From Dehalococcoidia bacterium (lineage in GTDB: Bacteria > Chloroflexota > Dehalococcoidia > Lucifugimonadales > HRBIN23): a stretch of DNA of 38,492 nucleotides. Position 1 is the first letter of the stretch, and each line of letters starts with the position of its first letter. The notes under the pieces were generated by a model. The model made no database searches, was not told where the DNA came from, and saw only the letters and a list, made by a program, of their open reading frames with translations. Positions 1 through 38,492 of the stretch are shown in pieces. The stretch spans positions 1-38,492 of the forward strand of contig JANXCH010000008.1 in assembly GCA_025060295.1 (NCBI GenBank), in the 5' to 3' direction. The position numbers and the translations under genes are program-made.

Positions 1-51
1 GAACCTTTGCAGATCACCTGCACGAAGGTCAACTTTGACCCGGCCAACTAG
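1..51 (+). CDS. C-terminal end of an unidentified protein (partial)
   Basis: The first frame is open from the window edge and ends at TAG 49-51, giving a 16-residue tail that ends in ...KVNFDPAN. It lies 47 bp upstream of the next gene on the same strand, so it may be the preceding member of the secretion operon. Nothing in the tail identifies a family, and the reading frame could be fortuitous because only 51 bases are visible. Confidence 0.35.
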   Translation, partial: EPLQITCTKVNFDPAN

Positions 52-98
52 TGCCTGAGTAGGTAGGGTAATAGCGGGCAAGCGAGGAGGCTCGTCCG

Positions 99-692
99 AT
101 GGAGGAGCATCGCCATCAGGTTCCGGCTGAGGCGCACGCAGGACGGGCCTTCGCTTGCCCGCGCTGTGGGGCGCGCCTGCGCATCGTCCGGCGACGGGTG
201 GTGCGCAGGCCCCGGGCGGGGGTGGAGGCACCACGATCCCCCGCCCCCGCCCGGGCACCCACCCCTGCGGGGCGGCGGCTGCCTGGGGGTGGGGTCTGGT
301 GGGGAGCCCTCGCCCTGCTGGTGCTGGCTCTGGTGGTGGGGGAGGTGTTCGCCTCCACCGTCCCCTCTGCGCCTCCTGGTGAGCCGGCACCCGCTCTGAC
401 TTACACCGTGGACCGCACCGCCACGGCCCAGTGGGTGACGGCGGGGGCTGGGGCGAGCCTGACCCTCAACGCCAGCGGGCAGGTTACCGCCGTAACCCTG
501 CGGGGCAAGAAGACTACCGACGGCGTCCTGCGGGCGCAGGTGGCTTTGAAGGACACCAAAGGCAATATCCTGGCGACAGGGCGTGGCGTGCTCCCCTCGG
601 ATAGCGGGGACTTCGCCCTGACGGTGGGGATGGAGCCGGCCACCATCCCCTACAGCCGGGTGGCCGAGGTAGCAGTGGCCTACACGAGGTGA
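99..692 (+). CDS. Membrane protein with N-terminal zinc knuckle and extracytoplasmic beta domain
   Basis: A 197-residue protein of unknown function. A CPRCG knuckle near residues 20-24 is followed by an Arg/Pro-rich stretch. A single hydrophobic segment (about 67-86) then leads into a roughly 110-residue domain with alternating hydrophobic residues, typical of a beta sandwich. The outer domain contains NASGQVTAVTLR, and an almost identical NASGQVT block occurs in the next gene, so the two are paralogous in that region. Only one CxxC pair is present, so a complete zinc ribbon would need a partner. The start follows a good ribosome-binding site (GAGGAGG at 83-89). The gene ends 3 bp before the next ATG and heads a run of seven same-strand genes that includes a signal peptidase. 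The expected topology is N-in with the C-terminus outside. Confidence 0.7.
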   Translation: MEEHRHQVPAEAHAGRAFACPRCGARLRIVRRRVVRRPRAGVEAPRSPAPARAPTPAGRRLPGGGVWWGALALLVLALVVGEVFASTVPSAPPGEPAPALTYTVDRTATAQWVTAGAGASLTLNASGQVTAVTLRGKKTTDGVLRAQVALKDTKGNILATGRGVLPSDSGDFALTVGMEPATIPYSRVAEVAVAYTR

Positions 693-695
693 GGG

Positions 696-1091
696 ATGCG
701 GGGCCTTCTGTTCCTAGTCATCGTTCTGTTGGGGGTTCTCCCCTCGGCTATCTATGCCGCCCGTATACCCTCGGCGAGTGCCCAACCGGTAGGGGGCCAA
801 CAGGGGCAGGTGCTGTCGCCGGTGAGCGCGTTCACTGTGGAAGCCATTCCTGCCCAGTTCAACGCATCGGGACAAGTGACCCATTATAAACTGCGCTGGT
901 TCCCTACGGCCGGCACCGGGACCTATCATCTGCAGGTGCTTCTCCTCAACAGCGGGGGGACGATCATCGGTAGCGGTAACCTGAATGTCACGGTTAATAG
1001 CATTGGGAGTTGGCGCACGGATACAGTTCCTCTCAGCAGTCCTGTAACCATCGATAACATTGCGACGGTGCGGGTCAATATCGTGTCGTAG
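696..1091 (+). CDS. Small exported beta-domain protein, paralogue 2
   Basis: A 131-residue protein of unknown function. An N-terminal hydrophobic segment (about residues 3-22) ends in a YAA-type cleavage site. A short linker carrying QPVGG follows, then a beta-rich domain. That domain shares NASGQVT, a LNSGGTIIGSG turn and a C-terminal VRVNI strand with its neighbours. The start lies 3 bp after the previous stop, so translation is probably coupled. Context (a downstream SipW-like peptidase) suggests it is exported and processed; that is inference. It has no cysteine in the mature part, unlike the last two members of the set. Confidence 0.7.
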   Translation: MRGLLFLVIVLLGVLPSAIYAARIPSASAQPVGGQQGQVLSPVSAFTVEAIPAQFNASGQVTHYKLRWFPTAGTGTYHLQVLLLNSGGTIIGSGNLNVTVNSIGSWRTDTVPLSSPVTIDNIATVRVNIVS

Positions 1092-1103
1092 GATCATAAA
1101 GGG

Positions 1104-1586
1104 ATGGGGACGCGGACTCTGATTCGACGGTATGGGGTGCTTTTCCTCCTGCTGGTGGCAGGGGGGCTGGTGGTCTACTCCCTGCGCCCCATCTTTGCGG
1201 CCAGCATGCCTGTCAAAGTGCATCCTTTTATGGGTGCTGGAGCGGACGCCTCCCAGACGCATAGCCCTAACTGGCTCGGTGGATCCCATATCGTCCGCGT
1301 CACGGGTGTGCAGTTGAACTTCTCCGGAAACACTGTGGTATCGGTGACCGTCAGTGGGACGAAGTTGCCCTACTATGGCGGATGCGATGTGACAGTGATG
1401 TCAATGGAGGTAACTCTCCTCAGTTCTGTGGGCACCGTTTTGGGCAGTGGAACAGTTACACTCCCGCCACTAGGGAACACGTTCAACTCGACTGTGACCA
1501 TAAGTGGGGGTGGTGTTCCCTACCACCGCATTGCGCAGGTAGCGGTCTCTTTCCAATCTCAAGATTTTGACTGGTGTTTGATATGA
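1104..1586 (+). CDS. Small exported beta-domain protein, paralogue 3
   Basis: A 160-residue protein of unknown function. A hydrophobic segment (about 12-30) ends in a FAAS cleavage-like site and is followed by HPFMGAGAD, which matches the position of the PVGG linker in its neighbours. The mature part is rich in Val, Thr, Ser and Gly, with alternating hydrophobic residues. It shares a SVGTVLGSG turn and a terminal YHRIAQVAVSF strand with the first member (YSRVAEVAVAY). Two cysteines, one mid-domain (GGCDV) and one near the C-terminus (DWCLI), could form a disulphide outside the cell. It is preceded by an AAAGGG purine run. The next gene starts 7 bp after its stop. Confidence 0.7.
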   Translation: MGTRTLIRRYGVLFLLLVAGGLVVYSLRPIFAASMPVKVHPFMGAGADASQTHSPNWLGGSHIVRVTGVQLNFSGNTVVSVTVSGTKLPYYGGCDVTVMSMEVTLLSSVGTVLGSGTVTLPPLGNTFNSTVTISGGGVPYHRIAQVAVSFQSQDFDWCLI

Positions 1587-1593
1587 CGGGGGT

Positions 1594-1971
1594 ATGGGAC
1601 TCATGGCTAGGGTGCTGATTGGAGGGGTGGTATTCCTTGCTGTGGTGGCCACGGCGGTCTACGCCGCGTCTTTTCTCTCTTTCAATGTCCGGCCGGTCGG
1701 GGGGGGAGCGGGCGATGCGCCTCGCTGTCAGGTGCGGTCTTATTCCATAGCTTCCACAGGGACCATTTCGTCGGTCAATGCTACAGTTCTGTGCACGGCG
1801 GGGGGTGGGTACATCGTGCACACCACTTTTACCTCAGGGTCATCCTCTGGAAATGGCAGCACGCCTGTTACTCTTACTGCTAATACCCCTACGACGGTTA
1901 CCATTTCCATCTCCCCAGCAGTAACTCTCACCTATACCTATAATGTATCCTTTAGGATCGAGAGGCAGTAG
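1594..1971 (+). CDS. Small exported beta-domain protein, paralogue 4
   Basis: A 125-residue protein of unknown function. The hydrophobic N-terminus (about 6-24) ends in VYAA, then comes RPVGGGAGDAP and a Thr/Ser/Gly-rich beta domain. The pattern RCQV-SYS-TG...VLCTAGGGY is matched one gene downstream by PCQV-SYD-TG...VVCSAGGRY, so these two are the closest pair in the set. The two conserved cysteines are candidates for a disulphide. ATG 1594 is used here, but an in-frame ATG at 1603 (M4) is equally possible because neither has a strong ribosome-binding site. Confidence 0.7.
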   Translation: MGLMARVLIGGVVFLAVVATAVYAASFLSFNVRPVGGGAGDAPRCQVRSYSIASTGTISSVNATVLCTAGGGYIVHTTFTSGSSSGNGSTPVTLTANTPTTVTISISPAVTLTYTYNVSFRIERQ

Positions 1972-1981
1972 GAGGGGTGTG

Positions 1982-2356
1982 ATGCGGGGAGTTGTGCTCT
2001 GGCTTGTGATTGGGGGTGTGATGGCGGTGGTGGGCTATAGTGCTTTGGTAGCCACCCGCGCTCAACGGCCGGAGGTGCCTGCTCCCCAACCCGTTGCGGG
2101 CGCACCCTCCCCGTGCCAGGTTACTTCCTACGACCTGTCGCCCACGGGAGCAGCGGTGCAGGCGGTGGTGGTATGCTCGGCTGGGGGGCGCTACCAGGTG
2201 GCGGCGGAGGCGGCGGCCGGCTCCATACAGGCGAAAGGGCACGTGGTCGTGCGTGTCCTCAAGGACGCGCCCACAGCGGTGAGTATCCCCCTGATGCCCT
2301 CCCTGCCCCCCACGGCGCTGACATATAGCGTGCGCTTTACAGTGCGGGGTATGTAA
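1982..2356 (+). CDS. Small exported beta-domain protein, paralogue 5
   Basis: A 124-residue protein of unknown function. ATG 1982 is chosen because a GGAGGGG site (1971-1977) precedes it; the open frame extends further upstream, but only by overlapping the previous gene. A hydrophobic segment (about 4-21), a linker containing QPVAGAP, and a beta domain with two cysteines (PCQVTSYD and VVCSAGG) mark it as the sister of the preceding gene. The last strand, LTYSVRFTV, corresponds to LTYTYNVSF there. The stop is 5 bp before the signal peptidase start, consistent with co-translation. Confidence 0.7.
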   Translation: MRGVVLWLVIGGVMAVVGYSALVATRAQRPEVPAPQPVAGAPSPCQVTSYDLSPTGAAVQAVVVCSAGGRYQVAAEAAAGSIQAKGHVVVRVLKDAPTAVSIPLMPSLPPTALTYSVRFTVRGM

Positions 2357-2361
2357 CGGGC

Positions 2362-3069
2362 ATGCCGCTTTTTCTGCTTCTCGGAGGCCTTCTACTTATG
2401 GCACCCTTCTGGCTCCCTCAGGTGCTGGGAGGACAAGCCATGTATCACTATGTGATCACGGGGTCCATGGCGGGATCTGTGGATCGGGGGAGCCTGGTGA
2501 TGATCTGGCCCGAGGAGAGTTATGCCGTGGGGGATGTGGTGGCCTTCTGGCAAGATTTAGGGTTCCGGCAGATTCCAGTGTTGCATCGCATCATTGATAA
2601 AACCCCCGAAGGGCTGTATGTGATTAAGGGCGATGCGGTGGACAGTGTGGACTATGTGCCTCCGGAGCGCATCATAGGGAGGATGGTGTTCGGGATACCT
2701 TATCTGGGGTTTGTGGGGGGGGCAGCGAAGTTCTTCCCCCTGGTGCTGGCCTATTTCGCATTAGCCCCCTTCCTGGCCGGGCGAAAGGGGAAAGAGGGGA
2801 AGCCCGTTAGTGCGTTTCTGCCCACAGCTGCTTTGGTGCTGGTGTGTATGCCCTTGGCATCGGTGGGAATAGTGCAGGTGGTGGGCAAGACCTTCGCGAT
2901 GGTGCTGATGCTGGCGCTGTTGGGGACGGCGCGCCTCTTGGAGATAGCCTGGGGGAAAGAGTTGGGGCCTTTGACCGAAATTCTCTATGGAACCATAGGT
3001 GTGGCCGCCCTGTCCATGGTGTATATTCCTGAGGTGATTCAACAACTGCGCGGCTTGTTCGCCGCGTAG
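2362..3069 (+). CDS. SipW-like signal peptidase I (S26B type)
   Basis: A 235-residue membrane peptidase expected to cleave signal peptides outside the membrane. An N-terminal membrane anchor (about 2-22) is followed by TGSM with the nucleophile Ser35. The motif VLHRII places His75 where ordinary bacterial SPase I has the catalytic lysine, and KGDAVD (Asp91, Asp94) follows. This Ser/His/Asp arrangement is characteristic of the archaeal, eukaryotic and SipW branch of the family. The C-terminal half adds about three or four more hydrophobic segments (roughly 128-145, 155-200, 208-225). It sits between five small exported proteins and a large repeat protein. In Bacillus, SipW sits beside and processes the biofilm proteins TasA and TapA, so a dedicated role on neighbouring substrates is plausible inference. 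Confidence 0.85.
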   Translation: MPLFLLLGGLLLMAPFWLPQVLGGQAMYHYVITGSMAGSVDRGSLVMIWPEESYAVGDVVAFWQDLGFRQIPVLHRIIDKTPEGLYVIKGDAVDSVDYVPPERIIGRMVFGIPYLGFVGGAAKFFPLVLAYFALAPFLAGRKGKEGKPVSAFLPTAALVLVCMPLASVGIVQVVGKTFAMVLMLALLGTARLLEIAWGKELGPLTEILYGTIGVAALSMVYIPEVIQQLRGLFAA

Positions 3070-3082
3070 CGGGAGCAGTGCG

Positions 3083-5854
3083 ATGCGCTGGATAGCGTGG
3101 CCCCTGGTGGGCGTTCTGGTGTGGCTTGTGTTCATCCCGCGGGTGTGGGCCCAGGGGCCCATATCCCGTGTGCAGACAAGCCATTCTGTGCCCCTCATCG
3201 TAGACGGCCTACGCCAGACGGGTTTCCCCCGCGACCTGCCCATGGGCACCCAGGTGTGCGCCCCGGGGGAGTTCTTGTATACTGCTGAAGGGGAGCGCTA
3301 CCGCTTCCGCGGGTGGCGCTTGCACGCCTCCCTCCTGCCCTCCCTCTGTATCCTGGCCATAGACCCTGGCCCCTATGTTGCTGTGTTCCAGCGGGAGGTG
3401 TTGGTGCGGGTCACCTCCACCGCCCCGGGCCTGGCCCAGGCCCGCTGGGTGGAGGAGGGGAGCCTCCTCACCTTCACCGCCCCCGAGATTATCCCCATCA
3501 GTGATGACCAGAGGTGGCGTTTCACTGGCTGGTCGGGGGGTATCACCCCCTTCAGCGCCGAGAATACCATTGTGGCCGACCGCCCGGTAACTGTGGAGGC
3601 GCGCTACGTTCTAGAGTATCGGGTGCAGGTGGTGGCCCCCGAGGGAGTGGCGATAACGGGAGGGGGGTGGGTCGTCGCTGGTCAAACGGCCGTGATCCGC
3701 GCTCCCGCAACAGTCTCCCAGGGGCCGGGCCAGCGCCTGCGCCTGGTGGGTTGGGATGGCGAAGGGGTCGCTGGCGAGGCTCTAGCCGGAGGGCGCACCG
3801 TCCTCACTTTCCCCGTCAGTGGCCCTGTGTTCTTACACCCCCGCTATGTGCAGGAGTTTCTGGTCGAGGGGTATGGTCTGCGGGGGGTGCGCCTCGTGCA
3901 GACCTGGGCGGCGGCGGGGACGGTAGTGAGCCTCACCGCCCCCGAGGAGGTGCTCGTTGAGGAGGGCGTCCGCTGGCGCTTCGTGGAGTGGTCGGGGGGT
4001 ATGGAACCCACTAAGCCCACCACCCGCGTGGTGGTCAGCCGTCCCATGACCCTCAACGCCCGTTACACCCAGGAGATTCTGGTGCGGGTGCTCGCCCCCG
4101 AAGGGGTGAGTGTGCCCGGGGCTGGCTGGTATGCCCCAGGGCAGACCGCTACCCTGCTTCTGCCTACGCTTGTGCCCCAAGGGGACGACCGCCGCTGGCG
4201 TTGGACGGGGTGGGAGGGGGAGCCCCCCGGCACCGTTCAGGGACCTGTGGTAACCCTGCGGGTGGACGCCCCTGTGACGGTGCGCCCCCGCTACACCCTG
4301 GAGGTCCTGGTGGAGGCCCAGACGCCCCAGGGCGTTCTGCGGGAGTGGCGTCCCGTCGGTTCCCTGATCACTCTGGAGACACCCCCTACTGCCGATGGGT
4401 TGCCCCTGCGCTTCTGGCGGGTGCGGGATACCGGCGAGGTGCTGGGGAGTAGCCCCCGTCTGGAAGTCCAGGTAACCGGCCCCCTGCGCCTGCAAGCCGT
4501 CTATGATCCGCCCCGCCCACCCGGAACCATCACCCTGCAGGCCACTGCGCCTGTCCCTCTTACGGTGGACGGGCAGGAGGTGAAGGCCTATCCTGCCACA
4601 GCCCCCGCAGGGAGCAGGGTGTGCGTCCCCGGCCCCTACATCTATACAGAGGAGGGGGAGCGCTACCGGTTCCTGCGGTGGAGCACCGGGAGTCAGGAGA
4701 CCTGCATCACCCCTCCTGCAGGAGCCCTCACCGCTCTCTTTGAGCGGGAGGTTCTTTTGACCCTTACCTCCCCTCTGCCCCAACTGGGGGAAAGCCGCTG
4801 GGTTCCGGCCAACCAGCCTATCCCTGTGGAAGTGCCTGCGGAGGTGCGCACCGAGGAGGTGCGGTGGCGCTTCGCCGGCTGGTCTAGCGGGGAGAGGCCT
4901 TTTAGCCCCTCCAACATCCTCGTCCTCACCAAGCCCCTCACAGTGGAGGTGCGGTTTGTGCCCGAATACCGCATTCACATCATCCCTGTGGAGGGGGTAA
5001 CGGTGAGTGGGGAGGGATGGTATACGGCGGGGGCCAGGGCTCTGGTGCGCGCCCCAGCCCTCGTCCCCCAAGGCGAGGGGCGACGCTTGCGTTTCGTGGA
5101 GTGGGAGGAGAGGGAGGGAAGACTAGCGGGCACCGGCCCCCTCCAACAGCCCGAGATCGTTCTGACTGTGAGCGGCCCTGTCTCCCTGCGCCCGAGGTAT
5201 GTGCAGGAGTATCGGGTGCACGCCGAGAACCCCCAGGGTATCCTCACCATGACTTGGGTGGAGGCCGGCAAGACGCTGGAACTGGAGACCGCATCCCTCA
5301 TCACCATCGTGGAGGACGAGGAGCGCCTACGCTTCTCCCATTGGCAGGAGAAACGGCCTGGCGCCCAACCTATGGCCCAGGTGTCTAAACTCATCCTCAC
5401 TGTGGACCGCCCGCTGGACCTGGAGGCGGTGTATCGGCGGGAGTTCAGGGTTACCCTTCAGGCCCCCTACGGGGGGAGTGGTGCGGGCTGGTATCCCGAG
5501 AATGCGACCGCCATTATCAGCGTCCCGCCCCAGCCCCAGGCGGTGCTGTTTTTGAAGAAGTCCTTCCAGGGCTTCGCCGGCTACCCCCAGACGGGGCCAG
5601 TGCTCCAGGTCACGGTGCAGGGGCCCACCACCGTCGCCGCCCTGTACAGCAACGAGGTGGACTTCCGGGTTCTGGCCTTCCTGGTGGCGGGTCTCCTGGC
5701 GGCTTTCCTCATCTGGCGGATCACCGAGAGCCGCACGGCGCGTCCCCAGCCTAGCCCCGCTTCTGCCCAGGAGGAGGAGGTTATCGAGGAGGTCGTGGAG
5801 GAGGAGCCACAGCCCCCCATCGTTACGGGGCGACGCCCGCCGGGGGAGCGATGA
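3083..5854 (+). CDS. Large surface protein of InlB-like beta repeats with C-terminal anchor
   Basis: A 923-residue protein. It has a signal peptide (about 4-23, ending VWAQ), eleven repeat units of 70-80 residues, one membrane helix (about 863-880) and a cytoplasmic tail with an EEEVIEEVVEEE acidic run. Each unit follows the plan of an introductory strand, G-W or RW, a Val/Leu-rich strand, RWRF-GW-G, a second strand and ARY or PRY, which matches the divergent InlB B-repeat type of extracellular adhesin domain. The units form two ordered arrays (28-474 and 481-858). The opening unit of each array carries two cysteines (C59/C89 and C514/C541). The protein is probably displayed outside the membrane as a rod. 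It is the last gene of the operon and starts 13 bp after the peptidase. Ligand and function are unknown. Confidence 0.8.
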   Translation: MRWIAWPLVGVLVWLVFIPRVWAQGPISRVQTSHSVPLIVDGLRQTGFPRDLPMGTQVCAPGEFLYTAEGERYRFRGWRLHASLLPSLCILAIDPGPYVAVFQREVLVRVTSTAPGLAQARWVEEGSLLTFTAPEIIPISDDQRWRFTGWSGGITPFSAENTIVADRPVTVEARYVLEYRVQVVAPEGVAITGGGWVVAGQTAVIRAPATVSQGPGQRLRLVGWDGEGVAGEALAGGRTVLTFPVSGPVFLHPRYVQEFLVEGYGLRGVRLVQTWAAAGTVVSLTAPEEVLVEEGVRWRFVEWSGGMEPTKPTTRVVVSRPMTLNARYTQEILVRVLAPEGVSVPGAGWYAPGQTATLLLPTLVPQGDDRRWRWTGWEGEPPGTVQGPVVTLRVDAPVTVRPRYTLEVLVEAQTPQGVLREWRPVGSLITLETPPTADGLPLRFWRVRDTGEVLGSSPRLEVQVTGPLRLQAVYDPPRPPGTITLQATAPVPLTVDGQEVKAYPATAPAGSRVCVPGPYIYTEEGERYRFLRWSTGSQETCITPPAGALTALFEREVLLTLTSPLPQLGESRWVPANQPIPVEVPAEVRTEEVRWRFAGWSSGERPFSPSNILVLTKPLTVEVRFVPEYRIHIIPVEGVTVSGEGWYTAGARALVRAPALVPQGEGRRLRFVEWEEREGRLAGTGPLQQPEIVLTVSGPVSLRPRYVQEYRVHAENPQGILTMTWVEAGKTLELETASLITIVEDEERLRFSHWQEKRPGAQPMAQVSKLILTVDRPLDLEAVYRREFRVTLQAPYGGSGAGWYPENATAIISVPPQPQAVLFLKKSFQGFAGYPQTGPVLQVTVQGPTTVAALYSNEVDFRVLAFLVAGLLAAFLIWRITESRTARPQPSPASAQEEEVIEEVVEEEPQPPIVTGRRPPGER
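3164..4504 (+). repeat. First array of beta-repeat units (six units)
   Basis: Residues 28-474 of the surface protein. Unit boundaries by eye are 28-104, 105-178, 179-258, 259-331, 332-406 and 407-474. The opening unit contains VPLIVDG, VCAPG and EGERYRF. The later units carry WRFTGWSGG or close variants. Confidence 0.7.
4523..5656 (+). repeat. Second array of beta-repeat units (five units), copy of the first
   Basis: Residues 481-858 of the surface protein, with units at about 481-555, 556-628, 629-709, 710-786 and 787-858. They match units 1-5 of the first array in order: the opening unit again has VPLTVDG, VCVPG and EGERYRF, and the third has EGVTVSGEGW against EGVAITGGGW. This points to duplication of a multi-unit block rather than of single units. 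Confidence 0.65.
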
Positions 5855-5870
5855 GGGTCTGGGGTGGGGC

Positions 5871-6680
5871 TTAGGGGGACAGGGCTTGGCGGAGGCGGAT
5901 GTGTAGGGCGGGCGGGGCTACCAGCAGGCCCCCCTCCACCACGGGGATGCCTCCCTCCCCCCTGCACCACGGTCCCCCGTTCAGGGCGGTAACCTGTAGG
6001 CCCGCCTCCTGTGCGATGAGGGCCGGAGCGATGTCCCACGGGGCGGCACGCCGGTAGAGAAAAACCAGTCCCGACCGCCGCCCTGCTGCTGTCCATGCCA
6101 AGTCCAGGGCGTCGCTATAGGTGGTGGAGAGGTGCCGGGTAAGGTCCAGAAGACGCGTCACCGCCTGGCCGACCTGGGCCGGTTCCACATCAGGCCACTG
6201 GTTGAAGGCCAGGCGTATGCCCAGCCCAGGGCTGTAGCGGAAGGGCTGGCCGTTGAAGAAGGCTCCCCCTCCACGCCGGGCTTCCCACATCTCCCCTAAA
6301 GCAGGTGCGTAGAAGGCGACCGCTTCCCAACGCCCTTCACTCCACAGGGCCGCCGTTGTCCCGAATAGGGGCACCCCCCGGGAAAAGTTATCTGTCCCCT
6401 CCAGGGGATCCACGCACACCAAAAGCCCCGGCATATACCCCAGGGGGATGGGTTTGCCCCCGGGGGTCTCCTCCGCTAGGAAAGCCTCCCCCAGGCGATA
6501 CCTCTGCACGAGGCGCAGGGCCATCTCTTGAGCCTGGTGGTCGGCCTCCAGAGCGACGTCGTTGTCCCCCTTTATCTCCACCACTCGGGTGCCTGCTCCC
6601 CTGCGGAACTGCTCCAGAAGGAACGCCCCCACCTCCCGGACGATGGCGCGCAGGATCGTTAGGAGGGGGTCAGCGCCCAT
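5871..6680 (-). CDS. Inositol monophosphatase family phosphatase
   Basis: A 269-residue enzyme of the Mg-dependent inositol monophosphatase/HisN/CysQ superfamily. It has KGDNDVALEAD (37-47), a AEE acidic pair (69-71), DPLEGTDNFSRG (91-102) and the C-terminal PWDIAPALIAQEAG motif carrying the last metal-binding Asp. The usual second motif is DPLDGT or DPIDGT; here the second acidic ligand is Glu94 instead of Asp. The start at 6680 has a GGAG site and overlaps the end of the DUF2851 gene by 22 bp, so the two are probably cotranscribed. The open frame extends upstream, but that part has no family similarity. Substrate is not decidable by eye: inositol phosphate, histidinol phosphate or a nucleotide bisphosphate are options. 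Confidence 0.85.
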   Translation of the reverse strand: MGADPLLTILRAIVREVGAFLLEQFRRGAGTRVVEIKGDNDVALEADHQAQEMALRLVQRYRLGEAFLAEETPGGKPIPLGYMPGLLVCVDPLEGTDNFSRGVPLFGTTAALWSEGRWEAVAFYAPALGEMWEARRGGGAFFNGQPFRYSPGLGIRLAFNQWPDVEPAQVGQAVTRLLDLTRHLSTTYSDALDLAWTAAGRRSGLVFLYRRAAPWDIAPALIAQEAGLQVTALNGGPWCRGEGGIPVVEGGLLVAPPALHIRLRQALSP

Positions 6681-7849
6681 GGGGCTCCTAAACGACGGGC
6701 CCAGGCCAGTAATCCCTGCTGGGCACGGGCGGTGCTCGGTATAGGCATGGGCAAGAGGGCGCGCATGGCCCGGCTCACGGCGTTCTCGGCGGGAGGGGGG
6801 AAGACCTTCCAGCAAGCCCATACTGCTCGGCGCAGGGAGGGGTTGCCCTGAGCTGTCGCCCACGCCCACAGAAAGGGCAGAACCACGCTCACCGCCACCT
6901 CCCGCGCCCGTGAGCGTCCTATCAGGGCTGGCCCGCCCGTGGGGGAGGGGACGGTCAAGACCCGCTCGAGGGCAGAAGGGCCGTTCACAGCGCCCCGCCG
7001 CAGGGCCTGAGGCAGGCCTTCATCCCACCAGCGGGCCACAAGCACGGCCATCCCCCACAGGCGGCGTGCGGGGCGATTCGCCGGGCGCACCCCCGCCCGA
7101 CACCAAGCCTCCGGGGAGAGCACGGGCTGCCAGGGTGTCTCGCGCCACAGACGGACCAAAGGGTCTCCACCCGATAGGAGGCCGGCACTGCCCAGGAGCA
7201 CAGCGGCTAGACGCGTGGCCCGTTCCTGGGGAGTGCAGGGCAGGGCTACCCGTCGTAGGACACGATAGGGCATCCCTTCGGCCAGCTGGCGCATGGGCTC
7301 CCGGTTGGCCCCGTAGCCCATCCCTTCCATGAGGCCCCGATAGAGTGCCTCCTCGACACCCACGGAGACGATGAGACGGGCATAGCCAGATGCCCTCTGC
7401 CGAAAGCGGGCGTCGGCCCAGCGATGCAGAGTCGCCAGGGTGGGGCACGCCCCGACAAAGGGGGGAGCCACCTTTCCTACTTGAAGAAGCGCTCCATCGG
7501 GGAGGTCAACCTGTGGAGGGGAAGGGCGAGGGGAGGGGCTCTTCCCCAAAACCAGGTGCAGGAGCACCTGGCGATAGCGGGGGTCGGCGTGGTGGCCGTG
7601 GGATGCCCACGCATCTGGGGAGCAATGCACCTCCACATCCCCCCGCAGGAGGCGTCCATCCCCCCGAAGGAGCAAGGCGTCCTGGAAGTCTGGGCCGGCC
7701 CCCCGGTTGAGACGCCCCGGGTAGAGTATCCGATACCTATGTCCGTCGCTGGCGGGCAGGAAGCCCCATTCAGGAGCAGTGGTTGCCCACGCCCGCCACA
7801 GGTTCTCCTCTCGCTCAGCGATGACCGGATACCCTTTTTGCTTGGCCAC
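6659..7849 (-). CDS. DUF2851 family protein
   Basis: A 396-residue protein resembling the DUF2851 family, whose function is unknown. Near the N-terminus it has EENLWRAW, then GRLNRGAGPDFQDALL, GDVEVHCSPDAWASHGH and HADPRYRQVLLHLVLG, which is the conserved core of the family. The open frame continues upstream to 8380, but that part lies antisense to the DUF72 gene and looks like shadow. GTG 7849 is preferred because a TATAAT sits at 7861-7856 on this strand. Transcription would then begin at or next to the start codon, giving a leaderless message. It overlaps the downstream phosphatase gene. Confidence 0.7.
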   Translation of the reverse strand: MAKQKGYPVIAEREENLWRAWATTAPEWGFLPASDGHRYRILYPGRLNRGAGPDFQDALLLRGDGRLLRGDVEVHCSPDAWASHGHHADPRYRQVLLHLVLGKSPSPRPSPPQVDLPDGALLQVGKVAPPFVGACPTLATLHRWADARFRQRASGYARLIVSVGVEEALYRGLMEGMGYGANREPMRQLAEGMPYRVLRRVALPCTPQERATRLAAVLLGSAGLLSGGDPLVRLWRETPWQPVLSPEAWCRAGVRPANRPARRLWGMAVLVARWWDEGLPQALRRGAVNGPSALERVLTVPSPTGGPALIGRSRAREVAVSVVLPFLWAWATAQGNPSLRRAVWACWKVFPPPAENAVSRAMRALLPMPIPSTARAQQGLLAWARRLGAPWALTPS

Positions 7850-7854
7850 GAGGG

Positions 7855-7861
7855 TATTATA
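7855..7861. promoter_or_regulatory. Overlapping divergent -10 elements
   Basis: The stretch GGTATTATACC reads TATAAT on the minus strand (7861-7856) and TATTAT on the plus strand (7855-7860). It sits between the diverging DUF2851 and DUF72 genes. Minus-strand transcription would begin near 7849, the proposed GTG; plus-strand transcription would begin near 7867, ten bases before ATG 7877. No convincing -35 element was found in either direction. Confidence 0.5.
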
Positions 7862-7876
7862 CCTAGGGTGGGAGTG

Positions 7877-8587
7877 ATGGTGCACATCGGGTGTTGTGGC
7901 TTTGCCGGGGGGCGGGCATCCTACTACCGCCTCTTCTCGGTGGTGGAGGTTCAGCAGACTTTCTATCGCCCGCCCCCTGCCGAGATTCTTCGGCGGTGGC
8001 GCGCCGAAGCGCCTGTAGGGTTCTCCTTCACTGTGAAGGCCTTCCAGGGGGTTACTCACCCCGCCACGTCCCCTACATATCGGCGATCGGGTCTGGTCAT
8101 CCCCCCCGACAAAAGGGGCGCCTATGGCTTTTTTCGTCCCACGCCCGAGGTGGCCGAGGCCTGGGAGGCGACCCGCCAGTGTGCCTTGATCCTGGACGCC
8201 CAGGTGGTACTCCTCCAATGCCCCCCCGCTTTTACCCCCACGTCGGAGCATCTGGCCTGGCTTCGCCGTTTCCTTGCGAGCATTGGGCCTCAGCCCTTTC
8301 GCCTTGCCTGGGAGCCCCGCGGCCCCGCCTGGACGGATGCTCTGGTACAGGAGGTCTGCCAGGAGGGGGGCTTGCTCCACGCCACAGACCCCTTACAACG
8401 CCCCCCTGTTACGCGCCCCCCTTTCTACTTCCGTCTGCACGGCGGCCCCCGCTACGCCCATCGCTATACCGACGAGGAGCTGGGTCGCCTGGCGGGCCTG
8501 GTCAAGGGGCGGGAGGGGTGGGTGCTGTTCAACAACTCGGTGCACATGCGGGGGGACGCCCTACGCCTGAAGGCTTTGCTCGGCTAA
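7877..8587 (+). CDS. DUF72 (YecE-like) family protein
   Basis: A 236-residue protein of the DUF72 family, predicted TIM-barrel proteins of unknown activity. The N-terminus MVHIGCCGF matches the family's IGTSGW-type start. Other hallmarks are VVEVQQTFYRPP, the FSFTVKAFQGVTH strand, FRLAWEPRGPAW and the C-terminal GWVLFNNSVHMRGDAL. ATG 7877 is preceded by GGGAG; the frame is open upstream but runs through the DUF2851 gene. The last four bases are shared with the stop of the converging hydrolase gene. Confidence 0.8.
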   Translation: MVHIGCCGFAGGRASYYRLFSVVEVQQTFYRPPPAEILRRWRAEAPVGFSFTVKAFQGVTHPATSPTYRRSGLVIPPDKRGAYGFFRPTPEVAEAWEATRQCALILDAQVVLLQCPPAFTPTSEHLAWLRRFLASIGPQPFRLAWEPRGPAWTDALVQEVCQEGGLLHATDPLQRPPVTRPPFYFRLHGGPRYAHRYTDEELGRLAGLVKGREGWVLFNNSVHMRGDALRLKALLG

Positions 8588-9303
8588 CTCCTGGCCCGAT
8601 GGCTCTGCAGGCGTGCCAGGAACGCCTCAATGGCGCTGTTGACCTCGTTGGGTTTCTCCAGGTGCACCGAGTGGGTGGCATCGCGTATAACCACCTCTTG
8701 GGCTCCAGGAATCTTTTGGGCGAGATAGTCGGAGTATTTCACGGGCGTCAAAATGTCCTCGGTGCCTACGATGATCAGGGTGGGCAGGCGAATCTCCTGC
8801 ACCTGTTGCATGATGTCAAACTTGTCGCAACACAGGAAGTCGTTGAGTTGCACCGCTGGCCCCACTTGCAATGTGCGCTCCATGAGTAAGGCTTTGAGGT
8901 CGGGTGCAATCTTGGTCAACCCCTGCTCCCGCATGTTCAGCCATTCCTGGCGCTTCACGGGGTCGGTGATGGCCTCCTGGCACATCTGCAGGATGTCGGG
9001 GCGGACCCGGAGGCGCGCCCCCGTACCGATGAGCACGATGCCCCGCAGTTCCTCTGGGTAGTGGAGGGCATACCACTGGGCAATGGCACCCCCCATGCTG
9101 TGCCCTACCAGCACTACATCCTGATACCCTTTCCCCCAGATGTAGCCCCGAACCCACTCTGCATAGGCGGGGATGGAGGTACAGGGTTTCCCCTTCGGAT
9201 GCCCGGGGAGGTCCACCGCATCCGCCAGGGGGCCGAAGTGGCGCACCTGATAGTAGAAGGACAGGCTGGAACCACCAGCGCCGTGCACCAAAACCAGTTG
9301 CAT
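8584..9303 (-). CDS. Alpha/beta hydrolase
   Basis: A 239-residue alpha/beta-fold hydrolase. The oxyanion motif HGAGG (7-11), nucleophile elbow GHSMGG (Ser69), acid Asp183 in VGTEDILTP and His211 in ATHSVHLEKP make a complete catalytic triad. The fold resembles small esterases, C-C bond hydrolases and lactonases; the substrate cannot be told. The start has a strong AGGAGG site (9310-9315) and a TATAAT -10 at 9341-9336. It converges on the DUF72 gene with stops overlapping at 8584-8587. Confidence 0.85.
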   Translation of the reverse strand: MQLVLVHGAGGSSLSFYYQVRHFGPLADAVDLPGHPKGKPCTSIPAYAEWVRGYIWGKGYQDVVLVGHSMGGAIAQWYALHYPEELRGIVLIGTGARLRVRPDILQMCQEAITDPVKRQEWLNMREQGLTKIAPDLKALLMERTLQVGPAVQLNDFLCCDKFDIMQQVQEIRLPTLIIVGTEDILTPVKYSDYLAQKIPGAQEVVIRDATHSVHLEKPNEVNSAIEAFLARLQSHRARS

Positions 9304-9334
9304 CTATTCCTCCTCATGGGGGCCTTGTGCGTGC

Positions 9335-9341
9335 TATTATA
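9335..9341. promoter_or_regulatory. Overlapping divergent -10 elements
   Basis: CTATTATAC gives TATAAT on the minus strand (9341-9336), correctly placed for the hydrolase with a leader of about 25 bases. It also gives TATTAT on the plus strand for the crotonase gene, with a leader of about 85 bases. It is the same core as at 7855-7861. The -35 regions are weak. Confidence 0.45.
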
Positions 9342-9431
9342 CTTCCCCAGGAGTGCGGTACAAGCGGTGCTCTGCAGGCGCCAGGCCCCGCACAGGCTTC
9401 TAGACATCTCCCCCTCGGGAGGGTACAACGG

Positions 9432-10196
9432 ATGAGTTACCAATGTATCCTATGGGAGGTGCGGGAGGGGGTGGCCCTCATCACCCTCAACCGCCCCGAC
9501 AAACTTAACGCCCTCAATAGCACCCTTCTGGGGGAACTGGAGGATGCCCTCTTCCGGGCGGAGCGGGACGACGGGGTGCGGGTGGTGGTGCTTACGGGCG
9601 CCGGGGAGCGGGCCTTTTCGGCGGGGGCCGACATTCACGAGATGGCTACCTCCGCTCCTACCCCCGAAGTAGGGCGTGGCGACGGGCGTGGGGAGGTGTT
9701 CTGGCGCCTGGCCGACCTTGCCAAGCCCACTATCGGGGCTATCAACGGCATCGCCTACGGGGGAGGGGCACTGCTGGCGTCCTGCCTGGACATCCGCTTC
9801 GGTTCCCCCCGCACCGCCTTCCGCTTCTTGGGGGTGGCCTATGGGCGGGTCAACTCCACCTGGACGCTGCCCCTGCTGGTGGGGTGGCCTGTGGCCAAGG
9901 AACTTCTATTCACCGGCCGGGAGGTGAAGGGGGAGGAAGCGGTGCGCATTGGCCTGCTCAACCGCCTGGTGCCCCCCGAGCGCCTGGTGGAGGAGACCCT
10001 GGTCTTCGCCCAGGAGGTAGCCCGACACGAGCCCCATATGGTGCAAGGGATCAAACGCCTTCTGCACCAGGGCGTCGCCCGGGGCTACCGGGAGCGCCTG
10101 GACTTGGAGCGGGAGGCCCGCCGCACCACTCTGCGGGAGCCTCCACCCCAGGAGGGCTTCCGCGACTTCCTTGCCCGCAAAAGGCGTGAGGGATGA
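9432..10196 (+). CDS. Crotonase (enoyl-CoA hydratase/isomerase) family protein, atypical active site
   Basis: A 254-residue crotonase-fold protein. LNRPDKLNALN (19-29), the oxyanion-hole segment FSAGADIHEM (62-71) and NGIAYGGGALLASCLDIRF (105-123) are clear. The two glutamates used by rat enoyl-CoA hydratase (E144 and E164) align with Leu114 and Gly134, so simple hydration is doubtful; another CoA-thioester reaction is likely. ATG 9432 is chosen because the family similarity begins there and a GGGAGG lies upstream. The last bases overlap the next start (ATGA at 10193-10196). Confidence 0.85.
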   Translation: MSYQCILWEVREGVALITLNRPDKLNALNSTLLGELEDALFRAERDDGVRVVVLTGAGERAFSAGADIHEMATSAPTPEVGRGDGRGEVFWRLADLAKPTIGAINGIAYGGGALLASCLDIRFGSPRTAFRFLGVAYGRVNSTWTLPLLVGWPVAKELLFTGREVKGEEAVRIGLLNRLVPPERLVEETLVFAQEVARHEPHMVQGIKRLLHQGVARGYRERLDLEREARRTTLREPPPQEGFRDFLARKRREG

Positions 10197-10594
10197 CCGA
10201 TAGCACCCTGCGTCTCCTGTGTCGGGGTTTGCTGGAAGGCTCCCTCTCCCCGGCGGCCTTCCTGCTGGCGGTGCGCCCCGACCCTCTGCGCCTGGATGCC
10301 ATCGTGTTGACGCCTCCCCTGGAGTGGACAGCCCAGCATGTGCTGGACTACTTGGGGCGCTTCGGGGCGGGGGAGGTGGATGAGGAGGAGTTGGGGCAGT
10401 GGGCGACCCTGCTGGTGGGGATGGACCAGGCTTTCCGCTGCCGTGGTGCTCCCGAGGACCTGGTGGCCTGGGAGGCCCTCTTCCAGATAGGTCTGCAGGC
10501 GGCCACCGCCACCCTGACCGCCGAAAGCGTCGCCTACTGGTACCAGCGCATTCAGGACGGGGTGGGATCGTCCTCCACCTTGCCCCCTGCGTAG
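10193..10594 (+). CDS. Hypothetical protein, 133 residues
   Basis: Not recognised. It is a mostly helical, acidic protein with no signal peptide, membrane segment or cysteine cluster, and with a single Cys near each end of the sequence. A repeated leucine/alanine pattern and tryptophans suggest a small soluble helical fold. It is translationally coupled to the crotonase through ATGA and ends about 60 bp before hisS, so it is probably part of a crotonase-hypothetical-hisS transcription unit. Confidence 0.6.
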   Translation: MTDSTLRLLCRGLLEGSLSPAAFLLAVRPDPLRLDAIVLTPPLEWTAQHVLDYLGRFGAGEVDEEELGQWATLLVGMDQAFRCRGAPEDLVAWEALFQIGLQAATATLTAESVAYWYQRIQDGVGSSSTLPPA

Positions 10595-10635
10595 ACCTGC
10601 GCTATCCTGCTGTCCAGAAAGACCCCGCTCACTGG

Positions 10636-10644
10636 TAAGGAGGT
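10636..10644 (+). promoter_or_regulatory. Ribosome-binding site deciding the hisS start
   Basis: TAAGGAGGT is a near-perfect anti-Shine-Dalgarno match. It sits 1 base before an in-frame TTG (10645) but 9-10 bases before GTG 10654, so GTG 10654 is the likely start of hisS. Confidence 0.65.
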
Positions 10645-10653
10645 TTGCGGACT

Positions 10654-11934
10654 GTGGCTCTGCTGTTTCGTGCGCCGCGGGGCACCCAGGACATTTTGCC
10701 CGAGGACCAGCCCTGGTGGCGCTTCGTGGTCGCCCGCGCCGAGGAGACGGCCCGCCGCTTCGGCTACCGCCGCATCGACACCCCCATGTTTGAGCAGGCG
10801 GGCCTGTTTGTGCGCTCGGTAGGCGCCGGGACGGACATCGTGGAGAAGGAGACCTACACCTTCACCGACCGGGGAGGGGAGGAGATGACCCTGCGGGCGG
10901 AGGGCACCGCCCCCGTCTGCCGGGCCTATTTGGAGCACGGTATGCACACCTGGCCCCAACCCGTGCGCCTGTATTATATCTGCCCTATCTTCCGCTACGA
11001 GCGCCCCCAGGCAGGGCGCTATCGCCAACATCACCAATTCGGCATCGAGGCCATCGGCGACGCCTCCCCGACGGTGGATGCGGAGATCATAGAGGTGGGG
11101 TGGCGTTTCCTGACGGATGCCCAGAGGGGGTTAGGCCTGCGCAACCTCCAGCTGCTGATCAACTCCATTGGATGTCCTCAGGATCGCCCCGCCTATGTGC
11201 AAAGTCTGCGGGCTTACTATGAGCCCCTTCTGCCACGCCTGTGCCCCGACTGTCGGGGAAGGCGCTTCCACAAAGCCCCCCTGCGCCTGTTGGACTGCAA
11301 ACAGGAGTCCTGCCAGGCCCTGACCGCAGAGGCTCCCCGCTCGGTGGATTTTCTGTGTGGGGCTTGTCAGGAGCACTGGGAGGCCCTGCAGGGTTACCTC
11401 AAGGCCCTGGACATTCCTTTCAGTGTGGAGCATCGCTTGGTGCGGGGACTGGACTACTACACTCGCACCGTCTTTGAGGTACAACCCCCCGAGGAGCGCG
11501 CCCAAGCGGTGCTCATGGGCGGGGGGCGCTACGACGGCCTCATAGAGGAGCTGGGGGGCAAGCCGACGCCGGGCATCGGCTTCGGGTCGGGGTTGGAACG
11601 CATTGTGCTCCAGGTGCAACGCCAGGCCTCCTCCCCACCCCGGGAGGCTCCGCCCGATGCTGTGGTCGCCTACGCTGGAACGGACACCCTCCTCCAGGCG
11701 TTGACCCTGGCGTCCCATCTGCGCCAGCAGGGTCTGTGTGCTCTCCTGGCCCCTCAGCGGAGCCTCAAAGGGCAATTGCGCTGGGCCAGTGCTTTGCAAG
11801 CCCGCTACACTTTGGTGGTGGGCAGTGCCGAGGCGCAGAGGGGCACGGTGGTGGTCAAGGATATGGCGACGGGGGAGCAGAAAGAGGTGGGTGTGGAGGG
11901 GGTTGCCCAGGCCTTGGGCGCCCCCGCTAACTAA
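10654..11934 (+). CDS. hisS: Histidyl-tRNA synthetase
   Basis: A 426-residue class II aminoacyl-tRNA synthetase that charges tRNA-His. APRGTQDILP is the family N-terminus. Motif 2 is FRYERPQAGRYRQHHQFG (near residue 112), the histidine-binding loop is LVRGLDYYTRTVFEV (near 261), and motif 3 is GGGRYDGL...GIGFGSGLERI (from about 288). A C-terminal anticodon-binding domain follows. Length is normal for the family. The GTG start is set by the AAGGAGGT site. Its stop overlaps the end of the converging recG by 8 bp. Confidence 0.95.
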   Translation: MALLFRAPRGTQDILPEDQPWWRFVVARAEETARRFGYRRIDTPMFEQAGLFVRSVGAGTDIVEKETYTFTDRGGEEMTLRAEGTAPVCRAYLEHGMHTWPQPVRLYYICPIFRYERPQAGRYRQHHQFGIEAIGDASPTVDAEIIEVGWRFLTDAQRGLGLRNLQLLINSIGCPQDRPAYVQSLRAYYEPLLPRLCPDCRGRRFHKAPLRLLDCKQESCQALTAEAPRSVDFLCGACQEHWEALQGYLKALDIPFSVEHRLVRGLDYYTRTVFEVQPPEERAQAVLMGGGRYDGLIEELGGKPTPGIGFGSGLERIVLQVQRQASSPPREAPPDAVVAYAGTDTLLQALTLASHLRQQGLCALLAPQRSLKGQLRWASALQARYTLVVGSAEAQRGTVVVKDMATGEQKEVGVEGVAQALGAPAN

Positions 11935-14509
11935 CCTCGGGGGGCTCGGGGTGCTCCGCCCCCTTGAGGAAGAGGGCTAACTCCTCCCGCAGGGGAGCCA
12001 GGCGCGGGCTGGTGAGGGTCGGGTCGGCTTCCAGAAGGCGGCGGGCCTCTTCCCGAGCGAGGGCCAGCAGGTCCCTGTCCTCAAGACGGGCCACTCGGAA
12101 GGTGGGCAGACCGCTCTGGCGTGTGCCCAGCACCTCCCCTTCTCCCCGCAGGCGCAGGTCCTCCTCGGCCACGCGGAAGCCGTTGCTCTCTCGCACCAGC
12201 ACCTCCAGGCGTTCCCGTGCTTGGGGGGAGGGGTCGTCCGACACCAGGATGCAGTAGCCCGGATGAGGGCCCCGCCCCACGCGCCCCCGCAGTTGGTGCA
12301 GTTCCGCCAAACCGAAGCGTTCAGCGCTTTGAATGAGCATCACGGTGGCGTTGGGTACATCAATACCCACCTCGATGACGGGGGTAGCCACCAGGATGTC
12401 CAGTTCCCCCTTGCGGAAGCGCTCCATCACCCCGTGCTTCTCCGGCAGGGGCATGCGTCCGTGCAGAAGCCCCACCCGCAAATCGGGGAACACCCGCCGG
12501 GAGAGGTGCTCGTATTCCTCCTGGGCGGCGCGGGCCTGTAGCGCTTCGGATTCCTCAATGAGGGGGCACAGGACAAAGGCCTGTCGCCCCTGGGCGACCT
12601 GGTGGCGGATAAAGTCGTAGACTTGGGGGAGGTGGTCGGGGGTGATGCGGCGGGTGATAACCTTGCGGGGATGGGGCAAATCCTCCAACACCGAATGTTC
12701 CAGGTCGCCGTAGAGGGCCAGGGCCAGACTGCGGGGGATAGGCGTGGCCGAAAGCACCAACAGGTGAGGCATCCGCTCCCCCCGCTGGCGGAGCGCCCTC
12801 CTCTGGAGCACACCGAAGCGCTGTTGTTCATCCACCACGGCCAGGCCCAGGCGGGGGATGGTTACCTCTTCCTGAATGAGGGCGTGGGTGCCCACTACAA
12901 TATCCACTGCTCCCCGCCCCAGACGCCCTTGCACCTCCTCCTTCTCCCGGGGGCGCATACTCCCGATGAGCAGCCCTACCACAATGGGGGACGGATGAAA
13001 AGGCAGGTACAGCCCCAGGAGAAACTCTTCATCCAGAGGGTGGGCCAATTCCCCCAGAAGACGGCGAATGGTCAGGAAGTGTTGTTCCGCCAGCACCTCC
13101 GTGGGGGCCATCAGGGCGGACTGCCAGCCCGCCACGGCGGTCATCAGCATGGCTGTCAGGGCGACCACCGTTTTCCCGCTCCCCACCTCGCCCTGCAAAA
13201 GGCGGGCCATAGGCCTTGGGTGAGCCATATCGTTGAGGATCTCCGCAAGTGCCCGCTCCTGGCCGCGGGTCAGGCGGAAGGGCAGGGACTGTAAGAAGGC
13301 CTGGAGCACCTGGGGTTGTGTTCCAATAGGGGGGGCGGGGGCCTCTTGCCAGGCATGACGGCGTTGGAGGAGAAGGAGTTGGGCCAGGAGGAACTCGTTG
13401 AAAGCGAGGCGGCGGCGCGCCGCTTCCCGTTGGGCAGGGCTGGAGGGGTAGTGGTAGCCCCAGAGGGCGTAGCGCAAGCCGAGCACCCCCACCCGCTCCA
13501 CTACCTCCGGGGGAAGCCAGTCCGGCACACGGGGGAGCCAGGCCTCCAAAGCGTTGCGCACCACCCGCCGCACCGTTTTGGGGGAGAGGTTCTCCGCGGG
13601 GCGTCCCACCTTTTTGCCGATGCCCTGGGCGCGCCGCACCGAGGGATACACCGGCACCAGCGCCCCCGGGCGGAAAAGGGGAGCGTCATCCTCTACCACT
13701 TCAAAGGACTGGGCCTCCAGGGTGCGTCGTCCGGCGAACTCCTCCAAGTATCCCGTGACGAACACCCTTTGCCCGGCCTGGAGCACTCGGGCGACGTACT
13801 CCTGATTAAACCAGAGGATGCGCAGGTTGCCCGTCTCGTCTCCCAGCACCCCTTCGGTGGAGGGGAGAATACGCCCCTCCCGGCTGGTGATGGTAACCGG
13901 GCGCACTTCCCAAAGGGTGCCTACTATTCCCACCTCTTGTCCGGCCGTGTGCTCCGGCACCAGGTCGGCGATGGCGAATACAGGTATGTGCTTGCGGGGG
14001 AAAAAGTGCAACAGGTCGCGGACGGAGGAGAGCCCCGCCTGCTCCAAACTGGCAGCGATGACAGGCCCTACCCCCGCCACTACCCGCACCGGGGAGGTGA
14101 GGGAGAGGTCTTTGGGCATCGGGCGCTCCTGCCCCAGGAAGGGCGGCCAGGAATCGGAGGAGGGCGTCATACGGGCTGGGGGGGAAGGGGCGGCCAAGGA
14201 TGGAGACAGGGATGCAGGGGTGTGTGGGGGGGTATCCTGGGGGAAGGGGCCCCATCCCATGCCCTCCCATACCCGTTGGGCTAGGGCGCGCCGCTCCGGG
14301 GGGGCCAGGGCGCGGTAGGGACGGGCGAACAGGCCCAGCCTGTCCAGGCGCTGGAGCACCGCTGCCTCATCTCCCTGCGCCTCCCGACGCCAGGAGTCCA
14401 GGAAGCGGTCTAGGCCCCCCGCCACGGCGCGGTCGGCGAAGCCCTGGCGAGCCTCCAGGGTCAAGATACCACGCAGGGCGTCCAGACGGGATGGGGCAGC
14501 GCGCCGCAC
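11927..14509 (-). CDS. recG: ATP-dependent DNA helicase RecG, with N-terminal extension
   Basis: An 860-residue superfamily 2 helicase that reverses stalled forks and migrates branched DNA. It has Walker A GEVGSGKT (near 440), a DEQQRFGV motif II, SATPIPRSLAL (motif III) and QLRGRVGRG (motif VI), preceded by the OB-fold wedge domain. About 140 residues before the usual RecG start form a helical, then Pro/Ser-rich region; Thermotoga-type RecG is known to have an N-terminal extension of similar size. GTG 14509 follows GGAGG at a 6-base spacing and is the third gene of the fakA-fakB-recG run, an order also found in Firmicutes. Confidence 0.93.
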   Translation of the reverse strand: MRRAAPSRLDALRGILTLEARQGFADRAVAGGLDRFLDSWRREAQGDEAAVLQRLDRLGLFARPYRALAPPERRALAQRVWEGMGWGPFPQDTPPHTPASLSPSLAAPSPPARMTPSSDSWPPFLGQERPMPKDLSLTSPVRVVAGVGPVIAASLEQAGLSSVRDLLHFFPRKHIPVFAIADLVPEHTAGQEVGIVGTLWEVRPVTITSREGRILPSTEGVLGDETGNLRILWFNQEYVARVLQAGQRVFVTGYLEEFAGRRTLEAQSFEVVEDDAPLFRPGALVPVYPSVRRAQGIGKKVGRPAENLSPKTVRRVVRNALEAWLPRVPDWLPPEVVERVGVLGLRYALWGYHYPSSPAQREAARRRLAFNEFLLAQLLLLQRRHAWQEAPAPPIGTQPQVLQAFLQSLPFRLTRGQERALAEILNDMAHPRPMARLLQGEVGSGKTVVALTAMLMTAVAGWQSALMAPTEVLAEQHFLTIRRLLGELAHPLDEEFLLGLYLPFHPSPIVVGLLIGSMRPREKEEVQGRLGRGAVDIVVGTHALIQEEVTIPRLGLAVVDEQQRFGVLQRRALRQRGERMPHLLVLSATPIPRSLALALYGDLEHSVLEDLPHPRKVITRRITPDHLPQVYDFIRHQVAQGRQAFVLCPLIEESEALQARAAQEEYEHLSRRVFPDLRVGLLHGRMPLPEKHGVMERFRKGELDILVATPVIEVGIDVPNATVMLIQSAERFGLAELHQLRGRVGRGPHPGYCILVSDDPSPQARERLEVLVRESNGFRVAEEDLRLRGEGEVLGTRQSGLPTFRVARLEDRDLLALAREEARRLLEADPTLTSPRLAPLREELALFLKGAEHPEPPEVS

Positions 14510-14544
14510 GGGATGCCTCCATCCCCATGGTAGCGGGGGGCGGT

Positions 14545-15381
14545 TTACCCCGCCCGCTCCAAGGCCACCCCCAACGCCCCCGGCCCCAGGTAGGTGCCCA
14601 GCACGGCCCCGAACCGCCCCATCAGGATGCCCTGGGGGGGTGCAAGGGGCTTCAGGCGCTCGGCCAGGTCCTGGGCCTCGTCGGGCGTGGTGCTGTGCAC
14701 CACCGCCAGTTGGGCCAAGGGGGCATACTGGCGGGTGATCTCTACCACCCGCTCAATGGCGCGCCGACGGGTGCGCACGCGCTCCAAGGGGTGGGCTTCC
14801 CCATCCTTGAGGGTCAGGATGGGCTTCACCTGGAGCACCGACCCCAGAAAAGCCGCCGCCTTGCCGATGCGTCCCCCCTTTTCCAGGTATTCCAGGGTGT
14901 CCAACACTCCAAAAAGGTGGCACCGGGAGGCCGTCTGGCGCGCCAGCTGGGCCGCTTGGGGAAGGGAGGCCCCCGCCTGCACCGCACGGGCAGCCGCCAG
15001 CACCACCAACCCCAGGGCCAGGGAGACCTGCAAGGTGTCCACCACCTCAATGGGACAGCGATCCTTGATCTCCTGGGCCGCCTGCATCGCCGAGTTGTAG
15101 GTGCCGCTGATTTTGGAGGAGATGTGAAGCGACAGGATGCCCGCGGGGTTGGCGTGGCGGGTGTAGACCTCCATGAAGGTGCCGATGGAGGGTTGGGTCG
15201 TTTTAGGGAGTTGGCGCTCCCGTTGGAGGCGAGTGTAGAAGGCGTCGGGGGTGATGGTTACCCCATCCAGGAAGGTCTCGGTGCCGAAGTGCACATTCAG
15301 GGGCACCACCACGATGCCCAAGGACTGGGCTACCTCGGGGGGAAGGTCTGCGGTGCTGTCGGTGATGACTTGCACGGGCAT
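14545..15381 (-). CDS. fakB: DegV family fatty-acid-binding protein (FakB-like)
   Basis: A 278-residue DegV-fold protein. In Firmicutes, FakB binds a fatty acid and presents it to the kinase FakA for phosphorylation. The family signatures are ITDSTADLP (6-14), the SLHISSKISGTYNSA segment that contacts the carboxylate, and the EYLEKGGRIGKA motif with a following VKPIL strand. It starts 4 bp after the fakA stop, which supports the kinase/carrier pairing. Assignment of the fatty acid bound is not possible from sequence. Confidence 0.88.
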   Translation of the reverse strand: MPVQVITDSTADLPPEVAQSLGIVVVPLNVHFGTETFLDGVTITPDAFYTRLQRERQLPKTTQPSIGTFMEVYTRHANPAGILSLHISSKISGTYNSAMQAAQEIKDRCPIEVVDTLQVSLALGLVVLAAARAVQAGASLPQAAQLARQTASRCHLFGVLDTLEYLEKGGRIGKAAAFLGSVLQVKPILTLKDGEAHPLERVRTRRRAIERVVEITRQYAPLAQLAVVHSTTPDEAQDLAERLKPLAPPQGILMGRFGAVLGTYLGPGALGVALERAG

Positions 15382-15385
15382 GGGT

Positions 15386-17053
15386 CTACTCCGCCGAAAG
15401 GATGATGGGATAGAAGGGTTGCCCCCCGTGCACGACCTCCACCTGGAGGCCGGGGAAGCGCCGACGCAGGGCCTGGGCCAGGGCGTCGGCCGAGGCCTGG
15501 GTCTCCTGGTGCCCCCAATAAAGGGTGACCAGCCCTTGCGCCAGGGGCTGGGCCGCCTCCACGATACGGCACACCGTCTCCGTCAAGTCCTGGCCAGCCA
15601 CCACCACGGTGCCGTCCAGGAAGCCCATCAGTTCCCCCTCCTTGACCTCCTGTCCGTTGACCCGGGTGGTGCGGGTGGAGGCCACCACCTCCCCGGTGTG
15701 TACCTCTTTGATGGCCTGCTCCATGCGGGCCAAGTTGGTGTGCACATCCTCCTCGGGGTTGAAGGAGAGGAGGGCGGCGATGCCCTGGGGGATGGTGCGG
15801 GTGGGGAGCAGGTGCACCGGCTTGGAGGCCATCCCCACCGCCTGCCGGCCCGAGACGATGATGTTGGGGTTGTTGGGGAGGAGGATAACCTCCCGGGCGG
15901 GGAGGGCTTCTATGGCCTCCAGCAGGTCCTGCACGCTGGGGTTCATGGTCTGCCCTCCCCGCACCACCCACGCCCCCAGGCCCTGGAGGAGTTCCTCAAT
16001 CCCTGCGCCCCATCCCACGGCCACGACGCCGACGGCTGTGGGCTCCCGCTGGCGCTGGGCATGGGAGAACTCCTCCCGCATGCGGTCCATATCCTCAATG
16101 CGCACTGCGTCCACCTGGCCGTAGCGCAGGGCGAAGGTGAGCACCTCCTGGGGGGTAAAGGTATGCAGGTGCACCCGCACCAGGGTGGGCTCCCCCAGCA
16201 CAACGGTGGACTGGGCCATGGGGGCGAGGGCAGAGCGAATGGCGTCGGCGTCCAGGCCTTCCCCTTTGATGATGAACTGGGTACAGAACCCGTAGCGCTC
16301 TGTGGCGATGCGCTGGAGGAACACGGCACTTACCTTGCCCCTGGGGGGTGTGACTAAGGTGGGGATGCGCTCCAGCGGCTCCCCCTGGAGGGCGTAAAGC
16401 ATCCCCTCTAGGATGAGGACGAAGCCCTGTCCCCCTGCGTCCACGACGCCCGCCTCGGCCAAAACGGGCAATAGATTGGGGGTGCGGGCCAAGGCGTCTT
16501 TGGCCGCCGCCACGCCACCCGTCAAAGCCACGCCCACATCCCGCTTCTGGTGGGCCTCTACGGCCTCGGCCGTGGCCCGCATGACGGTAAGGATGGTCCC
16601 CTCGGTGGGGCGTGCCACGGCCCGGTAGGCCGCCTCGGTGCCCTGGCGGAAGGCCTGGGCCAGGGCTGGCGCATCGGCGGTGGCTTTGTCTCGCAGGGCG
16701 GCGGCCATGCCCCTCAGGAACTGGGAGAGGATGACCCCCGCATTGCCCCGTGCCCCCAGCAGGGCCCCCCGGGACGCCGCCTCCGCCACCCGGCCGATGT
16801 GGGGGTCGTCGCTGGGGGCCGACTGCAGGGTCGCCTGCATGGTCAGGAGCATATTGATGCCCGTATCCCCATCGGGGACGGGGTAGACATTCAGGGCGTT
16901 GACGGCTTCATAGTGGCGCTCCAGGGCGGCGTAGCCCCCCTGCAAGGCGGTGCGCAAGGCACATCCGTCCACAACACGGATTCGAGGCGTGCGTGGGGTG
17001 GATTTCGGCTTGCGAGCGGATGTGCGCACCTGGGGGCGACGTCCCTTGACCAC
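15386..17053 (-). CDS. fakA: Fatty-acid kinase FakA (DAK2/DhaL domain protein)
   Basis: A 555-residue cytosolic kinase of the FakA/YloV family that makes acyl-phosphate from FakB-bound fatty acid. The N-terminal DhaL-like ATP domain shows NVYPVPDGDTGINMLLTM (Asp61, Asp63 for Mg-nucleotide), GARGNAGVILSQFLRG and DAGGQGFVLILEGM. The C-terminal half is the FakA-type domain with LLPNNPNI and an ending DegV-like lobe. GTG 17053 follows AGGAGGGG closely and gives the family's usual length; the longer frame runs through the rpmB gene on the other strand. It is first in fakA-fakB-recG and diverges from rpmB. Confidence 0.9.
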   Translation of the reverse strand: MVKGRRPQVRTSARKPKSTPRTPRIRVVDGCALRTALQGGYAALERHYEAVNALNVYPVPDGDTGINMLLTMQATLQSAPSDDPHIGRVAEAASRGALLGARGNAGVILSQFLRGMAAALRDKATADAPALAQAFRQGTEAAYRAVARPTEGTILTVMRATAEAVEAHQKRDVGVALTGGVAAAKDALARTPNLLPVLAEAGVVDAGGQGFVLILEGMLYALQGEPLERIPTLVTPPRGKVSAVFLQRIATERYGFCTQFIIKGEGLDADAIRSALAPMAQSTVVLGEPTLVRVHLHTFTPQEVLTFALRYGQVDAVRIEDMDRMREEFSHAQRQREPTAVGVVAVGWGAGIEELLQGLGAWVVRGGQTMNPSVQDLLEAIEALPAREVILLPNNPNIIVSGRQAVGMASKPVHLLPTRTIPQGIAALLSFNPEEDVHTNLARMEQAIKEVHTGEVVASTRTTRVNGQEVKEGELMGFLDGTVVVAGQDLTETVCRIVEAAQPLAQGLVTLYWGHQETQASADALAQALRRRFPGLQVEVVHGGQPFYPIILSAE

Positions 17054-17063
17054 ACGCCCCTCC

Positions 17064-17090
17064 TTGCCGGCAGACGGACTGTGGCATAAT
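17064..17090 (+). promoter_or_regulatory. Candidate rpmB promoter
   Basis: TTGCCG (17064-17069) and CATAAT (17085-17090) are separated by 15 bases, shorter than ideal. The predicted transcript would start near 17097, leaving a leader of about 50 bases to the rpmB ATG. The first element overlaps the region just upstream of the fakA start on the other strand. Confidence 0.35.
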
Positions 17091-17146
17091 CTATTAGTAG
17101 CATATAGTACCCCATTCACCCCACGATGTAAAGGGAGCGAGAGGAC

Positions 17147-17335
17147 ATGGCGCGATGTGCCCTGTGCGGCAAAGTTGGTCGCTTCGGGCGCAATGTGAGC
17201 CATTCCAATCGGCGCACGCCCGCCCGTTGGCTGCCCAATATCCAGCGCGCCACGCTTCTGGTGAACGGCGTGCGTCGCCAGGTGGCGGTGTGCACCCGAT
17301 GCCTGCGCACCCAATATAAGCAGGCCCACGCCTAA
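17147..17335 (+). CDS. rpmB: 50S ribosomal protein L28, zinc-binding form
   Basis: A 62-residue large-subunit protein. CALCGK near the N-terminus and CTRCLR near the C-terminus form a CxxC...CxxC zinc site, the C+ variety of L28. The basic centre GRNVSHSNRRTPARWLPNIQ is the conserved rRNA-binding core. The start has a GAGAGG site. It diverges from fakA and precedes greA by 127 bp. Confidence 0.95.
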   Translation: MARCALCGKVGRFGRNVSHSNRRTPARWLPNIQRATLLVNGVRRQVAVCTRCLRTQYKQAHA

Positions 17336-17351
17336 AGGGCAGGCACCCCCC

Positions 17352-17387
17352 TTTACTTTTTCCCCTTGGCCCCCCTATGATAGGGGG
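17352..17387 (+). promoter_or_regulatory. Candidate greA promoter with inverted repeat over the -10
   Basis: TTTACT (17352-17357) and TATGAT (17376-17381) have an 18-base spacer. The -10 lies inside a 7-bp inverted repeat, CCCCCTA-TGA-TAGGGGG (17371-17387). As RNA the repeat could also act as a weak hairpin after rpmB, but no T-run follows it. The transcript start would be near 17388, about 75 bases before greA. Confidence 0.4.
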
Positions 17388-17462
17388 TGGCTGGGACAGC
17401 ACGGCGTGCCTCAGTCTTTCTTTTTCCCCTCCCAACGGCGTTAGGGACGACTGGGGGTCAGG

Positions 17463-17930
17463 ATGGCGCAGAGGCCCGTTTACCTCACCGAGGAAGGTGT
17501 CAAAAAGTACCAGGAGGAGTTGGAGTTCTTGCGCACCGTGCGGCGGCGCGAGGTGGCCGAAGCCCTCAAACGCGCCGCCGAGGTGGGCGGGACGGTGGAT
17601 AACGCCGAATACGAGGCAGCCAAGAGGGAGCAGGCCCGTGTGGAAGGGCGAATTTTGGAACTGGAGAACCTGCTGAAGACGGCTCTGCTCATCGCCCCTG
17701 GGCGGGCCGAGGGGGTGGTGGGTATGGGCTCCGTTGTGGTGGTGGAGGACCAGCAGGGCCGACGCTTCACCTACCAAATCGTCGGGAGCGCCGAGGCCGA
17801 GCCGGCCAAAGGGAAGATCTCCAACGAGTCCCCCATTGGGCGCGCTTTGTTGGGCAAGCGCCCCGGCGAGGTGGCCCAGGCCCATACCCCCGGGGGTGTG
17901 GTCACCCTCAAGGTTGTGGAAGTCCGCTAA
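17463..17930 (+). CDS. greA: Transcript cleavage factor GreA
   Basis: A 155-residue factor that enters the RNA polymerase secondary channel and stimulates cleavage of backtracked RNA. It has an N-terminal coiled coil (about 10-75) and a C-terminal FKBP-like domain ending ESPIGRALLGKRPGEV...TPGG. At the coiled-coil tip E. coli has GDLKENAEY, with catalytic D41 and E44; here the segment is GGTVDNAEY, so the positions hold Gly43 and Asp46. One of the two acidic residues is therefore missing. Length and remaining motifs are typical. It is followed by lysS after 18 bp. Confidence 0.9.
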   Translation: MAQRPVYLTEEGVKKYQEELEFLRTVRRREVAEALKRAAEVGGTVDNAEYEAAKREQARVEGRILELENLLKTALLIAPGRAEGVVGMGSVVVVEDQQGRRFTYQIVGSAEAEPAKGKISNESPIGRALLGKRPGEVAQAHTPGGVVTLKVVEVR

Positions 17931-17948
17931 CCCCAAGGAGACCGTCCC

Positions 17949-19631
17949 GTGCCCCAGCGCAGTGAAGACCTTTTCCAGGCCCGCCTTGCCAAACTCCAGC
18001 ATTTGCGCGCCCAGGGTATAGACCCCTACCCCCCACGTTTTCGGCGCACCCACACGGCCCAGCAGGCTATCTCCTTTTTCCTGCAGGAGGAGGCGGCACA
18101 CGGGGCGGGGAAACAGACCGCCCCCGTGCGTGTGGCAGGACGCATCACCGCCCTCCGGGGTATGGGGAAGGCCACATTTGTGGACTTGCGGGATGGGACG
18201 GGACGCCTCCAGGTGCTTCTGCGCCAGGATGCGTTAGGCACCGCCTACACCCTGCTCAAGGACATGGATTTGGGGGATTTCGTGGGAGCCGAAGGCCCCC
18301 TGTTCCGCACCCGCACGGGGGAAATTACCCTGGAGGCACGGCAGCTGACCATCCTCTGTAAAGCGCTCCGGCCCCCGCCCGCCAAGTGGCACGGCTTGAA
18401 GGATGTGGAGGTGCGCTATCGCCAGCGCTACTTGGACTGGCTGGCCAACGAGCCCTCCCGCCAGATGCTGGTGTTGCGCCACCGCGTCGTCCAAGCCATC
18501 CGCCGTTTCCTGGACCAGAGGGGCTTCGTGGAGGTGGAGACACCTATCCTTCTCCCTGTGGCGGCGGGAGCCTTTGCTCGGCCCTTTGTGACGTACCATA
18601 ACGCTTTAGACCGGCGCCTCTACCTGCGCATCGCCACTGAACTGCACCTGAAGCGGTGCATCATCGGGGGTTTGGACAAGGTCTACGAAATCGGGCGGGT
18701 GTTCCGCAACGAGGGGATAGACATCCGCCACAACCCCGAGTTCACCACCCTGGAGAGTTACGAGGCCTACGCCGATTACAACGATGTGATGCGCATGGTG
18801 GAGGAGATGATCTCTACGGTGGCCCAGGATGTCTTGGGCACTATGCGTGTCCCGTGGGGGGATCAGCAGATAGATTTCGCACCCCCGTGGCGTCGCCTCT
18901 CGTTGCGGGAGGTGGTGCGGGAGCGCACGGGCATTGACCTGGATACGGCCACCGACCCCCACAGCCTGGGGGCAGAGATGCGTCGCATCGGCCTCACGGT
19001 GGATCCCCGCGCCTCCTGGGGCAAACTGGTGGACAAACTCCTGGGCGAGATGGTGGAACCCCACTTGATCCAGCCCACCTTCCTGGTGGACTATCCGGTG
19101 GAGATGTCCCCCCTGGCCAAGCGCAAACCCGATAATCCCCGGTATGTGGAGCGCTTTGAGGCCTTCGCCGGGGGAATGGAGATCGCCAACGCCTTCACCG
19201 AACTGAACGACCCTATAGACCAGCGCCAGCGGTTCCAGGAGCAGGAGGCTTTGCGCCAGCAGTTCGGCGACGAGGAGTTTGACCGCCTGGACGAGGACTT
19301 CCTCCTGGCTATGGAGTACGGGATGCCTCCCACGGGTGGATTGGGGGTGGGCATTGACCGATTGGTCATGCTGTTTGCCAATACCCCCTCCATTCGGGAG
19401 GTCATCGCCTTTCCCCACCTGTCCTGGTCGCAGGAGGAGCTGTTCCGCGAGGTGGACAGGCGGTTGCACAGTGTGGCGGAGCGGCTGGGGATGAACGGGC
19501 AAGCCCTGACGGTAGAGGGGTTGGTGCAGGCGCTGGTGGGGGAGCTCTCGGAGGATGTGCGCTCCCGCCTGACGGACGCAGAACTGCGCAAGCGGGCGGA
19601 GGCGTTCCTGGCCCGGCGGGGCACACCCTAA
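17949..19631 (+). CDS. lysS: Lysyl-tRNA synthetase (class II), C-terminally extended
   Basis: A 560-residue class II LysRS. It has an N-terminal OB-fold anticodon domain (about 55-160), motif 2 VYEIGRVFRNEGIDIRHNPEF (from about 245) and motif 3 GLGVGIDRLVMLF (from about 463). Typical bacterial enzymes are about 490-510 residues and stop soon after the IREVIAFP strand; here about 65 further residues form a predicted helical tail with a regular Leu/Val/Glu pattern. The GTG start follows CAAGGAG. It is third in the rpmB-greA-lysS run. Confidence 0.93.
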   Translation: MPQRSEDLFQARLAKLQHLRAQGIDPYPPRFRRTHTAQQAISFFLQEEAAHGAGKQTAPVRVAGRITALRGMGKATFVDLRDGTGRLQVLLRQDALGTAYTLLKDMDLGDFVGAEGPLFRTRTGEITLEARQLTILCKALRPPPAKWHGLKDVEVRYRQRYLDWLANEPSRQMLVLRHRVVQAIRRFLDQRGFVEVETPILLPVAAGAFARPFVTYHNALDRRLYLRIATELHLKRCIIGGLDKVYEIGRVFRNEGIDIRHNPEFTTLESYEAYADYNDVMRMVEEMISTVAQDVLGTMRVPWGDQQIDFAPPWRRLSLREVVRERTGIDLDTATDPHSLGAEMRRIGLTVDPRASWGKLVDKLLGEMVEPHLIQPTFLVDYPVEMSPLAKRKPDNPRYVERFEAFAGGMEIANAFTELNDPIDQRQRFQEQEALRQQFGDEEFDRLDEDFLLAMEYGMPPTGGLGVGIDRLVMLFANTPSIREVIAFPHLSWSQEELFREVDRRLHSVAERLGMNGQALTVEGLVQALVGELSEDVRSRLTDAELRKRAEAFLARRGTP

Positions 19632-19650
19632 CCCGTCATTCTGGGACGGG
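19632..19650 (+). terminator. Weak hairpin after lysS
   Basis: CCCGTC (19632-19637) pairs with GACGGG (19645-19650) across a 7-base loop, just after the lysS stop. No U-tract follows, so intrinsic termination would be weak. It lies in the 61-bp gap between the converging lysS and HIT genes. Confidence 0.3.
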
Positions 19651-19692
19651 CGTGGGGTGTATCTGGCCCCCTCCTCTTCTTAGGTCTGCCTT

Positions 19693-20025
19693 CTAGGCGT
19701 AGGGGCCGAGGTGCATCCCACCCAACACGTGCAGGTGGGCGTGCTCTTGGCTCTGCATGGCATCCCAGCCCACGTTGGAGAGCATCCGATATCCCCCGGG
19801 GCAATAGATACGCCCCATCTCCACGGCCACGCGCCCCACTTGGGCGATGACGCCGTTGCTCCACATCTCCTCTTGGGTCATGTGCTGTTTGGGCACCACC
19901 AGGAGCATCACGGGCGTCCAGCGCAGGATGTTGTCGAAGACGATGACCTGGTCGTCCTCGTAGCGGATGGTGGCGGGCTCTTTGCGGGCGATGATGTCGC
20001 AGAACACACAGCGGCGGGTGCTCAT
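19693..20025 (-). CDS. HIT family nucleotide-binding protein
   Basis: A 110-residue histidine-triad hydrolase or transferase acting on nucleotide phosphoramidates, dinucleoside polyphosphates or similar. CVFCDI (Cys6, Cys9) is the usual zinc half-site, and the triad EHAHLHVLGG places His95, His97 and His99. The ATG overlaps the stop of the preceding AAA+ gene by four bases (20022-20025), so the HIT gene is translationally coupled to the replication operon. Its link to replication is not evident. Confidence 0.88.
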   Translation of the reverse strand: MSTRRCVFCDIIARKEPATIRYEDDQVIVFDNILRWTPVMLLVVPKQHMTQEEMWSNGVIAQVGRVAVEMGRIYCPGGYRMLSNVGWDAMQSQEHAHLHVLGGMHLGPYA

Positions 20026-21404
20026 GGCTCCTTTCCCTTGCGCCGGGTGGCGTCTCGGGAGCGGTCACGGTAGTCGGGGGCGTCCAGGCGAATGTGGGTG
20101 ACCAACCGTTCATCCTTCAAACGGCTGGAGATGGCGTTCCACAACCTTTCGCGGAGGCGTTGCTCCTGCTGCTCCTGCGTCCAGAGGATAGTGATGACGG
20201 TGGGCAGGTGGTGCTCGTGGCGATAGGCGAGAAGTTGATACAGTTTCTCCTCGGCCCAGGGGGTCATGGCCTGGGCGCCGAAGTCATCCAGGATGAGCAG
20301 AGGGAGAGTCTTGAAAGCCTCAAAGCGCCGGTCGTAGCGGTAGGGGTGGTCGGGGGCGAACGACGCCCGCAGGTGGTCTAACAGGTCGGGGGTCTTGATG
20401 ATGCGGGCAGGCCATCCCTTGCGCCGACACTCCTGGTAGATGGCCACGGCCAAGTGGGTCTTCCCTGAACCGCAGGGTCCGCTGAGCACCAGCCATCCGC
20501 TGGGCTTATCGGCAAAGGCCACCGCCGCCCGATAGGCCGCCTGGGTAGAGGGACTGCGCTGGGCGTGAAAGGTGGCGAAGGTCATCCCCTCCCACTCGGC
20601 GGGGAGGGGTTCCCCTGTTTCCCGATGCCAGTCGCCGTGGGCCAGGCGCAGGACACGGCACTTGCCGGGCGTGGTGAGGCGGGTGCGAAGGCGGTCGTCT
20701 ACGTGGTCTAGGGGGGTGGCCAGCACCACCACTGTGGGGAGGTCCTCCCGCCAGCGGGCGTTGAACACCTGGAACAGCTTCTCCTCGGCCCAGGGGGTGG
20801 TGGAGTGGGCACCTAAATCGTCCAGGGCGAGCAGAGGCACCGTGCACACCTGCTCATACAGGGCGTCGTAGGACGCCTCGCTCCACGGGGCGAAGGAGGA
20901 GCGCAGACGATCCAACAGGTCGGGCGTGGAGATATAGAGGGCGACGCGCCCCTGCTCAAGACAGTGGTTGACAATGGCCGCTGCCAGATGGGTCTTGCCG
21001 GAGCCGGAGGGGCCCAGGAGCACCAACCAACCCTGGGGGTGTTGGGCGAAGGCTTGGGCAGCCTCCAGGGCTTGGGCGAACAGGCGCTGGTCGGGGGGGT
21101 AGGGGCTTACCCCTGTGGGGTTGAGGGAGGCGAAGGTGCACCGACGCAGGGCCCCCAGACCGCTCAGGCGCGCCAAACGCGCCGTCTGCTCCTCCTGGGC
21201 ACTGCGCCCTTGACACGACGGGCAGGGGATAACCCGCCCGAAGTCAGGATGGCCGAAGGGCGCCGGGGTCTTGACCCACCCTATGCCCGTGCACAGGGGG
21301 CACCCGTTGGCCCCTTCAGCGGCGGTAGAGGGGTCCGTAGCCCTTCCGCCCTCGGAGGAGGTCGGCGGCGCGATCCGTTTGAGGAGATCTCCCAGGTGCT
21401 CCAT
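20022..21404 (-). CDS. Tandem AAA+ helicase-loader-like ATPase (two DnaC/DnaI-type domains)
   Basis: A 460-residue protein with two complete DnaC/IstB-type AAA+ modules. Module 1 has Walker A GPSGSGKTH (131-139) and Walker B LLALDD (191-196). Module 2 has Walker A GPCGSGKTH (309-317) and Walker B LLILDD (369-374). Each module begins with a CTFASLN- or MTFATFH-type lead and contains TPDLLD-LR-SFAP and TPWAEEKL, so the second arose by internal duplication. Before module 1 are CPLC (35-38) and CPSC (61-64), a plausible zinc site as in DnaI. It lies downstream of dnaB and dnaD, so loading of the DnaB helicase is the likely role. Known loaders usually carry one AAA+ module of about 240-310 residues. 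The ATG at 21404 overlaps the dnaD-like gene by 89 bp. Confidence 0.85.
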   Translation of the reverse strand: MEHLGDLLKRIAPPTSSEGGRATDPSTAAEGANGCPLCTGIGWVKTPAPFGHPDFGRVIPCPSCQGRSAQEEQTARLARLSGLGALRRCTFASLNPTGVSPYPPDQRLFAQALEAAQAFAQHPQGWLVLLGPSGSGKTHLAAAIVNHCLEQGRVALYISTPDLLDRLRSSFAPWSEASYDALYEQVCTVPLLALDDLGAHSTTPWAEEKLFQVFNARWREDLPTVVVLATPLDHVDDRLRTRLTTPGKCRVLRLAHGDWHRETGEPLPAEWEGMTFATFHAQRSPSTQAAYRAAVAFADKPSGWLVLSGPCGSGKTHLAVAIYQECRRKGWPARIIKTPDLLDHLRASFAPDHPYRYDRRFEAFKTLPLLILDDFGAQAMTPWAEEKLYQLLAYRHEHHLPTVITILWTQEQQEQRLRERLWNAISSRLKDERLVTHIRLDAPDYRDRSRDATRRKGKEP

Positions 21405-22014
21405 GCTCTCCCTTGCCTTCCCGTGCCCATCGCCGCAGGATGGCCTCTACATACCCCCAGGAACGGCGATTGTGGCGCACCGCCTCCTGGATGGCCTCAG
21501 CTATCCACTGGGGAGGGTAGGTGGCCTCGGCGTCTTTGAGCATATCGGCCACCAAAGGGGTCAGCACCCCGATGTTCTCCTCGTAGAGCCGATAGATGTT
21601 GGAGGGGGGAGGAGGCTCCAGAGGCGGGGGGGTGGAAGAGGCCACGTCCCCTTGCCCTGCCGCCAGGCGCTGGGCCGCCGCCCGCCCCTGGGGGGTGTTC
21701 AAAAGGAACAGGCGCTCCCGCCTGCCGTCCTTTTCCACCTCCACTACTGTCAACACTCCCCGGCGGACGCATGCCTGCAAAGCACGTTCCAGGGCTTGTG
21801 CGTCTCCCCCCAGGGCGCGGGCAAGGGGCAAGTCCCCTGCCAGTTCCGTCAGGCTCACTGCGCGTGTGGGTCCCCGCTTCAGGTGCAAGAGGTGCACAAC
21901 GCGCAGGAGGGTCTTCAGTTCTGCCAGGTCGTCTATCTCCTCCAGAAGGGGGCCGAAGAGGGGGCTCGGCACAGGGGTATAGGTGCACCGAGCCGGGAAG
22001 CCGTCAAAGGGCAT
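21316..22014 (-). CDS. dnaD: DnaD-domain replication initiation protein
   Basis: A 232-residue protein. The N-terminal half (about 20-115) looks like a winged helix (LKTLLRVVHLLHL...CVRRGVLTVVEV). After a Pro-rich linker comes the DnaD/DnaB C-terminal type domain NIYRLYEENIGVLTPLVADML...SWGYVEAILRRW (about 135-200). In Firmicutes such proteins work with DnaI at primosome assembly. ATG 22014 has GGAGGG upstream and lies 11 bp inside the dnaB end; the longer frame overlaps dnaB further and lacks similarity. Position between dnaB and the loader supports the role. Confidence 0.8.
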   Translation of the reverse strand: MPFDGFPARCTYTPVPSPLFGPLLEEIDDLAELKTLLRVVHLLHLKRGPTRAVSLTELAGDLPLARALGGDAQALERALQACVRRGVLTVVEVEKDGRRERLFLLNTPQGRAAAQRLAAGQGDVASSTPPPLEPPPPSNIYRLYEENIGVLTPLVADMLKDAEATYPPQWIAEAIQEAVRHNRRSWGYVEAILRRWAREGKGEHGAPGRSPQTDRAADLLRGRKGYGPLYRR

Positions 22015-23392
22015 GCGTGCCCTCCGCAGGGGGAGTGGGTGGCTCCTCAAAGCGGGCGTAGCGGTCGTTGAAGTACAGGTGCACCGAGCCAATGGGGCCG
22101 TGCCGATGCTTGGCCACGATCACCTCGCCGATGTTCTTGGGATAAGGCACCCCCGGATGACGGCGTTCCCATTCCTCTTTGGTGATGTAAAGGTCTTCCC
22201 GGTAGATAAACAGCACCACATCGGCATCCTGCTCGATGCTCCCCGACTCCCGCAGGTCCGACAGTTGGGGGCGATGGGACGGGCGGACCTCTACGGCGCG
22301 GCTCAGTTGGGAGACGGCGATGACAGGGATGTTCAGGTCTCGGGCCAGGGCCTTCAGGGAACGGGAGATTTCGCTAATCTCCTGCACCCGGTTCTCGGCG
22401 CGCCCGTTGCCCGCCTGGGCCAACTGGAGGTAGTCCACGATGGCCAGGTCTAGGCCCCGCTCCAGCTGCAGGCGTTTGGCCTTGGCCCAGATGGCCCGCA
22501 CCGTGGGTTGGGGGGTATCGTCGATGTAAATGGGCAGGTCCGAAAGGCGCCCGATAGCGTCCAGCAGACGGCGCTCCTCCGCCTCGGTATAAAGGCGCAG
22601 GCGCAGGCGATGGCCATCCACGCCCGCCTCGGCGGCCAGCAGGCGCAGGGCAACCTGGTCGGCGCTCATCTCCAGGCTGAAGATGGCCACAGTGGCCCCC
22701 AGGTGCTTGGCGTTGTGGAGGGCGATGTTCAGGGCCAGGGCCGACTTGCCCAAACTGGGACGCGCCGCCAAGATGATGAGGTCGGAGCGTTGCAGGCCCC
22801 CCAGGATGTGGTCTAGGCCGCTGAAGCCTGTGGCCAAAGGCCCCGCTCCCCTTTCTGAAGGACGGGGGACAGCGACGGCGGTGCTCTCCTCCAGGAAGCG
22901 GTCCAGCAACTGGCGCAGGTGCAGCAGCCCCCGCAGGGGACGCCCCGTGCGGATGCGGAAGATGAGGTCTTCGGCGCGGGAGAGGGCAGTATCGGTATCG
23001 GGGGGGGCCTCATAGCCCAGGCTGGCGATGTCGAGGCCTGCCTTGATGAGAGCGCGATAGGTGGACAGGCGGGACACAATGCGGGCGTAGTGCTCGGCGT
23101 GCACCGAGGTGGGGGTGCTGGCGATGATTGTAGCCAGGTAGCCATTGCCCCCGATGTCCTCCAACTTGCCCATGCGGGCCAGTTCGTGGGCCACCGTCAC
23201 CTGGTTGACGGCCTCCCCCCGCTGGGAGAGGGCCAGGCAGGCCTCGTAGACGGCGCGGGGTTTTCCCCCGTAGAAGTCTTCCGGGCGCAGGAGGGGAGCG
23301 ACCTTCAGCAGGGTGTCGGGGTCTATGAGGATGCTTCCGATAACCGCTTCCTCAGCTTGGAGGTCATGCGGGGGCAGTTTCTCCGTGAACAT
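22004..23392 (-). CDS. dnaB: Replicative DNA helicase DnaB
   Basis: A 462-residue hexameric 5'-3' helicase. The N-terminal DnaB domain starts LPPHDLQAEEAVIGSILID. The RecA-like domain has Walker A ARPSLGKSA (210-218), where GRPSMGKT is commoner, Walker B LAIVDYLQL, and the VSQLSRAVEVR and GSIEQDADVVLFIYR motifs. Length is normal and no intein is present. Its start lies 29 bp inside the end of rplI, an overlap that suggests coupled expression. Confidence 0.95.
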   Translation of the reverse strand: MFTEKLPPHDLQAEEAVIGSILIDPDTLLKVAPLLRPEDFYGGKPRAVYEACLALSQRGEAVNQVTVAHELARMGKLEDIGGNGYLATIIASTPTSVHAEHYARIVSRLSTYRALIKAGLDIASLGYEAPPDTDTALSRAEDLIFRIRTGRPLRGLLHLRQLLDRFLEESTAVAVPRPSERGAGPLATGFSGLDHILGGLQRSDLIILAARPSLGKSALALNIALHNAKHLGATVAIFSLEMSADQVALRLLAAEAGVDGHRLRLRLYTEAEERRLLDAIGRLSDLPIYIDDTPQPTVRAIWAKAKRLQLERGLDLAIVDYLQLAQAGNGRAENRVQEISEISRSLKALARDLNIPVIAVSQLSRAVEVRPSHRPQLSDLRESGSIEQDADVVLFIYREDLYITKEEWERRHPGVPYPKNIGEVIVAKHRHGPIGSVHLYFNDRYARFEEPPTPPAEGTHAL

Positions 23393-23918
23393 TGTCCGCC
23401 TTCTCCGCCGTGGGGGCGGGCGTGGGGGTGGTTGGGGAAGCCGGCGCCTCGGGCGCCGATGCCCGCCCCTCCTCTTCCACCACCACCGTTACCGTGGGGG
23501 TGATGCCGTAGTAGAGGTTGACGCTGACCTGATACTGCCCCAGCGCCTTGATGGGCTGGGGAAGGGCGATGAGCCGACGCTCCACCGTTTGACCGATGGC
23601 TCGGGACAGGGCGTCCGCGATGGCGGCGGCCGACACTGAGCCGTAGAGTTTGCCCCCTTCGGCAGCCCGCGCTTTGATGGTGAGCACCTGCCCCTGGATG
23701 CGCTGGGCCAACGCCTGCATCTCCTGGGCCAGGCGCTGGCGGCGCTCCTCGCCCACCTTCTTGATTTTTTCTAGACGCCGCATGTTGTCGGGCGTGGCGG
23801 GCACAGCCAAGGCTTGGGGGAACAGGTAGTTGCGGGCGTAGCCCCCCGCCACCTCCCGCACCTCGCCGGCACGGTAGCGCGGGGGCACATCTTGGACGAA
23901 GATGACACGAATGCGCAC
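23364..23918 (-). CDS. rplI: 50S ribosomal protein L9, with Pro/Ala-rich tail
   Basis: A 184-residue ribosomal protein. VIFVQDVPPRYRAGEVREVAGGYARNYLFP is split across the N-terminal domain (residues 5-34), followed by a long connecting helix and the C-terminal domain with KLYGSVSAAAIADAL. After about residue 150, where L9 normally ends, there is a Pro/Ala/Thr-rich tail. The GTG start follows GGAGAGG. A TATAAT lies upstream at 23955-23950. It leads the rplI-dnaB-dnaD-loader-HIT operon. Confidence 0.93.
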   Translation of the reverse strand: MRIRVIFVQDVPPRYRAGEVREVAGGYARNYLFPQALAVPATPDNMRRLEKIKKVGEERRQRLAQEMQALAQRIQGQVLTIKARAAEGGKLYGSVSAAAIADALSRAIGQTVERRLIALPQPIKALGQYQVSVNLYYGITPTVTVVVEEEGRASAPEAPASPTTPTPAPTAEKADNVHGETAPA

Positions 23919-23948
23919 GGGAGCCTCTCCACTAACCTCTCTGCCCTG

Positions 23949-23955
23949 TATTATA
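23949..23955. promoter_or_regulatory. rplI -10 element with symmetric core
   Basis: GTATTATACC reads TATAAT on the minus strand (23955-23950), placing transcription near 23943 and a leader of about 25 bases before rplI. The plus strand reads TATTAT, but the plus-strand gene has its own promoter about 90 bases downstream. No clear -35. Confidence 0.5.
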
Positions 23956-24012
23956 CCCTACGCCTGGGGGATCGGGGTTCCACCCCTGTGGGCTTGCAGG
24001 TTGCCGATCCGC

Positions 24013-24042
24013 TTGCCCATGTCCCTGGGCCTTGACTATAAT
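24013..24042 (+). promoter_or_regulatory. Promoter of the molybdenum hydroxylase operon
   Basis: TTGCCC (24013-24018) and TATAAT (24037-24042) have an 18-base spacer. Predicted transcript start near 24049, about 20 bases before the GTG of the FAD subunit. Confidence 0.55.
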
Positions 24043-24068
24043 GGCCGTACTGCGAAGGGAGGTGCGCC

Positions 24069-24950
24069 GTGCGCCCCTTTGACTACAAGGCCCCCAAACG
24101 CCTGCAAGAGGCCTATGCCATTTTATCCCAGGCCAACGGTGGGCCCGTGCGTCCCCTGGCCGGGGGCACCGACCTTATTGACCAACTGCGGGTCGGGCGC
24201 AAGCAGGCGGCGATCGTCATGGATGTGAAGCACATCCCTGAACTGCAACGCCTGGAGTATGATCCCCGCAAAGGTCTGCTCATCGGTGCCGCCGTGCCCT
24301 GCTACCGGGTCTATGAGAACCCCGCAGTGTCCCAGCACTACCCAGCCATCCGTGAAGGGGCCATGCTCATCGGCTCTTGGCAGATTCAGCATCGGGCCTC
24401 TCTGGGAGGCAACATTTGCAACGCCGCCCCCTCCGCCGACACCGTTCCGCCCCTGCTGGTCTACGAGGCCGTCGCCCTTATCGGCGGCCCCCGGGGGGAG
24501 CGCCAGGTGCCCCTGGAGCGCTTCTTCACAGGCCCGGGGCAGACCGTTCTGGGCCCGGATGAAATCCTCCTCGGCATCCAGGTGCCTCCTGCGCCCCCGC
24601 GCAGTCGTAGCCGTTACCAGCGCTTTATTCCCCGGGAGGAGATGGATATCGCCGTGGCGGGGGCGGCCAGTCTGGTGGCCGTGGACGAGCAGGGCGTGAT
24701 CCGTCGGGCACGCATCGCATTGGCTGCTGTGGCTCCCACCCCTGTGCGGGCGCACGAGGCCGAGGCTCTGCTAGAGGGTCAGCGCCCCACGCGGACCCTC
24801 CTGGAGCAGGCCGGCGAGAAGGCGGTGCTGGCCACCAAGCCCATTACCGATGTGCGCGGAAGCATCGGCTACCGTAAGGAACTGGTGAAGGTGTTGACTC
24901 GGCGCACCCTGGTCCAAGCCCTAGCCGACCTGGGCATTCATCTGGATTAG
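24069..24950 (+). CDS. Molybdenum hydroxylase FAD-binding subunit (CoxM-like)
   Basis: A 293-residue flavoprotein subunit that passes electrons from the iron-sulphur subunit to an acceptor. AGGTDLI (31-37) and IGSWQIQHRASLGGNICNAAPSAD (101-124, given here as a motif region) bind FAD. The C-terminal part matches the CO dehydrogenase flavoprotein C-terminal domain, ending in GYRKELVKVLTRR. It is of normal length and lacks the extra iron-sulphur insert of 4-hydroxybenzoyl-CoA reductase. The GTG start follows GGGAGG. It is first of three subunit genes. Confidence 0.9.
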   Translation: MRPFDYKAPKRLQEAYAILSQANGGPVRPLAGGTDLIDQLRVGRKQAAIVMDVKHIPELQRLEYDPRKGLLIGAAVPCYRVYENPAVSQHYPAIREGAMLIGSWQIQHRASLGGNICNAAPSADTVPPLLVYEAVALIGGPRGERQVPLERFFTGPGQTVLGPDEILLGIQVPPAPPRSRSRYQRFIPREEMDIAVAGAASLVAVDEQGVIRRARIALAAVAPTPVRAHEAEALLEGQRPTRTLLEQAGEKAVLATKPITDVRGSIGYRKELVKVLTRRTLVQALADLGIHLD

Positions 24951-24960
24951 GAGAGGAGCA

Positions 24961-25464
24961 ATGACGACTTACCCCTTGCATAAGCTGGGCCTGCGCATCC
25001 CCATTCATTGCCGTGTCAATGGGGAGCCTCAAGTGCTCCTGGTCAAGCCTTGGCAGACCCTGTTGGAGGCCCTGCGGGATGAACTGGGCCTCACGGGAAC
25101 GAAGGAGGGGTGTGGCAACGGCAACTGCGGGTGTTGCACCGTGCTCATGAACGGGAAGACGGTTACTTCCTGTCTGGTGTTGGCCCCCGAGGCGGAAGGG
25201 GCGGATATTGTAACGGTGGAGGGGCTGGCCCAGGGCAACCGCTTGGATCCTCTGCAAAAGGCCTTTATGGAATACGGGGCGTTGCAATGCGGGTTCTGCA
25301 CCCCGGGGTTCCTGATGTCGGCCAAGTACCTCCTGCAGAAAATCCCTAACCCCACCGAGCACGATGTGCGCCTGGGCATTGCAGGTAACCTCTGTCGGTG
25401 CACGGGGTATGATAAAATCGTGCGGGCTATCCTGGCTGTGGCCCGCGGGGAGGTCAAAGCATGA
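24961..25464 (+). CDS. Molybdenum hydroxylase 2Fe-2S subunit (CoxS-like)
   Basis: A 167-residue protein with two [2Fe-2S] clusters. The plant-ferredoxin-like domain has Cys51, Cys56, Cys59 and Cys71 (EGCGNGNCGCCTV...C). The C-terminal helical domain has Cys110, Cys113, Cys145 and Cys147 (CGFCTPG and CRCTGY). Cys58 is an additional cysteine beside Cys59. A TAGGAGAGGAG site precedes ATG. The stop overlaps the start of the large subunit (25461-25464). Confidence 0.95.
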   Translation: MTTYPLHKLGLRIPIHCRVNGEPQVLLVKPWQTLLEALRDELGLTGTKEGCGNGNCGCCTVLMNGKTVTSCLVLAPEAEGADIVTVEGLAQGNRLDPLQKAFMEYGALQCGFCTPGFLMSAKYLLQKIPNPTEHDVRLGIAGNLCRCTGYDKIVRAILAVARGEVKA

Positions 25465-27776
25465 CGACCACCTATCGCTACATTGGTAAGCCCGTCCCCA
25501 AAGCCGACGCCCTGGAGCGCGTCACCGGCACTGCCCGCTACGGGGCCGACCTGAAACTGCCGGGGATGCTCTATGGCAAGGTGCTCCGCAGCCCCCATCC
25601 GCACGCCATCATTCGCCGCATTGACGCCTCCCGGGCCCTGGCCCTGGAGGGGGTGAAGGCGGTGGTAACCTCTGCCGACCTGCCCCCCCTGGAAGATGCC
25701 CGCGCTGCTTTCGGTGGGGAGCTGATGATTGACTTGGACCACCTGCGCCGCCTCACCATCGCCCACGACAAGGCCCTCTTTGAAGGCCACGCCATCGCTG
25801 CTGTGGCTGCCACTGCCCCCGAAATCGCCGAGGCGGCCCTGGAACTCATCCAGGTGGACTATGAGGTTTTGCCCGTAGTGGACACCGCCCTGGACGCCAT
25901 GAAGCCTGACGCCCCCCTTTTGCATCCCAACTTGTATACCCGCACCCTGGGGGAGAAGCCCACCAAGCCGTCCAACATCGCCACCATCGTGGAGACGGGC
26001 TTCGGCGACCTGGAGAAGGCCTGGGCCGAGGCGGATGTGGTGGTGGAGCAGTCCTTTGAGACCCAGATGGTGCACCAGGGCTACCTGGAGCCCCAGGCGT
26101 GCGTCGCCTGGGTGGACGCCAACGGCAAGATCAATGTATGGACGACCACGCAGGGCACCTTCAACGCCCAACGGATGCTCTCCGCCCTGCTCAAGGTGCC
26201 TCTGCACCAGATCAATGTGATTCCTGCGGAGATCGGCGGAGGGTTTGGGGGGAAGATCTATGTCATCTTGGAGCCTCTGGCAATCCTGTTGAGTCGGAAG
26301 GCTGGCCGCCCCGTCAAGATGGTCATGGACCGGGCCGAAGTGTTCCGTGCCACCGGCCCCGGCTCGCCCGCCTATATCACCGTGAAGGCGGGGGCCAAAA
26401 AAGACGGGCGGCTCACAGGCCTCTACGGGAAGATCATTATGGATGCGGGGGCTTTCCCGGGTGCCCCTATTCAAGGGGCGACCTGGTGCATTTTCGCCCC
26501 CTATAAAGCCCCCGCCATGAAGGTAGAGGCCTACGATGTAGTTACCAACAAGCCGCGCGTGCAGGCCTACCGCGCCCCGGGGGGCACCGTGGTGGCCTTC
26601 GCCGCCGAGTCCGTCCTGGATATGCTGGCCGAGCGCCTGGGGATGGATCCCGTAGAGTTTCGCCTGCGCAATGTCGCCGAGGAGGGCGACCAGAATGTCA
26701 CGGGACAGAAGTATGGGCGCATCGGGGCGAAGGCCGTCCTCGAGGCGGTGCAAAACCACCCCCACTGGAATACCCCCCTGCAGGGCAAGAACCGAGGGCG
26801 CGGTATGGCTATGGGGGCATGGATGGGGGCCATCCTCACCTCCTCCTCCCAGGTCATCGTGAATGTGGACGGCACGGTGAACATCGTTACGGGGCAGGTG
26901 GACCTCACCGGCACCCGCACCACCATGATGCAAATGGTGGCGGATATGCTCCAAATCCCCCTGGAGCAAGTGTCCATCCGCGTGGCGGATACCGACTCCG
27001 CCCCCTATACGGACCTGAGCGCGGGGAGCCGGTCGACCTTTACGCAAAGTGCGGCCCTGGCGCGTGCTTGCCAGAGCGTTATCGCCCAGATGAAGGCCCA
27101 GGCGGCGGAGGCTTTGAGTAAGCCCGACCGGCGCTTCACCGCCCAGGACATAGAGTACGCCGAGGGCAAGTTCTGGGTGCGAAGCGACCCCGAACTGGCC
27201 ATGCCCTGGCGGCAGGTGGCGTCCCTCACCCGCACTCGGGGCACAGGCCCCATCGTGGGCACGGGCACTGTGACCCGCCTCCAGCCGGCTAACGAGTTCG
27301 CCGCCCAGGTGTGCGATGTGGAGGTAGATCCCGAGACGGGTAAGGTGAAGATCTTGCGCTTTACGGCCTTCCAGGATGCGGGCAAGGCCATCAATCCCGT
27401 TCAGGTGGAGGGGCAGATGCAGGGAGGGGCCGTCCAGGGCATTGGGTGGGGGCTGTTTGAGTACTACGCTTGGGATAAGGGCAAACTGCGCAACCCCACT
27501 CTCCTGGACTACCGGGAGCCGACGGCCCTAGACGTCCCCATGATTGACACCTGCATCGTAGAGGTGCCTGCCCCCGATGGGCCTTTGGGGGTGCGGGGCG
27601 TGGGAGAGCCCCCCATTGTGCCGGGGCCGGCGGCCCTGGCCAACGCCATCTACCGTGCCGTGGGGGTGCGCATGACCAAACTCCCCATGACCCCCGAGGC
27701 GGTGTTCTGGGCCATCCAGGAGAAGAAGCGGGCGCACCACCCCCAGCCCATCGCCGCCAACGGCGGCTCCGGGTAA
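25461..27776 (+). CDS. Molybdenum hydroxylase large subunit (xanthine dehydrogenase superfamily)
   Basis: A 771-residue molybdopterin-binding subunit. GGGFGGK (near 260) and the C-terminal GVRGVGEPPIVPGPAAL (near 710) with the catalytic Glu are present. The loop that in form I CO dehydrogenase reads AYxCSFR here reads AYRAPGG (near 369), so it is not a CO oxidiser of that type; aldehydes, purines or N-heterocycles are possible substrates. The iron-sulphur and FAD subunits are encoded just upstream with tight spacing. No maturation genes (XdhC/CoxF, MobA) are present in the window. Confidence 0.92.
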   Translation: MTTTYRYIGKPVPKADALERVTGTARYGADLKLPGMLYGKVLRSPHPHAIIRRIDASRALALEGVKAVVTSADLPPLEDARAAFGGELMIDLDHLRRLTIAHDKALFEGHAIAAVAATAPEIAEAALELIQVDYEVLPVVDTALDAMKPDAPLLHPNLYTRTLGEKPTKPSNIATIVETGFGDLEKAWAEADVVVEQSFETQMVHQGYLEPQACVAWVDANGKINVWTTTQGTFNAQRMLSALLKVPLHQINVIPAEIGGGFGGKIYVILEPLAILLSRKAGRPVKMVMDRAEVFRATGPGSPAYITVKAGAKKDGRLTGLYGKIIMDAGAFPGAPIQGATWCIFAPYKAPAMKVEAYDVVTNKPRVQAYRAPGGTVVAFAAESVLDMLAERLGMDPVEFRLRNVAEEGDQNVTGQKYGRIGAKAVLEAVQNHPHWNTPLQGKNRGRGMAMGAWMGAILTSSSQVIVNVDGTVNIVTGQVDLTGTRTTMMQMVADMLQIPLEQVSIRVADTDSAPYTDLSAGSRSTFTQSAALARACQSVIAQMKAQAAEALSKPDRRFTAQDIEYAEGKFWVRSDPELAMPWRQVASLTRTRGTGPIVGTGTVTRLQPANEFAAQVCDVEVDPETGKVKILRFTAFQDAGKAINPVQVEGQMQGGAVQGIGWGLFEYYAWDKGKLRNPTLLDYREPTALDVPMIDTCIVEVPAPDGPLGVRGVGEPPIVPGPAALANAIYRAVGVRMTKLPMTPEAVFWAIQEKKRAHHPQPIAANGGSG

Positions 27777-27789
27777 GTAGGCGTTTGTG

Positions 27790-27803
27790 CCCCTGCGCAG
27801 GGG
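27790..27803. other. Perfect 14-bp palindrome between coxL-like and DUF4389 genes
   Basis: CCCCTGCGCAGGGG, in the 48-bp gap after the large subunit. It could be an operator or a weak RNA hairpin; there is no T-run after it. In such GC-rich sequence chance is also possible. Confidence 0.3.
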
Positions 27804-27824
27804 TATCTCCCTTACGGGGGCGGG

Positions 27825-28439
27825 ATGACGCAAGCGCACCCATACCCGCTCGTCCTGCGGGGCGAGCGCACAGAGCCATTGAGCCGGTGGCTCTGGCTGG
27901 TGAAGTGGGTATTGGTTGTCCCACATATCGTAGTGTTGTTTGTCCTCTTCCTGGGGGGTGTGGTGGTGTGGGTGGTGGCCCTGGTGGCCATCCTCCTCAC
28001 CGGGCGGTACCCCCGCCCCCTCTTTGACTACATGGTGGGCATCTTGCGTTGGGCATGGAGGGTGGGCTTCTATAGTTACCAGGCCTTGGGCACCGACCGC
28101 TATCCCCCCTTTACGCTGTCCCCGCGGGATGACTACCCCGCCGACCTGGGGGTCGTCTACCCGGAGCGCCTGAGCCGTGGGCTTGTGCTGGTGAAGTGGT
28201 GGCTCTTGGCCTTTCCCCATTACCTCATCTTGGAGATTTTTCAAGGGGGGACGGGCTATTGCTATGGAGGATTGCACTTGCCCCTGGTTCTTTTTGCGGC
28301 CATCGCCCTCCTGTTCACTGGCCGCTACCCGTTGGGCCTGTGGGAGTTTATCATGGGCATCAACCACTGGGCCTATCGGGTAGCGGGGTATGTACTCCTT
28401 CTGACTGACCGTTATCCTCCGTTTCGCCTGGGCAAGTAA
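27825..28439 (+). CDS. DUF4389 membrane protein
   Basis: A 204-residue integral membrane protein of unknown function. Two related halves each contain a LVKW lead, a hydrophobic pair of helices, TGRYP and a DRYPPF end (TDRYPPFTL and TDRYPPFRL), so the protein is an internal duplication with about four membrane segments. It follows the hydroxylase subunits by 48 bp and precedes the reductase by 17 bp, so cotranscription is likely. Confidence 0.8.
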   Translation: MTQAHPYPLVLRGERTEPLSRWLWLVKWVLVVPHIVVLFVLFLGGVVVWVVALVAILLTGRYPRPLFDYMVGILRWAWRVGFYSYQALGTDRYPPFTLSPRDDYPADLGVVYPERLSRGLVLVKWWLLAFPHYLILEIFQGGTGYCYGGLHLPLVLFAAIALLFTGRYPLGLWEFIMGINHWAYRVAGYVLLLTDRYPPFRLGK

Positions 28440-28456
28440 GGGACGAAAGGAGCAAG

Positions 28457-29482
28457 ATGCGCATCGCCGTGGTAGGTGCCGGAGCCATCGGGAGCTACCT
28501 GGGGGGCATGCTCGCCCGTGCAGGGTATGATGTTACCCTCGTGGACCAGTGGCCCGAGCATGTGGACGCCATGAAGCGCAACGGTCTGCGCATCACCACC
28601 CCAAACGCCCAGTATCAGGTCAAGGTAAAGGCCATTCATATTCACGAGCTGCAGAAGCAGGAGCCGTTTGATGTGGCTGTTCTTGCGGTCAAGTCCTATG
28701 ACACCGCCTGGGCGTGCACCCTTATAGGGCCTTACCTGAAGCCGGAGGGGTATGTGGCCTCTGCCCAAAACAGCATCAACGAGGAGCGTATCGCCCACGT
28801 GGTGGGGTGGGGGCGCACGGTGGGCATCGTGGTTACAGTGGGGGCTGGCATGTATGAGCCGGGGCATGTCCAGCGCACCGATGATCCCGACCGTATCGGC
28901 TACAAGGTGGGGGAGGTGCATGGGCGCATTACCCCCCGCATCCAACGCCTGGCGGAGATGCTGTCGGTGGCAGCGAAGACGGCCATTACCACCAACCTGT
29001 GGGGCGAGCGCTGGGCCAAACTGGCCATCAACTGTATGGCGAACCCCATTGCCGGCATCACGGGTTTGGGGTCTGCCGCTGCGCGTCAGCACCCCGATAC
29101 CCGACGCATCGCCATCCGTATCGCCGCTGAGGTGGTGCAGGTAGGGGAGGCCCTAGGCTATCACATTGAGCCTATCGGGAGCATCCCTCCCCAGGCGATG
29201 AAAGATGCCGCTCAAGGCAAGGGCCTGGAGGAGGTGGAACTGCGTCTTATGGAGGACGCCCAGCGCTCGCGGGAGGGCCGCCCCTCTTTGCTCCAGGACA
29301 TTCTGAAGGGGCGCAAGACAGAGATTGATGACCTCAACGGGATGGTGGTGCGCTTGGGCCAACAGGTGGGGGTGCCCACGCCTTTCAACAGCGCCATCGT
29401 GCCCCTTGTGAAAGAGGTGGAGGCGGGCAGGCGCAAGCCCTCCCTGGAGAACATCGCCCCCCTCAAGGCGATGCTCTCCTGA
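28457..29482 (+). CDS. 2-dehydropantoate 2-reductase family protein (ApbA/PanE-like)
   Basis: A 341-residue NAD(P)-dependent reductase. GAGAIGSYLGGMLARAG (7-23) is the Rossmann dinucleotide motif, VLAVKSYDT and AQNSINEE are family motifs, and NLWGERWAKLAINCMANPIAGITG holds the substrate-site lysine and asparagine region. It is somewhat longer than E. coli PanE (303). With a molybdenum hydroxylase upstream and no other pantothenate gene in view, its substrate may differ from ketopantoate. A good AAAGGAG site precedes ATG. It converges on truB 6 bp away. Confidence 0.82.
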   Translation: MRIAVVGAGAIGSYLGGMLARAGYDVTLVDQWPEHVDAMKRNGLRITTPNAQYQVKVKAIHIHELQKQEPFDVAVLAVKSYDTAWACTLIGPYLKPEGYVASAQNSINEERIAHVVGWGRTVGIVVTVGAGMYEPGHVQRTDDPDRIGYKVGEVHGRITPRIQRLAEMLSVAAKTAITTNLWGERWAKLAINCMANPIAGITGLGSAAARQHPDTRRIAIRIAAEVVQVGEALGYHIEPIGSIPPQAMKDAAQGKGLEEVELRLMEDAQRSREGRPSLLQDILKGRKTEIDDLNGMVVRLGQQVGVPTPFNSAIVPLVKEVEAGRRKPSLENIAPLKAMLS

Positions 29483-29488
29483 CACCCC

Positions 29489-30409
29489 TTAGGGCGTCTC
29501 CTCCAAGGCGGGAGTAAACACTTTGTCGGGGTGCCAGCGCCCCTTACTGCTGTCGTAGCGGGCCAGGGCCAAGAACTGCCCATCCAGGGTATACAGCCGA
29601 CACATCTCGCCGTGCTGGGCCAGCAGAAGGCCCCGTCGCCCCAGGACGATGTCCTGCCCCTGAGCCACCATGCGGGCAGTGGCCGGCCCCAGGATGGCCG
29701 CCTTCAAATGGCGCACCAGGAAATCGGGGGGATACAGCAGGGCCTTCCACGTGCCATCGGCCACCGCTTGGGCGAAGGTGTCCAGGCTCACCGCCTCCTC
29801 CACCCGGAAGGGGCCCGCCTGCAGGCGCTCCAACGCCTGCAAGGCACCGCCGCATCCCAAGGCCTGGCCGATATCGTGGGCCAGGGAGCGGATGTACACT
29901 CCCCGACCGCACTCAATCTCTATCGTACAGGTCGGGGGTGTCCACGACAGGAGGGTTAGGCGATACACCCGCACCCGACGGGGCTTCGGGTGCACCTCCT
30001 CGCCCCGGCGCGCCTTGTGATAGAGAGGCTCGCCCTCCTGCTTCAGGGCGCTGTAGGCGGGGGGCACTTGGATGATGGTGCCCGTGAAGCGGGCCAGCAC
30101 CGCCTCCACCTGCTCCCGGGTGATGGGGGAGGGGTCGGAGGTGGCCAGCACTGTGCCCGTAACATCGTAGGTGTCAGTGGTGATGCCCAGGCGGACCACG
30201 CCCCTATAGACCTTACGCCCCTCAATCAGAATGTCCATCAGGCGGGACGCTTGCCCAAACAGAATGGGCAACACCCCCGTGGCCAAGGGGTCTAGGGTGC
30301 CCCCGTGCCCTAGGGAGCGCTCCCGTGTCAAGCGCTTGACCCGCCGCACGGCGTCCATGGAGGTCATGCCCGAGGGCTTGAGGAGGTTGAGGAAGCCGTG
30401 AACGCCCAC
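29489..30409 (-). CDS. truB: tRNA pseudouridine(55) synthase TruB
   Basis: A 306-residue enzyme that makes pseudouridine 55 in the T-loop of tRNAs. GHGGTLDPLATGVL carries catalytic Asp40. KVYRGVVRLGITTDTYD, YSALKQEGEPLYHKAR and ECGRGVYIRSLAHDIG are family motifs, and a C-terminal PUA-like region ends the protein. The GTG start lies 3 bp after the rbfA stop, with GGAG overlapping that stop. It is the last gene of the nusA operon. Confidence 0.94.
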   Translation of the reverse strand: MGVHGFLNLLKPSGMTSMDAVRRVKRLTRERSLGHGGTLDPLATGVLPILFGQASRLMDILIEGRKVYRGVVRLGITTDTYDVTGTVLATSDPSPITREQVEAVLARFTGTIIQVPPAYSALKQEGEPLYHKARRGEEVHPKPRRVRVYRLTLLSWTPPTCTIEIECGRGVYIRSLAHDIGQALGCGGALQALERLQAGPFRVEEAVSLDTFAQAVADGTWKALLYPPDFLVRHLKAAILGPATARMVAQGQDIVLGRRGLLLAQHGEMCRLYTLDGQFLALARYDSSKGRWHPDKVFTPALEETP

Positions 30410-30412
30410 GGG

Positions 30413-30775
30413 CTACTCCATCGGCGAGGTCTTGCGCTCGGTGGACAGTTGATGGAGTAGATCCAGCACCCGCCCCGCCTTCTCCAACGAGGTGTCAGGA
30501 GTGAAGTGCAGTTCGGGGATGCGGCGCAGGGTGAGGCGGTGGGACAGTTCCCGACGCAAGAAACCCGCCGCCGACGCCAACGCCCGCTGGGTGGACTCCC
30601 ACTCCTCGGGGGTGCCCAGGACGCTGAAGAACACCCGCGCATGGGCCAAATCCTCCGACACCGCTACCCGGGTGATGGTAACCAGGCCGGCTAAGCGGGG
30701 GTCTTTGACTTCCCGCAGGAGGGCGCTAATCTCCTCTTGGAGGAGGTCGTTAAGGCGGTCCAGGCGACGGCCCAT
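30413..30775 (-). CDS. rbfA: Ribosome-binding factor A
   Basis: A 120-residue KH-fold protein that binds the 30S subunit during 16S rRNA maturation. It has LNDLLQEEISALLREVKDPRL at the start, VTITRVAVSEDLAHARVFFSV, and the RIPELHFTPDTSLEKAGRV end segment. Length is typical. It lies 9 bp after infB and just before truB, the standard order. Confidence 0.92.
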   Translation of the reverse strand: MGRRLDRLNDLLQEEISALLREVKDPRLAGLVTITRVAVSEDLAHARVFFSVLGTPEEWESTQRALASAAGFLRRELSHRLTLRRIPELHFTPDTSLEKAGRVLDLLHQLSTERKTSPME

Positions 30776-30784
30776 AGGGGCCTC

Positions 30785-32605
30785 CTAGCCGGTGGGGGGC
30801 TTGACCCTTTCTTTGCGGAATACCTCCAGGATATCCCCTTCCTGGAAGTCGATGAACCCTTCAATCCCCACCCCGCATTCAAAGCCCTGGGCCACTTCCC
30901 GCACATCCTCTTTGACCCGGCGCAGGCTGGTGACCTGGCCTTCATAGACCACCTTCCCGCCCCGCAGGACGCGCACCCCCGCCCCCCGCACCACTTTCCC
31001 ATCGGTGACCAGGCATCCCGCCACCTTGCCCTTCTTGCCTACTGGGAACACGGCCTTCACCTGGGCGTGGCCCTCCACCACCTCCCGCTCCTCGGGCACT
31101 GTCAGGCCCACCAGGGCCCGCCGCACATCCTCCACCAGGTCGTAGATAATGTCGTAGGTGCGAATTTGCACCCCCTCCTTGTCGGCCAGACGGCGCGCCC
31201 CGGGCTCCACGCGAGTGGTGAAGCCGATGATAATGGCACGGGAGGCCATAGCCAGCAGCACATCGCTCTCGGTGATGGTGCCCGCCATGCTGTGGATGAG
31301 TTTGATCTTGGCCTTTTCCGACTGCACCTTTTCCAGGGCGGTCTTGACGGCCTCCACGCTCCCCTGCACATCGCACTTCAAAATAAGGGGGAGTTCCTTC
31401 ACCTCGCCGGCTTGGATCTGTCGGGTGAGGTCCTCCAATGTGAGGGGGCGGGCCGAGGCCTTTTGGGCGGCCAGTTGGCGCTGGCGGGCTTCCACAATCT
31501 CTTTGGCCGTTTTCTCGTCGGGAACAGCGATGAGGGTGTCGCCCGCTTGGGGCAAAGAGTCCAGCCCCAAAACCTCAACGGGCATGGCGGGCTCGGCCTT
31601 GCGGGTGCGTCGGCCCGTATCGGTGAGAAGGGCTTTGACCCGCCCCCAGGTATCGCCCACCACCACATTGTCGCCCACGTGCAGGGTGCCTGTCTGGACT
31701 AGGACGGTGGCCACAGGGCCTTTACTCTTATCCACCTTAGCCTCTATGACCACGCCCACGGCGGGGCGATGGGGGTTGGCCTTCAGTTCCCGCATCTCGG
31801 CTACCAGCAAGAGGGTCTCCAAGAGGTCGTCGATGCCCTTGCGCATCTTGGCCGAAATGGGCACCATAATAGTATCCCCGCCCCACTCCTCAGGGATGAG
31901 GCCCAGTTCGGCCAACTGGCGCTTCACCCGCTCGGGGTCTGCGCCGGGCTTATCTATCTTGTTGATGGCCACCACAATGGGGACGTTGGCCGCACGGGCG
32001 TGGTTGAGGGCCTCCACGGTTTGGGGCATGACCCCATCGTCGGCCGCCACCACGAGCACAGCGATGTCAGTTACTTGGGCACCCCGGGCGCGCATCGCGG
32101 TGAAAGCCTCGTGGCCGGGGGTGTCCAGGAAGGTTATTTTGTGGCCCTTGTATTCAATCTGGTAGGCGCCAATGTGCTGGGTGATGCCCCCGACCTCTTG
32201 GGCGGCCACATTGGTCTGGCGGATGGCGTCCAGAAGGGTGGTCTTTCCGTGGTCCACATGCCCCAAGATAGTGATCACCGGGGGGCGGGGACGCAACAGG
32301 GAGGGGTCTTCCCCTTCGGGGGCTAGTTGCTTGAGGATTTGCTCCAGGTTGCGGACGGGCTCTTCTTTTTTGCGTGCCTCAAAGCCGAAGTCGGCAGCCA
32401 CGATGGCGGCAGTGTCGAAGTCTACCGCCTGGTTGATGGTGGCCATGATGCCGTTGCGCATCAGATGTTTGATGATGTCTATGGGGCTGGCACCCAGCGC
32501 CTCGGCCAGTTGGCGCACGGTGATGACGGGGGGTAGTTCCACACTTTTGAGGCGCTGGGGGGGTGCCCCGGGAGGGGCGGGGGACGCCCTGTGGGGTACG
32601 GTCAT
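30785..32605 (-). CDS. infB: Translation initiation factor IF-2 (short form)
   Basis: A 606-residue GTPase that places initiator tRNA on the 30S subunit. An IF2 N-terminal module (about 27-78) precedes the G domain, with G1 GHVDHGKTT (115-123), DTPGHEAF and NKIDKPGA, then domains II-IV. E. coli IF2 has about 890 residues; this one lacks most of the variable N-terminal region, as in many bacteria. ATG 32605 follows AAGGAGG. It follows ylxR with a 1-bp gap. Confidence 0.95.
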
Positions 32606-32606
32606 G

Positions 32607-32924
32607 TTAGGCCTCCTTCGTCTGGACGGGGGTGGGCGTCAGGTGGGTGGTGGCGTAGGCCCGCAGGGCCTCGCGCGCCGGAGGGGGGATAGGCCCCCGT
32701 AGGGCGTGCTCGAGGCGCCCCCGCTTGAGGGCGATATCCCAACAGGAAGGGGTAGGGCACAAGTAGGTGCCCCGCCCTGGGCGTTTACGAGTGGGGTCCA
32801 CAGCCACTTCCCCGTTCGCCAGACGGACGATGCGCACCAGCTCCCCTTTCGGGCGCTTGGCTCCGCACCCGGCGCAGGTGCGCTGGGGAATGGGGCGGGG
32901 GCGCACTGGGCTGGTTTTGGCCAT
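32607..32924 (-). CDS. ylxR: YlxR family RNA-binding protein (DUF448)
   Basis: A 105-residue protein with PQRTCAGCGAKRPKGELVRIV near the start, VAVDPTRKRPGRGTYLC and the C-terminal cysteine region. In Firmicutes YlxR (RnpM) has been linked to RNase P. It lies 3 bp after nusA and immediately before infB, which is the normal place. Four cysteines (about 17, 20, 56 and 61) could hold a metal, but that is not shown. Confidence 0.9.
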   Translation of the reverse strand: MAKTSPVRPRPIPQRTCAGCGAKRPKGELVRIVRLANGEVAVDPTRKRPGRGTYLCPTPSCWDIALKRGRLEHALRGPIPPPAREALRAYATTHLTPTPVQTKEA

Positions 32925-32927
32925 ACC

Positions 32928-34379
32928 TTACAGCCCCTCCAGGTCCTCATCCATCTCTTCGGTGAAGCGGATGCGTTTGCCCTTCTTCCCCTTGCGCTCC
33001 TTGCCCCGGACCTCCCGTTCCACCTCCCGCTTCGGGAGGACATCTTCGGCGAAACGGATGCCGGACGGCTGTAACGAGATGCGCGCCAGGGACCAGATGT
33101 CTTCCTTGGGTTGCTCGGGGGCAACCTCTTCGTGGGCGGGTGTGGGGACAGGGGCGGGCGCCGGCGGTTGGGGCGCCTGGGCAGCGGCAGGCAGAGGCAC
33201 CTCAGGGGTGGGTAAAGGTGCTTCAGGCACAGCCTCGGGAGGACGGGGCACGGGCGCGGGAGCAGGCGGGGGCGGCGGGGGCGGTGGGGGCGCTTCCGCC
33301 AAGGCCGGCTCTGGCGCCTGGGCCTGCTGGGTCTCGTACTCGGTAAGGCTGATGATCTCGATGTGCCACCCCGTCAGACGGGCCGCCAAGCGGGCGTTCT
33401 GGCCATCCTTGCCGATGGCCAGGGACAGCTGCTTGTCGGGGACGACCACTGTGGCCCGCTTGGTGCCCTCCCGTGTGAGCACCTTGATCACCTGTGCGGG
33501 GCTCAGGGCATTGGCGATGAAAACGGCGGGGTCCCGGTGCCACTGGATAACATCCACCTTTTCGCCCTGCAGCTCCTTCATGATGCTCTGGATGCGGAAG
33601 CCCTTGAGGCCCACGCAGGTGCCCACGGGGTCGATGCGCTCCTGCCGTGCCACCACCGCCACCTTGGAGCGCGAGCCCGGTTCCCGGGCAATGGCGCGGA
33701 TCTCCACTGTCCCGTTGGCGATTTCGGGGATGTCGCGCTCAAAGAGGCGCTTCAGCAGGCCGGGATGGGCACGGGACACGATGAGGTCGTAGCCTCTATT
33801 GCCCTTCTCCGGCCCGCCTGCTTTGAGCAAGTAGACCTGAAGGGTCTGGCCGGGGTAGTACCGCTCCGTGGGCACCTGCTCCTCTTTGGGGAGCAGGGCT
33901 TCCACGGAGGTATCCACCCGCAGGATCCAGTTTCCCCCCTCCTCCCGTTCCACACGGGCGGGGAGGATTTCGCCCACTTTGCTGGCGAACTGGGCGACGA
34001 TTTGCTCCCGTTCGGCGTCCCGCAGGCGCTGAAGGAGTACCTGCTTGAAGGTCTGGGCGGGGATGCGCCCCGGCGAGACGGCCTGGGTCTCTATCTCCAG
34101 TACATCCCCCACTTTGGCGGCGGGATTGCGGCTGCGCGCCTCAAGGAGGGAGATTTCCTTCTTGGAGTCGGTAACTTTCTCCACGACGGTCTGCTGGGTG
34201 TAGACCTTCACATCCCCGGTGAGGGGGTTGAGGCGCACGGTGATGTTGCGCCCCTCCACAGCGGGGTCTTTGCGGAAGGCCGCGACGAGGGCTGCCTCGA
34301 TGGCGGCAATGACCTTCTCCCTCGGCAGGTTGCGTTCTGCCGAGAGTTGGGTAACGGCCAGCAGGAAGTCGCTTTTCAT
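32928..34379 (-). CDS. nusA: Transcription factor NusA, with Pro-rich linker
   Basis: A 483-residue factor that binds RNA polymerase and affects pausing, termination and antitermination. It has an N-terminal domain, S1 (about 130-200) and two KH domains ending near 350 (KRATVVVPDKQLSLAIGKDGQNARLAARL). After these comes a Pro/Ala-rich linker at about 354-423, including a run of nine prolines, then a short mixed-charge tail. ATG 34379 follows GGGAG; the frame is open upstream to 34442 through the leader. There is no rimP upstream; the next gene is divergent. It heads nusA-ylxR-infB-rbfA-truB. Confidence 0.93.
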   Translation of the reverse strand: MKSDFLLAVTQLSAERNLPREKVIAAIEAALVAAFRKDPAVEGRNITVRLNPLTGDVKVYTQQTVVEKVTDSKKEISLLEARSRNPAAKVGDVLEIETQAVSPGRIPAQTFKQVLLQRLRDAEREQIVAQFASKVGEILPARVEREEGGNWILRVDTSVEALLPKEEQVPTERYYPGQTLQVYLLKAGGPEKGNRGYDLIVSRAHPGLLKRLFERDIPEIANGTVEIRAIAREPGSRSKVAVVARQERIDPVGTCVGLKGFRIQSIMKELQGEKVDVIQWHRDPAVFIANALSPAQVIKVLTREGTKRATVVVPDKQLSLAIGKDGQNARLAARLTGWHIEIISLTEYETQQAQAPEPALAEAPPPPPPPPPAPAPVPRPPEAVPEAPLPTPEVPLPAAAQAPQPPAPAPVPTPAHEEVAPEQPKEDIWSLARISLQPSGIRFAEDVLPKREVEREVRGKERKGKKGKRIRFTEEMDEDLEGL

Positions 34380-34414
34380 GCTCCCACCCTCACGCGGCGC
34401 CCGCGGTAACAAAA

Positions 34415-34434
34415 GAGTGGGTTTCAGCCCACTC
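34415..34434 (-). promoter_or_regulatory. Terminator-like hairpin in the nusA leader
   Basis: On the minus strand GAGTGGG (34434-34428) pairs with CCCACTC (34421-34415) across a 6-base loop. TTTTGTT (34414 downward) follows. A 7-bp stem and a T-rich tail lie between the predicted transcript start (near 34441) and nusA, so it could be an attenuator. Confidence 0.5.
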
Positions 34435-34444
34435 CTTCCCACCC

Positions 34445-34453
34445 TATACTATA
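34445..34453. promoter_or_regulatory. Overlapping divergent -10 elements, nusA / crotonase
   Basis: CTATACTATACC reads TATACT on the plus strand (34445-34450) for the crotonase gene and TATAGT on the minus strand (34453-34448) for nusA. Leaders would be about 70 and 62 bases. It resembles the other symmetric promoter cores of the window. Confidence 0.45.
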
Positions 34454-34526
34454 CCATCGGAGGGGATCCGACGCAAGGTGCGGGGGATGCCCGCCCCTAA
34501 AGGGTTGTCCCCGGAAAGGAGGCGCT

Positions 34527-35330
34527 GTGCCCTATTCCACGCTGGAGATAGAGATGGGTGCGGGCTGGGCAATGGTGGCCCTTAATCGCCCCGAGCGTTT
34601 GAATGCCATCACCCCCGAGATGCAAACTGAACTGGAGCAGGCTCTGATGGAGCTGCGCGCCCAAGAGGTGCGCGCCCTGATTGTCACGGGGCGGGGACGG
34701 GGGTTCTGTTCGGGGGCAGATGTGTCGGGTCTGGCGGGGGCGCGGGGTGAAGGGGCGTCGGCTCTGGCAGGAGGGCCAGCGGGCCGATTGCGTCGACCCC
34801 TCGGCTGGCCCACGGGCCTCCTGTTTCGCTTTGGGCGTCCCACGATAGCCGCTGTGAACGGCGTGGCAGCGGGGGCGGGCCTCTCCCTGGCTTTGGCCTG
34901 CGACATCCGCCTGGCGGCCGAGAGCGCCCGCTTCTCCGCCATCTTTGTCCGCCGCGGGCTGATGCCGGACTACGGATGCACCTGGCTTTTGCCTCGGTTG
35001 ATCGGCCCCTCGCGCGCCTACGACATGATGTACACGGGGCGGATGGTCTCGGCCCAGGAGGCGGAGCGGTGGGGTCTGGTCAGCAAGGTGGTGCCCGACG
35101 ATCGCCTGCTGGAGGAGGCCAAGGCTTTGGCTTCGGAACTGGCCAAAGGCCCCCCCTTGGCCTTGGAGGCCATCAAGGCGGCGGTGCAACGGTCGTTGGA
35201 GACCCCGCGCCTGGAGGAGCACCTCCTGGTCGAGGCGTACGGGCAAAGCGTCCTGATGCAAACCGAGGACCACCAGGAGGGGGTGCGTGCCTTCCTGGAG
35301 AAGCGGGAGGCCCAGTTTAAGGGGCGCTAG
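34527..35330 (+). CDS. Enoyl-CoA hydratase/isomerase family protein, PaaG-like
   Basis: A 267-residue crotonase. [11 protein letters not shown] (19-29), [10 protein letters not shown] (60-69) and [20 protein letters not shown] (111-130) are typical. The glutamates of classical enoyl-CoA hydratase are absent. Instead [17 protein letters not shown] has Asp148 where PaaG-type isomerases keep a catalytic aspartate, so an isomerase activity is more likely than hydration. GTG 34527 follows AAAGGAGG. The gene stands alone on the plus strand, divergent from nusA, and ends in a CTAG shared with the converging mutase subunit. Confidence 0.87.
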
Positions 35331-35752
35331 ACGGCCCCCTCCCGCTGAGAGCGCTGGGCCACGGCACGACGAATAAACTCCACAATGTCCTTCGTGGAGG
35401 ATCCCGGCCCGAACACCTCGGCGACGCCCATGCTCTTGAGGGCGACCTTGTCCTCCTCGGGGATGATGCCCCCTACCACGACGACCACATCTCCCATGCC
35501 CCGTTCCCGCAGGCCTTGCAGAATGGGCGGTATCAGTTCCATATGGGCACCCGACAGGATGCTCAAGCCCACTACATCCACATCCTCTTGCAAGGCGGCT
35601 TCCACGATCATCTGGGGAGTTTGGCGGATGCCGGTGTAGATGACCTCCATGCCGGCGTCCCGCAGGGCGCGGGCCACCACTTTGGCCCCCCGGTCGTGGC
35701 CGTCCAGGCCGGGCTTGGCCACCAGCACACGGATGGGAGGCGCCTGCACCAT
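35327..35752 (-). CDS. B12-binding subunit of an acyl-CoA mutase (methylmalonyl-CoA mutase small-subunit type)
   Basis: A 141-residue stand-alone cobalamin-binding domain. [12 protein letters not shown] holds the cobalt-ligand His19; LSILSGAHM and [12 protein letters not shown] are the other conserved loops. Alone it cannot catalyse: a separate catalytic large subunit is needed and is not in the window. Similar small subunits also serve 2-hydroxyisobutyryl-CoA mutase, so the methylmalonyl assignment rests on the adjacent epimerase, 14 bp upstream. Confidence 0.88.
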
Positions 35753-35766
35753 AGTCCCTCACCTCC

Positions 35767-36186
35767 TCACCCTTGCTGGACTAATTCTATCAAAACGCCT
35801 CGGGTGGATTTCGGATGCAGGAAGGCGATACGCCCCGCGAGACCATGGCGGGGCTCCGTGTCTATAAGGGTCAGCCCTTGGGCGGCCAGGCGCTGCAAGG
35901 CCCCGGAGAGGTCGTCCACCACGAAGGCGATGTGATGGAGGGCTTCTCCCCGCTGGGCGACGAAGCGCCCCACCCCCGTGTGGGGGTCGGTGGGCTGAAT
36001 CAGTTCCAAGCGTGTTCCCCCTTGCAAGGGGATGAGACATCCCAAGACCTTCTGGTCGGGCACCTCCTCTACCGTTACGGTGGTGGGCAGGCCAAAGACC
36101 TGCTGGTAAAAGCGCAGGGCGGCGTAGATATCGGGGGTGGCGATAGCGATGTGGTCCAGAGAGCGGGCGACGCAAGGGGTGGTCAT
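35767..36186 (-). CDS. mce: Methylmalonyl-CoA epimerase
   Basis: A 139-residue vicinal oxygen chelate enzyme interconverting (S)- and (R)-methylmalonyl-CoA. SLDHIAIATPD (His12), RLELIQPT (Glu61), GEALHHIAF (His84/85) and VLIELVQ (Glu134) provide the metal-binding and catalytic set. The sequence ends immediately after the last ligand, as is usual. AGGAGG precedes the ATG. It is followed by the B12 subunit, forming an epimerase-mutase pair. Confidence 0.92.
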   Translation of the reverse strand: MTTPCVARSLDHIAIATPDIYAALRFYQQVFGLPTTVTVEEVPDQKVLGCLIPLQGGTRLELIQPTDPHTGVGRFVAQRGEALHHIAFVVDDLSGALQRLAAQGLTLIDTEPRHGLAGRIAFLHPKSTRGVLIELVQQG

Positions 36187-36588
36187 AAGCGCCTCCTCAG
36201 AGGGGGATGTGGAAGGCCCCGTCGGGCACCCGAAGTCTTACAGGTCGGGCACACCTCCGCACGCCATCTCTTCGTGGCGGGCGACGCTCTGCACATGTAA
36301 CTTTACCCCATAGAAACGCGGTGGGGATTGTGGGCCACAACGCTTGTTGGGTGAAGGGAGGGGGCCAACAGTTCTGTAACGGGAAAGCCGACGCAGTCCC
36401 ACCGGTGGGCTCGTGAGGGGGGTGTCTGCCCCGTGCGGGGGCGACCGCTTTGACTGCTTGAGCCGTTGCCCTTGCAGAAACTCCCCCACCTGGCTTGTCC
36501 CCCTTGTCCCGATCCGGGGGAGTGTTGTTTACATAGTGGCGGGGGTTGTCCCCTGGCATCTTGTTTCTGGAAAGGCTGGAGCAGCGCT
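36187..36588. other. 402-bp gene-free region between acyl-CoA dehydrogenase and epimerase genes
   Basis: No convincing gene. Short frames exist but have no ribosome-binding site or family similarity. It holds several inverted repeats: ACTCCCCC/GGGGGAGT (36480-36487 with 36516-36523), a perfect palindrome CCCACCGGTGGG (36398-36409), and GCCCC/GGGGC (36428-36442). Close to the epimerase start, on the minus strand, CCCGA occurs twice (36249-36245 and 36226-36222) around one TCGGG (36233-36229), which could make two alternative hairpins. This may be a regulated leader for the epimerase operon, but no known riboswitch was matched. Confidence 0.45.
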
Positions 36589-37734
36589 CTACCGCCCGAG
36601 CAGGTGGCGGGCGATGATGAGGCGTTGCACTTCGCTGGTGCCTTCGTAGATGGTCAACACCCGGGCATCCCGATATAGGCGCTCCGCCAGCGCTGGGCTG
36701 AAGTAGCCGTAACCCCCGTGCAGCTGCACCGCCCGGTCGGCACACCACACCGCCGTCTCCGACGCCATCCACTTGGCCATGGACGCCTCTTTAATGAAGG
36801 GCTGGCCCGCGTCGTGGAGCATGGCTGCCTGGAGCGTCAGGAGCCGGCTGGCCTCCACCCGTGTCGCCATCTCCGCCAGGGTGAACTGGGTGTGTTGGAA
36901 GTCGGCGAGGCGCTGACCGAACACCATCCTCTGCTGTACATAACTAGTGGCTACATCCAGCGCCGCCTGGGCGATGCCGACACACTGGGCGGCCACCGAG
37001 ATGCGGGAGGCGTCCAGTATCTGCATGGCGACTTTGAAGCCCTGCCCCTCGGGCCCGAGGCGGTGGCTTTCAGGGACCCAGACCTCGTCCAAGTGCACCA
37101 TCCCCGTGTCCGAGGCGCGCATGCCCATCTTACCGTGCAAAGGCGTGGTGGAGAGGCCCTTGGGGCGACCGTCTATAAGGAAGCAGGAGATGCCCTTGGC
37201 CCGTTTGGTGCGGTCGTGGGTGGCGAACACAATGAACACATCGGCGACGGTGGCGTTGGTGATGAAGGTTTTCGTGCCCGTGAGCACGTAGCCCCCGTCT
37301 CGCCAGGTGGCGGAGGTCTGCAGGCCGGCGGCGTCGCTCCCTCCGCTGGGCTCTGTGAGGCAGAAGGCTCCGATACGCTCGCTCTTGAGCATCGGGGGCA
37401 AAAGACGCGCCTTCTGCTCCTCGGTGGCGAAGCGCTGAATCACCTGCATGGCCAGGGAGAGGTGGGCCAGATAGGTAACGCTGGTGGCGGCGCAGGCGCG
37501 GGCGATTTCCTCTATGGCTACCACAAGAGCCTTAGTGGTTCCCCCGGAGCCGCCGTATTGGGGGTCAATGGTCAGCCCCGTGAGGCCCAGGGTAGCCAGG
37601 GCGCGCATGTTCTCCCAGGGGAACTGGGGGTGGGCATCCAGGTGAGCGGCCTTGGGAGCCAGTTCCTTTTCGGCGAACTCCCGCACGGTTGTGCGCAGGA
37701 GGCGCTCCTCTTCCGTGAGCAGGATGTCGGGCAT
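36589..37734 (-). CDS. Acyl-CoA dehydrogenase
   Basis: A 381-residue FAD enzyme introducing the alpha-beta double bond of acyl-CoA. FCLTEPSGGSDAAGLQTSA is the FAD/acyl-CoA loop, QRMVFGQRLADFQHTQF and QLHGGYGYF are family motifs, and YEGTSEVQRLIIARHLLGR carries the catalytic base Glu364 and the C-terminal signature. It resembles short- or branched-chain dehydrogenases; chain length cannot be told. ATG follows AGGAGG 9 bp after the methyltransferase stop. Confidence 0.93.
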   Translation of the reverse strand: MPDILLTEEERLLRTTVREFAEKELAPKAAHLDAHPQFPWENMRALATLGLTGLTIDPQYGGSGGTTKALVVAIEEIARACAATSVTYLAHLSLAMQVIQRFATEEQKARLLPPMLKSERIGAFCLTEPSGGSDAAGLQTSATWRDGGYVLTGTKTFITNATVADVFIVFATHDRTKRAKGISCFLIDGRPKGLSTTPLHGKMGMRASDTGMVHLDEVWVPESHRLGPEGQGFKVAMQILDASRISVAAQCVGIAQAALDVATSYVQQRMVFGQRLADFQHTQFTLAEMATRVEASRLLTLQAAMLHDAGQPFIKEASMAKWMASETAVWCADRAVQLHGGYGYFSPALAERLYRDARVLTIYEGTSEVQRLIIARHLLGR

Positions 37735-37743
37735 GGCTTCCTC

Positions 37744-38492
37744 CTATGGGTGTGCGGTTGTGAGCGCAGGGCGGGAGGGGTCTCCCTGGTCAGCACAGGG
37801 GCGCGGGGGAGCCCATCCCAGTTCCTGCAGGCGTTGGGCGGCCCGCTGATAGTAGGTGGCGTCCTGCTCCACCCCGAGGCAGTGGCGTCCCATCTTCCAG
37901 CATACCGCAGGGACGGTGCCCACGCCCATAAAGGGGTCCAACACCCAATAGCCGGGCTGGCTGTGGCGATGCAGGAGGCGGGCGATGAGGTACTCGGGCT
38001 TTTGGGTGGGGTGGCCCCAGCGGGCGCGCTCGGCCCCCATGCAACTGGGGCCGCGGATGTAGTTATGGGCGGCGAAGCCTTTTTGGGTCTCCCATTTGCG
38101 GAAGAAGGGGCGTCCCTTGACGGCGTAGATGATGGCCTCGCAGGCGCTCTTGTAGGTGGGGACATGCACCACCCCATTGGTCTTGTGCCACACGATGGTG
38201 GTCTTGTAGGTGCATCCCAAGGCGGTCAGCACATCCTCATAGTCCCCGATGCGCTCAAAGGGGGAGAAGATGAGAAGGGCAGAGTCCTTCTTGAGCAAGC
38301 GGGTAACGACAGGCTCCAGCCACGAATAGTCGGTGTTCTCCACGGCGTCCCAGGGGCCGAAGTCGCGGTTCTGGTGCTTCTGCCAGGGGAGGGCGAAGTA
38401 GGACTTGCGGGGGGAGTTATACGGAGGGTCGGTCAGGAGCAGGTCAAACTGCATATCCAGGTGCAGAAGGACATCGGGGGTGCGGCCGTAGA
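37744..38492 (-). CDS. Site-specific DNA methyltransferase, beta class (partial)
   Basis: An amino DNA methyltransferase (N6-adenine or N4-cytosine). DLLLTDPPYNSP (motif IV), VWHKTNGVVH and, nearer the C-terminus, HPTQKPEYLIARLL followed by the SAM motif VLDPFMGVGTVPAVC (motif I) give the beta-class order. The frame stays open upstream of the ATG at 38454 to the window edge and reads residues (PDVLLHLDMQFD) that fit the usual run-in to motif IV. The true start therefore lies outside. No restriction endonuclease is visible. It is upstream of the acyl-CoA dehydrogenase on the same strand. Confidence 0.85.
   Translation of the reverse strand, partial: YGRTPDVLLHLDMQFDLLLTDPPYNSPRKSYFALPWQKHQNRDFGPWDAVENTDYSWLEPVVTRLLKKDSALLIFSPFERIGDYEDVLTALGCTYKTTIVWHKTNGVVHVPTYKSACEAIIYAVKGRPFFRKWETQKGFAAHNYIRGPSCMGAERARWGHPTQKPEYLIARLLHRHSQPGYWVLDPFMGVGTVPAVCWKMGRHCLGVEQDATYYQRAAQRLQELGWAPPRPCADQGDPSRPALTTAHP

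Follow-up and report, generated by a model that had tools for sequence, protein, structure and literature searches.

A SipW-type signal peptidase encoded with a family of small exported beta proteins in Chloroflexota

A Chloroflexota operon was found to encode six paralogous small exported beta proteins (the SP family) beside a signal peptidase of the SipW type, and the pairing of SP genes with such a peptidase recurs in nine genomes. We see an even chance that the operon makes a surface structure of SP proteins that are matured by this peptidase of its own. Judged from sequence, the substrate family appears to be new and unrelated to TasA, whereas the S26B family of the peptidase is already known. 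An independently evolved system had been proposed in the initial annotation; this description suits the substrates and not the peptidase, which branches within the known S26B/SipW family.

Organization of the operon

The window analysed here is the whole of contig C8 (38,492 bp), from a genome of 1.61 Mb that is 95.7% complete. Seven closely spaced, co-directional genes had been annotated, and all seven open reading frames were confirmed on a single strand, with stop-to-start gaps of 3-13 bases. The set is not complete, since an eighth gene (SP0) is cut by the contig edge. The features are as follows.

1-51, +, 3' end of SP0, the eighth operon gene, cut by the left contig edge; the frame reads EPLQITCTKVNFDPAN followed by a stop
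99-692, +, CxxC-TM-beta protein with a cytoplasmic HxH/CPRC segment, a TM segment and an exported SP-family domain (family alignment, HMM match)
696-1091, +, SP1, small exported beta protein, predicted site IYA↓ARI (AlphaFold)
1104-1586, +, SP2, small exported beta protein (homologues in HRbin23, G206 and G083)
1594-1971, +, SP3, small exported beta protein with a conserved Cys pair (AlphaFold, Cys covariation)
1982-2356, +, SP4, small exported beta protein (family alignment, profile match)
2362-3069, +, SipW/S26B-type signal peptidase, Ser35/His75, with extra C-terminal TM segments (TIGR02228, E 4e-12)
3083-5854, +, surface repeat protein with two InlB-B-like units of ~440 aa, a signal peptide, a C-terminal TM segment and an acidic tail
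5871-6869, -, convergent gene 3' of the operon

All small proteins of the operon can be aligned as a single family, and the exported half of the CxxC-TM protein aligns with them. SP0 and this exported half thus join SP1-SP4, and the operon encodes six paralogues, where four (SP1-SP4, all present) had been counted previously. The first complete gene had been read as encoding a zinc-knuckle membrane protein. Its product is a membrane protein, but carries a single CxxC (CPRC), preceded by a conserved HxH and followed by the TM segment, and its exported half is of the SP family. No Rfam elements were found within the window. Elsewhere in the window, the gene at 20022-21404 (-) encodes a 460-aa protein that, on reading the sequence, comprises two tandem IstB/DnaC-like ATPase halves with two SGxxGSGKTHLA-like motifs. 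It lies close to a DnaB-like helicase gene (22004-23392), and its product resembles a helicase loader that has been duplicated and fused.

The sole other genome of the window's genus that was found (G001) is HRbin23, 'Bacterium HR23' (contig C128, BEHZ01000128). The next relatives carrying the cassette are named Chloroflexi MAGs and, to judge by its relatives, the Chloroflexota host is perhaps a thermophile. In HRbin23 the operon runs SP0, CxxC-TM protein, SP1, SP2, SP3, SP4, peptidase and the start of the repeat protein (MRWIAWPL...), and is preceded by a divergent flavin-reductase-like gene. Its SP0 homologue is complete, a small beta protein in the equivalent position (locus L010, 3098-3496, -). 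Between the two species the CxxC-TM protein is 83% identical (pN/pS 0.27) and the peptidase 76% (pN/pS 0.25), and SP1-SP3 are merely 37-44% identical (pN/pS 0.58-0.69). The operon goes beyond chance, because gene order and reading frames are kept in HRbin23 with pN/pS of 0.25-0.69. SP1-SP3 appear to be constrained yet fast-evolving, and surface proteins often evolve fast. The full-length repeat protein as query gave no match in HRbin23, because the contig there stops ~50 bases into the gene. Short direct repeats, variants of ACCTTGACC / ATCTTGACC, stand in a row 5' of the first operon gene in HRbin23, at about 3766-3690 of L010 (-), and are possibly a regulator-binding array; the counterpart of this region falls beyond the window's edge.

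The exported protein family

A profile of the SP family recovers each member and little else. Taken singly, SP proteins had no match above threshold in Pfam, NCBIfam or PHROGs, and the family profile had no significant match among solved structures (best E 0.066, to glucanases). The AlphaFold models of mature SP1 (15 sequences, pLDDT 80, pTM 0.67) and mature SP3 (10 sequences, pLDDT 84, pTM 0.69) each contain six strands, in residues 28-109 and 21-100, respectively. The N-terminal tail is unstructured in both (pLDDT average about 40-60); these are models of monomers, in which strand donation cannot show. The nearest folds are Ig/FnIII-type domains with Z up to 8, values of a size usual for small beta sandwiches that indicate the fold type alone. 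Foldseek with the SP models returned nothing at E 0.001.

Conservation is concentrated near the N terminus. In a 20-sequence alignment, positions 21-42, which hold the cleavage site and the tail, contain 7 of the 10 most conserved columns (hypergeometric p 0.0004). Conserved here are the cleavage site (A↓A), the third position past the cut, which is hydrophobic, and the motif [LVI]-G-x-[GA]-x(3)-V, terminating at Cys or Pro. By eye from the alignment, most sites in the window and HRbin23 have Tyr or Phe at P2 (IYA↓A, VYA↓A, AYA↓A), and the majority of SP proteins of the genus combine an aromatic P2 with Ala at P1/P1', as in TasA. The SP cysteines covary as a pair (p 0.0004); as they appear and vanish together, they argue for an oxidising, exported location.

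The signal peptidase

The annotation of a Ser/His peptidase of the SipW type was borne out, the Ser35/His75 pair being invariant in eight relatives, together with M36, R76, G90 and D91. The features of the S26B/SipW type are present, with a Ser/His pair instead of Ser/Lys and a conserved GD box (G90-D91); the pair is that of the ER/archaeal type. The TIGR02228 score of 46.3 bits is just below the cut-off of 51.85, which the peptidases of G083 and G614 exceed, and the score against the Bacillus SipW equivalog NF046067 is 35.5 bits, below its cut-off of 190. The enzyme is the genome's sole match of the SipW type at E 1e-5. Two other signal peptidases, of the P type, are encoded elsewhere in the genome; the one checked proved to be a bacterial Ser/Lys enzyme. 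Since the genome has no PF12389 protein and has two ordinary signal peptidases elsewhere, the operon peptidase is plausibly dedicated to its neighbours, a reading that is well supported by the sequence comparisons. It probably cuts the SP proteins at the conserved YA↓A-like site.

A maximum-likelihood tree was built from 28 peptidases, including nine SP-linked and 14 TasA-linked sequences. The two groups are split by one branch (support 86/87, below the starred level), so that their apparent separation is not strongly supported, and none of 500 label shuffles was as clustered as the observed tree. The four peptidases from the window's order form a clade (support 100/99). Against the cassette profile, the nine SP-adjacent peptidases all reach E 5e-51 or better, and the peptidases of the TasA loci of the class, where there are no SP genes, reach E 1e-7 to 1e-22. 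One peptidase branch travels with the unnamed SP family across Chloroflexota lineages and another with TasA in the same phylum. This contrast offers a natural comparison of a dedicated peptidase tracking its substrates.

Distribution of the cassette

The SP profile was searched against genomes at three ranks, 250 from the order, 393 from the class and 400 from the phylum. Cassettes were called with the SP profile, the peptidase profile and a script marking SP, peptidase, TasA and repeat ORFs in each fetched locus; the G933 peptidase, missed by the ORF caller, was recovered by profile search. Nine cassettes with neighbouring SP and peptidase genes were identified (window, HRbin23, G206, G083, G363, G614, G683, G839 and G933), at one place per genome and with the SP genes within about 3 kb of the peptidase. 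Within the window's order they occur in three families; one further family of the class has them too, as does at least one more class of the phylum. The order SP...SP-peptidase-repeat is seen in the window, HRbin23 (repeat gene cut), G206 and G083, from three families of the order. The order SP-SP-CBM96-peptidase is seen in G614, G683, G839 and G933, and the partner protein of G839 matches PF24517 (CBM96) at E 8e-18. In G363 there are three SP genes, and one of them is fused to an RTX-like repeat. Because the large partner protein is exchangeable among cassettes, the core consists of SP and peptidase genes. Of the neighbourhood that the initial annotation had suggested seeking in related genomes, it is this pair that recurs in nine, the repeat protein being kept in three families only.

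SP genes are also found alone. Both species of the genus have a lone SP gene outside the operon and without an adjacent peptidase (window genome, C23:31753-32139, locus L041 9723-10205; HRbin23, C52, locus L042 2106-2558). Isolated SP genes occur in G210 and G211, and two in G305; no peptidase of the SipW type was found in these three genomes at E 1e-5.

Two loci of other composition were observed. L115 (G363:C1:133000-137298) encodes another SipW-type peptidase and an RTX-like repeat protein, together with two small exported proteins whose sequences start AASNVVPGTRAGDGAG. The small proteins escape the SP profile, and therefore further substrate families probably exist. L113 (G417:C23:72000-81000) is a TasA cluster, with three TasA-family genes between two SipW-type peptidases; a repeat protein homologous to that of the window is encoded apart from it, on contig C1 of G417. 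In the literature, no paper was found treating SipW in Chloroflexota, and none on HRbin23.

The repeat protein and the CxxC-TM protein

The 923-aa repeat protein scores 24.5 bits against PF18998 (divergent InlB B-repeat), narrowly above the cut-off of 23.6, and its 449-aa relative in G083 has no match to PF18998 at E 0.01. A unit of ~440 aa, present once in relatives, is duplicated in tandem in this protein, and an N-terminal conserved Cys pair recurs in both halves. The units of G206 and G083 are 29-41% identical and match it in operon position. The protein had been annotated as a surface protein with an acidic tail; both are present in the window, but the tail is missing from the relatives. 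G417 and G030 have homologues without SP or peptidase neighbours, and in both genomes the next gene encodes a CBM96 or CBM96-like protein. Weak matches in other families of the class were set aside, as they look like generic InlB-like repeats. The giant adhesin can no longer be regarded as a constant part of the system, since relatives occur without the peptidase and cassettes without the adhesin. On these comparisons the repeat adhesin is an optional partner, not part of the core. The CxxC-TM protein is a possible membrane-anchored or base subunit; the roles given to it and to the repeat protein are guesses from topology.

Proposed assembly

We suggest that the operon makes a cell-surface structure from small Sec-exported beta-sandwich proteins. 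The SP proteins would be matured by the operon's own SipW-type (Ser/His) signal peptidase, and cleavage would free a conserved N-terminal tail of 15-25 residues. The tail might then pair with the incomplete sandwich of the next subunit to give a head-to-tail polymer, as in TasA or archaeal threads. By analogy with these systems, the case for polymerisation driven by strand donation from the freed tail is evenly poised. A fibre is a reasonable guess because the tail is conserved yet has no place in the monomer, as in strand-donating subunits. Part of the tail conservation is the cleavage site itself. The Ig/FnIII fold is common, also in soluble domains, which counts against a fibre, and SP genes isolated from any peptidase count against the explanation as a whole.

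It is possible, though somewhat short of an even chance, that Chloroflexota have here a new self-assembling surface fibre, with Ig/FnIII-like, non-TasA subunits and its own SipW-type branch, that evolved in parallel to the TasA of their relatives. Only tentatively can the parts be assigned, with the paralogues as major and minor subunits, the CxxC-TM protein as a membrane-bound base and the repeat protein as an anchoring adhesin. The SP family is a candidate for surface filaments in uncultured Chloroflexota.

Alternative explanations

The SP proteins could be very divergent TasA/CalY proteins and the operon an ordinary TasA-SipW system. Their signal peptide and cleavage-site layout is similar to that of TasA, and of 245 genomes of the class, 30 encode TasA (PF12389) proteins. 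However, the view of the initial annotation that these neighbours have no recognisable TasA sequence was upheld. The PF12389 profile matched no SP protein, and no PF12389 protein was found in the window genome at E 1e-4. With hhalign, the SP family aligned with 14 TasA-locus sequences of the class over 19 signal-peptide columns only (probability 44%; 9% when forced global), and the positive control, the split halves of the SP family, reached 98.4%. The predicted SP fold, an Ig/FnIII-like sandwich of about 80 residues, may also speak against TasA. In the structure search with the SP models TasA, BsaA and pilins lay outside the best matches, a result that excludes none of them. We consider a disguised TasA system very improbable.

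Nor is it likely, if a little less remote, that the peptidase serves as a second signal peptidase of general scope and lies in an envelope operon by chance, its neighbours being processed by ordinary Ser/Lys enzymes. Such enzymes are at hand in the two P-type peptidases of the window genome, and orphan SP genes occur in genomes without a SipW-type match; against this, the SP and peptidase pairing is kept in nine neighbourhoods and the substrate family predicts the peptidase subtype. A stronger competitor, which we still hold to be unlikely, accepts the SP proteins as dedicated SipW-type substrates but makes them monomers or a surface coat, that is, carbohydrate-binding or envelope-decorating domains instead of fibre subunits. 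The usual partner in distant relatives is a CBM96 (PF24517) protein instead of the repeat adhesin, an SP2-like domain in G305 is fused in frame (by eye) to a CBM96-like segment, and a porphyran-binding CBM is among the best fold matches of the SP models, as are Ig/FnIII domains from GH2/GH3 enzymes. A coat would leave unexplained both the conserved tail, unstructured in the monomer, and the expansion to six paralogues.

Comparison with known systems

Most of what is known about SipW-type peptidases concerns two sets of substrates, TasA/TapA in Bacillus and BsaA in Clostridium. TasA fibres of the Bacillus subtilis tapA-sipW-tasA operon assemble by a donor strand (PMC9674648, PMC10151520), which comprises residues 28-38, directly behind the signal peptide (PMC9674648). 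The ordinary E. coli enzyme (LepB) is blocked at the TasA site TWA↓AF, mainly by the P2 Trp (PMC10269814). The operon described here resembles tapA-sipW-tasA in that a Ser/His peptidase is encoded next to small exported beta proteins, which have an aromatic P2, Ala at P1/P1' and an N-terminal tail past the cleavage site. By contrast, the SP proteins are not PF12389 proteins, are about half the size and number six paralogues, and SP cassettes bring an InlB-type repeat or CBM96 protein in place of TapA.

In C. perfringens, secretion and polymerisation of BsaA need SipW, and the properties of BsaA are unlike those of TasA (PMC7395162). It would thus not be without precedent for a SipW enzyme to have one more substrate family. 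The sipW-bsaABC system shares with ours a SipW enzyme with a non-TasA-like substrate, for which polymers were shown, but it is found in a different phylum and has regulatory genes within the operon.

The window's repeat protein is like PF18998 surface proteins in narrowly passing their cut-off. It differs in that its relatives measure only 435-450 aa, share a conserved Cys pair, have a distinctive membrane-proximal unit and are found also without SipW or SP genes.

Sec-exported beta sandwiches also form archaeal threads, in which the N-terminal tail serves as donor strand (Saci_0406; PMC9715654), and, as far as cited in PMC9674648, the bundling pili of Pyrobaculum. The threads differ in being archaeal, glycosylated and isopeptide-linked, and no homology was seen between them and the SP proteins; the likeness lies in the export route and the sandwich, and would extend to the strand donated by an N-terminal tail.
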